From positions 1 to 37,823 of the IMG/VR virus record IMGVR_UViG_3300020457_000026: 37,823 nucleotides of DNA. One strand, given 5' to 3'. This document shows positions 1 through 37,823 of the stretch, piece after piece. Positions within the stretch are counted from its first letter, which is position 1. Each line of letters begins with the position of its first letter. The DNA is from a virus. The translations under genes and the position numbers were made by a program. The notes below the pieces were generated by a model. The model was given only the letters and a program-made list of their open reading frames with translations. It did no database searches and had not been told where the DNA came from.

Positions 1-912
1 CAACTTAGTTATCCTACTAAGTATGGTAATAAACCAAGAGGTACACAACCAATCACCACCAATCGTAGTATGATTCGTAGAACCTTTGATGAAAAAGGTG
101 TGGATTATGCAAGTGAACTAACACTACAAAATGTAAAAGATTTGAATTCTATTATTGGGTGGAACATATTACATGGTTATGATTTTTACAGATTGAGTTC
201 TGATATGGCACCGTGGAAAACAGAGTATGAGTGGGATGACCTAAAGGATATTGATGAGATTAAACAATGGTTACATTCAGCAGGTACAATGGCAATTACA
301 CATGGTGTTAGATTAACCGCACATCCTGGCCCTTTCAATGTATTGGTATCACCAAATGAAAGTGTAGTTGAGAACACAATCAAGGATTTAACTATACATG
401 GTGATATCTTTGATATGATGGGTTTATCAAGAACACCACACAACAAACTAAACATACATTGTAATGGAGTGTATGGAGATAAGTTATCAGCTATGGATAG
501 GTTCTGTAAGAACTTTGAACGATTACCTGAATCAGTACAAACAAGATTGACCGTTGAGAATGATGATAAAGCAAGTATGTACTCAGTAGTGGATTTGATG
601 TATATCCATGAGAGAATCGGAATACCAATCGTATTTGATTATCACCACCACAAATTCTGTACAGGTGATTTATCAGAAGAACAAGCTTTAGAGTTGGCTA
701 TATCAACATGGCCAGATAACATCACACCAGTAGTTCACTATTCGGAATCTCGTAGTAGAGAACAATTAGATGAAAGTATTAGACCACAAGCACATTCAGA
801 TTATGTGATTGATTACATTGATACCTATGGCCACAATGTAGATATTATGGTTGAAGCAAAACACAAAGAATTGGCTGTAGATAAATACAAGGAGTTACAT
901 AATGTATTATGA
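1..912 (+). CDS. uvdE: UV damage endonuclease UvdE/UvsE (5' partial)
   Basis: TIM-barrel endonuclease that nicks DNA 5' of UV photoproducts and starts alternative excision repair. The frame is open to base 1 (first residues QLSYPTKYG), and the TTNRS stretch before the internal ATG at 70 matches the family N-terminus, so the true start lies just left of the window and ATG 70 is internal. The metal-site motifs appear in family order: AHPGPF, NIHCNGVYGDK, VENDD, FDYHHH, VVHYSESR, HSDY and VEAKHKE. Length is close to the usual ~300 residues. It overlaps the next gene by 11 bases. It probably repairs phage DNA in sunlit water. Family identity is secure; the start is not visible. Confidence 0.93.
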   Translation, partial: QLSYPTKYGNKPRGTQPITTNRSMIRRTFDEKGVDYASELTLQNVKDLNSIIGWNILHGYDFYRLSSDMAPWKTEYEWDDLKDIDEIKQWLHSAGTMAITHGVRLTAHPGPFNVLVSPNESVVENTIKDLTIHGDIFDMMGLSRTPHNKLNIHCNGVYGDKLSAMDRFCKNFERLPESVQTRLTVENDDKASMYSVVDLMYIHERIGIPIVFDYHHHKFCTGDLSEEQALELAISTWPDNITPVVHYSESRSREQLDESIRPQAHSDYVIDYIDTYGHNVDIMVEAKHKELAVDKYKELHNVL

Positions 913-1105
913 AGCACAAGTAGTATTCGTAGAAGAGATACCAACAAAAAATGGAGTTCGTGAAAAGAAAACTCGTAGAGCATTTTTAGTTGAGTGTGAT
1001 TCTGTGAGTGTTGCAGAAGCAAAAGTAAATGAGGTTTTAAAAGATTCACCTTATTCATTTGAAGTTAAAGTAGTAAAAGAATCTAAGATTGTAGAGGTGA
1101 TATAA
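902..1105 (+). CDS. Small conserved-looking protein of unknown function, 67 aa
   Basis: Starts inside the end of the UV endonuclease gene (11-base overlap), and its stop TAA shares a base with the next ATG, so it is translationally coupled on both sides. The sequence is soluble and mixed-charge, with a likely beta-alpha-beta pattern: strand YYEAQVVFVEE, basic turn NGVREKKTRRA, helix VAEAKVNEVLKD, strand SFEVKVVKESKIVEV. It loosely recalls the DUF4494-type small proteins of Bacteroidota and their phages, which share a 'lengthy basic turn then AEA helix' layout; this is a weak resemblance only. No catalytic residues are evident. Function unknown. Confidence 0.7.
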   Translation: MYYEAQVVFVEEIPTKNGVREKKTRRAFLVECDSVSVAEAKVNEVLKDSPYSFEVKVVKESKIVEVI

Positions 1106-1224
1106 TGACATTTGTAGAAGCATGTGAATTACTAACTGAAATATTAGTTGGTAAGAAACCAAAAACAGCACAAAGAAAACCAAGAAAAACTTCTAAGAGA
1201 AAATACACAAGGAAGAAAAAATAA
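1105..1224 (+). CDS. Small highly basic protein, 39 aa
   Basis: ATG overlaps the stop of the upstream gene (TAATG at 1103-1107), and its own TAA overlaps the next ATG (TAATG at 1222-1226). The first 15 residues are a short amphipathic helix (MTFVEACELLTEILVG). The rest is a Lys/Arg-rich tail (KPRKTSKRKYTRKKK), suggesting nucleic-acid or membrane-surface binding. The tight coupling on both sides is the main support that it is translated. No family recognised. Confidence 0.55.
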   Translation: MTFVEACELLTEILVGKKPKTAQRKPRKTSKRKYTRKKK

Positions 1225-1811
1225 TGTTACAAGGTTTTTTAAGTGGATTAATCTTATTTACATCATTCAGTGCTAGGACACCTAACGATGATGCAATCAA
1301 TAAAGATGATTATGAGATTGCTCTTGGATTTAAGAGTGAGAACATATATGTCAAAAGAGATTGGGAACGAGAGTTAGGACAATCTTATATTGATGATGAG
1401 ATATGGTTTGAATTCGAACCTAAGAATCTATACATTAAACCACAATATGTTAATAAGACATCTCGTGATTTAAAATATGGTAAAGCAGATATTCGTTATC
1501 GACAAGGTGATTACTCAGTTGGATATACTGGTTTATATTCTGATGACCAATTCGAGAGTGGTATTTCGATGGGTATTCAAAAGAAAAAAGAAATCAACGA
1601 TAAACTTTCATTAGAAGCAAAATGGGATGGTTATTGGTTTCGTAATGAGTTGACTGGATATAGTAGGGTTGATATGGAGGATTATCTTCAGATTAATTGG
1701 AAGATTTCTGATAAGTTGATACTTACTAATATCTTTGATTACAATGATATCAAAGGTAGAAAATACTATAAGTTTAAAGTAGGAGTAGAATATGAACTTG
1801 GCGGAAATTAA
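1224..1811 (+). CDS. Predicted secreted small outer-membrane beta-barrel-like protein, 195 aa
   Basis: A hydrophobic N-terminus (LQGFLSGLILFTSFSA) could act as a signal peptide, although it lacks a clear basic n-region. The rest is a run of amphipathic strands with alternating polar and aromatic residues, for example YEIALGFKSENIYVKRDWE, LYIKPQYV, DYSVGYTGLY and FESGISMGIQKK, ending in YKFKVGVEYELGGN. This is the texture of a small 8-10-strand outer-membrane barrel. It sits in an overlapping operon between a small basic and a small acidic protein. No specific family recognised. A periplasmic beta-rich protein is the main alternative. Confidence 0.6.
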   Translation: MLQGFLSGLILFTSFSARTPNDDAINKDDYEIALGFKSENIYVKRDWERELGQSYIDDEIWFEFEPKNLYIKPQYVNKTSRDLKYGKADIRYRQGDYSVGYTGLYSDDQFESGISMGIQKKKEINDKLSLEAKWDGYWFRNELTGYSRVDMEDYLQINWKISDKLILTNIFDYNDIKGRKYYKFKVGVEYELGGN

Positions 1812-1944
1812 AAAGAAGTTAGAAGAGGCATACAATACTGAAGATTGGAATCTTGTAGAGGATTTAATTGATGTACTCGATACTTATATTACACTTGGTG
1901 AAGAAGATATAATCGATGAGTGGGATGATGATGAGATTGATTAA
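1792..1944 (+). CDS. Small acidic protein, 50 aa
   Basis: The ATG at 1792 lies inside the end of the upstream barrel-like gene but has a clear AGGAG ribosome site at 1781-1785, which supports this start. The protein is mostly helical and very acidic, with a C-terminus of alternating Asp and Ile (EEDIIDEWDDDEID). It ends 3 bases before the tmRNA 5' end. Function unknown; a small acidic adaptor or DNA-mimic role is possible but unsupported. Confidence 0.6.
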   Translation: MNLAEIKKKLEEAYNTEDWNLVEDLIDVLDTYITLGEEDIIDEWDDDEID

Positions 1945-1947
1945 TAT

Positions 1948-2291
1948 GGGGCTGAACGGATTCGACAGCTCGTGGATGAGATTAAGTGCAACGGAGTTTG
2001 AGCAAGACTCGCTACAAAAGGTTCATCTATGTTAATTGGCAATACTGCTAATTTCGCTTACGCTTAATGTGTAAGGCTCGTTCCAAGACTCAGATATTGG
2101 GTAACGGGTTCATATATCTGAAAGACCTCACTTTAGTTAGGAAGAAGTTAGTGATTAAAGAAACTACCAGTTCTCAAGACCTGTACATAACTTGATAAGG
2201 GTTGTTGGTAACACATTCGGAACCATCTAAAGTTGTAAACGACTTAACTTTGAAAGGAGTATGGACTGGGGTTCGATTCCCCACAGCTCCA
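1948..2291 (+). ncRNA. ssrA: tmRNA (transfer-messenger RNA), phage-encoded
   Basis: Rescues stalled ribosomes by acting first as tRNA-Ala, then as mRNA for a degradation tag. The 5' GGGGCTG pairs with 3' CAGCTCC to form a 7-bp acceptor stem with one G-U pair. The hallmark GGATTCGAC follows the 5' arm. The T arm is TGGGG-TTCGATT-CCCCA, with discriminator A at 2291. CCA is not encoded (ACT follows), so it must be added after transcription. The tag frame begins at GGC 2038-2040 and reads GNTANFAYA, then TAA 2065-2067. An initial Gly is known in Bacteroidota/Chlorobi tags. The end AYA departs from the usual LAA. Boundaries rest on the acceptor pairing; pseudoknots were not folded. Confidence 0.93.
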
Positions 2292-2301
2292 CTAAATTAA
2301 T

Positions 2302-2325
2302 TACAAAAACATATGAGTTTTTGTA
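2302..2325 (+). terminator. AT-rich 9-bp hairpin just after tmRNA
   Basis: A perfect inverted repeat: TACAAAAAC, loop ATATGA, GTTTTTGTA. It begins 11 bases after the tmRNA 3' end. The 3' arm contains five T but no U-run follows, so it may be a weak terminator or a barrier that sets 3'-end processing of the tmRNA. Confidence 0.45.
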
Positions 2326-2345
2326 CAGAAAGGTGATATTTATAT

Positions 2346-2900
2346 ATGAGTGTTTATGAAGAACTTTATGATGATTACATTATGAAGAACAGATTAATTT
2401 ACATATTAGCTATACTAATTCTTTTATTTAATGGATTTGTATGGACGAACATTTTTGACAATTACAAGGAATTCCATAGGGATTCAGTTCGCGAACTAAA
2501 ATCAGAAAACGACAGATTAAATTCTATCGTTGATGAGTTTAAACTTGAGGGAATGGAAGTGACAGTAACTATGTATCATCCAGTTCGTTCTCAGACTGAT
2601 TCTACACCGAACATTCTCGCGGATGGAACGCGTATTAGGGTACACAAAGCTAGTGAGTATCGATTTATAGCGGTGAGTAGAAATCTTCTGAAACGACATG
2701 GTGGATTCTTAGAGTACGGTGATTTTGTAGTTCTCAAAGGTACAGGTCAAAAGGATGGTGTGTATCAAGTAAAAGATACTATGAACAAGAGATTTGTCAA
2801 TCGTATTGATATATTAGAATCTCCTGGTACAAAACCATACAAGGTTGATAGTGCTAAAATAATGAAAACAGATTTAGTTTTAAAAAATAATATTGAATAA
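2346..2900 (+). CDS. Membrane-anchored 3D-domain (RlpA-like double-psi barrel) protein, 184 aa
   Basis: One transmembrane segment at about residues 16-35 is followed by a short coiled coil (DSVRELKSENDRLNSIVDEF) and a C-terminal 3D domain. The domain shows its three Asp-containing motifs: SQTDSTPNILADGT, QVKDTMNKR and NRIDI. The family is related to MltA/RlpA double-psi barrels and is found in peptidoglycan-active proteins, including phage ones. The layout fits an inner-membrane-anchored enzyme reaching the cell wall, so a lysis or entry role is plausible. The ribosome site AAGGTG is at 2330-2335. An alternative in-frame start is Met13 (2382). Confidence 0.72.
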   Translation: MSVYEELYDDYIMKNRLIYILAILILLFNGFVWTNIFDNYKEFHRDSVRELKSENDRLNSIVDEFKLEGMEVTVTMYHPVRSQTDSTPNILADGTRIRVHKASEYRFIAVSRNLLKRHGGFLEYGDFVVLKGTGQKDGVYQVKDTMNKRFVNRIDILESPGTKPYKVDSAKIMKTDLVLKNNIE

Positions 2901-2941
2901 CGCAAATTGAAATTATACTTATTATTAAGTAAGGAGTTATA

Positions 2942-4579
2942 TTGAAAAAATGGTTTTATGAGAGAAGTAGGTTTGGTACATTCAAATCTAATACTACATA
3001 TCACAAACTAATATCTATGTCCGAAACAGAGTTCGTTGAATGGGCACAATTACTTAGAAAAGAAGTTACTGAACAATGGGATGAGTTTGGAACGCCACCT
3101 ATGATTGGTAAGGATGAAACAAAGATAATAGAATCTTTTTCTAAATTAAAAGATAATCCTTGTAACTTTCTTGAAAAGGATTTGACTGGTGATGAAGAAT
3201 CACTTGGTATTATACAGAACTTCAATAAAGATGCAAGTTCTGTTAATCAGTTTTTTCCTACTATGTTGAAAACAAAGATATCTTCTGGTAAAAGTGCAGA
3301 TGGTGGATTAAGTATTTATGACCACTTTGCAGACCCTGATATGGAAGAGAAGTTTGTTAGGATTATGGCAAGAGCTGTAAAGAGAGATTCCATGTATAGT
3401 TGGAGTAGAAGTATTGTAGATAAGGTAGATGAGAATCCATTTTGGAATGGTCAAGGTGCTATTGAATTTATAAAAGATGTTTCTGAGGGTAAAGTATTTA
3501 TTGATAAGTATTCTGATTTAGATATATGGATTGCAAAAGTAAACACAAAAACAATTTCTAATTATGGAACTTTTAATCAAGAATATATTGGTCATGGTAA
3601 TTTATATCTTACAGCAGAACAAGTTCAAGAACTAAAAGATAATGGATATCTTAATGATACTCAAGTATCTAATATAGATAGAATAGAATCCGAGTTTACA
3701 TCAGAAGCAGGAACCACACAAAGTTATATTTATCAGATTCGTTGGTATGATAAAACAGATGGTATCTTTCCAAAGATATTACAAGTGTTTAGATTATCAT
3801 GTGGACAACCTGCTGTAAACTTTCCAGCACTAACTGCAAAGTATTTATATGAAACCTATACATCTCATGTAGAGGAACCAATTACAATTTATGATAGTAG
3901 TAGTGGTTGGGGTGGTAGGATAATTGGTGCTATGAGTATGAGGAAGAAAGCACACTATGTTGGTACAGACCCTAATCCAGATACAAGTGGTAGGTATCAG
4001 GCAGTTGCAGATTTTTATAATAACAATTGTGTGGATAATGAAAGTGAAACATTCCAAAAGTTTTTTGAGGTAGAAAAGAAAAGTAATACCTACGAAGTGT
4101 TTACAGATGGTAGTGAATTAATTGGGAACAATCCTGAGTTTCAGAAGTATAAGGGTAAATTAGATATGGTTTTTACATCCCCACCTTACTTCAATAGAGA
4201 ACAATATTCACAAGATGAGAATCAAAGTTTTAAAGCATATTCCGAGTATGATGATTGGAGAGATAATTTTTTAGAACCGACTTTAACAACGGCTTATAAT
4301 TATTTACGAGAGGATAGATATATCCTTTGGAACATTGCAGATATAAAAATTGGGAGTAGTACTTACTACCCATTAGAACAAGATAGTATTGATATCCTAA
4401 CTAAATTAGGGTGTGAATATAAAGGTAAACTTAAAATGTTGATGACACGGATGGTTGGGTTAGACCCAAGTAAGACTGGTATAAAGAATGCTGTACAACA
4501 CAATGGAAAAGCATACAAGTTCGAACCGATATTCGTGTTCTACAAAGGAGCACAAAATGAAATTCAGAAATTGGGATAA
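2942..4579 (+). CDS. DNA methyltransferase (SPPY type), 545 aa
   Basis: SAM-dependent base methyltransferase. The SAM-binding motif I is DSSSGWGGR at 318-326, followed by GTDPN. The catalytic motif IV is TSPPYF at 412-417, typical of amino (N4-C or N6-A) methylases; no PCQ motif of C5 methylases is seen. Motif I precedes motif IV. The ~300-residue N-terminal region is unrecognised and may hold target recognition. The start is TTG, chosen because AAGGAG (2931-2936) sits 5 bases upstream. No partner restriction enzyme is visible. It overlaps the next gene by 23 bases, opening the modification-like cassette. Target base and sequence unknown. Confidence 0.82.
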   Translation: MKKWFYERSRFGTFKSNTTYHKLISMSETEFVEWAQLLRKEVTEQWDEFGTPPMIGKDETKIIESFSKLKDNPCNFLEKDLTGDEESLGIIQNFNKDASSVNQFFPTMLKTKISSGKSADGGLSIYDHFADPDMEEKFVRIMARAVKRDSMYSWSRSIVDKVDENPFWNGQGAIEFIKDVSEGKVFIDKYSDLDIWIAKVNTKTISNYGTFNQEYIGHGNLYLTAEQVQELKDNGYLNDTQVSNIDRIESEFTSEAGTTQSYIYQIRWYDKTDGIFPKILQVFRLSCGQPAVNFPALTAKYLYETYTSHVEEPITIYDSSSGWGGRIIGAMSMRKKAHYVGTDPNPDTSGRYQAVADFYNNNCVDNESETFQKFFEVEKKSNTYEVFTDGSELIGNNPEFQKYKGKLDMVFTSPPYFNREQYSQDENQSFKAYSEYDDWRDNFLEPTLTTAYNYLREDRYILWNIADIKIGSSTYYPLEQDSIDILTKLGCEYKGKLKMLMTRMVGLDPSKTGIKNAVQHNGKAYKFEPIFVFYKGAQNEIQKLG

Positions 4580-5891
4580 GGAATATGATAAACCTTATCA
4601 TAATGGAAAACAATGGATGTATGATAAAACACCAATCTATGATAATATATTAGATTGTTTTTTAGAAACACAAAGACCAGAGGGTGATAAATCTACAAGA
4701 GAAAAATATGGTAACACGAGATTGAGAGACCCTTTTAGAAAAATAAACAAATATAAAATCCAACAATATCTTGGACACATGGAAAAAAATATGTATAAAG
4801 AAGTTGATTGGGTAGAAGATGATAATGGTAAAATTGTTGCTATTATTCATTATTACGATTTAAATAAAATGTCTACCAAAGAGAAAAAGGTAAAATCTTT
4901 TTGTGGACAAGAATATATTTTGGATAAAGAACGAGGTGATGTTTACATCAAAGAGATGGCATGTTATCCTGGTCATGAGGAATGGTTAGAAAAGTTAGTA
5001 GAAAAACATATTGCAAAACCAAAAGAATCAAACAAGTTCTTTGATACAGAAGAACCAATCACAATTGTAGAGATTGATAATCAGTTGAAAAGAAATAAAG
5101 ATATATTAAAAAATTTAGGATTTGAATGTATCGATAATATCGTAACTTCGTTTGCAGATGTTTATGGTATATGGGTTAAAGGTGGTGAGAATTTAGAACG
5201 ACCTGATAAGGCACAAGAGTTATCATTACAGAGATTAGATTGTGATACACAAGATACAAAAGAGTTGATGGAACAAATTCTAAAACTTAACATTGATGAT
5301 TTTGCTAATCACTATTCTAATTACAACAAAGGAAATACTTGGAAAGGTATGGTGGTTCGTGGTTATGGTGGATTAGTTGATTTCATTGTTAAACCTGCAG
5401 AGATGGTTAACTCTTGGAAAAAAGAAAACAAAGAGAAGATGGATTGGAAAGTAAAAGATACACCATTGAGAAAACAAGTACCTGCTGTAGAAAAGTTTGC
5501 AGATATACTTGGTGATTACGAACACGAGAGAATCAGAATCCTAATGTTAAAAGAGGGAGAGGGTGAACTTGAAAGACATACTGATAGACAAGATGTAGAG
5601 GCTGGTATTGGTGATGGTCAATGGGCAAGGTTACATTTTCCTTTACAAACAAATCCAAAGGTAGAATTCAAACAATGGAATGCTGATGGTACAAGTACCA
5701 AATGTAAAATGGGTGAGGGTGAACTATGGTATTTAGATATGAGAAAACCACACACTGCAGTTAACTTTGGTGAACAAGATAGATACCACTTAATTATAGA
5801 TGTTAAATCAGACCAACGATTAAGAGATTGGTTGGTAAGAAGTAGTGAGAAGTATCCATCTACAAAACAAGTTGATGATTATATAGAATGA
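4557..5891 (+). CDS. GNAT-like domain fused to Fe(II)/2-oxoglutarate dioxygenase (Asp/Asn beta-hydroxylase-like), 444 aa
   Basis: The C-terminal ~130 residues carry an aspartyl/asparaginyl hydroxylase-type jelly roll: HTD (H341, D343), RLHFPLQTNP, WYLDMRKPH (H399) and RYHLIIDV (R409 for 2-oxoglutarate). The iron triad H-x-D...H is therefore complete. Residues ~75-210 (GKIVAIIHYY, YIKEMACYPGHEEWLEKLV, NKDILKNLGFE, VYGIWVKG) look like a GNAT acyltransferase fold; this part is inferred. The start at 4557 has AAAGGAG just upstream and is preferred to an ATG 69 bases earlier. It lies between a DNA methylase and a YunG-like protein, so the substrate could be a DNA base, an amino-acid adduct or a protein. 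Confidence 0.75.
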   Translation: MKFRNWDKEYDKPYHNGKQWMYDKTPIYDNILDCFLETQRPEGDKSTREKYGNTRLRDPFRKINKYKIQQYLGHMEKNMYKEVDWVEDDNGKIVAIIHYYDLNKMSTKEKKVKSFCGQEYILDKERGDVYIKEMACYPGHEEWLEKLVEKHIAKPKESNKFFDTEEPITIVEIDNQLKRNKDILKNLGFECIDNIVTSFADVYGIWVKGGENLERPDKAQELSLQRLDCDTQDTKELMEQILKLNIDDFANHYSNYNKGNTWKGMVVRGYGGLVDFIVKPAEMVNSWKKENKEKMDWKVKDTPLRKQVPAVEKFADILGDYEHERIRILMLKEGEGELERHTDRQDVEAGIGDGQWARLHFPLQTNPKVEFKQWNADGTSTKCKMGEGELWYLDMRKPHTAVNFGEQDRYHLIIDVKSDQRLRDWLVRSSEKYPSTKQVDDYIE

Positions 5892-6352
5892 GAATCAAAG
5901 AAAAAGAGTTACAAAAAATGTTTGATAAGGCTGGGATTACAAAAGCTCAGTTACATGAAGCATTGAAAACAATGGGTAAGAAACATTTGAAAACAAAACT
6001 CATGAAAGATGCATGGACAATGGATAATCCTACAAAGAATTATTGTTATGTTGTTTCTGAGTTCGTGTATTATTATTTATCACCACCAGGTTCTAAACCT
6101 TACAAGTTGGCAGGTATACCTGGTGATGATGGATTACATAGATTTATTAAATGGCCTGATGATACAATTGTAGATTTATCAGTAGACCAATTTGATAACT
6201 ATGAGGATGTTGATTACTCACAGGCTAAAGTTTGTTATTTCATGACTAATCAATATAACAAAGGCCCAAGTAAGAGAGCTCGTATCCTTGCAGAATTGAT
6301 GGGATGTGAGTTACCAAATAATAGAGAAAAAGTAAACACAAAGTTTTGGTGA
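5888..6352 (+). CDS. YunG-like (papain-like fold) protein, 154 aa
   Basis: Starts by ATGA overlap with the dioxygenase gene. The core holds a Cys-His-Asp arrangement expected of YunG/papain-like phage proteins: NYCYVVSEF (C53), LHRFIKW (H84) and IVDLSVDQF (D96/D100), followed by KGPSKRARILAELMG. Such proteins are common beside phage methylases and baseplate genes, but their chemistry is not established. The N-terminal ~45 residues are basic and helical. The assignment rests on motif pattern only. Possible roles are amide hydrolysis or transfer within the cassette. Confidence 0.55.
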   Translation: MRIKEKELQKMFDKAGITKAQLHEALKTMGKKHLKTKLMKDAWTMDNPTKNYCYVVSEFVYYYLSPPGSKPYKLAGIPGDDGLHRFIKWPDDTIVDLSVDQFDNYEDVDYSQAKVCYFMTNQYNKGPSKRARILAELMGCELPNNREKVNTKFW

Positions 6353-6356
6353 TAAT

Positions 6357-7175
6357 ATGAATAAATTTTTTGAACCTACATATGAAGATAATAGTGGGAA
6401 AGTGTGGGGAGTTTCAGAGTTATTAGATTTAGTAAAAGATTGGGAAGACCCTAATCCTAAAGTAGTAATAGAAGAGTATGATGGAATCAAAGTTGTACGA
6501 GATGATTTATTACATCATGGTAGTAAGATTAGATTCATTGATAAGTTTATAAAAGATACACCAGCAAAAGAGATTGTATTTGGAAGTTGTCCTGCTCAAG
6601 GTTATGCACAAATATCATTACCTGCTGTTACTGAAAAATATGGAAAGAAAACTATATTGTTCATGGCCAGAAGAAAACCTGAAAACTATCATGAGTATCA
6701 AAAAAGAGGAATGGATTTAGGTGCTATATATAAATGGGTGAACATGGGAATGTTATCAGTAACACAAGCAAGAGCTAGAGAGTATGTAAATGAAAGTCCT
6801 GATACAAGAGTATTATTTCCTATTGGATTAGAACATCCAACAAACATTGGTAGTATGATAAAGGTTATTAGAGAAAATTTAAAAGATATAGATTTTAGTG
6901 AGATATGGAGTGTTGGTAGTAGTGGTTCTTTGAGTAGAGGATTACAATTAGCATTTCCTGATAAAGATGTAAATGTAGTTTCGGTTGGACACAAGATGAG
7001 TGAAAGAGAAATAGGTAGGGCTAAGTTCTATCGTTCAGAATATAAATTTGAAAAGGTAATACCTGAATCAGAAATGCCACCATTTCCATCGGCTCCAAGT
7101 TATGATGCTAAGGCTTGGAAGTTCATTAAAGAATATGCTAAACCAAATGCAATTTTTTGGAATGTTGGCTATTAG
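6357..7175 (+). CDS. Fold-type II PLP enzyme (ACC deaminase / D-cysteine desulfhydrase-like), 272 aa
   Basis: The N-terminal GSKIRFIDKF carries the likely Schiff-base lysine K57, matching the GNK(T/L)RK site of the family. SCPAQGYAQ matches the substrate-loop region (usually GGxQSNH), and GSSGSLSRGL is the PLP-phosphate loop. At 272 residues it is shorter than the usual ~325-340. It is the last gene of the 2942-7175 cassette and is followed by a transcription gap. PLP enzymes occur in phage thymidine-hypermodification pathways, which makes an amino-acid-to-base modification role worth testing. A metabolic amino-acid role is the alternative. Confidence 0.72.
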   Translation: MNKFFEPTYEDNSGKVWGVSELLDLVKDWEDPNPKVVIEEYDGIKVVRDDLLHHGSKIRFIDKFIKDTPAKEIVFGSCPAQGYAQISLPAVTEKYGKKTILFMARRKPENYHEYQKRGMDLGAIYKWVNMGMLSVTQARAREYVNESPDTRVLFPIGLEHPTNIGSMIKVIRENLKDIDFSEIWSVGSSGSLSRGLQLAFPDKDVNVVSVGHKMSEREIGRAKFYRSEYKFEKVIPESEMPPFPSAPSYDAKAWKFIKEYAKPNAIFWNVGY

Positions 7176-7186
7176 CAAAAAAAGAC

Positions 7187-7218
7187 TTGACTTTAATATA
7201 AAAAGTTTCGTACATTTG
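7187..7218 (+). promoter_or_regulatory. Promoter candidate, Bacteroidota-type (TTG-N21-TAnnTTTG)
   Basis: TTG at 7187-7189 and TACATTTG at 7211-7218 fit the Bacteroidota -33/-7 elements with a 21-base spacer. Read as sigma-70, TTGACT and TACATT (18-base spacer) give a partial match. It lies in the only gap between the PLP-enzyme gene and the HD gene, about 38 bases before its ATG. It would drive the HD / small membrane / gp55-like sigma operon. Confidence 0.5.
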
Positions 7219-7255
7219 ACGGTAAATTAAATTGGTAAAATACAAAGGTTATTAA

Positions 7256-8032
7256 ATGAAAAACTTAACAGAACAACAATTAGTAGAAAACTACCAGAAG
7301 TTAGTTACTTTGGTAGAAGAGAACTTTACTGGTGACAGAAAAGAAAGATTGCTTGAGATGTATGAGTTCTTCCAAGATAGAATGGTTGTAGCACCCGCTA
7401 GTGGTAAACCTTATTATCATTATTGTTTCGTAGGTGGTTATATAGAGCATGTTCTACATATTGTAGAAACTGCTCAAAAACTTATGAAGGTATATGAAGA
7501 GGTTGGTGGTATAATCGATTTTACAAAAGAAGAACTTCTGTTCTCAGCACTTCATCACGATTTAGGTAAGGTTGGAGATTTAACACATGAATATTATCTT
7601 GTACAAGATGATGATTGGCGTAGGAAAAAACTTGATGAATGGTTCATACAGAATCCTGATATGAATTTCATGACGGTTACAGATAGGGCTTTATATTTGT
7701 TATCACACTTCAAAGTTCCTGTAACTCAAAATGAATGGTTGGCAATTAAATGTAGTGATGGTATGTATGATGAAGCTAACATGCAATATTACAAAACATT
7801 CAAACCTGAGAATTCATTCAGATGTTCTTTACCATATATCATTCATTGGGCAGACCACATGGCTACCGTAACAGAAAAATCAATGTGGAAGTATCAAGAA
7901 GATGTTAAAACTGAAAAGGTAAATAAATCAGTTGGTAATATTAAGAAGGCGGTAAAGACAGAAGTAGAAACTAAACTCACAGGTGATACACCAAAGGATT
8001 TATTTGATGAGTTGTTTGGAGAGAAGAAATGA
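7256..8032 (+). CDS. HD-domain phosphohydrolase, 258 aa
   Basis: Metal-dependent phosphohydrolase fold. The HD motif is HHDLGKVGD (H100/H101, D102), with an upstream His in GGYIEHVLHIV and a downstream DH in HWADHMAT, giving the H...HD...D set. HD proteins in phages act on nucleotides or signalling nucleotides, but the substrate cannot be read here. The C-terminal ~45 residues (TEKVNKSVGNIKKAVKTEVETK...) are a charged tail ending in KDLFDELFGEKK, which could be a protein-binding peptide. It is the first gene after the promoter candidate and overlaps the next gene by ATGA. Confidence 0.8.
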   Translation: MKNLTEQQLVENYQKLVTLVEENFTGDRKERLLEMYEFFQDRMVVAPASGKPYYHYCFVGGYIEHVLHIVETAQKLMKVYEEVGGIIDFTKEELLFSALHHDLGKVGDLTHEYYLVQDDDWRRKKLDEWFIQNPDMNFMTVTDRALYLLSHFKVPVTQNEWLAIKCSDGMYDEANMQYYKTFKPENSFRCSLPYIIHWADHMATVTEKSMWKYQEDVKTEKVNKSVGNIKKAVKTEVETKLTGDTPKDLFDELFGEKK

Positions 8033-8280
8033 TATTAGAAATTATCTTTGGTTGTTTAGCAGTAACATTTGGATATACAACATTTAACCTTACAAGAAAA
8101 GTAGAAAGGTTAGAGGGTTGGGTTGAAGATTATGCTGCCAAAGTAATCATAACAAAAAATGTACTCGATGAATTAGATTCAGAGGGTAAGTTCGAATCCG
8201 ATGATGAAATCGGAACGGTCTTTGAGGGTATCAAAGAAACAATAAATGAATTAAACACTATAACTGAAAAGGATATATAA
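8029..8280 (+). CDS. Small membrane-anchored protein, 83 aa
   Basis: An N-terminal hydrophobic segment (ILEIIFGCLAVTFGYTTFNL) is followed by a helical, acidic cytoplasmic-type tail containing SEGKFESDDEIGTVFEGIKE. Short proteins with a TM helix and a 'F-x-SDDEIG' segment recur beside late-sigma genes in marine T4-like phages, as I recall them; this is recollection, not a search. It is coupled on both sides by ATGA and TAATG overlaps to the HD protein and the gp55-like sigma factor. Function unknown. Confidence 0.65.
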   Translation: MILEIIFGCLAVTFGYTTFNLTRKVERLEGWVEDYAAKVIITKNVLDELDSEGKFESDDEIGTVFEGIKETINELNTITEKDI

Positions 8281-9008
8281 TGCCAAGAAAAGCAAAAAAG
8301 GGTTCACCAAGATATTACTTCCATCAAGGAACTGAAGATGCAATCATCAGACATAATAAAGAAACTCGACCACACATGAGGGAGAGAATTTATAATGAAC
8401 ATATCAGAGTACCTTTTGAAAAGTTGTGTGAAAACATTATTCATACATTTAAGTTTTACTACTTTGATGTTCCAAGTGAAGATGTTAAACATGAGGTAGT
8501 TAGTTTCTTGTATATGAATATGCATAAGTTTACAGAGGGTAAAGGTAAGGCCTTCTCATACTTCAGTATTGTTGCTAAGAACTATTTGATTCTACATAAC
8601 AACAATAACTATAAAAGGTTAAAACAACACGATGGTGAGGAAGTTACTGATTACAAACGAGACCCTATTACAGAACAAAGAGCTCGTGAAAACGAACAAG
8701 TACAATTAGAGTACATGACTCAATTAGTAGAATATTGGAAAAACAATCTAACCACAGTCTTTAAACGAAAGAAAGATTTAGATGTTGCCAATGCTGTAGT
8801 TCAATTGATTGAAATGAAAGATAGTATTGATAACTTTAACAAGAAGGCATTATACATCTTGATTCGTGAGATGACTGGTTCCAACACACAACACATTACT
8901 CGTGTTATCAATGTGATGAAAAAACATCATCATCAATTACAAAAAACCTATATAGCTACAGGTTCTATCGAAACACGATGGACAGGTAGTTGGTTCAATT
9001 CTAAATAA
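8280..9008 (+). CDS. 55: T4 gp55-like late-transcription sigma factor, 242 aa
   Basis: Diverged phage sigma that redirects host RNA polymerase to late promoters, in T4 together with the sliding clamp. Residues ~45-115 match sigma region 2 of the gp55 group: FEKLCENIIHTFKFYYF, DVPSEDVKHEVVSFLYMNMHKF and the diagnostic GKAFSYFSIVAKNYLI. The C-terminal half has a helix-turn-helix-like run (ALYILIREMTGSNTQHITRVINVMKKHH) that may be a region-4 substitute. It is the last gene of the operon and is closed by the strong terminator at 9015. It probably activates the structural operon starting at 9445. Confidence 0.82.
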   Translation: MPRKAKKGSPRYYFHQGTEDAIIRHNKETRPHMRERIYNEHIRVPFEKLCENIIHTFKFYYFDVPSEDVKHEVVSFLYMNMHKFTEGKGKAFSYFSIVAKNYLILHNNNNYKRLKQHDGEEVTDYKRDPITEQRARENEQVQLEYMTQLVEYWKNNLTTVFKRKKDLDVANAVVQLIEMKDSIDNFNKKALYILIREMTGSNTQHITRVINVMKKHHHQLQKTYIATGSIETRWTGSWFNSK

Positions 9009-9014
9009 AACTAA

Positions 9015-9046
9015 AAAGGGGGAATCTCGGATAAGACTCCCCCTTT
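9015..9046. terminator. Bidirectional intrinsic terminator between convergent genes
   Basis: A GC-rich hairpin with stem AAAGGGGGA (9015-9023) and TCCCCCTTT (9038-9046), extendable past one mismatch by TC/GA pairs. The flanking T and A runs make it work in both directions. It separates the + strand sigma gene (ends 9008) from the minus-strand gene (ends 9067). Confidence 0.85.
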
Positions 9047-9066
9047 ATTATCTATCCGATATAGTA

Positions 9067-9288
9067 CTACTTACGGAATAAACCCACTAACACCAACAAT
9101 GCGACAAGACCGGCGAAGCCTGACTCGCCGAATGTGTTGATTATAGATGTTAGGTTACCAATAACATTGACACCGAAGATACCACTTCCAAATATTACTT
9201 CAGAAATCGCACCTATGGCTACCAAAGATAACATCATCTGAGCTAAGTCATCGATGTATCCTTTTACGAGTGTTATGATTTCCTTCAT
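9067..9288 (-). CDS. Small two-helix membrane protein on the minus strand, 73 aa
   Basis: The only credible minus-strand gene in the window. Two hydrophobic segments are visible (MMLSLVAIGAISEVIFGSGIFGV and GFAGLVALLVLVGLF) joined by a Gly/Asn-containing loop, with a short charged tail FRK. On its own strand it has GGGAG about 9 bases before the ATG and ends against the bidirectional terminator, both of which support expression. Size and topology would suit a holin or a small pore protein; a pilin-like or structural membrane peptide is also possible. No family recognised. Confidence 0.7.
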   Translation of the reverse strand: MKEIITLVKGYIDDLAQMMLSLVAIGAISEVIFGSGIFGVNVIGNLTSIINTFGESGFAGLVALLVLVGLFRK

Positions 9289-9444
9289 ATGGTCTTTCTC
9301 CCGTTAGTTATCAATTATGTCGGATTTTCACCGACTCGTATAATAACTATTGTATATATAGCACTTTTCGATTTTGATATATAAATATATACACCTATTT
9401 TTTAGAAGTTTAATATTTATTATTGATTAATCACAGGTAAAATT
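9289..9444. promoter_or_regulatory. Divergent regulatory region with late-promoter-like TATAAATA and a hairpin
   Basis: A 156-base gap between divergent genes. TATAAATA at 9380-9387 is identical to the T4 late-promoter core and lies 57 bases before the first structural gene, which fits the gp55-like sigma encoded just upstream. GTCGG-attttca-CCGAC at 9319-9335 is a perfect 5-bp hairpin in the leader of the minus-strand gene. TATTTATTATTGA at 9414-9426 recurs exactly at 23928-23940. Confidence 0.5.
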
Positions 9445-9822
9445 ATGGCAATAGATTTCGAAATATTCGAGGGTAAAACCCTATCAGATGTATTCAAAGA
9501 CATCTATGATAATTCCAAACGAAACAAAGAACAATTAGAAGTATTAATGAAAGAGGTAGTTGGGTTTATTAAAGATGGTGATACAGCTGTGCAAATCATT
9601 CCTATGTTGAAAGAGTACTTAGAAATCAATGTAAAGAATGATGAACAATTAGTTAAGTTAGCAACTATTGTACAAAGATTAGCCAATGCTAGTAAACAAG
9701 GTGATTCAGATGGAGAGTTTGGATTAACCGATGCTGAAAAAGAACAATTGATGAGTTCAATAGAAGAAACAGTAAATGAGTTACAAGACCATAATGATAA
9801 TATACTAAGTAAGATAAACTAA
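9445..9822 (+). CDS. Phage structural-operon protein of unknown function, 125 aa
   Basis: First gene after the late-promoter-like element; its stop overlaps the next ATG (TAATG). The protein is soluble and almost entirely helical, with heptad-like stretches (NSKRNKEQLEVLMKEVVGFI, TDAEKEQLMSSIEETVNELQDHNDNIL). Its place immediately before the gp5-like baseplate gene suggests a baseplate hub, chaperone or assembly role; T4 has small hub-assembly proteins of this kind, but I see no direct similarity. Function is inferred from position only. Confidence 0.7.
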   Translation: MAIDFEIFEGKTLSDVFKDIYDNSKRNKEQLEVLMKEVVGFIKDGDTAVQIIPMLKEYLEINVKNDEQLVKLATIVQRLANASKQGDSDGEFGLTDAEKEQLMSSIEETVNELQDHNDNILSKIN

Positions 9823-10970
9823 TGGCATATGAACAGAAACCTGGTAGAGGTACTTCGATACCTGAACGAGGTGGAATACAAACATTAAATTCACTAAAAA
9901 AACGAATAAACGAGATAGTTCAAGAATCTAAGTTTTATGAATTAGAACCTGTAGAAGTTCTTGAAGTACATCTTGATGATACAAAATCGTCTTTCCCAAC
10001 AATAGAGGGTGAGCCTGATTATGCATATATTGGTGGTGTGATTGGTAGGTTTGTGTTTTCGGAACAAGGATTGAATATTGATAGATGTAAAAATTTTAAA
10101 CCATTGAATCCTAACATGAACATTACACCAGCCGTTGGTGAAATTGTAATTGGTGTAAAATATTTATCTGATTATTATTTTACAAGTGCTGTAAACTTAT
10201 TTGGTAATCCTAATTTAAATGTACAACATGGTGTTAGTAGAATTAAAAGAAAAAATACACTATCTTCAAAACAAGGTATTACCACACCAGCTGAAGAAAA
10301 TGATACAAATACAAATGTAGGATATTATCTTGATGATGGTAGAAATAAAGATGCTAGAAAAATTTTACCTAATGAGGGTGATATTATTCTTGAGGGTAGA
10401 TTTGGAAACTCTATTAGAATTGGTAGTGATTTAAAAAATGGAAATACAGAATCACCAAATATTATTTTAAATGTTGGACAAACAATTGAAGGTGATACAA
10501 AAGTTCCTATAGAAGAAAAGATTGATACTGATGGTTCAAGTATTTATCTCACAACAAATCAAACATTAGATTTTACACCAGCAATTGAAAGTAAAGTTAT
10601 TACAGGTGAGATGAGTGGTAAAAATATTTTATTGAGTTCAGATAGAATTTTATTTAACTCAAAAGAGAAAGGTGATATTGGAATGTTTAGTGCTAACAAT
10701 ATATCTTTGGGTTCAGTTGGTAAAATTGTTATGGAATCACCAGAGGTAAAGATTGGTGGTGATGAGGCAGAAGAACCACAAGTATTAGGACAAACATTAT
10801 TTGATAAGTTAGATGCTTTAGTTACAGCCATTGGTAATGTAGTGGGCATACCAACACCAACAGGCCCAACACCAGCACCCATAAGTGCGGCACCAAGTTG
10901 GCCGGCAGTTACTGCGGCTATGGCACAAGTAAAATTAGCGTTAAGTAAGAAACATAAAATAAATGAATAA
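9822..10970 (+). CDS. Baseplate central spike (gp5/Vgr-like) protein, 382 aa
   Basis: Residues ~40-130 look like an OB-fold region (VEVLEVHLDD, YIGGVIGRFVFSE, PAVGEIVIGVKYL). The middle (ILPNEGDIILEGRFGNSIRIGS, NIILNVGQTI) and the later SGKNILLSSDRILFNSK, NNISLGSVGKIVMESPEVKIGG form short repeated strands like the trimeric beta-helix of gp5/gpV spikes. No T4-type lysozyme domain is seen. The C-terminus is rich in Pro/Ala (IPTPTGPTPAPISAAPSWP) before a helix. The position just ahead of gp25 and gp6 agrees with a central hub/spike role in membrane piercing. Confidence 0.72.
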   Translation: MAYEQKPGRGTSIPERGGIQTLNSLKKRINEIVQESKFYELEPVEVLEVHLDDTKSSFPTIEGEPDYAYIGGVIGRFVFSEQGLNIDRCKNFKPLNPNMNITPAVGEIVIGVKYLSDYYFTSAVNLFGNPNLNVQHGVSRIKRKNTLSSKQGITTPAEENDTNTNVGYYLDDGRNKDARKILPNEGDIILEGRFGNSIRIGSDLKNGNTESPNIILNVGQTIEGDTKVPIEEKIDTDGSSIYLTTNQTLDFTPAIESKVITGEMSGKNILLSSDRILFNSKEKGDIGMFSANNISLGSVGKIVMESPEVKIGGDEAEEPQVLGQTLFDKLDALVTAIGNVVGIPTPTGPTPAPISAAPSWPAVTAAMAQVKLALSKKHKINE

Positions 10971-10973
10971 AAT

Positions 10974-11507
10974 ATGAGTTGGGCGATATTTAGAAGTAAC
11001 TATAGAAAAGCTATTAAGAATAATGAAAAGGATATGGCTAGTGTGATTGCAGATTCATATGGGATATGTACAAAAGCTGGAACATCAATACCAGGTGGGC
11101 CAGTATTACAAGGTAATGTAGAGGGTTTAAAATCACAATTAAAAACATCTTTCAATTCACTTGGAGCATATCCAATGAGTACTGCATTAGATACTGGTTT
11201 AAAATTATTTTGGTTGGGTAGTTCGACTGTGACAGGATTCATTTGTACAAATCCTGGTTTTACATCTCTCTACATACCAAAGAAAGCACAAGAATCAAAA
11301 GACTTAGATGATTTTGTAAATTACATGATATCATGTTTTGAAACATTTCATAAACAATTGGTGTTTACTAATCCAGCGGGTGCTCCATCATTTGGATATG
11401 AAATAATTTTGAAAGAGAAAGATTCTGATGGTGGTGGTGAAGTGGATGTCGCAGAAAAAGTTAGAGGAACTAATCCAGAAGATGAAACTGATGATAAAGA
11501 TTTTTAA
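10974..11507 (+). CDS. Baseplate-region protein of unknown function, 177 aa
   Basis: Follows the spike gene by 3 bases. N-terminal half is helical (WAIFRSNYRKAIKN); the middle has Gly/Ser-rich turns (AGTSIPGGPVLQGNV, GLKLFWLGSSTVTGFI) and then a helix (DLDDFVNYMISCFETFHKQL). The C-terminal 30 residues are strongly acidic (EKDSDGGGEVDVAEKV...DETDDKDF) and probably disordered. Conserved gene order in T4-like marine phages places such proteins between the spike and gp25; its role there is unknown. No catalytic motif is visible. Confidence 0.7.
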   Translation: MSWAIFRSNYRKAIKNNEKDMASVIADSYGICTKAGTSIPGGPVLQGNVEGLKSQLKTSFNSLGAYPMSTALDTGLKLFWLGSSTVTGFICTNPGFTSLYIPKKAQESKDLDDFVNYMISCFETFHKQLVFTNPAGAPSFGYEIILKEKDSDGGGEVDVAEKVRGTNPEDETDDKDF

Positions 11508-11519
11508 CAAGAGGAGTTA

Positions 11520-11996
11520 ATGATGAAGAAAAATGACTTAATAAAAATAATCGAATTAGTAGTTCGTAAAGAAGTCAAAAAACAGATGAATGAGATATTT
11601 ATTAAGGAGAATAAATCATCTCTTAAATCGCTTACACCAAAAAAACAAGTTGTAAAGAAAAAAGCAGTACAGAAAAAACCTGTACAATATACCGAGAACA
11701 AAGCACTTAACGAAGTATTAAATGAGACTGTTGCTTTAAGTAAAGGTGATGAAATGGATGAGTATCCAACAATGGGTGGTGGTGTATTCGATTCAAGTAG
11801 AGCATCAGAACTTTTAGGTTACGGAGAGAGTATGGCAGCTGGTGGTGATAAAGAAACACAAAGAAACATGATAGCCGCACAAACTTTGAGAGAAAAGAAT
11901 GTAAATGTAAATGATGTACCTGAAAGTTTAGTAAATGCTTTAACAAGAGATTATAGTGATTTAATGAAACACGATAAATTCAAGAGTAAAAAATAA
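11520..11996 (+). CDS. Baseplate-region protein with basic N-terminal half, 158 aa
   Basis: Start supported by GAGGAG 5-6 bases upstream; a second ATG follows at once (11523). The N-terminal helix (IIELVVRKEVKKQMNEIF) leads into a Lys-rich linker (PKKQVVKKKAVQKKPVQ), then a short conserved-looking segment (MDEYPTMGGGVFDSSRASELLGYG) and a helical C-terminus. The stop overlaps the gp25 start (TAATG), so synthesis is coupled to the wedge protein. It may be an assembly factor or a small structural component. Family not recognised. Confidence 0.7.
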   Translation: MMKKNDLIKIIELVVRKEVKKQMNEIFIKENKSSLKSLTPKKQVVKKKAVQKKPVQYTENKALNEVLNETVALSKGDEMDEYPTMGGGVFDSSRASELLGYGESMAAGGDKETQRNMIAAQTLREKNVNVNDVPESLVNALTRDYSDLMKHDKFKSKK

Positions 11997-12421
11997 TGGC
12001 AAGAGCAGTAGTTAGAGAATTAAACGAAGACCGAGATGCATTTTTCGGATTAACTTTTCCTATAAGGATAGGAACCGATAATAATTTTATCAGGTCTCAA
12101 ACCTTAAGGGAACAGGCTTCTTCTAATATTAAGAATCTACTACTAACCAATAAAGGTGAAAGAGTTGGACAACCAGAATTTGGTTCTGATTTACCATCAA
12201 TATTATTCGAACCATTTGATGATAACATAGGTGATAGGATAGAAGAAGCTATTCATGAAGCATTAGAAAGATGGTTACCTTATGTAGAAGCACAAAATAT
12301 AGTTACTATGGTGGATGAAACAAATCCAAATAATGTAATCGTATCATTAGAGTTTAGGGTTACTATTGATGACCCCGATGCCATAGAAAATATAACATTT
12401 AATTTTAATACTGGAGCTTAA
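11996..12421 (+). CDS. 25: Baseplate wedge protein gp25 (GPW/gp25 family), 141 aa
   Basis: Core sheath-initiator/wedge protein of contractile tails. Family signatures are visible: FPIRIG near residue 22, a helix (SQTLREQASSNIKNLLLTNKGERVG in outline) and the highly conserved QPEFGSDLPSILFEP, followed by a strand-rich C-terminus. The length (141) is normal. It directly precedes the gp6 wedge gene, the standard order in T4-like, P2-like and T6SS-like clusters. Confident assignment. Confidence 0.93.
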   Translation: MARAVVRELNEDRDAFFGLTFPIRIGTDNNFIRSQTLREQASSNIKNLLLTNKGERVGQPEFGSDLPSILFEPFDDNIGDRIEEAIHEALERWLPYVEAQNIVTMVDETNPNNVIVSLEFRVTIDDPDAIENITFNFNTGA

Positions 12422-12422
12422 G

Positions 12423-14396
12423 ATGCCAACACAGAATCCTGATTATAACACACAAAAGAAAACTATAAGAAAAGATGTTAATTATTTGGGTAGAGAATTT
12501 TCTTCTATTAGAAATAATCTAATTGAATTTGCTAAATCTTATTTCCCAAAAACTTATAATGATTTTAATGAATCAGACCCTGGTATGATGTTCATTGAAA
12601 TGGCAGCGTATGTTGGTGATGTTCTTAACTTTTATGTTGATAATCAATATCGTGAAACATTATTACATAGTGCAGAAGAAAAGAAAAATATTTTTAAGAT
12701 TGCACAATCGTATGGATACAAACCAAAACTTAGTTCACCTGCAACTGCAATTTGTGATATAAGTGTTGAGGTTCCAGCCATACAAGTTGGACAAACTTTT
12801 GAAGCTGATTTAAATTATGCTCCTGTACTTGATGCCGATAGTTCTTTTGCATCTACAGGTGGAACAACATTTAGATTGATGGATGATATTAATTTTAAAG
12901 TATCAAGTTCATTAGATTCTATGGATATTGAAGTATCACAAACTTCTGGTACAGAACCAACACATTTTAGATTAACTAAAAAAGGTATTGTAAAATCAGG
13001 AAAGAAAACTACACAATCTTTTACTTTTGGAAATGCAGTAAAGTTTGATAAAGTGATATTGAACAATGATAATGTTGTTGATGTGGTTAAGTGTATAGAT
13101 GGTAATGGTGACCAATGGTATGAAGTTCCTTTTCTAGCACAAGATACTGTATTCAAATCTGTAGAAAATACAGATTTAAATAGTCCTGATTTATCTTCAT
13201 TCAAAAAAGAATCACCTTTTCTTTTACAATTATTTAAAACAACAAAAAGATTTACAAGATATGTTCGTAGTGATGGTAAAACAGAAATAAGATTTGGTGC
13301 AGGTATTAGTAATAATGCTGATGAAGAAATTATACCAAATCCTGATAATGTTGGTAGTTCACTTGGTAATGGTATATCAAAACTTGATGAATCATTTGAC
13401 CCAAGTAATTTCTTAAAAACACAAACTTATGGTTTGGCACCAAGTAATAATACTTTAACATTTACCTATACACATGGTGGTAGTATATTAGATAATGCTG
13501 CTACTAATACAATTACTAATTTAGATGAAATTAATTTTACTATTGATGAGACAGGATTAGAAACACAAAAAATTACTGATATGAAAGCTAGTTTGAGTAT
13601 TACCAATGAAACACCAGCAACAGGTGGTTCGAGTGGTGAAACAAATGAAGAGGTTAGACAAAATGCCTTGGCTTTCTTTAATTCACAAAATAGAGCTGTT
13701 ACTAAAGAGGATTATATTATTCGAACATATGCTTTACCACAAAAGTTTGGTAACATAGCAAAAACTTTTATTGTACAAGATGAACAATTAGAATCATTTA
13801 CTAACTTAATTATGAAAGATGGTAAGATAGCAAAGAACACAGGAACATCTTCCATAGCAAATCCATTGGCATTGAATATGTATGTTTTAGGTTACGATGC
13901 CAAAGGTAATCTTGTTACATTAAACAGAGCAGTAAAACAAAATTTAAAAACTTATTTATCTCAATATAGATTGATGACTGATGCTATTAATATTAAAGAT
14001 GCCTACATTGTAAACATCGGAGTTAAGTTTAGTATCATAACACAAAGAGGGTTTAATAAAAATGAAGTATTATTAAAATGTGTTGATGAAGTGAAAAAAC
14101 ATTTTTCTGTACTGAGATGGCAAATTGGTCAACCAATTATTCTAAGTGATATTGCTTACAAGATTTCATTAGTGGATGGGGTGGCAAGTGTTGTACCACC
14201 AGCAGATGATAATCCACAAAAACAAATGGTTGTTATACAAAACAAATTTCAAACATCGAGTGGATATAGTGGCCATGTATATGATATACAATCTGCTACA
14301 AAAGATGGTGTTGTATATCCATCATTAGACCCTTGTATCTTTGAGGTGAAGTTTCCTAACATCGATATACAAGGTAGAGTAATAGGAGATATCTAA
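12423..14396 (+). CDS. 6: Baseplate wedge protein gp6 (baseplate J-like), 657 aa
   Basis: Forms the inner ring of the baseplate with gp25. The N-terminal DVNYLGREFSSIRNNLIEFAKSYFP, NESDPGMMFIEMAAYVGDVLNFYVDN and HSAEEKKNIFKIAQSYGYKP are typical of gp6/gpJ. The central RYVRSDGKTEIRFGAG and C-terminal SQNRAVTKEDYIIR and NIGVKFSI...ILSDIAYKISLVDGV match the J-like core. At 657 residues it is the size of T4 gp6 (660). It starts one base after the gp25 stop and is coupled by TAATG to the next gene. Confidence 0.92.
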   Translation: MPTQNPDYNTQKKTIRKDVNYLGREFSSIRNNLIEFAKSYFPKTYNDFNESDPGMMFIEMAAYVGDVLNFYVDNQYRETLLHSAEEKKNIFKIAQSYGYKPKLSSPATAICDISVEVPAIQVGQTFEADLNYAPVLDADSSFASTGGTTFRLMDDINFKVSSSLDSMDIEVSQTSGTEPTHFRLTKKGIVKSGKKTTQSFTFGNAVKFDKVILNNDNVVDVVKCIDGNGDQWYEVPFLAQDTVFKSVENTDLNSPDLSSFKKESPFLLQLFKTTKRFTRYVRSDGKTEIRFGAGISNNADEEIIPNPDNVGSSLGNGISKLDESFDPSNFLKTQTYGLAPSNNTLTFTYTHGGSILDNAATNTITNLDEINFTIDETGLETQKITDMKASLSITNETPATGGSSGETNEEVRQNALAFFNSQNRAVTKEDYIIRTYALPQKFGNIAKTFIVQDEQLESFTNLIMKDGKIAKNTGTSSIANPLALNMYVLGYDAKGNLVTLNRAVKQNLKTYLSQYRLMTDAINIKDAYIVNIGVKFSIITQRGFNKNEVLLKCVDEVKKHFSVLRWQIGQPIILSDIAYKISLVDGVASVVPPADDNPQKQMVVIQNKFQTSSGYSGHVYDIQSATKDGVVYPSLDPCIFEVKFPNIDIQGRVIGDI

Positions 14397-15574
14397 TGCA
14401 TTATTTTGAGTACCCAATAACCGATACAACAATATATGAGGGTGAAGTAACTTCATCAATCAATACAGGTTTAGACCAGATTATAGAAGTAGAGAAGCAT
14501 GTTAATTCTACAGGAACTACTGTAAATGTTTCTCGTATATTAATGCAGTTTGATTACAATTATATTTCACAATCAATACAAAGTGGAATAATTCCAAGTA
14601 CTGCAAAATATTATTTAAATTTATATGATGCTAGTTCTCAAGAGTTGGCGGTTGAACAAACATTATTTGCCTACATCATTAGTGGAAGTTGGAATGGTGG
14701 TACAGGTACTAAAGATAGAGACCCTGCACTAAGTGATGGTGCTAGTTGGAAGTATCGTGATAGTGATACAGTAAAATCTACTTGGATGGGTGGAACAGAT
14801 ACTAATCAAGGTGGTAGTTGGTTTACAAGTTCTGTATCACAATATAATGTTAGTGCCTCAGAAAGTTTAGTATACGAAACAAAAGATATCAGAATGGATA
14901 TTACAGGTTTAGTTAATAATCATATATACTCAAGTTCTGTATATCCTAATTATGGATTTATAATTAAACGAGAAAACTTACATACATCATCGAGTAGATT
15001 TTCAATATTTGACCCAACCACAGCAACAGGTTCGGCAGAGGGTGATGCAACTCAATTAGGACATTTAAGATTTTTCTCAAGAGAAACAAATACAATCTTT
15101 CCACCTAAGTTAGAAGTTGAATGGGATGATTCAAGTTTTTCAACAGGAAGTTTATCAGCATTGAGTTCAACCGATTTAGAAAATCTAACAATTTATTTCA
15201 AAGGTTTACGAGATGAGTATAAACAAAAATCAAAAGTAAAATTTAGATTAGTTGGTAGAGAATTATATCCTACTCGTGGATTTGATACCACACCAGCAGC
15301 ATTGACTGTTAAGTATCTACCAAGTGGTAGTACGGCTATCAATCAAGGTACTTATTATTCAGTAGTTGATGCTTTAACCGAAGATGTGATTGTACCATTT
15401 GGAACAGGCTCTATTGTGAGTTGTGATTCTACAGGTAATTATTTTAACTTATGGATGGATGGGTTTATGCCAGAGAGACATTATAAGTTTCAAATAAAAG
15501 TAGTAAGTGGAAGTGGAGCAGATGAAACTTCCCAAGTTTATGATGATGGATTTGAATTTAAAGTGGTGAGGTAA
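14396..15574 (+). CDS. Baseplate/tail structural protein with DNRLRE-like N-terminus, 392 aa
   Basis: Strand-rich secreted-looking but signal-less virion protein. Residues ~1-230 have the layout of a DNRLRE-type beta-sandwich (TTIYEG...NTGLDQIIEVEK...VSRILMQFDYN...AKYYLNLYD...LVNNHIYSS...YGFIIKRE). The remainder carries further sandwich strands ending in RHYKFQIKVVSG and FEFKVVR. Ser/Thr/Gly-rich composition is typical of extracellular phage fibres. Position right after gp6 is where gp7/gp8-type outer wedge or fibre-anchoring proteins lie. Exact role not resolved. Confidence 0.72.
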   Translation: MHYFEYPITDTTIYEGEVTSSINTGLDQIIEVEKHVNSTGTTVNVSRILMQFDYNYISQSIQSGIIPSTAKYYLNLYDASSQELAVEQTLFAYIISGSWNGGTGTKDRDPALSDGASWKYRDSDTVKSTWMGGTDTNQGGSWFTSSVSQYNVSASESLVYETKDIRMDITGLVNNHIYSSSVYPNYGFIIKRENLHTSSSRFSIFDPTTATGSAEGDATQLGHLRFFSRETNTIFPPKLEVEWDDSSFSTGSLSALSSTDLENLTIYFKGLRDEYKQKSKVKFRLVGRELYPTRGFDTTPAALTVKYLPSGSTAINQGTYYSVVDALTEDVIVPFGTGSIVSCDSTGNYFNLWMDGFMPERHYKFQIKVVSGSGADETSQVYDDGFEFKVVR

Positions 15575-15575
15575 A

Positions 15576-16064
15576 ATGCCATACACAATTAAAAGAGCTA
15601 GAAAAAAAGATTTCTATAAAAATGTTCAAGATGCAGATGAACAAAAACATTTGAAAAAAGTAGAAGAGGAAAGAAAGAGAGCACAGATATCTGGTTCAGC
15701 ACTTGATGCTACCGACCCACTAAGGGATGAAAGAGGATATTTGTTATCATATGAAGACCCTGAAAATGTTAGAAATGATGGAACACCAGTTTCACTTGAA
15801 GAAGATTATCAATATGTAAGATTATCAGTTACACAAAAATCATCTAATACAAGTTTGTTTGAAAAATACTTAGGAGAGAAATCTGAATTTACAGAATTTA
15901 CTGATGAAGAAACTATAGAAGAATCAGAAACACCTACAGCAGAAGAATTACAAAGATTGAGAGATACACTAAAAAATGAGATTGATGCTCAAGTAACACT
16001 AAACCAAGATTTAGAAACAGAGATTGGAAATTTACAAGCAAGAATAGTGGAGTTAAATGACTAA
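15576..16064 (+). CDS. Coiled-coil baseplate-region protein, 162 aa
   Basis: Highly charged. A basic start (TIKRARKKDFYKNV) is followed by a Lys/Glu-rich helix and a middle acidic stretch (FTDEETIEESETPTAEE). A C-terminal coiled coil follows (LRDTLKNEIDAQVTLNQDLE, EIGNLQARIVELN). Its stop overlaps the start of the 1629-residue structural gene, so the two are probably made together; the coiled coil could trimerise it or act as its chaperone. No family recognised. Confidence 0.68.
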   Translation: MPYTIKRARKKDFYKNVQDADEQKHLKKVEEERKRAQISGSALDATDPLRDERGYLLSYEDPENVRNDGTPVSLEEDYQYVRLSVTQKSSNTSLFEKYLGEKSEFTEFTDEETIEESETPTAEELQRLRDTLKNEIDAQVTLNQDLETEIGNLQARIVELND

Positions 16065-19000
16065 TGTTAACATACGGATTAACACAAAAAGATAAAGAAC
16101 AATTAGAAATCAAAAAAAATCTGTATACAGGTTTTGGAAGAGATGGTCGTGATTATATTCATTTGTATGTTTATCAATCTGATACGCCTGATGTTGATGA
16201 TAATGATGTATTGATAAAAGATGAAATCTTTCCATTAGATGTTGTTGAGTTCCAAGATGATAAAACAATGGATTTAGATATTGGTACTCATCTTCGTGCC
16301 ATGGGTTTTGAGAGTGGAACACATAAAGTAAAATATCTTTTTCTAAGAAGATTGGCTGGTAAAGATGAAGTTGTATTTGTAAATGAAGATGGTGAGATAC
16401 ATACCAATAGAGTTCAAACAAAAGTTATCAACGGAAAAACAAGATACTATGCTACCAAGAAATTCGGTAAAAGTCAATCAAGACAACAATTAAAAGAAAT
16501 ATTTCCTAAAGATTTAAAATATGTAATAAAGAAAATATCAGGTGATAGAACTGAATTAGAAATTGATTGTCAAGAAATAAATAATAATATTTACAAGAAA
16601 AATTTTAGAGAAATAAACAAGATAATAAATTATACACCAACAACATTAGTAAATGATTCTAATACAGGTACTATCAGATTTGATTTAACAGACCCTACTA
16701 TACTGATTGCTAATTTAGATAAGAATGATAGAGGGTTTACTGATTCTATGGTGGGTGGTGAAATAACTATAAAAGGTGTTTATTCAATCACGAGTGACCA
16801 ATTGGTTATACCAGAGATTCCACCAATAGATTTATCTGAACCATTATTCACACCACAAGAATTTGAACCTACTAATGTTATACTTGAGAGGGTAGTATCA
16901 AATGACCCACCATCTATTCCTGAATTGGTAGATGAAAAGATACAAGATTATGAAGATGGAAACTATGATAATGATAGATATGGTAGTGTTTGTTTTCATG
17001 GAGATACACGAGTTAAATTAAGTAACAATCGTTCTGTACCAATCAAAATGATTAGACCAGGTATGAAAGTTAAAACCGAACAAGGTTATGCAAAAGTTCT
17101 TAAAGTAGTTAAAGATGGAAGACCTGATGGTGAAAGATTAGTAAAGTTTGGTAGGTTGATTACTACAGATAACCATCCGATAAAATATCGTGGTCAATGG
17201 TACATGGCAAAAGAAGTTGGAAAATTATTTCAATCAAAATCATTAGAGGTATGGAATCTTATATTAGATAAACACCACACAATATATGCTAACAATGTTG
17301 TTAGTGCTACACTTGGTAAGTGGGATAGTATAGAACAATTCTTATATCAGAAAAATCATCGTATCAATATGTTAAGAGCACAAGATGAAGATTATGGTGG
17401 AGATGGTGGAGTCGGTGGAGGCGGAGGTGGTTCTTCAAGTGGTGAGGGTGATAGTCCAGGTACTACCATTCCTACAAGAGAATCAATACCAAATTCAAAT
17501 GCCTATCAATCTGATAATGAAATTATAGTAGATGATATTGTACCAAGTGTTACTCGTGAGTTCTTAGAATCTAATTTTGCGGTATCAAGACAATTACCAA
17601 ATCCTGTTCCACCACCACCACCAGCTACAATCATACCTATAGATTATAAGGCTAGAATCGTTGAGGTATTAGATTTTAACAGAGTGAGAGTGGATATAAG
17701 TTATGAACAAGGTGCTAATAATACAGACCATAGTGGTGAGGATACTTCGAAAGATATATATCAAGAGTTCATGGTTCAGTTTACAAAATCACAAATAAAA
17801 AGATTGAATTCTTATTTAGTTATAAATGGTACTTATAATCTAATCACTAACATAAAAGATAATCCAAATGGTACTTCTCGTTTTATAAAAGTGTATTCAC
17901 CAATTATTGATGAGATTGAGGAAATGGATTTATGTTACTTTGTAGATGAGAAAATGGAACCATACAGAGATATCGTTGAATTAGTACCATTTGTAGAAGA
18001 GGAAGAAGAAGTATTATTTTTGAGGTTACCAGATTTTAATTCTGTTAACAATCCAATCAATATGAGGTCTACTAACTTTAATAATTTTGACCAATTGGTT
18101 GGAAGTGATACTACCGTATCACAAGATATACAAAACAAAGTACTATCACAAAGTTTATTAGATGTACAAGTTAATGTAGATTACACAAAAAGAACTGATG
18201 CTATTGATGAGTTCGAACCAGATTTTGGTTTTGGTAATTTTGTAACCTTTGGTAGTGCTGAAAAGAGAATAAATAATTTTAAAAAGAAATTAGAGTTAAT
18301 ACAAACTTATACTTCTTCAAGTTTAGCATTAAATAATGTTACTGGTTCGGCGAGAACAAGAACTGAGTTTGATAATAAAAAGAGAAGAGTAATAAATTCA
18401 TTTGACCCTTATGAACATTTTTTATATTTTGAAAGTGCATCAGCGGCATCAAGTTCAATCGGTGAATTCTATGATGCAAGTTGGCCAAAAGATAATTCTA
18501 CCGAACCATATATTGTATCACATACAAGTAGTTCAGTAGCTACAACATGGTACAATACTTGGACGGGATATGCTAAAAGTTATGATAGATTGAATCGTGA
18601 AAGATTGGTAAATAACTTACCACTTCATGTTACTGCTGATACAGAGAATAACTTCTTTTTAGATTTTATGGATATGATTGGTCAACAATTTGATGAGATA
18701 TTTGTTTACACAAGACACTTTACTGATATCAATGAAAGAACAAGTAAATTAAGTGAGGGTATTTCTAAAGATATCGTAAGAGAAGTTGCAAAATCTGTAG
18801 GGATAGATGTAGTGAATGGTAATGATTTATTAATTTTACCACAATACCTTTTAGGTAAAGATTCTGATGGTACAGATTTATTTGAAACACCACAAGAAAA
18901 AGTAACAGAAGAAATATGGAAAAGAATACTTGCTAATACACCATTCTTCTTAAAAACAAAAGGAACGATAAGAGCTCTAAAAGGATTGATGAATTGTTAT

Positions 19001-20953
19001 GGTATACCAAGTTCAATACTTAGAGTTCGTGAGTATGGTGGACCCGATAAAGGAACAAGAGTTAGTTTCGAAATAAAAAGAAAGTTTACTTATGCATTAG
19101 ATTTTAAATCAAATGAGTATTTACGATTGCCTTGGAAAGATGATTCTAATTCAATGAAACCACAAACCGTTGAGTTTAGATTTAGAAGTCCTATATCAAA
19201 AGACCAAGTGTTAGTACACAAAGGTAGTGGTAATGATAGTTGGGCAATACAATTACAAGATAACGGACAAACTGATAATTTTGGTTTCTTACAATTTGCA
19301 CTTAGTTCTTCTATAGGTGTTACACGAATTTCATCATCACTACAACCATTTTATAATGATGATATGTGGAGTGTGATGTTAACAAGAAAATCTTCAAGTG
19401 GAGCAGATTTAACAGCAGATACTCATACACAAAAAATTAAATATGAATTAACTACAAAACAATATGATGCCACACGAGAAGTAATTTTATATCAAACAAG
19501 TCAAAGTGTAGTATTGGATGGTAGTACATCAGCCAATGCTTATAACAATGGTTTTGTTACAGATGGTGATGTTATATTAGGTGGTAGTGGTAGTTCAGGA
19601 TACTTTACAGATTTTAGTGGTTCGATGATGGAGTTCAGATTATGGAGTGAACCATTATCACAAAGTTCATTTGATAATCATGTAAGAGCACCAAAATCTT
19701 ATAATGGAAACACTACATCATCATACTATGATAATTTACTTTTTAGGGCTGAATTAAATAATAATGTTAATTTACAAACATTCCCAAGTGCTTCTCAAGA
19801 TACATCAAATGCTAAGTTGTATCACACGAGTGCAAGTGCTCATGATTTTACAGGTAACAATTTTAGAAGTATTGTAGATAAAGAACAATTGAAAGTTCCT
19901 AATCTTGGACCTCAAAGAAGAAATGCTACAAAGATTAGAATCGAAGATACAACATTGAGTGGCCCACTTTCATCTAATATTAGAAGAGAGAAATCATCAC
20001 AAGATTTTGCACCTGTAGATAGTAATAAGTTGGGAGTTTATTTTTCACCAACGGATATTGTGAATGAAGATATCATTTATAGTATAGCTAACTTTGATTT
20101 TGATAATCAAGTTGGTGACCCAAGAGACCAATACAAATTATCTTACAGAGGATTAACATACTCACAAAATCAATATTGGAAAAAGTATGATAGAACAAAT
20201 AACTTTTGGGATTATATGAGAATCATAAATTTTTATGATAATAGTTTATGGACACAATTAAGAAACTTAACACCAGCAAGAGCAAATACTACATTGGGTT
20301 TATTAATAGAACCAAACATTTTAGAAAGAAGTAAAGAAATAGTTGGACAACCACCTGAGTTTACAAATGAGTATTTTGAAAATGCTGGACACTTTGATTT
20401 TGGTTTACAAATTACAGATAGAGTAAGTGGTTCTTCTGTACCATTTACATTTAGTGGTGAGTTTAAAATGTTCGGACAAGGTATCACTAATACAAAAGAT
20501 GGTACAATAAATTTACATAATACTGAGAGTGGTTCACTTGGTAACTTAGGTTTACCATCATTGGTACACTTAAATGAAATAAATCCAAGAAGTGAATTCA
20601 GTACAACATATGCTACTGCAAGTATCACATTTGGTGGAACCAATACAGAATTTACCGAGACGGTACAACCCTTTATCAGTAGTTCAAGAATATCTGAACA
20701 CAATGAGATAAAGAGGATGATTTATACAAGTTCATTAGATGCTCTAACTGATACACCATTTAGTTCATCATTCGAACCTGCTGAGTTTCAGAGTATGGCT
20801 TACGAATCAAACTTGTTTAGATTATTTTATAAAGGACAATTATTAACAAAAGATAATACAATAGATGGAAAAGACCCTGTTGAGATAACTATAACTTCAC
20901 CTACTAAACTTGTTACACAAGAACCAGGTGAATCAAAACTTAAAGTGGAATAA
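16064..20953 (+). CDS. Giant baseplate/tail structural protein with an embedded Hint (intein-like) domain, 1629 aa
   Basis: Largest protein here, placed where T4-like phages carry gp7-type wedge or fibre proteins. Residues 1-309 form a strand-rich N-terminal part. A Hint domain occupies about 310-418: Cys at 310 (CFHGDTRV), IRPGMKV, TTDNHP with T368/H371, and VWNLILDKHHTIYANN. The end reads NNVVSATLG, without the His-Asn plus nucleophile needed for splicing. A Gly-rich linker (~445-465) and a proline run (~515) follow. Residues ~1030-1210 look like a concanavalin/LamG-type sandwich (PQTVEFRFRSPIS...MMEFRLWSEPLS). Autocleavage at C310 is possible but unproven. The ATG overlaps the upstream stop. 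Confidence 0.85.
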   Translation: MLTYGLTQKDKEQLEIKKNLYTGFGRDGRDYIHLYVYQSDTPDVDDNDVLIKDEIFPLDVVEFQDDKTMDLDIGTHLRAMGFESGTHKVKYLFLRRLAGKDEVVFVNEDGEIHTNRVQTKVINGKTRYYATKKFGKSQSRQQLKEIFPKDLKYVIKKISGDRTELEIDCQEINNNIYKKNFREINKIINYTPTTLVNDSNTGTIRFDLTDPTILIANLDKNDRGFTDSMVGGEITIKGVYSITSDQLVIPEIPPIDLSEPLFTPQEFEPTNVILERVVSNDPPSIPELVDEKIQDYEDGNYDNDRYGSVCFHGDTRVKLSNNRSVPIKMIRPGMKVKTEQGYAKVLKVVKDGRPDGERLVKFGRLITTDNHPIKYRGQWYMAKEVGKLFQSKSLEVWNLILDKHHTIYANNVVSATLGKWDSIEQFLYQKNHRINMLRAQDEDYGGDGGVGGGGGGSSSGEGDSPGTTIPTRESIPNSNAYQSDNEIIVDDIVPSVTREFLESNFAVSRQLPNPVPPPPPATIIPIDYKARIVEVLDFNRVRVDISYEQGANNTDHSGEDTSKDIYQEFMVQFTKSQIKRLNSYLVINGTYNLITNIKDNPNGTSRFIKVYSPIIDEIEEMDLCYFVDEKMEPYRDIVELVPFVEEEEEVLFLRLPDFNSVNNPINMRSTNFNNFDQLVGSDTTVSQDIQNKVLSQSLLDVQVNVDYTKRTDAIDEFEPDFGFGNFVTFGSAEKRINNFKKKLELIQTYTSSSLALNNVTGSARTRTEFDNKKRRVINSFDPYEHFLYFESASAASSSIGEFYDASWPKDNSTEPYIVSHTSSSVATTWYNTWTGYAKSYDRLNRERLVNNLPLHVTADTENNFFLDFMDMIGQQFDEIFVYTRHFTDINERTSKLSEGISKDIVREVAKSVGIDVVNGNDLLILPQYLLGKDSDGTDLFETPQEKVTEEIWKRILANTPFFLKTKGTIRALKGLMNCYGIPSSILRVREYGGPDKGTRVSFEIKRKFTYALDFKSNEYLRLPWKDDSNSMKPQTVEFRFRSPISKDQVLVHKGSGNDSWAIQLQDNGQTDNFGFLQFALSSSIGVTRISSSLQPFYNDDMWSVMLTRKSSSGADLTADTHTQKIKYELTTKQYDATREVILYQTSQSVVLDGSTSANAYNNGFVTDGDVILGGSGSSGYFTDFSGSMMEFRLWSEPLSQSSFDNHVRAPKSYNGNTTSSYYDNLLFRAELNNNVNLQTFPSASQDTSNAKLYHTSASAHDFTGNNFRSIVDKEQLKVPNLGPQRRNATKIRIEDTTLSGPLSSNIRREKSSQDFAPVDSNKLGVYFSPTDIVNEDIIYSIANFDFDNQVGDPRDQYKLSYRGLTYSQNQYWKKYDRTNNFWDYMRIINFYDNSLWTQLRNLTPARANTTLGLLIEPNILERSKEIVGQPPEFTNEYFENAGHFDFGLQITDRVSGSSVPFTFSGEFKMFGQGITNTKDGTINLHNTESGSLGNLGLPSLVHLNEINPRSEFSTTYATASITFGGTNTEFTETVQPFISSSRISEHNEIKRMIYTSSLDALTDTPFSSSFEPAEFQSMAYESNLFRLFYKGQLLTKDNTIDGKDPVEITITSPTKLVTQEPGESKLKVE

Positions 20954-21019
20954 AACTTGAGTAAGTATATATTTATCTATGAGGTTTTCCATCTCAAATA
21001 AATCAATTAGGAGTAAAAA

Positions 21020-21847
21020 ATGGGATTTCTAAATAATACAAGCGTAACCGTAGATGCCGTTCTTACCAAAAAAGGTCGAGAATTGTTGGCGAGAGGGCAA
21101 GACGAGTTCAAAATCACAAAGTTTGCGTTAGCAGATGATGAGATTGATTACAGTTTGTGGGATGTCGCACACCCAAATGGTTCAAACTTTTATGGTGCTG
21201 TGATTGAGAATATGCCTCTATTGGAAGCTTTTGTTGATGAGAACCAAGTGATGAGATATAAGTTAGTATCCTTACCTAAGAATACTGCCAAACTTCCAAT
21301 ACTTGAAGTTCCATCACCAACATTAAGTTTCAATGGGCCTGGTATTACACAAACCATCACACCAAATACAAGAAATGGTAGTGATAATGAAAGTGGGTAT
21401 AATTTTATATTACACGATGCAACAATAGCAAATTTAACACCTGTTATTGTGGCTAAGAAAGATAGACCTAAAAGGAAAAATGTTCGTAGACGAGGTGGTA
21501 TTGATGAGAGTATTCTCAGTGCAGTACGACGAGGTGGAGCAGGAGCAGCTTTAGGTACTTTTAATGCAGGTGCTGGTAGGAGTGTTATACCACAACCTTT
21601 ACTTGATGAAGATTTCTTAATTGCAAAAGAGATTGAAGATTTACAAGTAAACACAGGTGCAACTACTCCTGTATTCGTTAACGAAGAGGAAAGAAAAAGG
21701 TCTATTACCTTAACAGGTAAATCAGTTAACCTTGTTTCTCGTTCAGTAACTACAGATACTTCAACAAATGTAACGGTAGTTGGTTTAGATAGTGGGGCTA
21801 CATTTAATGTGGCAGTTACTGTTAAGGCTGACCCAAGTAGATTATAA
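21020..21847 (+). CDS. Virion structural protein, 275 aa
   Basis: Preceded by TTAGGAG (ribosome site) after a 66-base gap. The N-terminus (FLNNTSVTVDAVLTKKGREL, EFKITKFALADDEIDYSLW) is a segment I recall as widespread among structural proteins of marine T4-like phages; an exact family name cannot be given. The middle holds a basic Arg/Gly patch (DRPKRKNVRRRGG, AVRRGGAGAALG), and the C-terminus is a beta domain (SITLTGKSVNLVSRSV, NVTVVGLDSGATFNVAVTV). It is likely a tail or fibre-associated component, opening a sub-operon of three structural genes with AGGAG-type ribosome sites. Confidence 0.72.
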   Translation: MGFLNNTSVTVDAVLTKKGRELLARGQDEFKITKFALADDEIDYSLWDVAHPNGSNFYGAVIENMPLLEAFVDENQVMRYKLVSLPKNTAKLPILEVPSPTLSFNGPGITQTITPNTRNGSDNESGYNFILHDATIANLTPVIVAKKDRPKRKNVRRRGGIDESILSAVRRGGAGAALGTFNAGAGRSVIPQPLLDEDFLIAKEIEDLQVNTGATTPVFVNEEERKRSITLTGKSVNLVSRSVTTDTSTNVTVVGLDSGATFNVAVTVKADPSRL

Positions 21848-21857
21848 GGAGTAGAAA

Positions 21858-22868
21858 ATGTCAGTATTTACAAGATTCGATTTTGATAACGATGTAGTAG
21901 AAAATCAAAGAACTAAAGTATCAAGTGGTATCTTTAGTGGTGGTTCAGGAACTCTAAATACTTATTTTAGTTCATCAACCGCTGGTTCAGTAAGTGCATC
22001 TTTCGTAAGTGTATTTAACAAGGCTACTTCAGATGCAACAGCAGAAGTTCAGTTTGATATTGGATATGCTAATGTGGATGGAAGTGGTTCTGCTGGTAAC
22101 ACTACTAAGTTGAACACAGGTGGTAGACAATCTGCCGCTATGTATAGTCAATTTAGAAATGTATTGTTAGCACCAGATACACAAAGATTTACATTTACAG
22201 GAGCTTCTTCAGGTTCAAATGATTTCTACTTTATTACTTTCAACAGAGCAAGAATGAGAGAAAAGATTGACCCAGGCAATTGGGAATTAGTATTAGGTTC
22301 AGCTAATTTAAAACTAATTGATGATAGTGGAGCTTCAAACAATCCAACTGTTAATGAGGGTGGAAGAGTATTTAATATTGTTTCAGGTTCATTAGAAACA
22401 GGTGTAGGAGTTGTTAACACAGCAGCTACATCACAACCAGGTGGATGTTTTGGTTCATTCTTTCCAGATTTAGGAATAATATTATTAGATGCTTCTCAAT
22501 TAGATGCAAGTGCCTCATTAGGTACTGGTAGAAGTGCAGATACATTTGATAATAACAATGCTAAGTTCTTTCAGAGTTTATCTGATGGTGGAAAGTTCCA
22601 AGTTCGTAGAGAAGAAGAAATTAGTTCTACTAACTTTTTCTGTAGGGTGAATAACAAAAGGTATAACTTTAGTTCTAACCCAACATACTTTACAGGTTCA
22701 GATGGAAGTTTCGTACAACCAACATATTTTAAAGACCCTAAAGTTTATATTACAACTGTAGGACTTTATAATGATGATAACGAATTATTAGCAGTTGCTA
22801 AATTAAGTAAACCAATTTTGAAATCATATTCAAGGGAAGCTATCATTAAGGTTAAACTTGACTTCTAA
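21858..22868 (+). CDS. Virion structural protein, paralogue of the next gene, 336 aa
   Basis: Ribosome site AAGGAG just before the ATG. A Ser/Gly/Thr-rich beta protein. Its last ~45 residues (VYITTVGLYNDDNELLAVAKLSKPI...REAIIKVKLDF) closely match the end of the following gene product, so the two share a C-terminal module and probably a common origin. The N-terminal halves have diverged. It is likely an abundant outer virion or fibre protein; a role in host contact is possible but not shown. Confidence 0.72.
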   Translation: MSVFTRFDFDNDVVENQRTKVSSGIFSGGSGTLNTYFSSSTAGSVSASFVSVFNKATSDATAEVQFDIGYANVDGSGSAGNTTKLNTGGRQSAAMYSQFRNVLLAPDTQRFTFTGASSGSNDFYFITFNRARMREKIDPGNWELVLGSANLKLIDDSGASNNPTVNEGGRVFNIVSGSLETGVGVVNTAATSQPGGCFGSFFPDLGIILLDASQLDASASLGTGRSADTFDNNNAKFFQSLSDGGKFQVRREEEISSTNFFCRVNNKRYNFSSNPTYFTGSDGSFVQPTYFKDPKVYITTVGLYNDDNELLAVAKLSKPILKSYSREAIIKVKLDF

Positions 22869-22879
22869 GGGAAACCGAA

Positions 22880-23893
22880 ATGTTAAAAAACATTGACCCA
22901 TCAAATAAGTCAATAAAACCATTTAAAGTTTTTAAAGATTTCACTCTCACAAATATTGATAGTGGGAGTGGACACTTTGCTTTGAAAGCAGAGAGTGGTT
23001 CTATTCTTAACTTCCAAACAGGTTCAGCCGCATCACAATCTTTCGGTGAGTATATCCCAAGTGCCAGTAAATTTAGTATGGGAACTTTCTATAGTTTACC
23101 TACTTGGCACTCTGTAAATCAGTTGTACTACAAGAGAAAGAATGAACCTTTCGGAAACTTTGGTAAAAATGATTCTAATAAAATGAATCGTGAACTAAAC
23201 TCGACCGCCAGAGTATTTACAATCCCACGAAACTTATTTGGTGAACAAGTTAAACCTGGTAGTATTGAATTAAATGTTACCATCTCTGGTGTAACATATA
23301 CATTAAAAGATGATGGTGATGGTAACATTTATGATTTCGCTCACTCTGCAAGTTTTGCAGCATTCAAATCAAGTTCGTTTAATCGGGCTCAAGGTGTTGA
23401 ATCAAATGGAAGTGGTAGTGAGGTTGGAAATGTTATTTATGAACATGGTCAAATTATAATTACTGATACAGGTTCATATTCAGAAGCAGGTACAAGTACA
23501 GGTCATACATTGAAGTATAAAGCAACACAAACAATATATGAACACGAGTATCTTGTAGAAATAGAACCAAATGAATTTAACAGAACTACTAATATAAGTG
23601 CAACACAAGATAGAAGTGGTAGTTTAACTATAGCAGAGGGAAGTGTTAATATCAGTAATTTCTTCCCACCTGGTGACCAACCGACTGGAGCTGGTACAGG
23701 TAGTTTCAAAACTTCATACAATGCCGCACAACGATATGAGGGATTCGTAACTCATTCCGAGTTCAGACCTTATGTTACTACAGTTGGTTTGTATAACGAT
23801 AGTGATGAGTTGATGGCGATAGGAAAGATTGCAAAACCAATAAAATTAAGTAACGATGTTACCACAACAATCGTTGTAAGGTTTGATATATAA
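22880..23893 (+). CDS. Virion structural protein, paralogue of the previous gene, 337 aa
   Basis: Same length as the preceding product (337 versus 336) and the same C-terminal module: PYVTTVGLYNDSDELMAIGKIAKPI...TTTIVVRFDI. The middle carries GSIELNVTISGVTYTLKDDGDGNIYD and repeated Ser/Gly-rich strands, as expected for a tail/fibre subunit. It is the last gene of the structural block; a 120-base gap with a repeated AT-rich motif follows. Tandem duplication with divergence of the N-terminal part is the simplest explanation. Confidence 0.72.
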   Translation: MLKNIDPSNKSIKPFKVFKDFTLTNIDSGSGHFALKAESGSILNFQTGSAASQSFGEYIPSASKFSMGTFYSLPTWHSVNQLYYKRKNEPFGNFGKNDSNKMNRELNSTARVFTIPRNLFGEQVKPGSIELNVTISGVTYTLKDDGDGNIYDFAHSASFAAFKSSSFNRAQGVESNGSGSEVGNVIYEHGQIIITDTGSYSEAGTSTGHTLKYKATQTIYEHEYLVEIEPNEFNRTTNISATQDRSGSLTIAEGSVNISNFFPPGDQPTGAGTGSFKTSYNAAQRYEGFVTHSEFRPYVTTVGLYNDSDELMAIGKIAKPIKLSNDVTTTIVVRFDI

Positions 23894-24013
23894 CACATAA
23901 CCAACAAATTATTTTTTATATATATTATATTTATTATTGAACTAAATTAAGGCTACACCATACCCGTATGTTCAAGCGGGACGATTATAAACAACATATA
24001 AAGGAAAATACTC
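23894..24013 (+). promoter_or_regulatory. Leader/promoter region before the envelope module
   Basis: A 120-base gap. TATTTATTATTGA at 23928-23940 is an exact 13-base copy of 9414-9426, in the gap before the structural operon. Further on, CATAC-CC-GTATG (23959-23970) is a small palindrome and CCCG...CGGG (23963-23980) a short inverted repeat, either of which could be an operator or leader hairpin. A ribosome site AAAGGA precedes the ATG at 24014. Confidence 0.4.
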
Positions 24014-26893
24014 ATGAAGAGGATTTTAAATTGGCTCTTTTTATTGGGCTTTGTCGGAATGGCCACCGCCCAAGAACCAATTATTAGAGTTAAACAAATA
24101 GGGAATTGGTCTACACCAGCGATGTGGTGGAAAGGCTCGGTTACACAAGATTTAGATGATTTCTTGGCACAAGATGTATCTAAACCAGCTGAAGATAATA
24201 ATAACTTCGATATTTGGAGAGATAAAGTATTGGAGATGGAAGTTACTTTGGATGATAAAGGTGCAGATGTTACGACATTCAGAATAGATATTGCATTTGA
24301 TAATGATTTAATTACTTGGGTAGAATCAGGTGAAACTTCAGTTAACGCTTGGAGTCAAGGTGAATCACGAGTAATCAAAGGTTCACATATTTCAGGTTGG
24401 ACTGAGGGTGATGAAAGTTCTAATGCAGATTATTCTTTCGAAGTAGTTCATTATACAAATGTAGGATATCAAGATTCATTGGCGGCCACAGGTAATTTGA
24501 TTGAAGAATCTATATCAGATGATAGATATGATTGGTTAAGAATAACAATGGTATCACATGGAGTTGATGGTAATTCAGATGGAACACCAGATAAAACATT
24601 TGGTGGTGGTAATGGAGTACAAAAACAATTATTAAAATTTAAATTTAAAATAAATGATGTGGTGGATAACTTTGCACCTAAATCATTCAGAGTTGCAACT
24701 CAGTATGATGGAGCAGAGGGATACTACACATATGTTTCAGATGAATATCTTTTAGATTACAAAGTTTACATAGATGGTAATTGGGGTGATACATATGCAG
24801 GAGAAAGAACTTACAATGGTGCTGCTCGTGGTGATATCACACTACATCCTAAACTTGTAGATGTTGAGGGATACTTTAGATATATTGGTGAATGGAATGA
24901 TACCGATAAAGATGGAACAAAAGATACTAATGAAGAATACTCAAGAAACAAATATGCTATGTGGAAAGTTATCTTCGAGTTAGATGAAAGTAATCCAGAT
25001 GAGTTTACGAATTGGTTGAATCTTCGTGATATTAATTATCCATCAAGTTTAACTGATGAGGGAACTACTGATGATGTTATGGGTACTTATGATGAGTATG
25101 GAACAAATGCATTAGGGTATCAACATATGAGATACTATGAACAAAATGCAGGTTCAACATCAGACCAGAAAATTCAAAACGATGGATTCAATGGAGTATC
25201 TTTTTGGTATTGGACATATACAGATGATAAAGGATACTTTAATATTTCTTTACCACGAAACAATAGATATCGTGTATCTTTTTGGCCACCAGAAGCAGAT
25301 GATGTGGTTGGTGACCATACTACTTATTTATTAGATAGAGATGCAATCACAAATATCAATGATGCTATTGCAGGATTTAATTTCCAATCAAATAAATTTG
25401 ATAATGTAACTGATATTGAAATAGAATCACCAAGTGGTTATTTAATTGGTGATGTTGATGGAGATGATAGATATCAATTAAATGATGCATATTTTTTATG
25501 GGCATACACAAGTGGTGTGTTTGATACAGATTATACTCATACTAATGGAGAAACATATCAATCATGGGCAAGTATAGATAATTTAAAAACAGGTAATAAT
25601 AATGAAACACTTAATTATTATCAGACTGTAAATGGAAGTGCAAGATTACAAAAAAGAGAATTCAGTATCTTTGTTGATGATGATTTAGCACAAGAAACTG
25701 CAGTACTAACTAAAGACCAAGGTGGTATTATTAGATTTAATCCATTGATGGATGATGTTCAGACAGGATTAGATACACTAAGTATTAAAATAGGTGCAGG
25801 TAGTTCTACATTTGGAAATGATGTAAATCCTGATTACTTATTTGATACCGATGATAATGATAAACAAGTTGATATTATTGGAACATCAAACGATTCTGAT
25901 ATTGGATATTATTTTACAGGTGATGTAAACCTAACAGGTACAAAAGTTGATAACGATGGAACTGCAATTACACCAGTTGTAGATGGAACAACATATTATC
26001 GTTGGGGTAGTGGAGACCCACCTGATACATGGGCAAGAATAGGTGGTGAACCTGGTAATGGTAATAGAAGTATGTCAGCAATGAAATCATTGATGACAGA
26101 CCATGATGTAACATTATCATTTCCTGCTGATTCAACTGTAAGAGTACAGAGTGGTGAGATTATCGAAGTACCATTAAATATTACACCATCAGAGGGTATT
26201 AATATTGCTGGGTTTGAATTTGAAGTAGAGTTTAATGTAAATGAATTAACCTTTATTGATATGAAAACTGGTAACTTGCCAGGGCCTTGGATGACCTATG
26301 TAAATGTAGGTGAAGTTGAAGCAGGATGGCAAAGAGTTAGATTTGGTGGATTTGATTACTCACCAGGTAATGCTCCTACTAACTATTGGGTTACTCAACA
26401 AATGAATGCATTAAAGTTAATGTTCAGAGCGGAGTTTCCTGATGAGGAGTGGAGTGAGGCTCCTATTAGATTCGTTGGTAAATATGCAGCGGGTAATCCA
26501 AATGGTGATGATTTAAGAATGGAGAGAGAAAGTGGTAAGGTAATGGTATGGAATAAGTATTGGGCATTCGGTGGTGGAGAACCAGGTGAAGAGGATATAA
26601 CTTATAACTATCCAAATCCATTTAAAGAAAATACTAAATTTCAATTCTTCTTAGATGAAATGGAACAAGTAAAAATTTACATATTAAATTCCAATGGACA
26701 ATACATTGGAACATTATTAGATGAAGTAGTTGATGCTGGAATACACACATTTGATTTCACTAACCAACCAAGTGTTTGGTTACCTGAAGTGAGTGTGTAT
26801 GAGAATCATAAAACTTTAGAACCAGGTGTTTACATATTTGTTTTACAAACTGATGATAGAATCAAAGCAAATAAATTTACGGTGGTTAAATAA
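24014..26893 (+). CDS. Secreted protein with T9SS type A sorting domain, cohesin-like and EF-hand (dockerin-like) segments, 959 aa
   Basis: A clear signal peptide (MKRILNWLFLLGFVGMATAQ) should send it through Sec. Residues 480-491 (GDVDGDDRYQLND) form a dockerin-like calcium loop, with D480/D482/D484 and D491. About 696-845 resemble a cohesin-type sandwich (VPLNITPSEGINIAGFEFEV...). The last 94 residues start at YPNPF (866-870) and read as a T9SS C-terminal sorting domain (VKIYILNSNGQYIG...LEPGVYIFVLQ...KFTVVK). In FCB bacteria such domains carry cargo across the outer membrane to the surface. This is cellular-type cargo in a phage genome, next to a PorV/PorQ-like gene. It may coat the infected cell or alter phage adsorption; both are inference. 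Confidence 0.82.
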   Translation: MKRILNWLFLLGFVGMATAQEPIIRVKQIGNWSTPAMWWKGSVTQDLDDFLAQDVSKPAEDNNNFDIWRDKVLEMEVTLDDKGADVTTFRIDIAFDNDLITWVESGETSVNAWSQGESRVIKGSHISGWTEGDESSNADYSFEVVHYTNVGYQDSLAATGNLIEESISDDRYDWLRITMVSHGVDGNSDGTPDKTFGGGNGVQKQLLKFKFKINDVVDNFAPKSFRVATQYDGAEGYYTYVSDEYLLDYKVYIDGNWGDTYAGERTYNGAARGDITLHPKLVDVEGYFRYIGEWNDTDKDGTKDTNEEYSRNKYAMWKVIFELDESNPDEFTNWLNLRDINYPSSLTDEGTTDDVMGTYDEYGTNALGYQHMRYYEQNAGSTSDQKIQNDGFNGVSFWYWTYTDDKGYFNISLPRNNRYRVSFWPPEADDVVGDHTTYLLDRDAITNINDAIAGFNFQSNKFDNVTDIEIESPSGYLIGDVDGDDRYQLNDAYFLWAYTSGVFDTDYTHTNGETYQSWASIDNLKTGNNNETLNYYQTVNGSARLQKREFSIFVDDDLAQETAVLTKDQGGIIRFNPLMDDVQTGLDTLSIKIGAGSSTFGNDVNPDYLFDTDDNDKQVDIIGTSNDSDIGYYFTGDVNLTGTKVDNDGTAITPVVDGTTYYRWGSGDPPDTWARIGGEPGNGNRSMSAMKSLMTDHDVTLSFPADSTVRVQSGEIIEVPLNITPSEGINIAGFEFEVEFNVNELTFIDMKTGNLPGPWMTYVNVGEVEAGWQRVRFGGFDYSPGNAPTNYWVTQQMNALKLMFRAEFPDEEWSEAPIRFVGKYAAGNPNGDDLRMERESGKVMVWNKYWAFGGGEPGEEDITYNYPNPFKENTKFQFFLDEMEQVKIYILNSNGQYIGTLLDEVVDAGIHTFDFTNQPSVWLPEVSVYENHKTLEPGVYIFVLQTDDRIKANKFTVVK

Positions 26894-27000
26894 TGGAAAC
26901 GATAAAATTTTTTGGATTATTATTTTTAATATTACCTGCAGGGTTTTATACTCTAAAGGGAATACTTTGGGTATCTGAAAAATTGGAGAAGAAACAATGA
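26893..27000 (+). CDS. Single-helix membrane peptide, 35 aa
   Basis: Starts by TAATG overlap with the T9SS cargo gene and ends by ATGA overlap with the PorV/PorQ-like gene. It has one hydrophobic helix (FFGLLFLILPAGFYTLKGIL) and a basic C-terminal tail (EKLEKKQ). The double coupling suggests it is translated. It could be a small helper of the adjacent envelope proteins. No homology recognised. Confidence 0.55.
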   Translation: METIKFFGLLFLILPAGFYTLKGILWVSEKLEKKQ

Positions 27001-27866
27001 AAAATATATTAATGGGATTATTAATGATTGGTACTTTGTTTGGACAAGTAAATAGTGTCCTTACAATTTCACCTACTACAAGTGAAACAATATTGGGTAA
27101 CCAATCACTTGCATTTAGAAATCCTGCAATCAACAATCTAAATGAAGATACACTAACACACCTTAGTTTTTCTAATGTGAAATGGTTAGGTAATATTGTT
27201 GATGATATGGGTTTTAACTATGTAGGAGTTAAAAAAGGTAAATTAGATTATTCACTTTTATACTTTAACTATGGGGAACAAAACTTCGCAGATGAAAGTG
27301 GTATTATAAGTGGTAATTTTTCACCAAGTACATTAGTTGCATCAATAGGTTGGGGTACTAATTTACTATACAAAGGTGAGAGAGTAGATAGCGTGGCACT
27401 TGGTTTTAGAGGAAAGGTTGTTAGCCATGATTTACATACAGAAAAAACTGATGGTATGTTATTTGATATAGGTTTACACTTTCAAAAATTATATGGAATT
27501 GTAAACTTAGATTTAATGGTATCTAATATTGGTTTGATGACTAAAATGAATGGTTATGAAATTGATATGCCATCTGCATTTAATGTTGGATTTAACATAC
27601 CGATAAAAGATAAATGGAATATTTATAATCAATGGAATCTTTATGATGGATACCATACACATGGTCAAGGTGTTTCTTATAACTATAAGAATATGTTATG
27701 GGTAAATGCTGGATACTATAATGATGTAACTTATAACTTAAATTATTCATCCATAGGTATGGATTTAAAATTCGAAAGATACAAGATTGGTTTGGGTATC
27801 TTAAACGGAGATGATACTCATCCATTGAAAAATACATTATTATTAACATTAAACATGGAGATATAA
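26997..27866 (+). CDS. PorV/PorQ-like outer-membrane protein (T9SS-associated barrel), 289 aa
   Basis: Signal peptide (MKNILMGLLMIGTLFGQ), then an FadL/PorV-type barrel. The N-terminal LGNQSLAFRNPAINNL recalls the ANPA segment of PorV/PorQ. Later strands LDYSLLYFNYGEQNFADESG, ALGFRGKVVSHDL, DGMLFDIGLHFQ, DLMVSNIGLMTKM and MPSAFNVGFNIPI follow the PorQ order and length (~290-340). PorV shuttles cargo by binding its C-terminal sorting domain; PorQ belongs to the surface attachment complex. The preceding large gene encodes such cargo. No other T9SS parts (Sov, PorL/M/N/K) are in the window, so host machinery would be needed. PorV versus PorQ versus a generic FadL-like barrel is unresolved. Confidence 0.68.
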   Translation: MKNILMGLLMIGTLFGQVNSVLTISPTTSETILGNQSLAFRNPAINNLNEDTLTHLSFSNVKWLGNIVDDMGFNYVGVKKGKLDYSLLYFNYGEQNFADESGIISGNFSPSTLVASIGWGTNLLYKGERVDSVALGFRGKVVSHDLHTEKTDGMLFDIGLHFQKLYGIVNLDLMVSNIGLMTKMNGYEIDMPSAFNVGFNIPIKDKWNIYNQWNLYDGYHTHGQGVSYNYKNMLWVNAGYYNDVTYNLNYSSIGMDLKFERYKIGLGILNGDDTHPLKNTLLLTLNMEI

Positions 27867-27867
27867 A

Positions 27868-27903
27868 ATGAATTGTGAATGTTGTAATTGTACTTGTTGT
27901 TAA
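27868..27903 (+). CDS. Cys-rich 11-residue ORF
   Basis: The frame reads MNCECCNCTCC then TAA, so six of eleven residues are Cys. A GGAG (27857-27860) lies 7 bases upstream, and the next gene starts 15 bases later with its own AAGGAG. The rest of this region is poor in Cys, so the clustering is not chance composition. It could be a metal- or redox-binding peptide, or a leader whose translation senses cysteine. Expression is unproven. Confidence 0.4.
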   Translation: MNCECCNCTCC

Positions 27904-27918
27904 TTAAGGAGAAATAAA

Positions 27919-28299
27919 ATGGCAAAAGATATAGAACAAGCTATTGAAGAAGTTAAAGGAAAAAAGTTTGGAGTATCGATTAATAATATTATTGCTATTG
28001 TTACTTTTCTTTCTACCTGTATCGCTGGTTGGTATAGTTTTACTGGCCGTATTGATTCATTGGAAGAAGTAGTACAAGGTTTTGCAGAAGCAAGTGATAT
28101 TGAAATCGTAACCAATAACTTTAACAATATTGATGAAGAATTAAAGTATCTTAGAGAAAAAGTAGATGCTTTAAAAACACCAAAAGTGAAATCATACGAT
28201 GGTGATATAATTAAACTACAGAATGAGATTGATAAATTGAAAAGTGAAATCTCAAGGTTAGAGAAATTATTAAAAGACCCATTGGCTGATTTCAAGTAA
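27919..28299 (+). CDS. Membrane-anchored coiled-coil protein, 126 aa
   Basis: Ribosome site AAGGAG before the ATG. A short cytoplasmic N-terminus is followed by one transmembrane helix (~21-42, NNIIAIVTFLSTCIAGWYSF), then a long coiled coil (IDEELKYLREKVDALK and IIKLQNEIDKLKSEISRLEKLLKD). The topology resembles spanin inner-membrane subunits or cell-envelope tethering proteins. It sits within the envelope module directly after the Cys-rich minigene. A similar layout is seen in the 108-residue protein at 31894. Function unknown. Confidence 0.7.
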   Translation: MAKDIEQAIEEVKGKKFGVSINNIIAIVTFLSTCIAGWYSFTGRIDSLEEVVQGFAEASDIEIVTNNFNNIDEELKYLREKVDALKTPKVKSYDGDIIKLQNEIDKLKSEISRLEKLLKDPLADFK

Positions 28300-28307
28300 G
28301 GAGAAAC

Positions 28308-28691
28308 ATGAGTAAATTCGTGAAACTACTACTCGTAGTGTTAGTGTTTGCAATAGGTTCTCAGTTATTAGGACAGGATGTATATGATACACCTGAAGAA
28401 TATGATAGAGAAATAACCAGACAAGAACAAAGAGAAATAAGACAAAATCTTGCCCAACAAAAAATGGCAAACAAATCTATGATGGAATGGAGAAAATTTG
28501 AAGCAGCACATAAAAGAGCTCATATGAAATCATTACATCATAATAAAAAAACAAACAGGCAAAAGAGAATAGTTACTCTTGTTGCTGTAGGTGTTACATC
28601 TTATATCATTGGATATGAAATGGCAAAAGATGAACACAAATATAAAAAACATGGATGGGATAAAAAAACATCCGATAAATGGAGAAAGTAA
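28308..28691 (+). CDS. Secreted/membrane protein with basic helical middle, 127 aa
   Basis: AAGGAG ribosome site before the ATG. Signal peptide or anchor (KFVKLLLVVLVFAIGSQLLGQ) with a cleavage-like site before DVYD. A charged, helical middle follows (REITRQEQREIRQNLAQQ...HKRAHMKSLHHNKKTNRQKR), then a second hydrophobic segment (IVTLVAVGVTSYIIGYEM) and a very basic tail. It is coupled by TAATG to the CsgG-like lipoprotein. It may anchor a periplasmic helix between membranes. No family recognised. Confidence 0.65.
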   Translation: MSKFVKLLLVVLVFAIGSQLLGQDVYDTPEEYDREITRQEQREIRQNLAQQKMANKSMMEWRKFEAAHKRAHMKSLHHNKKTNRQKRIVTLVAVGVTSYIIGYEMAKDEHKYKKHGWDKKTSDKWRK

Positions 28692-29329
28692 TGAAAAAAC
28701 TATTACTATTATCGTTAATGGTTTTTATGGGATGTGCCGCATCAGTATCAACGGAACAATATGTTGGTGAGTATGAGAAACAAAAATCTCTTGATGAAGT
28801 GGAAATAACTAAAGTAGATAATCTAAAGATTATGAATGTTAAGTTCAATAAAGAACTCGAAGAAAGATATCCAGAACTTGGAGATAAAAGAGTTGCTTTT
28901 GGTTTAAACCAAGAACTTGCAAATGTTATTTCTTTCATTGGAAGATTTAATCTTGTAGAGGCAGACAGAGATATTCAATTATCTATGTTGAACGACCTTA
29001 AAGCCAACGAGGCAAAAATAGAAAAAACTAAGTATACTGCTATTGTAACAATTTATGATTTTGCTGTTAACTTAAAAGAAGATATCAAAGCTGGTAAAGT
29101 TCAAACAATAAACGAAACCATCGTAGGTATCCAAGTTAAAGTAATCAATAATGAGAATACTCAGTATGTAGTTGGAAGTGGACAAGGAAGAGCATCCACC
29201 ATAGGACAAGGATTTTTAAAGAATCCTAATATGGAATGGAATCAGAGTTCTTTAAGTTCTGCATCTAACAAGGCTATGGAAACAGCTGTTGTCAATGTTA
29301 TTAAAGCAATTGACAGAAGAGGTTGGTAG
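28691..29329 (+). CDS. CsgG-like outer-membrane lipoprotein, 212 aa
   Basis: The start at 28691 is chosen over 28679 because it gives a textbook lipoprotein signal (MKKLLLLSLMVFMGC, lipid Cys 15) with GGAG 6 bases upstream. The body follows the CsgG/HfaB pattern: LKIMNVKFNK, LNQELANVISFIGRFNLVEADRD, YTAIVTIYDFAVNL, VGIQVKVINNENTQYVVGSGQG and a final helix SSASNKAMETAVVNVIKAI. CsgG itself is a nonameric secretion pore of the outer membrane. Whether this one forms a pore cannot be told, and other lipoproteins share the fold. It lies just before a barrel gene and a second CsgG-like gene. Confidence 0.6.
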   Translation: MKKLLLLSLMVFMGCAASVSTEQYVGEYEKQKSLDEVEITKVDNLKIMNVKFNKELEERYPELGDKRVAFGLNQELANVISFIGRFNLVEADRDIQLSMLNDLKANEAKIEKTKYTAIVTIYDFAVNLKEDIKAGKVQTINETIVGIQVKVINNENTQYVVGSGQGRASTIGQGFLKNPNMEWNQSSLSSASNKAMETAVVNVIKAIDRRGW

Positions 29330-29334
29330 AATGA

Positions 29335-30321
29335 ATGTGGCAGAGAGCTTTATTATTTGTAGGATTATTGTGTAGTACACTCTCTGCCCAAGGCTTCCTT
29401 TATAGTTATATAGACCCTTGTAATCAAACTATCATTCGTGATAATTACAAAATAGAAAATCAATCTGGTGGTTTCTATGTTACATACTATAACAAATCTA
29501 AATTTTTCACATTCGAACAAATAGCAGATGGAACATTAGAAGCGTGGGCAGAAAATGTATACCAAGACTTTGAGGATTTATTTCCATGTGCCGTTAGGGT
29601 TGCTGAAGAAATACTAGCCTCTGTATTGGCGAGTAATGCCACAGAACAATTTAGTAAACAAGATGTAAGTAATGATGTGGGTGCGGTTAATTATGGTATC
29701 AAAACATCACCGACTGTAGATAGTAGTTGGGTTACATCTTTTAATAGTGTTTATACGAGAGAAAGTTTTGATGGTAAATCAAGATATGATGGTAACTTCA
29801 GTTTTACCGATGATTTCAGTAGATTGAGTGCTTCATATGGAAATGGTATAAACTTTCTAGCTAAGAAACAAAATCAAGTGATAAGTGCATCAGGTGTTTT
29901 CTTTCAAACATTTGAGGGTAGTGATTGGTTAGTATCAAGTTCATATGCCAAAACACTTGTAAAACAAAATGCAGAAGTAATTGTATTGACTGGTGCTTAT
30001 GGTAGTGTTAGTAACCAAAGCTTTGGTAACTTATCAGTATTGTATGGTATGAAAACACCAATCACATTACCATTTGGTAAAATAACATTTACTAATTATG
30101 TATCATACACATTACTTAGATATTATAAAGGATTAAATTCAGGAAAACAATATTTATTATTGAAGAGTCCTATTATACTTATGCCTACTCTTTCTTTTGA
30201 TTTTCAATTAAGTCAGGCATTCAAAGTTAATTTAGGATTCTCAATGGGGTATAACACAGTTGTAAATGATTATGGTGAAAGAACTAAAACATATGCCATA
30301 ATGTTTGGAACATACTTTTAG
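29335..30321 (+). CDS. Secreted outer-membrane beta-barrel-like protein, 328 aa
   Basis: Signal peptide (MWQRALLFVGLLCSTLSAQG), cut before FLYSYIDPC. An N-terminal domain with Cys pair candidates (IDPC...LFPC) spans ~25-110. From ~130 on come about ten barrel-like strands: WVTSFNSVYTRESF, DGNFSFTDDFSRLSASYGNG, WLVSSSYAKTL, KITFTNYVSYTLLRYYKGL, FKVNLGFSMGYNTVV, ending TYAIMFGTYF with the C-terminal Phe typical of outer-membrane proteins. The ATG at 29335 is used; the one at 29331 is out of frame and short. It sits between two CsgG-like genes. No family name. Confidence 0.65.
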   Translation: MWQRALLFVGLLCSTLSAQGFLYSYIDPCNQTIIRDNYKIENQSGGFYVTYYNKSKFFTFEQIADGTLEAWAENVYQDFEDLFPCAVRVAEEILASVLASNATEQFSKQDVSNDVGAVNYGIKTSPTVDSSWVTSFNSVYTRESFDGKSRYDGNFSFTDDFSRLSASYGNGINFLAKKQNQVISASGVFFQTFEGSDWLVSSSYAKTLVKQNAEVIVLTGAYGSVSNQSFGNLSVLYGMKTPITLPFGKITFTNYVSYTLLRYYKGLNSGKQYLLLKSPIILMPTLSFDFQLSQAFKVNLGFSMGYNTVVNDYGERTKTYAIMFGTYF

Positions 30322-30330
30322 GAGAAGAAA

Positions 30331-30849
30331 ATGAAGAAACTAATTATGATGTTATTATTGATAGGATTTGGATACACACAATCCTTACCACAACCAGCAG
30401 TTGTTGGTGAAGATGTAGATTTTCCTACATTAAGAATATCACAATTTGTTAAGGTTGATGAATCTGTTGGTGTTGTAGATGATAGAGTTACTTTAGGTAT
30501 AAAACAATTACTTGAAGAACAATTTCAAGATACAAGATACAGATTAACCGAAGATGATAATGCTGATTATACTGCTAATGTAGAGGTACTTTATATTGGT
30601 AAACCAAATGAGGCATTTAGTTTGGCAGGTTTATTCAATCGTAGAAATCAGAGTACAGAAGTTAGAATACTTTTAAACTTAGTACAAACCAAAGAGGGTG
30701 TACAAAAAAGTTATCGTGGAGTTGGTGAAACAACCACACAAGTATCTGCTGCTGGTTTACAAATTCAAGAGGATGTGGAGTTTGGTAAGAGTGAGTTAGG
30801 TGGTTCTTTAAGAAAGGCCATCGAGGATGCTCTTGAGAATATTGAATGA
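30331..30849 (+). CDS. Secreted CsgG-fold-like protein, 172 aa
   Basis: AGGAG ribosome site. Signal peptide (KKLIMMLLLIGFGYTQ), no lipobox Cys. The body shows a similar pattern to the lipoprotein upstream: LRISQFVKVDESVG, VTLGIKQLLEEQFQDTRYRLTEDDNADYTANVEVLYIG, VRILLNLVQ, and a closing helix KSELGGSLRKAIEDALENI. This suggests the CsgG/LpoB-like alpha/beta fold in a soluble periplasmic form. It could be a partner of the barrel at 29335. Assignment is by pattern, not search. Confidence 0.5.
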   Translation: MKKLIMMLLLIGFGYTQSLPQPAVVGEDVDFPTLRISQFVKVDESVGVVDDRVTLGIKQLLEEQFQDTRYRLTEDDNADYTANVEVLYIGKPNEAFSLAGLFNRRNQSTEVRILLNLVQTKEGVQKSYRGVGETTTQVSAAGLQIQEDVEFGKSELGGSLRKAIEDALENIE

Positions 30850-30986
30850 AACACCTTGAGGAACAAAATATAAGTTATTGGAAACATTGGATACTAGCGA
30901 TGAAGATGAGTGTAGCTCTTTTTATTCATGCTTGGTATCCAAATATTTTTCAATACTATGTATCAGATAAATTGAAAGGTAAGTAA
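30846..30986 (+). CDS. Small membrane protein (DUF6356-like?), 46 aa
   Basis: ATGA overlap with the preceding gene. The protein has one hydrophobic helix with conserved-looking aromatic and His positions: SYWKHWILAMKMSVALFIHAWYPNIF then QYYVSDKL. The pattern H-x-W...A...S...L-x-HA-x-x-P-x-x-F recalls the short DUF6356-type membrane proteins of marine phages; this is recollection. Function unknown. Confidence 0.6.
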   Translation: MKHLEEQNISYWKHWILAMKMSVALFIHAWYPNIFQYYVSDKLKGK

Positions 30987-30987
30987 T

Positions 30988-31740
30988 ATGTTATTAGAAC
31001 ATTGGCCACAAAAAAGAAGAGAGTGGGTGATAGGTGGATTCCTAAACATTCTCTTCATTTTATGTATTGTGGGAATCAGATATTATTATGCTCAAGAAGA
31101 AATGGAATTCTTGAGAGAAGATTCTGAACGACAAGATGTAATGATTACAGAGTTACAAGATTCTGTTGAGATTTTAGTAAAACAAAATAATGATTTACTA
31201 AAGGATTTACATGACCATGATAAAACTCGTGGTATTGAGAATAGAGAATTAAAGAAAAGAATGGATAACTTTGAAATCGAACTTGATACTATTAAGGAAC
31301 GACTTTCTACACAATCCACTATTTATGATAGTAGAGAATCTTATACAAGTGGTGCTGGTGTAGTACCATTTGAAAAAGAATTTGGTACTCAAGGTAACTA
31401 CTTAAGAATATTTGGTAGGACTGGAGTTGCCATGGTTAACGATAGTATTATAGATTCTGAGACAGAGTTGGGTTTCGATGGTAGTTTACAGATTGGTGAA
31501 CCTAAGATTATTGAAGGTGAGGTAAAAGGTGAATATTATGCTGAAGTACCTACCATTTCATTTGATGGGTTGAGACTAAGTGGGAGAAGAAGTAATCCCT
31601 TAAAACTAAAACCACCAAGAAACCAAATAAGTGTTGGGCCGTTTGCGGGAATTGTATACAATCAAACGACAGGATTAACAGAACCAGTTATAGGATTTGG
31701 TATATCCTATAATGCATTGAAAATATGGGATTGGAGATAA
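30988..31740 (+). CDS. Membrane-anchored coiled-coil protein with beta C-terminus, 250 aa
   Basis: One transmembrane helix (~14-34, VIGGFLNILFILCIVGIRYYY), then a periplasmic coiled coil (QEEMEFLREDSERQ, VEILVKQNNDLLKDLHDHD, LKKRMDNFEIELDTIKERLS). The last ~110 residues form beta strands (YYAEVPTISFDGLRL, ISVGPFAGIVYNQT, PVIGFGISYNALKIW). The plan (TM, coiled coil, barrel-like end) fits a spanin-like or envelope-spanning protein. It starts one base after the stop of the previous gene. A role in lysis is possible but not shown. Confidence 0.7.
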   Translation: MLLEHWPQKRREWVIGGFLNILFILCIVGIRYYYAQEEMEFLREDSERQDVMITELQDSVEILVKQNNDLLKDLHDHDKTRGIENRELKKRMDNFEIELDTIKERLSTQSTIYDSRESYTSGAGVVPFEKEFGTQGNYLRIFGRTGVAMVNDSIIDSETELGFDGSLQIGEPKIIEGEVKGEYYAEVPTISFDGLRLSGRRSNPLKLKPPRNQISVGPFAGIVYNQTTGLTEPVIGFGISYNALKIWDWR

Positions 31741-31884
31741 ATGCCGAACAGAGCTGCTAAAAGTAGAAAACAGAAAAGACAGGCCTTAAATAAGAAGTGG
31801 GCTCGTGAGGGAAGAACAGCAAACCAACATAAAAAATGGAAAGCTAAAAACCCACAAGGACAGGGAGTACCACGATATAGATAG
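31741..31884 (+). CDS. Small basic protein, 47 aa
   Basis: Begins at the base after the previous stop and ends 9 bases before the next gene. It is almost entirely Lys/Arg/Gln (SRKQKRQALNKKWAREG, HKKWKAKNPQG) and lacks hydrophobic segments, so it is probably a nucleic-acid binder or a virion DNA-associated peptide. No family recognised. Start-stop packing supports translation. Confidence 0.5.
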   Translation: MPNRAAKSRKQKRQALNKKWAREGRTANQHKKWKAKNPQGQGVPRYR

Positions 31885-31893
31885 GAGTTTGTT

Positions 31894-32220
31894 ATGGCTA
31901 TAACAAAGGAAGACACTGCACGGAGTTATAAAGGTACGGTCATAGGCGATAACATGGTTGTTAGCTTAAACCTAAAATGGCTGATACAAATATTAACATT
32001 GTGTGGTATGTTGGTGTATTCTTATTACAGAATAGAAATGAGAATCATCGAGTTAGAAGATAAGTTTATAGAGGCTGATACTCATATAGAAGATTTATTA
32101 GCAAAACATGAAGCTGAGGAAGCTGAAAAGAGAATAGCTCTCGAAGAACAGATTAAGTTCTACGAGAAAGAGTTTAACATAAACCCGCTGAGTTGGGGCA
32201 AAAAGAAGAAGAAAAAATGA
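31894..32220 (+). CDS. Membrane-anchored coiled-coil protein, 108 aa
   Basis: TAGGAG ribosome site. A transmembrane helix (~28-46, LKWLIQILTLCGMLVYSYY) is followed by a coiled coil (IEMRIIELEDKFIEADTHIEDLL, EEAEKRIALEEQIKFYEKEF) and a lysine tail (GKKKKKK). Layout parallels the 126-residue protein at 27919. ATGA overlap joins it to the PAP2 phosphatase gene. Last member of the envelope module. Function unknown. Confidence 0.68.
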   Translation: MAITKEDTARSYKGTVIGDNMVVSLNLKWLIQILTLCGMLVYSYYRIEMRIIELEDKFIEADTHIEDLLAKHEAEEAEKRIALEEQIKFYEKEFNINPLSWGKKKKKK

Positions 32221-32852
32221 TTAAATTAAAAGAACTTATAGAACTTCGTAGTATGGGATACTACAAAACTAAAAATGAAATCAAAAAGAAACATCGAGAA
32301 AGAATCAATCAAAGAGTAACTATTTGGGATGAAAATTTAGTAGTACCAAAAAAATTACCACCTGAGAATGATTCTAAACTTACAATGCGTGAGTTGAAAA
32401 TGTTACAAAAAATAAAACCAAATAATGATTTTGTTGAATCTGGTGATGATATCAAAAAATCTTTTATGCCTTTGATTGAAAAACATGGTGTAAAAGTAAC
32501 GGAAGATTTTTTATCAAAGATACTGAAAGAAAGTGGTAAGTATATTATGGAACTGAAGTATCATTACAATAGACCAAGACCATATCAAGTTGCTGAGTTC
32601 TATAATATAGACTTGGGTGAAAATACACTTGAAAGTATGAAAACACCAAGTTACCCAAGTGGTCATGCCGTACAAGGTTATTTGATTGGTGAGTATTTAT
32701 CTAAATTAGACCCACACAATTCTAAAGAGTATAGACAGAAAGGTGAAGATATAGCACATTCACGATTAGTTGCAAAAGCACATTACCCATCAGATAAAGT
32801 ATATGGTAAAGAGATTGCTTCACACCTTGCAACTTCTATGAAAAAAATATGA
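32217..32852 (+). CDS. PAP2-family phosphatase (class A acid phosphatase-like), 211 aa
   Basis: All three PAP2 motifs are present: K114...RP (KYHYNRPRP), PSGH (PSYPSGH, H150) and SR-x5-H-x3-D (SRLVAKAHYPSD, R183, H189, D193). The His pair forms the phosphohistidine site for hydrolysing phosphate esters. No transmembrane set is visible, so it looks like the soluble class A type rather than a lipid phosphatase. The ATG at 32217 overlaps the upstream stop; an ATG at 32193 lies deep inside the previous gene. The N-terminus MIKLKELIEL resembles a capsid-targeting sequence. Substrate unknown. Confidence 0.8.
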   Translation: MIKLKELIELRSMGYYKTKNEIKKKHRERINQRVTIWDENLVVPKKLPPENDSKLTMRELKMLQKIKPNNDFVESGDDIKKSFMPLIEKHGVKVTEDFLSKILKESGKYIMELKYHYNRPRPYQVAEFYNIDLGENTLESMKTPSYPSGHAVQGYLIGEYLSKLDPHNSKEYRQKGEDIAHSRLVAKAHYPSDKVYGKEIASHLATSMKKI

Positions 32853-33238
32853 TAACTCTAAAAGAAATTTACCAATTAAATGAAAGAACAGATTTTCAGT
32901 ATGTAGCATCTGAATTGGTAAAATATTACAATCTAAAATCTAAGATAAAATTTGGTGTAGGTAGAAACGAAGCTGAATATGATTGGGATAGAGATATAAT
33001 AAAATTAAGAAGAAGTTATCCAAGTGTCAAGGAATTCATAATCTCAGTTTTACATGAAATACATCATGCTCTACAAGTAAAGAAATATGGTAGAAGAAAG
33101 TTTCTGAAGAAATATGCACAAGCAAGTCAAATGGCTATAGTTAAAGGTTTTGATAGATATGATGATAATAAATGGGAAAGAAAAGCTGAAAATTGGGCAC
33201 AACAGGAATATATGAAAAAATGGAAAAATAATTTCTAA
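32849..33238 (+). CDS. Zincin-like metalloprotease (HExxH), 129 aa
   Basis: The motif LHEIHHALQ gives H69-E70-x-x-H73, the zinc site of metallopeptidases, with a possible third ligand Glu in ERKAENWAQQEY. Length and layout resemble compact SprT/ImmA-like phage zincins; no further subfamily is claimed. It overlaps the PAP2 gene by ATGA. Its N-terminus MITLKEIYQLNE resembles a capsid-targeting peptide with an (L)-x-E cleavage-like site, and it shares the MI-LKE start with the PAP2 protein. A role as an injected or processing protease is inference. Confidence 0.68.
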   Translation: MITLKEIYQLNERTDFQYVASELVKYYNLKSKIKFGVGRNEAEYDWDRDIIKLRRSYPSVKEFIISVLHEIHHALQVKKYGRRKFLKKYAQASQMAIVKGFDRYDDNKWERKAENWAQQEYMKKWKNNF

Positions 33239-33447
33239 TTTTTTCCTGTTGGCGTTATATATATTAATAACTATAGTTATGAATTCATTAAAGGTTCTAA
33301 GAAAAATCCAACCTTATTTTTCTCTGAAAATAATACGCACATTAGACAATAAAAATTACATTCTGAGAGATTTATAATATATTTATTAATAACTAAAAGC
33401 ATTAAAAGCAAAAGCAGCAATAGCAACTTTAAATTATTAGGTTTTTT
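33239..33447 (+). other. 209-base intergenic region
   Basis: AT-rich gap between the zincin and the nuclease. It contains TATTTATTA (33380-33388), close to the motif at 9414 and 23928, and TATAAT at 33373-33378 without a good -35 box. TATTAATAACTA-type sequence occurs twice (near 33261 and 33384). A 32-codon ORF from ATG 33279 has no ribosome site and is not called. Probably promoter and leader of the replication genes. Confidence 0.4.
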
Positions 33448-33783
33448 ATGAAAACTCGTTCAGCAAAGAACAAAGGAAAAAGATTACAAAATTCAGTACG
33501 AGATATTCTTCTCGAAACATTCAAAGAACATTTAGAACAAGATGATATCAAATCAACAACAATGGGTGAGAGTGGTGAAGATATTCAGTTATCACCAGCA
33601 GCTCGTAAACTTATACCATATGCCTTTGAATGTAAGAACCAAGAAAAATTAAATATATGGAGTTCATTAGAACAGGCAGAAGAAAATGCACAGAAAGGTA
33701 AACCTATCTTGATATTTAAAAGAAACAGAAGTAAAACATATGCCGTTTTACAATTAGAGGATTTTATTGAATTAATTAAATGA
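33448..33783 (+). CDS. PD-(D/E)XK nuclease-like protein, 111 aa
   Basis: Core motif: ESGEDI (E44/D45), then AFECKNQEKLN (E61-C-K63) and a downstream Gln in SSLEQAEENA. This matches the PD-(D/E)XK active site with the E-x-K arrangement. Size and basic N-terminus (KTRSAKNKGKRLQNSVRD) suit a small phage resolvase or structure-specific nuclease. It is coupled by overlap to the primase gene, so it probably acts in replication or recombination. A Holliday-junction versus other branch specificity is not readable. Confidence 0.65.
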   Translation: MKTRSAKNKGKRLQNSVRDILLETFKEHLEQDDIKSTTMGESGEDIQLSPAARKLIPYAFECKNQEKLNIWSSLEQAEENAQKGKPILIFKRNRSKTYAVLQLEDFIELIK

Positions 33784-34703
33784 GTCAGTTAGTTATAAAC
33801 ATATTAGATAAGGCCTTAAAATCAAAAGGTCAATCTCTCAAGAAGAGTAATGAGTATATGTGGTGGAGTCCTTTTATATCACATCACAAACCAAAACTAC
33901 AAGTAAATATTCAGACTGGTAAGTGGCATTGTTGGGTAAGTAATCAAGGTGGACATAATCACTTTCAGTTATTAAAAGCTATTGGTGCTCCAAGAGAATT
34001 ATTTAAAGAGATGAGTGAAGCCGTGGGTTCCACTTACTACTCTTCAGAAAAGAAAGATGAAAAACAAGTTATAATTAATCTTCCAAAGGAAGCCAAACCA
34101 TTGTGGAATGGTGGTGAATCACTTCAGAAACTTCATGCATTAAGATTTGTAATGGAGAGAGGATTATCAATGGAAGATATAATAAGATATAATTTACACT
34201 ATTGTTTAAGTGGTATATATCAAAATAGAATTATTATACCAAGTTATGATAGTAATGGTCAATTAAATTACTTTGTAGGTCGAGATTTCTACAAGAGTAA
34301 CATGAAGTACAAAAATCCCCCTATACCAAAAGATATTATCGGATTTGATATGTATGTTAATTGGAATGAACCGATTATTCTTTGTGAGGGTGTATTTGAT
34401 GCAATGGCTATTAAAAATAACTCGATTCCTTTGTTTGGTAAAACTATATTACCTAAACTTTATAAGAAGATAGTCGAGAAAAAAGTTTCCCATATAACCA
34501 TTTGTTTGGATGATGATGCTTTCAAAGATTCTTTGGAAATTGCATCTAACTTTATGGATAATGGGATACAAGTTAACTTTGTTAAACTCAAAGGAAAAGA
34601 CCCAAGTGATTTGGGTTATAGGAATATGATAACACATCTAAATACTTCAACCGAAGTAAACTTTAAAGAACTAATGAAAATGAGAATTTATGGTAACAAG
34701 TAA
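33780..34703 (+). CDS. DNA primase (T4 gp61-like, TOPRIM), 307 aa
   Basis: Makes RNA primers at the replication fork. TOPRIM motifs are visible: ILCEGVFDA with catalytic E203, and the acidic run CLDDDAF (D244-D246). The N-terminal region (WWSPFISHHKPKLQVN, KWHCWVSNQGGHN) aligns with the primase zinc finger but keeps only C51; the other ligands appear lost or replaced by His (H35, H36, H50, H59). The middle (ALRFVMERGLSMEDIIRYNLHYC and IIIPSYDSNG) is as in gp61/DnaG. ATGA overlap joins it to the upstream nuclease gene. Confidence 0.82.
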   Translation: MSQLVINILDKALKSKGQSLKKSNEYMWWSPFISHHKPKLQVNIQTGKWHCWVSNQGGHNHFQLLKAIGAPRELFKEMSEAVGSTYYSSEKKDEKQVIINLPKEAKPLWNGGESLQKLHALRFVMERGLSMEDIIRYNLHYCLSGIYQNRIIIPSYDSNGQLNYFVGRDFYKSNMKYKNPPIPKDIIGFDMYVNWNEPIILCEGVFDAMAIKNNSIPLFGKTILPKLYKKIVEKKVSHITICLDDDAFKDSLEIASNFMDNGIQVNFVKLKGKDPSDLGYRNMITHLNTSTEVNFKELMKMRIYGNK

Positions 34704-37700
34704 AATAAAAGTTCCTTTTAGGAAACTAAAACACATACATCACATAAGTGATATTCAAATCAGAAACTTAAAACGACACAAAGAATATGAACAAGTATTC
34801 GAGGGGTTATACAAGGAAGTAAGAAAGAATCCTAATAACGCTATCTCGTATATTGGTGGAGATATTGCTCATAGTAAAACCGAGATGTCACCTGAGTTAG
34901 TAGACCAGTTATCAAGGTTGTTTAAGAACTTAGCTGATATCTGTCCATTAGTTATTATTGCAGGTAATCATGATTGTAATCTAAATAACTTGAATCGTAT
35001 GGATGTATTAACACCAATTGTAGAAAATCTAAATCATCCTAATTTACATTATCTAAAACGAACAGGTGTATATACTTGTGGTGATACTGATTTAGTAGTA
35101 TGGGATGTTTGGGATAAAGAATCAGATTATATCAAAGCAAAAGATATCGAGGGTGATAGGAAGAAAGTTGTATTGTTTCATGGAACAGTCGATAGAAGTG
35201 AAACTGATTTAGGATTCAAGTTACCATCTAAAGTAAAGATGAGTATGTTCAAAGGATATGATTTAGGATTACTTGGTGATATTCATAAAAGACAATTCCT
35301 AAACAAAGAAGAAACTATTGCTTATTGTGGTTCATTGGTTCAACAAAATCATGGTGAGGATATTGGTAAAGGTTATTTACTATGGGATATGGAAACTCTT
35401 AAATCAGAATACATTGAGATTCCAAATGAGTATGGTTATTATACAATCAATATTGATAATGGTAAGTTACCTGAACTACCAGATTTTCCCAAGAAACCAA
35501 GAGTTCGTGTACGAGTAAGTAATACAAAACCATCACAATTAAAAAAGTTGATGGCAGAACTACAGAAGAAAGCAAAGATTCAAGAAAGTGTTATTACAAG
35601 AGTTGATGGTTTAAGTACAGATAAAATTAGAGATAAGAAGATTAATATTGGGGATGTTAATAATCCTGATTATCAATATGATTTAATTAGTGAGTATTTA
35701 AAAAATAATTACATTGTAGATGATGAAACAATGATTAAGATAAAGGATATCATCAAAGAATTAAATAGTGTAATACCAGAAGCTGATATCAAACGAAATA
35801 TTAGTTGGAAGTTAAAGAAGTTTGAATTTAGTAATCTATTCAGTTATGGTGAGGATAATGTAGTTGATTTCACAAAACTAAATGGTATGATTGGATTGTT
35901 TGCCCCTAATGCTAGTGGTAAATCTGCTTTATTGGATGCCTTATGTTTTAATTTATTCGATATTAGTTCTCGTGCTTATAAGGCTGATAATATTATCAAC
36001 AAAGCAAAAAACAATTTGTATTGTAAAGTAAACTTTGAAATAGATGGTATGGATTATTTTATCGAGAAAAAAGGTAAAAAGAATCTTAGAACAGGCCATG
36101 TAAAAGTAGATATAGATTTTTGGATGGTAGATGAAACAGGTGAAGAAATATCATTAAATGGTGACCAAAGAAGAACTACACAAAATAATATTAAAAAGGT
36201 TATTGGTAACTACGAAGATTTCATATTAACATCAATGAGTTCACAAAATGATTCTACTGTGTTTATAGATAAAACACAAAAAGAAAGAAAAGAGTTACTA
36301 TCTCAGTTTATGGGATTAAAGATATTCGATACTTTATATCAACAAGCTGCTGAAGATATCAGAGAAGTAAATACACTTTTAAATGATTTCAAGAAAGCTG
36401 ATTATGATTCAGAGTTAGCACAGATAACAAATGATTTGATTTTACTAAAGGGTAAAGAAAAAGAATTTAAAAAAGATGAAAAAGATTTAAAGAAAGAGTA
36501 TAAGAAAATAACTACTGATATTCAAGAACAAACTAAACGATTAAAACCTGTAGATGATAGTTTGAAGAGTATAGATGTATTGGAAGAAGAACATACTAAA
36601 TTAACACAATTATCAGATAATGTCAAGGAAAAACTTTCAGAGTATGAGATAGAACAATATGATTTTGAAAAGGCTACACAAGAAATAGAAAATAAAATTC
36701 TTATCTACAAACAAGATGGTGTAGAAGAAAATTATTACAAGTTAGAAAAGTTAGAAGAAGAAAGAGATTTATTTCAAATAGAAATCGATAAACTTAAAAT
36801 TGAGGTTCGTAATAAATTAGATAAAATTGAGAAACTTGGTGATGTAACTCATGATGAGAATTGTGAACATTGTATGAGTAATCCATTTACATTAGATGCT
36901 ATTGAAACTAAGAAGAACCTTGAAAAAGATAAAACACTTGCACAAGAATATGTACAAAAGAAACAAACGATGGATGATGAAATCCAAAAGATGTTCAAGG
37001 TTCGTGCATTCAAAAAAGATTTAGATGAGTTAGAAAGTAATTTAAATGAAAAACAAAGATATCAAGATAACATTACATCTAATATAAACATCACAAAAGA
37101 AAAACAAAAGAACATTATGACTCAGTTCAATCTTATTACAAGTGAGATGGAAAGAGCAAAATCACAAGAACAGAATGTAGTATTTAATGAACAAATATTA
37201 CAAGAGATTGATAACTTAGAAAATCATCAAACTGATTTAGATTATCAATTAGGTGTAGTTGGTAAAAAAGTAACTACACTACATGGTGAAATTCAAGTAC
37301 TTAGAAATAAAGAAAATCAAATCAATGAGAATATTGATAAGGTTGCAGAACTTGAAGATTCACATCAGGCATATCAGTATTTATTAGAGGCCATCAAACG
37401 AGATGGTGTACCATATGACCTTATCAGTAAATCACTTCCTACTGTAGAGGGTGCTGTAAATGATATCTTAGCACAGATAGTTGATTTTAGTATTATCTTC
37501 AATATGGATGGAAAACAAATCGATACACATATTGTTTATGATGATGATAGAGTATGGCCTCTTGAATTAAGTAGTGGTATGGAACGATTCATATCATCAC
37601 TTGCTATTCGTGTAGGATTGATGAATGTATCTAACTTACCGAGAAGTAACTTCCTTGCTATTGACGAGGGTTGGGGAACAATGGATTCGGATAATCTGAA

Positions 37701-37823
37701 CTCAGTTGCACAATTATTCCAATATCTGAAAACAGAATTTCAGTTCTCATTAGTTGTTTCACATATAGAATCAATGAGAGATTTTGTAGATACCTTATTG
37801 GAAATCAAAAAGGTAGGAGGAAG
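34690..37823 (+). CDS. Mre11 (gp47)-Rad50 (gp46) fusion, SbcD-SbcC in one polypeptide (3' partial, at least 1044 aa)
   Basis: A single frame runs from ATG 34690 to the right edge with no stop. Residues ~14-205 are the metallophosphoesterase: HISDIQ, GGDIAH (D58), AGNHD (N93-H94-D95), FHGT (H164), LLGDIHK (H199). Residues ~377-1044 are a Rad50/SbcC ATPase: Walker A APNASGKS (to 412), coiled coil, zinc hook C725-E-H-C728, second coiled coil, signature LSSGME (960-965), Walker B LAIDEG (D992/E993) and H-loop VVSHIE (H1025). In T4 these are separate genes 47 and 46, which process DNA ends for recombination-dependent replication. The first metal motif reads D-I-Q where D-x-H is usual. The C-terminus is cut by the window. 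It overlaps the primase by 14 bases. Confidence 0.9.
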   Translation, partial: MVTSKIKVPFRKLKHIHHISDIQIRNLKRHKEYEQVFEGLYKEVRKNPNNAISYIGGDIAHSKTEMSPELVDQLSRLFKNLADICPLVIIAGNHDCNLNNLNRMDVLTPIVENLNHPNLHYLKRTGVYTCGDTDLVVWDVWDKESDYIKAKDIEGDRKKVVLFHGTVDRSETDLGFKLPSKVKMSMFKGYDLGLLGDIHKRQFLNKEETIAYCGSLVQQNHGEDIGKGYLLWDMETLKSEYIEIPNEYGYYTINIDNGKLPELPDFPKKPRVRVRVSNTKPSQLKKLMAELQKKAKIQESVITRVDGLSTDKIRDKKINIGDVNNPDYQYDLISEYLKNNYIVDDETMIKIKDIIKELNSVIPEADIKRNISWKLKKFEFSNLFSYGEDNVVDFTKLNGMIGLFAPNASGKSALLDALCFNLFDISSRAYKADNIINKAKNNLYCKVNFEIDGMDYFIEKKGKKNLRTGHVKVDIDFWMVDETGEEISLNGDQRRTTQNNIKKVIGNYEDFILTSMSSQNDSTVFIDKTQKERKELLSQFMGLKIFDTLYQQAAEDIREVNTLLNDFKKADYDSELAQITNDLILLKGKEKEFKKDEKDLKKEYKKITTDIQEQTKRLKPVDDSLKSIDVLEEEHTKLTQLSDNVKEKLSEYEIEQYDFEKATQEIENKILIYKQDGVEENYYKLEKLEEERDLFQIEIDKLKIEVRNKLDKIEKLGDVTHDENCEHCMSNPFTLDAIETKKNLEKDKTLAQEYVQKKQTMDDEIQKMFKVRAFKKDLDELESNLNEKQRYQDNITSNINITKEKQKNIMTQFNLITSEMERAKSQEQNVVFNEQILQEIDNLENHQTDLDYQLGVVGKKVTTLHGEIQVLRNKENQINENIDKVAELEDSHQAYQYLLEAIKRDGVPYDLISKSLPTVEGAVNDILAQIVDFSIIFNMDGKQIDTHIVYDDDRVWPLELSSGMERFISSLAIRVGLMNVSNLPRSNFLAIDEGWGTMDSDNLNSVAQLFQYLKTEFQFSLVVSHIESMRDFVDTLLEIKKVGG

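Follow-up and report, generated by a model that had tools for sequence, protein, structure and literature searches.

A phage-encoded one-piece tmRNA with the tag GNTANFAYA and its relatives with long two-part tags

The tmRNA gene and its locus

Analysis of a virus record in IMG/VR, 37,823 bases long (this whole stretch of DNA is referred to as the window) revealed a tmRNA gene of the one-piece standard form on the plus strand. The Rfam model RF00023 matched positions 1948 to 2294 (347 nt) from model position 1 to 374 with 104.4 bits (E 6.1e-40; gathering score, 47). The 5' strand of the acceptor stem, GGGGCTG (1948 to 1954), is paired at 7 of 7 positions with the 3' strand CAGCTCC (2284 to 2290), and the third pair, a G-U, is the alanine signature G3-U70. 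The T arm of the tRNA-like domain (TGGGG-TTCGATT-CCCCA, 2267 to 2283) was placed by the Rfam alignment and contains covarying pairs. The sequence CCA is not encoded at the 3' end, where discriminator base A2291 is followed by CTA (2292 to 2294). A complete phage tmRNA with acceptor stem and T arm at 1948 to 2291 had been proposed from the letters alone; this molecule and its start were confirmed by the covariance model, and the end was shifted, since 2291 is the discriminator base and the match runs to 2294. ARAGORN, run on the window, did not call the gene.

The tag frame GNTANFAYA lies after pseudoknot 1 at positions 2038 to 2067 (plus strand), with the resume codon GGC at 2038 to 2040 and the stop codon TAA at 2065 to 2067 (GGC AAT ACT GCT AAT TTC GCT TAC GCT TAA). 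This reading, the one originally predicted, is backed by orthologs. ARAGORN called the ortholog L084/L085 with a coding part from nt 91 and the tag GTQFNYAYA, which is the same register as in the window; the short-tag forms resume 90 to 91 nt from the 5' end. A further relative, L200, encodes the identical tag with three silent third-position changes (TTC>TTT, GCT>GCC, and GCT>GCG). Among 11 short-tag tmRNAs, the window included, two-sided compensatory changes were found in 20 of 61 consensus pairs. A chance origin of the window tmRNA is ruled out by the stem pairing, the G3-U70 pair, the compensatory changes, and the silent changes in L200. These results indicate that the window tmRNA is an ordinary molecule in its fold, with a real but unusual tag.

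The gene has conserved neighbors. A small acidic open reading frame of 50 amino acids (1792 to 1944, plus strand) ends 3 nt before the tmRNA; its cluster was present in 54 of 83 distinct tmRNA loci, where the quartiles of its end lie between -6 and -1 nt relative to the tmRNA. The frame matched no Pfam or PHROG family over the cutoff. The downstream gene (2346 to 2900, plus strand; phrog_21574, unknown function) belongs to a cluster found in 65 of the 83 loci and served as the tree marker c0. Both neighbor clusters include long- and short-tag forms. No excess of promoters or terminators was found near the tmRNA gene. Genes resembling peptide deformylase (cluster 5) and IMP dehydrogenase (cluster 12), named from sequence reading, lie near the tmRNA in L152 and in many long-tag loci.

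Matches of the baseplate wedge protein identified the carrier as a contractile-tail phage, in agreement with the predicted phage setting. The nearest isolates for this protein were Microcystis phage Mel-JY01 (47%) and the Flavobacterium phages 'immuto' (40%); RF00023 had no match over its cutoff in the two isolate records tested. A Bacteroidota host is hinted at by weak clues, namely, the leading Gly of the tag, the Flavobacterium phages at 40%, and the unencoded CCA; the nearest isolate infects Microcystis. Phage tmRNAs had been called uncommon, which holds to a lesser degree than supposed, because they form a known class that was counted in 402 of 18,146 phage genomes in the text available from PMC9004378. 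Elsewhere in the window, a protein with an Asp/Arg hydroxylase domain (4488 to 5891) and a product matching a PHROG named threonine dehydratase (6357 to 7175) are encoded downstream of an N4/N6 methyltransferase-like gene.

Short and long tags in related phages

The UvdE-like UV endonuclease encoded at 70 to 912 (plus strand; PF03851, E 9.6e-60) was used as the query for relatives. The protein search gave 442 relatives, 80 of which were kept for RF00023. Matches over the cutoff were obtained in 10 of 50 and in 3 of 31 records; of the latter three, one had come from a pattern search and is unrelated. Thus, 12 of the 80 UvdE relatives, most of which are fragments, carry a tmRNA. A broad pattern for the tmRNA 5' part yielded one unrelated tmRNA in viral contigs (tag AEKNFSLAA). 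Weak RF00023 matches of about 76 nt at first resembled tRNA-like decoys, but those called by ARAGORN were ordinary tRNAs, many of them tRNA-Ala.

The 12 tmRNAs found through UvdE encode GTQFNYAYA, GNTANYAYA, GTYSNVAYA, and GNTSYAMAA (two each) and four tags of 34 to 38 residues. The ending AYA was present in 6 of 6 short-tag records that had been found without use of the tag in the search. The tmRNAs with GNTSYAMAA, at positions 1501 to 1828 of L113 and L114, are of the canonical type. A short-tag pattern search gave 12 contigs, 11 of which were tested with RF00023 and all scored over the cutoff; the pattern fixes AYA and is uninformative on the tag ending. With its ending AYA, the window tag lacks the LAA-like tripeptide ending in AA of a ClpXP-type ssrA degron.

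Bacterial tags were compared in 148 Bacteroidota genomes with 141 tmRNAs, a sample outside which the phage's own host may lie. ARAGORN read 137 of the 141, and 133 of these ended in LAA, MAA, or YAA. Manual reading gave a canonical frame in 3 of the other 4 ARAGORN calls and in all 4 uncalled tmRNAs. In total, 140 of the 141 were read as ending in [LMY]AA, one had no clear reading, and none was read as ending in -YA, so that the -AYA ending is as unusual as had been suspected. Neither the window tag nor a module-bearing tag (described below) was read among the 141, and the possibility that an identical tag exists in the host was thus not borne out in this sample. A scan of species genomes for N-Y-A-Y-A returned 11 stretches, of which 9 were reading frames for GENNYAYAA in records titled Parabacteroides, Massilibacteroides, Tannerellaceae, and one Lachnospiraceae metagenome-assembled genome; ARAGORN called a tmRNA with this tag in 7 of the 9. 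These nine (L206, L207, L209 to L213, L215, and L216) are Tannerellaceae-type genomes in which Tyr replaces the usual Leu. GENNYAYAA was the closest native tag found; it shares the Tyr and keeps the final AA. As the frames are read, Tyr near the tag end has a precedent in Tannerellaceae, and the loss of the last Ala is without precedent in the Bacteroidota sample.

Related phages have, at the syntenic position, tmRNAs with long tags of 34 to 42 residues. The four long tags from the UvdE relatives have SL[DE]GLxIDWHL in common and end in [ST]Y[AS]YA(A). The general layout is an N-terminal module (N-module), LxGLx[IV]DW[HQ][LIFM], followed by a linker that varies and by the C-terminal end [ST]YAYA(A). 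A degenerate N-module pattern matched 67 viral contigs, all of which were read as long tags; 66 were complete, comprising 47 distinct tags of 34 to 42 residues. Because this pattern dictates the module, a search anchored on the C-terminal end was also run. It gave 48 plus 42, i.e., 90, stretches, of which 82 were complete tags, 4 ran off the end of a contig, and 4 were not tmRNA. L.GL.[IV]DW was present in all 82 complete tags, with the module variants DWQ, DWHF, DWHI, and DWHM, and 38 tags were on contigs new to the set, which brought the count to 105 contigs (67 plus 38).

All 66 complete N-anchored tags contain the core [QE][PQ][STA]Y. Their endings are AYAA (35), AYA (18), and others (13); 44 end in AA, and 65 have Ala as the final residue. 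One variant ends in QPTYAFA. RF00023 scored over the cutoff in 41 of 42 long-tag and 6 of 6 short-tag records; the one long-tag record below it scored 42.7 bits and appears incomplete. Two-sided compensatory changes were found in 27 of 58 pairs of the long-tag tmRNAs (34 sequences). Seven of seven acceptor pairs were formed in 63 of 71 extracted tmRNA sequences, and G3-U70 was present in all 63; the other 8 were dropped from this count because their ends had probably been misplaced by the anchor rule. ARAGORN shortens the long tags in L083, L088, and L090 and misses the window tmRNA, and phage tags annotated in other records may be wrong.

None of 84,980 species genomes contained an exact match to the N-module pattern, which accepts only Asp or Glu at position 6 and would miss other variants there. 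The module was also absent from proteins outside tmRNAs among the loci collected. Searches of Pfam, PHROGs, and PDB with the tags returned chance-level matches alone (best PDB match, a chitinase motif, E 0.27). A tblastn search with a long tag against 50,697 phage records gave no match. A long-tag tmRNA used as the query matched 15 phage records and no plasmid, and the 10 matches listed align over the T-arm end only. A phage tmRNA family with a usually bipartite tag was not found described in the available text of the open-licence literature searched and is apparently undescribed there. Clipping or omission of the long tags by standard software may explain why they have not been noticed earlier.

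A midpoint-rooted tree of the downstream protein (68 rows) placed the window with seven other short-tag rows (support, 97/95). The short form required two changes and was nested inside the long-tag diversity. Switches between AYA and AYAA numbered 15 by parsimony, and at least 10 were forced by well-supported branches. The phage locus appears to have held the gene over a long history, as one orthologous tmRNA lineage of T4-type phages. The simplest reading would be that the window's branch lost the module; this direction is favored but not proven by a midpoint-rooted tree of a neighboring gene in phages that recombine.

Function of the tag and alternative explanations

The window probably encodes a functional phage tmRNA that works on host machinery, belongs to a lineage with a two-part tag, lacks the N-module in its own branch, and likely routes proteins to a protease differently from the host tag. 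No SmpB gene was found in 33 phage records, and host SmpB must therefore serve the phage tmRNA; host alanyl-tRNA synthetase and ribosomes would be used as well. Phages commonly degrade host mRNA, so that stalled ribosomes would arise. During infection, ribosomes stalled on broken mRNA would be rescued and the phage's own tag appended. The absence of the long two-part tag from the bacterial genomes searched suggests a phage-specific directing of tagged proteins, which would likely be handed to a protease by a route unlike that of the host tag. The C-terminal part resembles a degron, either of the kind recognized by ClpXP (AYAA) or of the kind read by Lon in Mollicutes (NYAFA), and the N-module would most likely deliver the protein to a protease or adaptor. 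The window's sublineage has no such module, and the C-terminal end alone (GNTANFAYA) would remain. The different fate of tagged proteins that had been suggested for the window is thus possible. Candidate partners were sought in 30 phage records: SspB and Lon were found in none and ClpP in 2. ClpP was rejected as a consistent companion of the tmRNA. The two ClpP-family genes, L441 (1498 to 2127, minus strand) and L442 (1501 to 2109, minus strand), lie in the larger long-tag records G102 and G013 and are absent from the other 28; L441, the one tested, was nearest to head maturation proteases in PHROGs.

The module may be a second recognition element at the peptide level, LxGLx[IV]DW[HQ], that takes products off the host route to a chosen partner (protease, adaptor, or other). 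The tag would then be a routing signal controlled by the phage, with the window's -AYA as a derived form, a reading to which we give an even chance. In 49 distinct 12-codon windows of the module, pairwise changes at codon positions 1, 2, and 3 numbered 1371, 1024, and 4428, and in the linker 1322, 1122, and 1407, i.e., without a third-position bias (kinship is ignored in both counts). A hairpin, GGCGA/UCGCU, overlaps the module start, and its first five codons are therefore not clean evidence of peptide constraint. This hairpin is kept in nearly all 34 sequences with no two-sided changes, and the GGG and TTG codons of the module are nearly fixed, as would be expected if the module were conserved as RNA structure rather than as a peptide element. 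Part of the conservation may indeed have this cause. As an explanation of the whole module, RNA structure is improbable, because the I-D-W-H-L-A codons outside the hairpin differ 415, 125, and 966 times at positions 1, 2, and 3 in 30 distinct sequences (pair counts that ignore kinship), which is the pattern of coding constraint. Constraint on the amino acids, extending through the module, argues against a resume codon further downstream with a module that is never translated. ARAGORN does put the long-tag frame at EYDYS... or GDSQPSYAYAA; however, the long-tag GGC lies 89 to 95 nt from the 5' end in 52 of 67 measured cases, after an A/T-rich sequence similar to that of the short forms with their GGC at 90 to 91 nt, and a downstream start is highly improbable.

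Two further explanations concern the tag ending. The -AYA end could be protective, i.e., unread by host ClpXP. Proteins bearing it would then survive, and the role of the phage tmRNA would be limited to recycling ribosomes and competing with host tmRNA. Judging from work on Escherichia coli, a tag without its final Ala could be recognized less well by ClpX, and the lack of -YA readings among the 141 sampled Bacteroidota tags fits this explanation. The frequent switching between -AYA and -AYAA in the long-tag relatives speaks against it, since it suggests that both endings do the same job, as does the nearly invariant last Ala; we regard a protective tag as rather unlikely. Alternatively, the tmRNA might have been captured recently from the host, the tag simply being that of the host. 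YAYA is common to the phage tags and GENNYAYAA of Tannerellaceae, but the module pattern has no exact match in the species genomes, neither the window's nor a module-bearing tag was read in the Bacteroidota sample (with its one unclear reading), and the gene has long been resident at one phage locus, which makes a recent capture very unlikely. Two conserved tag parts joined by a free linker are kept across divergent phages, and the pattern search of species genomes found no such tag. The bipartite tag makes the question of why phages carry their own tmRNA testable, by asking what binds LxGLxIDWH and where truncated proteins go; should a new degron or adaptor pair emerge, it would also be of use as a tool.

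Comparison with known tmRNA systems

Bacterial one-piece tmRNA (ssrA, RF00023; tags GENNYALAA and GENNYAYAA) has the fold, the G3-U70 pair, the T arm, and the resume register in common with the window. The leading Gly and the tag length of the window's form are those of Bacteroidota tags. The window tag differs in ending in -AYA instead of the final AA of the sampled Bacteroidota tags, and the related phages differ in their bipartite tags of 34 to 42 residues. The C terminus of the phage tags resembles both the -NYALAA/-NYAYAA ends of Bacteroidota and the -NYAFA ends of Mollicutes. In Mesoplasma florum, an extended ssrA tag that ends in NYAFA is read by Lon, according to the available text of PMC9382460 and PMC8138137. 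Like the long phage tags, this Mollicutes tag is of extended length, and -AYA has Tyr where -AFA has Phe; one phage variant ends in QPTYAFA. The window tag, in contrast, is short and ends in NFAYA, and its long relatives mostly end in YAYA(A), with the one in YAFA. An IDWH module goes unmentioned for the Mollicutes tag in the same portions of these two sources, and the 30 phage records lack a Lon gene.

Known phage tmRNAs include those of mycobacteriophages Bxz1 and Wildcat, Bacillus phage G, Melnitz (two piece), and DS6A, as described in accessible parts of PMC4131195, PMC9004378, and PMC7474061; the last reports the Wildcat tmRNA as the most highly expressed lytic gene. Compared by gene form alone, and as far as those parts describe them, these molecules and the present family are both phage-encoded RNAs for trans-translation, and the present family is one piece with either a short AYA tag or a long bipartite tag. 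The Melnitz tmRNA is described there as permuted and riboswitch linked, whereas the window gene has the standard order, with model positions 1 to 374 matched in one stretch. The DS6A form is described as little more than a tRNA-like domain; the window, in contrast, encodes the full 347 nt with tag frame and covarying helices.

Follow-up and report, generated by a model that had tools for sequence, protein, structure and literature searches.

A phage gene pair encoding a type A T9SS cargo and a PorV-class barrel as a candidate dedicated cargo-carrier system

In host bacteria, type A cargos of the type IX secretion system (T9SS) share one general PorV, whereas type B cargos each have a private PorP/SprF-like carrier that is encoded directly downstream and made in matching amounts (PMC12618676). 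T9SS-sorted proteins of phages have been described for a Cryophage (PMC7468147) and among crAss-like ORFs (PMC6949934), and these are thought to use the host system. The locus studied here, part of a 37,823-nucleotide virus record that we refer to as the window, raises the question of whether a phage can bring a carrier along with its cargo. The original prediction held that a cargo with a sorting domain lies beside a PorV/PorQ-like barrel, and that the phage supplies both for display of a protein on the surface of the infected cell. In our analysis this supply of cargo and carrier is the best-supported mechanism, for which there is no experimental demonstration. The features on which it rests are as follows.

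23925..23934, + strand: promoter-like box TTATATTTAT 5' of the cargo gene (function inferred)
24014..26893, + strand: cargo, a 959-aa protein predicted to be exported, with cohesin-like domain(s) and a type A T9SS C-terminal domain
24014..24070, + strand: predicted signal peptide of the cargo (ends ..ATAQ), mature start Q20, which is invariant (by sequence)
26108..26551, + strand: cohesin-like domain of the cargo, residues about 699-846 (PF00963 and Foldseek)
26609..26884, + strand: type A T9SS sorting domain of the cargo, residues 866-957, with YPNPF start and K954 (TIGR04183)
26893..27000, + strand: 35-codon ORF between cargo and barrel, not required
26997..27866, + strand: putative carrier, a 289-aa PorV-class outer membrane barrel with signal peptide, mature start Q17

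Domains of the cargo and descent of the barrel

The claim of a 959-residue signal-peptide protein ending in a T9SS C-terminal domain (CTD) was borne out, since the ORF is present at 24014-26893 and its residues 866-957 matched TIGR04183 with 25.5 bits (E 9.8e-6) against a curated cut-off of 23. The second model proposed for checking the CTD, Pfam PF18962, gave only 18.6 bits, under its cut-off of 27. The TIGR04183 cut-off was passed in 20 of 20 long relatives, with one over-cut-off CTD per phage, and the scores of the window and its relatives were modest (25-39 bits). At the N-terminus, the sequences of 54/54 cargos show a hydrophobic leader and a Q at the site of predicted cleavage, and the Q-rule of Bacteroidetes signal peptides (PMC10653852) fits both phage proteins (predicted mature starts Q20 for the cargo and Q17 for the barrel). 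In addition, the cohesin model PF00963 matched residues 708-755 of the cargo above cut-off (26.1 bits), and its predicted structure (pLDDT 66) gave Foldseek matches to cellulosomal cohesins. No C25 domain was detected in the cargo by Pfam or PorU homologue searches, and neither TIGR04131 nor the PorP/SprF-family models matched either protein, so that the criteria for a type B cargo/SprF pair were not met. By its CTD score, Sec signal peptide and C-terminal Lys, the protein is thus classed from sequence as a T9SS type A cargo, its T9SS-dependent secretion being only inferred.

The predicted PorV/PorQ-type character of the 289-residue protein also held up. It matched the PorV/PorQ family model NF033709 with E 4.3e-21, at 75.8 bits against a curated cut-off of 90; the barrels of two relatives scored 95.1 (locus L013, over 90) and 66.4 (L063). 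Matches to the PorQ model (E 1.5e-14) and the PorV model (4e-10) were both under the curated cut-offs, and because the PorV equivalog NF033710 gave only 39.5 bits, far under its cut-off of 250, the barrel was not filed as PorV itself. A PDB search with the single barrel sequence returned no match, but a profile of 12 phage barrels found PorV as the sole sequence match (E 2.1e-12). The barrel model (pLDDT 71) has 14 barrel strands by our count, and its best fold matches were PorV from two T9SS structures (E 6e-11 and 2e-8); OmpG and FadL folds also resemble it. In a maximum-likelihood tree, with group identities assigned by NCBIfam models, 24 phage barrels formed a single clade (support 100/99), with the clade of true PorV as its sister group (96/92); PorQ and other paralogues lay apart. 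About 70 residues of Flavobacterium johnsoniae PorV, between 234 and 323, have no counterpart in the phage barrel in the alignment, and these may include a loop that contacts SprA. A scan of viral sequences with host PorV as query yielded no further viral PorV. Together, the predicted fold and the descent place the barrel in the PorV/PorQ family, with binding of SprA and of the CTD only inferred.

In the substrate-bound translocon, a near-invariant CTD lysine bonds to the carbonyls of PorV Asn87 (N87) and Phe115 (F115) (PMC10994853). A Lys at position -6 from the C-terminus (K954 in the window) is present in 54/54 phage cargos and in 19 of 20 host CTDs. In the barrel, N87 aligns with D69, beside D70, in the motif WLxN..DDM, and F115 aligns with Y92 in FxYGxQ. 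Both D69 and Y92 fall within the best-conserved internal segments, a likeness to PorV in its CTD-lysine contact regions, and the same stretches were picked as patterns by the search tool.

Linkage of the pair and its phage context

Viral contigs were scanned with the cargo, the barrel and alignments of both. The 3' end of the cargo was complete on 73 contigs, including the window and one cellular contig, and in all 69 of the 69 having at least 130 nt downstream the cargo was followed by the barrel. Conversely, the cargo was present on 70/70 barrel contigs; this second figure is somewhat biased, as the barrel patterns were built from paired copies, whereas the first is unbiased. The linkage is strict even though the barrels of both classes share only 27-32% identity with that of the window, and dN/dS values of 0.08-0.34 indicate purifying selection on both cargo and barrel. 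By these counts and dN/dS values, the pairing is not due to chance, and the expectation that related phages keep the pair was met. The 35-codon gene that had been noted between the two does exist as an ORF, but it is not essential, since in relatives the cargo-barrel gap can be as short as -4 nt or as long as 495 nt. We also observed that 23 of 39 contigs from the first cargo scan (loci L014-L046) break off within the cargo towards its 3' side, and none towards its 5' side. Local diversity may be the cause, or fragments from further downstream may go unrecognised as viral sequence.

The 37.8-kb window, a virus record, encodes T4-type baseplate wedge proteins along with a primase-like protein, and two long relatives (G297 and G301) carry the pair, a T4-type portal (E 1e-78) and a terminase on one contig, so the pair is phage DNA, as had been proposed. 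The order of tail genes, cargo, barrel, envelope genes and primase recurs in an 82-kb relative. Neither protein had a match in 50,697 annotated phages, and PADLOC gave no match. Homologues of SprA and PorU were not found in the phage records, which are fragments, so that their absence is unproven; both were present in the three cellular FCB genomes tested. The one cellular contig with the pair, L047 (NZWA01000008.1), belongs to the Flavobacteriales MAG NAT55, which has a T9SS. Ribosome-binding motifs precede 45-64% of phage genes as against 3% of NAT55 genes, and because of this mismatch in start signals L047 is probably misbinned and NAT55 was rejected as proof of the host. By inference, an FCB bacterium whose genes have Shine-Dalgarno starts is the likelier host, although the host is not identified. 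Two further genes of the window are of separate interest: that at 16064-20953, among the tail genes, encodes a 1629-aa protein with a Vint/Hint domain (PF14623, E 7e-20), unusual in a tail protein, homologues of which adjoin the cargo in most relatives, and that at 70-912 encodes a homologue of the UV-endonuclease UvdE (E 1e-59).

The box listed above is kept 5' of the cargo in nearly all relatives. In the form TATATTTAT it is shared at window positions 20967, 23925 and 33377, intergenic before phage operons, and is a candidate promoter of these phages, its function being inferred. The copy at 20967 precedes the tail gene at 21020, and this sharing between cargo and tail gene suggests late expression of the cargo, a timing that is likewise inferred. 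Scans for sigma-70 promoters and terminators gave chance levels only.

Cargo and barrel are not an isolated unit; the pair opens a longer block of envelope genes that are inherited together, which continues with the following genes.

27919..28299, + strand: 126-aa membrane/coiled-coil protein, co-inherited with the barrel, in 42/45 representative loci
28679..29329, + strand: 216-aa lipoprotein-like exported protein, co-inherited with the barrel
29335..30321, + strand: 328-aa exported protein with no known match, co-inherited with the barrel
30331..30849, + strand: 172-aa exported protein, paralogue of 28679-29329
30988..31740, + strand: 250-aa membrane-anchored coiled-coil protein, last block gene found

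Distances among the 45 representative loci split into two blocks, the tail genes at 16064-23893 and an envelope block that starts within the cargo, near residue 660-700, includes the barrel and reaches about 31740; the remainder of the cargo is intermediate between the two. A mosaic junction within the cargo gene, at about 25990-26110 of the window, separates stretches with differing histories up- and downstream. The proteins of 28679-29329 and 30331-30849 are mutually paralogous (profile comparison E 1e-9) and belong to no clear known family. A CsgG identity for the former was rejected, as E. coli CsgG aligns over the signal peptide only and PF03783 matched 1 of 28 members, at 0.018. The CTD and the barrel covary strongly after correction for the cargo body (partial correlation 0.75, 0/999 permutations). 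We do not count this as specific evidence of coevolution between them: the cohesin region and the five downstream genes covary as much, so physical linkage can explain it.

A dedicated carrier weighed against other readings

The best explanation of these data, to which we give a probability of about 0.68, is that the pair is a dedicated type A cargo and carrier using the host SprA translocon and laid out like the type B cargo/SprF pairs of hosts. This mechanism builds on what was observed, namely the genes, their domains, the strict linkage, the selection and the relationship to PorV. Sec would export the cargo by way of its signal peptide, whose cleavage site has Q, and the cargo would then fold in the periplasm. 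The phage barrel would insert into the outer membrane and dock at the lateral opening of host SprA in place of host PorV, where its two loop regions, near D69/D70 and near Y92, would receive the type A CTD; barrel and cargo would be drawn out sideways by the host motor. The two may be made together, perhaps in near-equal amounts, and the barrel could stay as an anchor, a role proposed for host type B cargo/SprF pairs (PMC9143113). In this way a cohesin-like protein, probably a late product, would come to be displayed on the infected cell. Docking, transport, stoichiometry, anchoring and timing are inferred, and any purpose, such as a superinfection shield or adhesion of infected cells, is a guess.

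Each of the outcomes that would have refuted the original prediction failed to appear: the model for the CTD does match, the family matched by the barrel is that of PorV and not an unrelated one, and the block is not misassembled host sequence. Misassembly onto a phage contig could point to the single cellular contig with the pair, L047 from a Flavobacteriales MAG, but L047 is phage sequence with start signals unlike those of its MAG. This reading was ruled out by the many independent contigs, as the same layout occurs on about 70 of them from many samples, and by the presence of portal, terminase and pair on a single contig in two relatives. We regard it as very doubtful that the pair has no T9SS function at all, its CTD-like end having a general Ig-like fold of the FlgD type and its barrel being a porin of the general FadL/OmpG kind. 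The modest TIGR04183 scores (25-39 bits) and the resemblance of the barrel to OmpG and FadL folds would allow this, yet the Lys at -6 is retained in 54/54 cargos, PorV comes first by fold, is the sole PDB sequence match and stands beside the phage barrels in the tree, and the linkage of cargo and barrel is strict.

Two other readings were weighed. The pair and the five downstream membrane, lipoprotein and exported proteins might form a late lysis or egress apparatus, that is, an envelope complex opening or remodelling the outer membrane. The barrel, the cargo C-terminus and the genes to 31740 are indeed co-inherited and distinct from the tail genes, the promoter-like box is common to a tail gene, and the products of 27919 and 28679 have Rz-like spanin matches; those similarities are weak, at E 5e-4 to 5e-3, the block has no recognised endolysin or holin, and no lysis role is known for a T9SS-sorted cohesin protein, which leaves such an apparatus improbable. 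The barrel might instead be mainly a competitor that occupies SprA instead of host PorV and stops host type A secretion during infection, with the cargo as a plug or passenger keeping the translocon occupied. A divergent, shortened PorV-class protein in phages in which neither SprA nor PorU was found would suit that role, and the cargo CTD could block the pore, but purifying selection acts on the cargo, which is a large and modular protein, and a plug needs no 900 conserved passenger residues; we consider this, too, unlikely.

The dedicated-carrier reading is preferred because of the identities of CTD and barrel, their linkage and purifying selection, the Lys and its PorV contact sites, the lack of detected SprA and PorU in the phages, and the type B-like layout. 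Counting against it are the below-cut-off scores for NF033709 and PF18962, the approximately 70 missing residues, the pLDDT values of the models (71 for the barrel and 66 for the cargo), the covariation that linkage can explain, the lack of expression data and the unidentified host; moreover, host type A cargos normally share one PorV, and the need of a phage for its own is unproven. With confidence only a little better than even, we go further and propose that these phages replace a moving part of the host secretion system with their own PorV-class shuttle for one type A cargo, in order to commandeer the translocon and cover the infected cell.

Relation to known systems and significance

Compared with PorV (F. 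johnsoniae structures 6H3I/8GL6; NF033710), the phage barrel shares a 14-stranded model and PorV-family sequence as a sister clade. Unlike PorV, which has about 370-400 residues, it has 289, and it is phage-borne, tied to one adjacent cargo and far under the PorV equivalog cut-off. The arrangement is like that of the host type B SprB/SprF pair (PMC12618676) in having the carrier gene directly downstream, with one carrier per cargo, and unlike it in that the signal is of type A (TIGR04183) and the carrier of PorV class, with no TIGR04131 match. Similarly, in the host porU-porV arrangement a CTD-bearing protein is encoded directly upstream of PorV, but PorU is a C25 peptidase and the phage cargo has no C25 domain. 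In cellular FCB genomes (loci L180 and L199), some PorV-family paralogues directly follow a gene for a CTD protein in the same orientation, so bacteria may have private type A pairs as well. The phage genes resemble those of Cryophage and the crAss-like phages in encoding proteins with a T9SS sorting domain; in those phages no carrier has been described and the cargos are variable or different, whereas here one conserved cargo comes with its own barrel. The original prediction that no phage system of this kind had been described therefore stands only in part: phage T9SS cargos are already known, and the accompanying carrier alone appears new. No phage-encoded T9SS carrier was found in the open-access literature, subscription papers and preprints being outside the scope of that search.

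If the dedicated-carrier reading is right, the barrel would be, as far as could be found, the first T9SS component encoded by a phage, and the pair would give a type A cargo its own private carrier, which in host bacteria has been reported for type B cargos only. A small, naturally shortened PorV would then permit a direct test of carrier-CTD specificity, and the pair would point to remodelling of the infected-cell surface by a common group of uncultured marine phages.

Follow-up and report, generated by a model that had tools for sequence, protein, structure and literature searches.

The window, by which we mean the whole stretch of DNA analysed, is an IMG/VR virus record of 37.8 kb and 32% GC. 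Tail genes, including matches to the baseplate wedge families phrog_261 and phrog_6, lie to the left of the block described here, and a PDDEXK nuclease and a DnaG-like primase are encoded to its right; the genes beyond the primase read as SbcD/SbcC-type recombination genes. A first-pass annotation had placed structural genes on the left and replication genes on the right and had called the phage T4-like. Both statements are borne out, the second by T4-type baseplate wedge proteins: the best cultivated matches of the window's wedge protein are Microcystis phage Mel-JY01 (47% identity) and Flavobacterium phage vB_FspM_immuto (40%). The window holds no tRNA genes, and a promoter/terminator scan of it returned sites no commoner than in shuffled sequence. 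The open reading frames (ORFs) of the block all lie on the plus strand, where the first-pass annotation had put them, and mostly overlap or are tightly packed. They are listed below together with the gene at the right border.

24014..26893, plus strand: cargo, 959 aa, with a signal peptide, a cohesin domain and a type A sorting domain of the type IX secretion system (T9SS)
26893..27000, plus strand: tm35, a 35-aa peptide with a single transmembrane (TM) segment, whose start overlaps the cargo stop
26997..27866, plus strand: PorV-like barrel, 289 aa, Q at +1, PorV/PorQ superfamily
27919..28299, plus strand: cc126, TM segment and coiled coil, 46-98% identity in relatives
28308..28691, plus strand: sp127, a variable secreted basic protein, Q at +1, patchy in relatives
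28679..29329, plus strand: lip216, predicted lipoprotein with the lipobox MGC, trio member
29335..30321, plus strand: bar328, secreted, with a barrel-like C-terminal part, trio member
30331..30849, plus strand: yajG172, a secreted, paralogue-like relative of lip216, trio member
30988..31740, plus strand: cc250, N-terminal TM segment, long coiled coil and beta-rich C-terminus, 31-85% identity in relatives
31741..31884, plus strand: bas47, a basic 47-aa protein without envelope signal (hydropathy -1.6)
31894..32220, plus strand: tm108, TM segment and coiled coil, patchy, matching phrog_20984 (E 1e-6, function unassigned)
32220..32852, plus strand: PAP2-family phosphatase at the block border (Pfam PAP2 35 bits, cut-off 27.2)

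As a proxy for envelope signals, we scored N-terminal segments with a Kyte-Doolittle mean of at least 1.5 over 15 residues. Such a segment was present in 11 of the 12 ORFs starting between 24014 and 31894, as against 3 of the 27 other ORFs of the window (Fisher p = 2e-6). These counts were unchanged at thresholds from 1.0 to 1.5, and the difference persisted at 1.7 (p = 3e-4) and 1.9 (p = 6e-3). The only block ORF without a hydrophobic N-terminus was bas47, which is conserved at 72-91% in relatives; the phosphatase starting at 32220 is no envelope protein by the same hydropathy test. The earlier claims that nearly all products of this block carry envelope signals, and that a lipobox is among them (MGC in the ORF at 28679), are therefore upheld. 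Purifying selection acts on all tested genes with dN/dS of about 0.04-0.37 (0.04-0.20 for cc126), and is weak only on sp127 (about 0.58). The block is conserved overall, but three of its members, tm35 (kept in some relatives, at 44-86% identity), sp127 (38-53%) and tm108, are patchy.

The cargo begins with a hydrophobic segment followed by A-x-A before a Q at +1, a predicted Sec signal peptide. Its C-terminal residues 866-957 match the T9SS type A sorting domain model TIGR04183 with 25.5 bits (cut-off 23), and the same model matches all of the 20 aligned homologues (E <= 1e-3). With the Pfam sorting-domain model PF18962 the window's cargo reaches 18.6, under the cut-off of 27, which is exceeded in phage immuto and in one anchor protein, L195, of a second phage group described below. 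Taken together, the signal peptide and the sorting domain support the annotation of this protein as a cargo, and specifically as a cargo of the T9SS, a machinery by which Bacteroidota export proteins to their surface. A cohesin domain lies at about residues 700-845 (Pfam cohesin 26.1, cut-off 24.1). In addition, a dockerin-like motif is found at about residues 476-502, where GDVDGDDxxQLND is nearly invariant in homologues; Pfam dockerin has no match in the cargo, and the dockerin-like motifs align weakly by hhalign (24%). A PDB sequence search with the whole cargo gave no useful match, and neither this cargo nor the PorV-like protein of the window was found in cultivated phages among 50,697 records.

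All five predicted SPI-type exports of the window, and most of their homologues, have Q at +1. Since this Q-rule is a trait of Bacteroidetes that some Ignavibacteria and Chlorobi share (PMC5837995), it fits a Bacteroidota host. A near relative of the window, a 9.16-kb contig that is 86% identical over 6.9 kb, is binned in the Flavobacteriales MAG NAT55. PorV is present in this bin (433 bits), and of its 42 sorting-domain matches one falls on the phage contig. The cultivated relative that shares the module, immuto, infects Flavobacterium. The host is thus likely a member of the Flavobacteriales, binning being weak proof.

The protein encoded next to the cargo matches the PorV/PorQ superfamily model NF033709 with an E of 4e-21 (75.8 bits, under the curated cut-off of 90), as do 19 of its 19 aligned homologues. 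Orthology to either family is not indicated by the equivalog models, with scores of 39.5 for PorV (NF033710, cut-off 250) and 53.8 for PorQ (NF033711, cut-off 220). In a PDB profile search the single solved match was PorV of the Flavobacterium T9SS translocon (6h3i_F, E 9e-14). The predicted structure (pLDDT 79) has a FadL/PorV-type barrel fold, whose nearest structure is PorV in the RemA-CTD-bound complex (8gl6_F, Z 29.1, rmsd 4.3 over 267 residues), followed by 6h3i_F (Z 28.9), while FadL-type channels score Z 26.5 and below. PDB match and predicted fold agree, then, with the first assignment of this protein as PorV/PorQ-like. In the tree, the phage proteins group in a clade (support 99/97) that is separate from the cellular PorV and PorQ of Flavobacteriales, and for this reason we call them PorV-like rather than PorV. 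They share superfamily and fold with PorQ and with T9SS PorV (F. johnsoniae, 6h3i, 8gl6), but they are shorter, at about 280-290 aa (PorV has about 400 and PorQ 345), and remain below the curated cut-offs. Cargo C-terminal domains are bound by PorV.

The FadL resemblance raises the question of whether the barrels of the block are general porins or FadL-like uptake channels feeding the infected cell, in which case the cargo would be an unrelated surface or virion protein. The PorV superfamily does have members outside the T9SS, such as BamG. Nevertheless, T9SS PorV is the nearest relative in both sequence and fold, and in every relative with enough sequence the PorV-like gene stands directly 3' of the T9SS cargo gene, so that uptake is the least probable of the readings considered here, with hardly any weight. 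In Bacteroidota, the SprB-SprF pairs likewise consist of a T9SS cargo gene adjoining the gene for a dedicated outer-membrane partner. The adjacency of cargo and partner is alike in the window; SprF, however, is a PorP/SprF-family protein for cargoes with type B sorting domains, whereas here a PorV-like protein accompanies a type A domain.

Downstream of sp127, lip216 and yajG172 flank bar328. The first two are related to each other (hhalign 97.9%, E 5e-13), and homologues of all three occur in immuto (gp017 for lip216, E 1e-22; gp018 for bar328; gp019 for yajG172). In 292 Flavobacteriales genomes, no bar328 homologue was found beyond the phage contig, and for lip216 there was nothing beyond it but two marginal partial matches (E 1e-4). 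Together, lip216, bar328 and yajG172 appear to form a phage-specific trio. PDB sequence searches with its members gave no useful match. The mature N-terminus of bar328 is conserved as Y-x-Y-x-DPC, and its model has 11 strands at low confidence (pLDDT 58); of the barrels proposed in the first-pass annotation, only that at 26997-27866 is therefore backed by a confident model, and that at 29335-30321 is not.

The same annotation had described lip216 and yajG172 as a CsgG-like pair. Their mutual relationship holds, but the link to CsgG is not established. The alternative that follows from it is a curli-like (type VIII) secretion system, in which both proteins would be CsgG-type channels for an adhesive protein. 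Operons of CsgG and CsgF, with curlin-repeat genes, are known as outer-membrane secretion genes of marine T4-like phages, namely the pelagimyophages and Melnitz (PMC7029224, PMC9004378), and in pelagimyophages the secretion genes sit between the replication and structural modules. In our profile comparisons, lip216 aligned with CsgG at 44.7% (E 2e-4), over 35 columns. On the other hand, Pfam CsgG has no match in the window, neither in lip216 nor in yajG172, the profile comparison of yajG172 with CsgG gave 2.5%, and the curlin repeat is unmatched among the block proteins. As candidates, yajG172 as CsgG and bar328 as CsgF (0.04%) were both rejected. The pelagimyophage and Melnitz proteins are true CsgG/CsgF with curlin-associated proteins, and these profile tests do not establish homology to the block. 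We consider a curli-like system very improbable, though a curli-type channel could serve as an analogy for the block.

Scans of IMG/VR recovered the cargo at 39 loci, the PorV-like gene at 30 and bar328 at 59. Absence or scattering of the block in close relatives, named beforehand as an outcome that would speak against a module, was not what we observed: the order cargo, PorV-like gene, lip216, bar328 was kept in 39 of the 39 marine-type bar328 contigs that extend far enough upstream, which are not 39 independent events because some are near-identical populations. Two loci found via a tail gene (L135 and L139) have another secreted protein at the expected cargo position, and their contigs end soon after.

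A split version of the module is present in immuto (gp013-gp019). There, gp013, a C-type lectin protein, has a tail that resembles a dockerin, and gp014 comes next; gp015 combines a cohesin (Pfam 36.7 bits) with a T9SS sorting domain (TIGR04183 44.8 bits), gp016 is a TM protein, and the trio homologues come next. The cohesin-sorting-domain anchor, a TM protein and the trio thus occur in the same order in immuto and in the window, but immuto makes its anchor and its lectin as two distinct proteins. In a second group of uncultivated phages (clade 2, L188-L201), a cohesin and sorting-domain protein of approximately 630 aa comes first, then two TM proteins, lip216 and bar328; a protein that is a lectin or resembles one precedes yajG. 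The clade-2 anchors score 33-46 bits with TIGR04183, and the cohesin of L195 reaches 49.8, while in L197 both the cohesin and the sorting-domain scores are below cut-off. The N-terminal half of the clade-2 anchor resembles immuto gp014 (E about 1e-38), and the cohesin-CTD part of the clade-2 and immuto anchors is homologous to that of the marine cargo (99.4%, E 6e-22). In all three phage groups this part adjoins the trio. A PorV-like gene was detected neither in immuto nor in the clade-2 contigs, so that these phages can do without it in exporting their cargo, and host PorV would have to take its place.

In clade 2, the trio lies directly 5' of a holin-like TM protein, after which a GH19/peptidoglycan-binding endolysin is encoded. 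Since lysis genes adjoin the trio in this way, the block could be a late lysis module in which the trio and the TM/coiled-coil proteins disrupt or bridge the envelope in a spanin- or pore-like manner, the T9SS cargo being an accessory. A CsgGF pore in OM43/SAR11 phages has been proposed as a lysis timer (PMC9004378). By its layout of a TM segment, a long coiled coil and a beta-rich end, and by layout only, cc250 is spanin-like, as had been suggested for this region; its match to the spanin family phrog_9841 has an E of 0.018, and spanin matches among the block proteins are weak throughout (E 5e-4 to 0.05). Moreover, the marine block contains neither endolysin nor holin, and a cargo with a sorting domain would be unexpected in a lysis cassette, yet it adjoins the trio in all three groups. 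We regard a lysis module as unlikely, although less so than curli-like secretion. Of the program of outer-membrane remodelling, secretion or lysis originally envisaged, the evidence supports an envelope module that is dedicated and conserved and includes a cargo for secretion; the secretion in question can be narrowed to that of the host T9SS, while a lysis function is less probable.

We propose that the block is probably a phage surface-display module that uses the host T9SS. In favour of this are the sorting domains found in all three phage groups, the resemblance of the barrel to PorV, the kept gene order, the purifying selection, the recurrence of the cohesin-CTD part beside the trio, and the signs of a Bacteroidota host. 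Weighing against it are the lack of a PorV-like gene in immuto and clade 2, the sub-cut-off Pfam score of the window's sorting domain, the lysis genes beside the functionally unassigned trio in clade 2, the weak alignment of the dockerin-like motifs, and the two loci with a different gene at the cargo position. The phage would make the large cohesin cargo with its Sec signal peptide and C-terminal sorting domain; host Sec, signal peptidase I and, going by the Q-rule, glutaminyl cyclase would process it in the periplasm, and the host T9SS translocon would export it to the surface. Because of its homology to PorV and the adjacency of its gene to that of the cargo, the phage PorV-like barrel may act as a dedicated shuttle, retaining the cargo or handing it over at the outer membrane. 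The strict co-occurrence of the trio suggests that its members, with the TM/coiled-coil proteins, could form an envelope complex supporting display or preparing the envelope for release. The displayed cargo would coat the infected cell, and the likeliest benefit may be superinfection exclusion by an adsorption block, or sticky cells and debris, stickiness being conferred by cohesin, dockerin-like and, in split versions, C-type lectin domains.

In Cryophage, phage-encoded proteins carrying T9SS type A sorting domains were reported as a unique occurrence, with the proposal that they hijack the host T9SS (PMC7468147). These cargoes vary, being enzymes or PA14 proteins encoded in flexible islands, and the passages on them mention no PorV-type partner (PMC7468147), whereas the cargo of the window is conserved, bears a cohesin and is locked to a PorV-like gene and the trio. 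Phage T9SS cargoes are also found in crAss-like contigs (PMC6949934). Phages of Porphyromonas gingivalis encode exports with Q at +1, proposed as modifiers of the host outer membrane, for which T9SS, PorV and CTD go unmentioned (PMC10367356). Phage T9SS cargoes are already known, then, and what appears to be new is the PorV-like partner and the conserved module: our searches of open-licence literature turned up neither a phage PorV homologue or PorV-type protein nor such a module.

A more specific version of the display proposal is that the phage has its own T9SS component, with a dedicated PorV-type shuttle, a cohesin cargo and an outer-membrane trio invented by phages, which jointly give the infected cell a new coat. 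Related phages would assemble the same kind of surface from cohesin anchors and lectin-dockerin parts that can be separated, as a phage analogue of a cellulosome-like scaffold that serves superinfection exclusion or host-cell capture. This we put forward tentatively, as possible but somewhat short of probable. If it is true, some marine phages of T9SS bacteria supply, besides the cargo, a matched shuttle and envelope complex, and the surface of the infected cell becomes a phage product. It would also provide natural cargo-shuttle pairs for studying how PorV selects T9SS substrates, and it would offer a testable explanation for mostly 'hypothetical' genes of a cultivated Flavobacterium phage.

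In the split version of the cargo, where a cohesin anchor with the C-terminal sorting domain and a lectin protein are encoded separately, C-type lectin domains were found in Flavobacterium phage immuto (gp013; L122, 8731-9729) and in L195, from a second group of uncultivated phages (11407-12387), with 57 and 64 bits. Domains of the C-type lectin fold are common targets of diversity-generating retroelements. In these clade-2 phages, the homologue of yajG172 is directly followed by a holin-like transmembrane protein and a GH19/peptidoglycan-binding endolysin (L195, 12859-13958).

In two contigs found through a tail gene, the site after this gene, held by the T9SS cargo in relatives, is occupied by a secreted protein of 432 aa (L135, 12197-13492) or 363 aa (cut; L139, 12037-13125), and both contigs stop shortly after it. 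Among the relatives carrying the module, L015 (14383-15045) and L023 (13987-14649) show the N-terminus of sp127, the variable secreted basic protein, apparently joined to the predicted lipoprotein lip216, which looks like a deletion of sp127 between the signal sequences of sp127 and lip216.

To the right of the block, a small protein of the window (32849-33238) contains an HEIHH motif and gave a weak match, below the family cut-off, to a zincin-like metallopeptidase family. At the left end of the window lie:

70-912, a UV endonuclease of the UvdE type, matched strongly in Pfam at 202.6 bits
2942-4579, N6/N4 DNA methylase domain

Two more proteins lie outside the block. The first (1224-1811, 195 aa) carries a hydrophobic segment at its N-terminus, while its body is beta-rich and resembles a barrel; a Pfam search with it returned no match. 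The second (2346-2900, 184 aa) is a transmembrane-anchored protein and possibly a lytic enzyme, its C-terminal part resembling, by eye and without Pfam support, a 3D/RlpA-type domain.

Follow-up and report, generated by a model that had tools for sequence, protein, structure and literature searches.

A fused Mre11-Rad50 gene in a phage genome fragment, a member of a conserved and widespread fusion class

The window analysed here is an entire virus record (IMG/VR IMGVR_UViG_3300020457_000026, 37,823 bases), and at its 3' end lies a plus-strand gene (34690..37821) that encodes 1044 aa within the window and runs off the end of the record. In the ORF analysis no stop interrupted the 1044 codons from the ATG at 34690 to the window end, a frame whose random occurrence at 32% GC would be about 4e-42, and the missing C-terminus was estimated from the longer ORFs of relatives at about 9 residues and the stop. 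A calcineurin-like nuclease comes first and a Rad50 ABC ATPase second in this one ORF, with Pfam matches above cut-off for both (Metallophos, residues 15–199; AAA_23, residues 381–618), and PHROGs identified the C-terminal part as an SbcC-like subunit. The observation made in a sequence-only reading of this DNA, that Mre11 and Rad50 are fused in one phage polypeptide with a continuous frame from the phosphoesterase motifs to those of Rad50, is confirmed by these results. ORF analysis and annotation placed a DnaG-type primase gene (33780..34703, plus strand), itself preceded by a RusA-like resolvase gene, upstream of the fusion, the start of which it overlaps by 14 nt. Elsewhere in the window, a 1629-aa protein of the structural region (16064–20953) carries a Vint/Hint domain at residues 309–418 (E 7e-20), which is possibly an intein-like or self-processing element; a 959-aa protein (24014–26893) has a cohesin-like domain and a weak match to a Por secretion C-terminal sorting domain, which hints weakly at a host among the Bacteroidota; and a 467-aa protein with an aspartyl/asparaginyl beta-hydroxylase domain (4488–5891, E 2e-10) overlaps a DNA methylase ORF.

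The nuclease half consists of an Mre11/SbcD-like metallophosphoesterase catalytic domain at residues 14–235 (34729..35394), placed by the Metallophos match and by matches to SbcD structures, a capping domain at about residues 238–304 (35401..35601) and a Rad50-binding helix-loop-helix (HLH) with helices at residues 326–340 and 345–361 (35665..35772), all on the plus strand. The last two were placed with a structural model and with the help of T. maritima Mre11 (3qg5_C), to which the sequence profile of the nuclease half aligned through the HLH as far as residue 361. Modelled residues 11–304 matched the SbcD structures 7dog (Z 24.1) and 4m0v (Z 23.2). The fold of a metallophosphoesterase, the capping domain and five motif blocks in order, as in Mre11/SbcD, are thus all present, the motifs being identified on the same strand by alignment: motif I, D21-I-Q23 (34750..34758); motif II, G57-D58-I-A-H61 (34858..34872); motif III, GNHD at residues 92–95 (34963..34974); motif IV, His164 (35179..35181); and motif V, G-D197-I-H199 (35275..35286). 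The phosphoesterase motifs claimed earlier were therefore found as blocks, but motif I is D-I-Q and not D-x-H, with a metal-ligand His replaced by Gln, and motif V is G-D-I-H and not G-H-x-H. Residue 23 and D197 are the counterparts of His10 and His206 of Pyrococcus Mre11. Since DxQ and GDxH depart from the canonical Mre11 ligand set (DxH, GD, GNH, H, GHxH), and Mimivirus R555 also has GDxH, the protein was assigned to the fusion family rather than to canonical Mre11.

Across 51 aligned sequences, D21, D58, H61, N93, H94, H164, D197 and H199 were invariant and motif V read GDIH throughout, while residue 23 was His in 36 of them and, as in the window protein, Gln in the other 15. Motif V was also GDIH in every fused protein examined except that of Sphingomonas phage PAU (GHIH). 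Gln at motif I recurred in Tenacibaculum phages pT24 and PTm1, PAU and Chryseobacterium phage MA9V-1; because their sister LR756501 lacks it, the change from His probably arose twice. GDxH was found in T5 and a T5-like Vibrio phage as well, both with separate genes, so that this motif V trait is not tied to fusion. The Gln of motif I in the subclade of the window and the GDIH of motif V are the less expected features of this nuclease.

With two ligand positions changed (His to Gln in motif I, His to Asp in motif V), the predicted nuclease activity could differ or be reduced. At the extreme, the fusion would be real and its Mre11 half a degenerate, non-cleaving scaffold, a reading which the occurrence of DxQ in 15/51 and of GDIH in 51/51 sequences favours and which we nonetheless consider unlikely, as the remaining ligand positions are invariant, the residue brought in by each change is again a potential metal ligand, and dN/dS in the catalytic domain is among the lowest in the protein. 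The Asp of motif V also speaks against a dead nuclease, being shared with the T5-type phages above and with R555 (PMC3175470). Pairwise substitution counts gave dN/dS values of about 0.03–0.19 for the nuclease and ATPase domains, both of which are under purifying selection.

Between the end of the HLH (residue 361) and the start of the Rad50 head (residue 372), the model places a linker of about 10 residues (362–371; 35773..35802, plus strand). A comparison of codons among relatives showed neither a stop nor a break in the frame there, and no internal start that is conserved. In the pairs tested the dN/dS of the linker (0.03–0.57) was noisier than that of the domains, with the frame kept and no gaps. 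A separate Rad50 made from an internal start was considered and rejected: no conserved start with a ribosome-binding site was found near the junction, and the ATG found at residue 383 in 47/51 sequences, where the window protein has Leu, would if used delete the first ATPase strand.

The Rad50 half, likewise on the plus strand, begins with the N-terminal ATPase lobe of Rad50/SbcC at residues 372–541 (35803..36312, from AAA_23 and comparison of the model with SbcC), with Walker A at 35905–35925 (PNASGKS, residues 406–412). In the model an ascending coiled-coil arm (residues 544–716; 36319..36837) and a descending arm (residues 732–902; 36883..37395) flank a zinc hook, CEHC, identified by alignment at residues 725–728 (36862..36873). 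Alignment and model place the C-terminal lobe at 37408..37821, with the ABC signature at 37570–37584 (SSGME, residues 961–965), Walker B at 37651–37668 (FLAIDE, residues 988–993) and the H-loop at 37762–37764 (His1025). The signature, Walker B, H-loop and zinc hook reported from the sequence are therefore all located in the fused chain, which has the full set of Rad50/SbcC elements (Walker A and B, an ABC signature in the variant form SGME, the H-loop, and coiled coils with a CxxC hook). Invariance across the 51 sequences extended to H1025, to hook residues C725 and C728 and to those Walker and signature residues that were checked. The AlphaFold2 model, built from these 51 sequences (the window and related loci), reached a mean pLDDT of 80 and a pTM of 0.44, with a poorly modelled loop at residues 306–318 between the capping domain and the HLH; its ATPase head matched E. 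coli SbcC (7yzo_D) with Z 30.1 and an rmsd of 3.1 over 343 residues. Given this pTM for the whole model, we only infer the relative placement of the domains, including the docking of the HLH in cis. The Rad50 half could alternatively be an SMC-type defence or counter-defence module of the Lamassu type and not a replication/recombination enzyme, as a PADLOC match to LmuB at residues 373–1038 (E 4e-25) might suggest; this is very improbable, since the SbcC proteins of control phages (T4, Grass, Twort, Moorella, Vibrio) matched LmuB at E values from 2e-21 down to 2e-30, and since the chain has an Mre11-like nuclease and is encoded within a primase/resolvase cluster. With controls scoring alike, the LmuB match shows nothing specific over what SbcC proteins of ordinary phages give.

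The same fusion was widespread among relatives. The first 29 retrieved were mostly contiguous across the full length at 50–94% identity, 80 loci came from a profile scan, almost all of them spanning practically the entire query at 40–91% identity, and 106 ORFs of more than 1000 aa (95 of them distinct) carried the same fusion, none split at the junction. The exceptions comprised contig ends, a truncation, an insertion, two MAG fragments and two loci with different start placement, and no stop, restart or frame break between the domains was found in any relative, these included. The possibility that a sequencing or assembly error merged two genes which are separate in the real phage, for which Listeria phage LMTA-57 offers a precedent, has next to no probability in view of the fused arrangement in 95 distinct relatives from independent assemblies and in several named phages, the purifying selection on the domains and the unbroken frame at the junction. 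The search among relatives proposed in the sequence-only reading thus returned the same fusion many times over, and the conserved stop and start that would have pointed to an error did not appear in any of them. In LMTA-57 (KJ591605.1, 59521–62550) a 1009-aa fusion is annotated as a recombination exonuclease, most close Listeria phages having two genes; its DNA is one base shorter than this two-gene form, and this fusion is probably a sequencing error. In the truncated locus (L015, 3436) the fusion is cut short at a position equivalent to residue 989, with loss of Walker B and the H-loop through mutation or assembly error. In a 484-kb phage (LR756508.1, 5613–6676) about 1.06 kb interrupts the fused gene just past GDIHKRQ, inside the nuclease domain, and carries a 305-aa ORF with a TnsA-like endonuclease N-terminal domain; Rfam gave no group I intron in this insert at E values up to 1, and the insert is possibly a mobile endonuclease or an unrecognised intron.

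Named phages with the fusion were Microcystis phage Mel-JY01, Tenacibaculum phages pT24, PTm1 and PTm5, Chryseobacterium phages MA9V-1/2 and Sphingomonas phage PAU. Mel-JY01 has a single Metallophos and a single AAA_23 match in the whole phage, both inside the fusion; as far as these domain matches show, the fusion replaces separate Mre11 and Rad50 genes in this phage. In 11 large IMG/VR contigs the sole AAA_23 match was the fusion, some of them having other metallophosphoesterases. A phylogenetic tree was generated from 22 fused and 12 separate-gene proteins, leaving out the cap, HLH, linker and coiled coil; it had E. coli as the sole cellular representative, giant-virus and cellular fusions lying outside its scope, and contained several long branches. 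All sampled fusions fell on one side of a branch with support 100/99, and trees of the nuclease alone and the ATPase alone on a smaller set concurred (94/91 and 98/96). The ABC signature was GM[E/Q] in all fused proteins examined and in 0/12 of the separate-gene proteins. On the simplest reading of these sequences, the sampled phages trace back to one fusion event. The fusion itself is genuine and old, and aquatic phages carry it widely. On plasmids, the search found nothing that matched over 80% of the query. Matches in bacterial and archaeal MAGs were on short contigs, three with a primase upstream as in phages, and probably represent viral contigs in the bins. An 11-kb contig (L116) in an uncultured Nitrosopelagicus MAG encodes a fused protein 43% identical to that of the window and is probably a phage contig binned with a marine archaeon, a possible host.

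A primase homologue was present within 1.5 kb upstream of the fusion in 111/114 loci, its end lying most commonly no more than about 30 nt from where the fusion begins. In Bacillus phage Grass and Listeria phage LP-124, sbcD and sbcC are distinct genes flanked by those for helicase and primase, an arrangement which makes it plausible by analogy that the fusion derived from an adjacent sbcD/sbcC pair.

The sequence-only reading had expected the fusion to fix a 1:1 stoichiometry and to change the architecture of the complex. Canonical Mre11-Rad50 complexes are 2:2, hence already 1:1 in subunit ratio with separate genes, so that the first point is no novelty. The window protein retains the capping and HLH regions, and its linker lies within the 9–12 residues calculated to bridge the Mre11 C-terminus and the Rad50 N-terminus in the T. 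maritima complex (PMC3175470), a length sufficient for normal geometry; with the 1:1 ratio, this implies no new architecture. That the two subunits are separate genes in T4 and in bacterial SbcCD was borne out for T4, T5 and E. coli. The fusion in a phage is genuine and conserved but not unprecedented, Mre11/Rad50 fusion proteins having been described in 2011 by Yoshida, Claverie and Ogata in Mimivirus (R555), plasmids, bacteria, eukaryotes, Bacillus phage 0305phi8-36 and marine metagenomes (PMC3175470). In that study marine R555-like scaffolds had phage primases alongside, and the fusion was confirmed at the time on only a few long environmental sequences (PMC3175470). The window protein is a member of this class, a good example and not a new discovery.

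The window protein shares with R555 and the other 2011 fusions an N-terminal Mre11 and C-terminal Rad50, the HLH, a short linker, Asp for His206 and GDxxH, and differs in length (about 1053 aa vs 1351) and in having Gln and not His at motif I; the marine fusions of 2011 were on short GOS scaffolds, whereas those found here are on long phage contigs. The nearest predicted viral structures (Foldseek/BFVD) were those of long DNA repair exonucleases, similar in length to the window protein, from giant viruses including Tupanvirus and Catovirus, the top five being 20–25% identical. The Mel-JY01 protein (WWT39521.1), annotated merely as an AAA-domain protein, is a full-length fusion with 38% identity over 99% and a primase gene just upstream, but has DVH at motif I. 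The fusions of pT24, PTm1, PTm5, MA9V-1/2, PAU and a 735-kb uncultured phage have the same domain order and GM[E/Q] signature as the window protein but are longer (1200–1330 aa) and form their own subclade. T4 gp47/gp46, T5 D12/D13 and the SbcD/SbcC pairs of Herelleviridae and E. coli are the same two enzymes in domain content and presumed pathway, differing in their separate genes and in a signature without GM[E/Q]; of these, T5 shares GDxH.

Taken together, the gene very probably encodes a single-chain phage version of the Mre11-Rad50 (SbcD-SbcC, gp47-gp46) DNA-end-processing enzyme, with normal 2:2 assembly and a role in recombination and replication. Two fused chains would pair through their Mre11 domains and ATP-bound Rad50 heads, each HLH docking in cis on the coiled coil, and ATP hydrolysis would then expose DNA ends to the nuclease. 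The enzyme would be co-expressed with the primase as part of a replication gene cluster and may generate the recombinogenic ends on which break repair and recombination-dependent replication draw. This replication role is suggested by synteny and homology: T4 gp46/gp47 act in recombination-dependent replication (summarised in PMC3175470), and SbcCD has been ranked among the core recombination apparatus of jumbo phages (PMC7824862).

The long contigs and named phages support the suggestion made in 2011 that many aquatic R555-like fusions belong to phages (PMC3175470), and they supply a large set of natural proteins in which a two-subunit complex is made as one chain and in which the motif I Gln, motif V Asp and SGM signature are sites of natural variation for probing the metal site and the ATPase signature. 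More speculatively, and at a rather low probability, the viral fusions might constitute a single lineage of old date, distinct in its catalytic make-up and perhaps shared by descent between phages and giant eukaryotic viruses. If so, in view of the Gln and Asp that replace two His ligands and of the Met after SG, the metal use, ATP gating or substrate choice of the single-chain enzyme could differ from those of all Mre11-Rad50 complexes studied.
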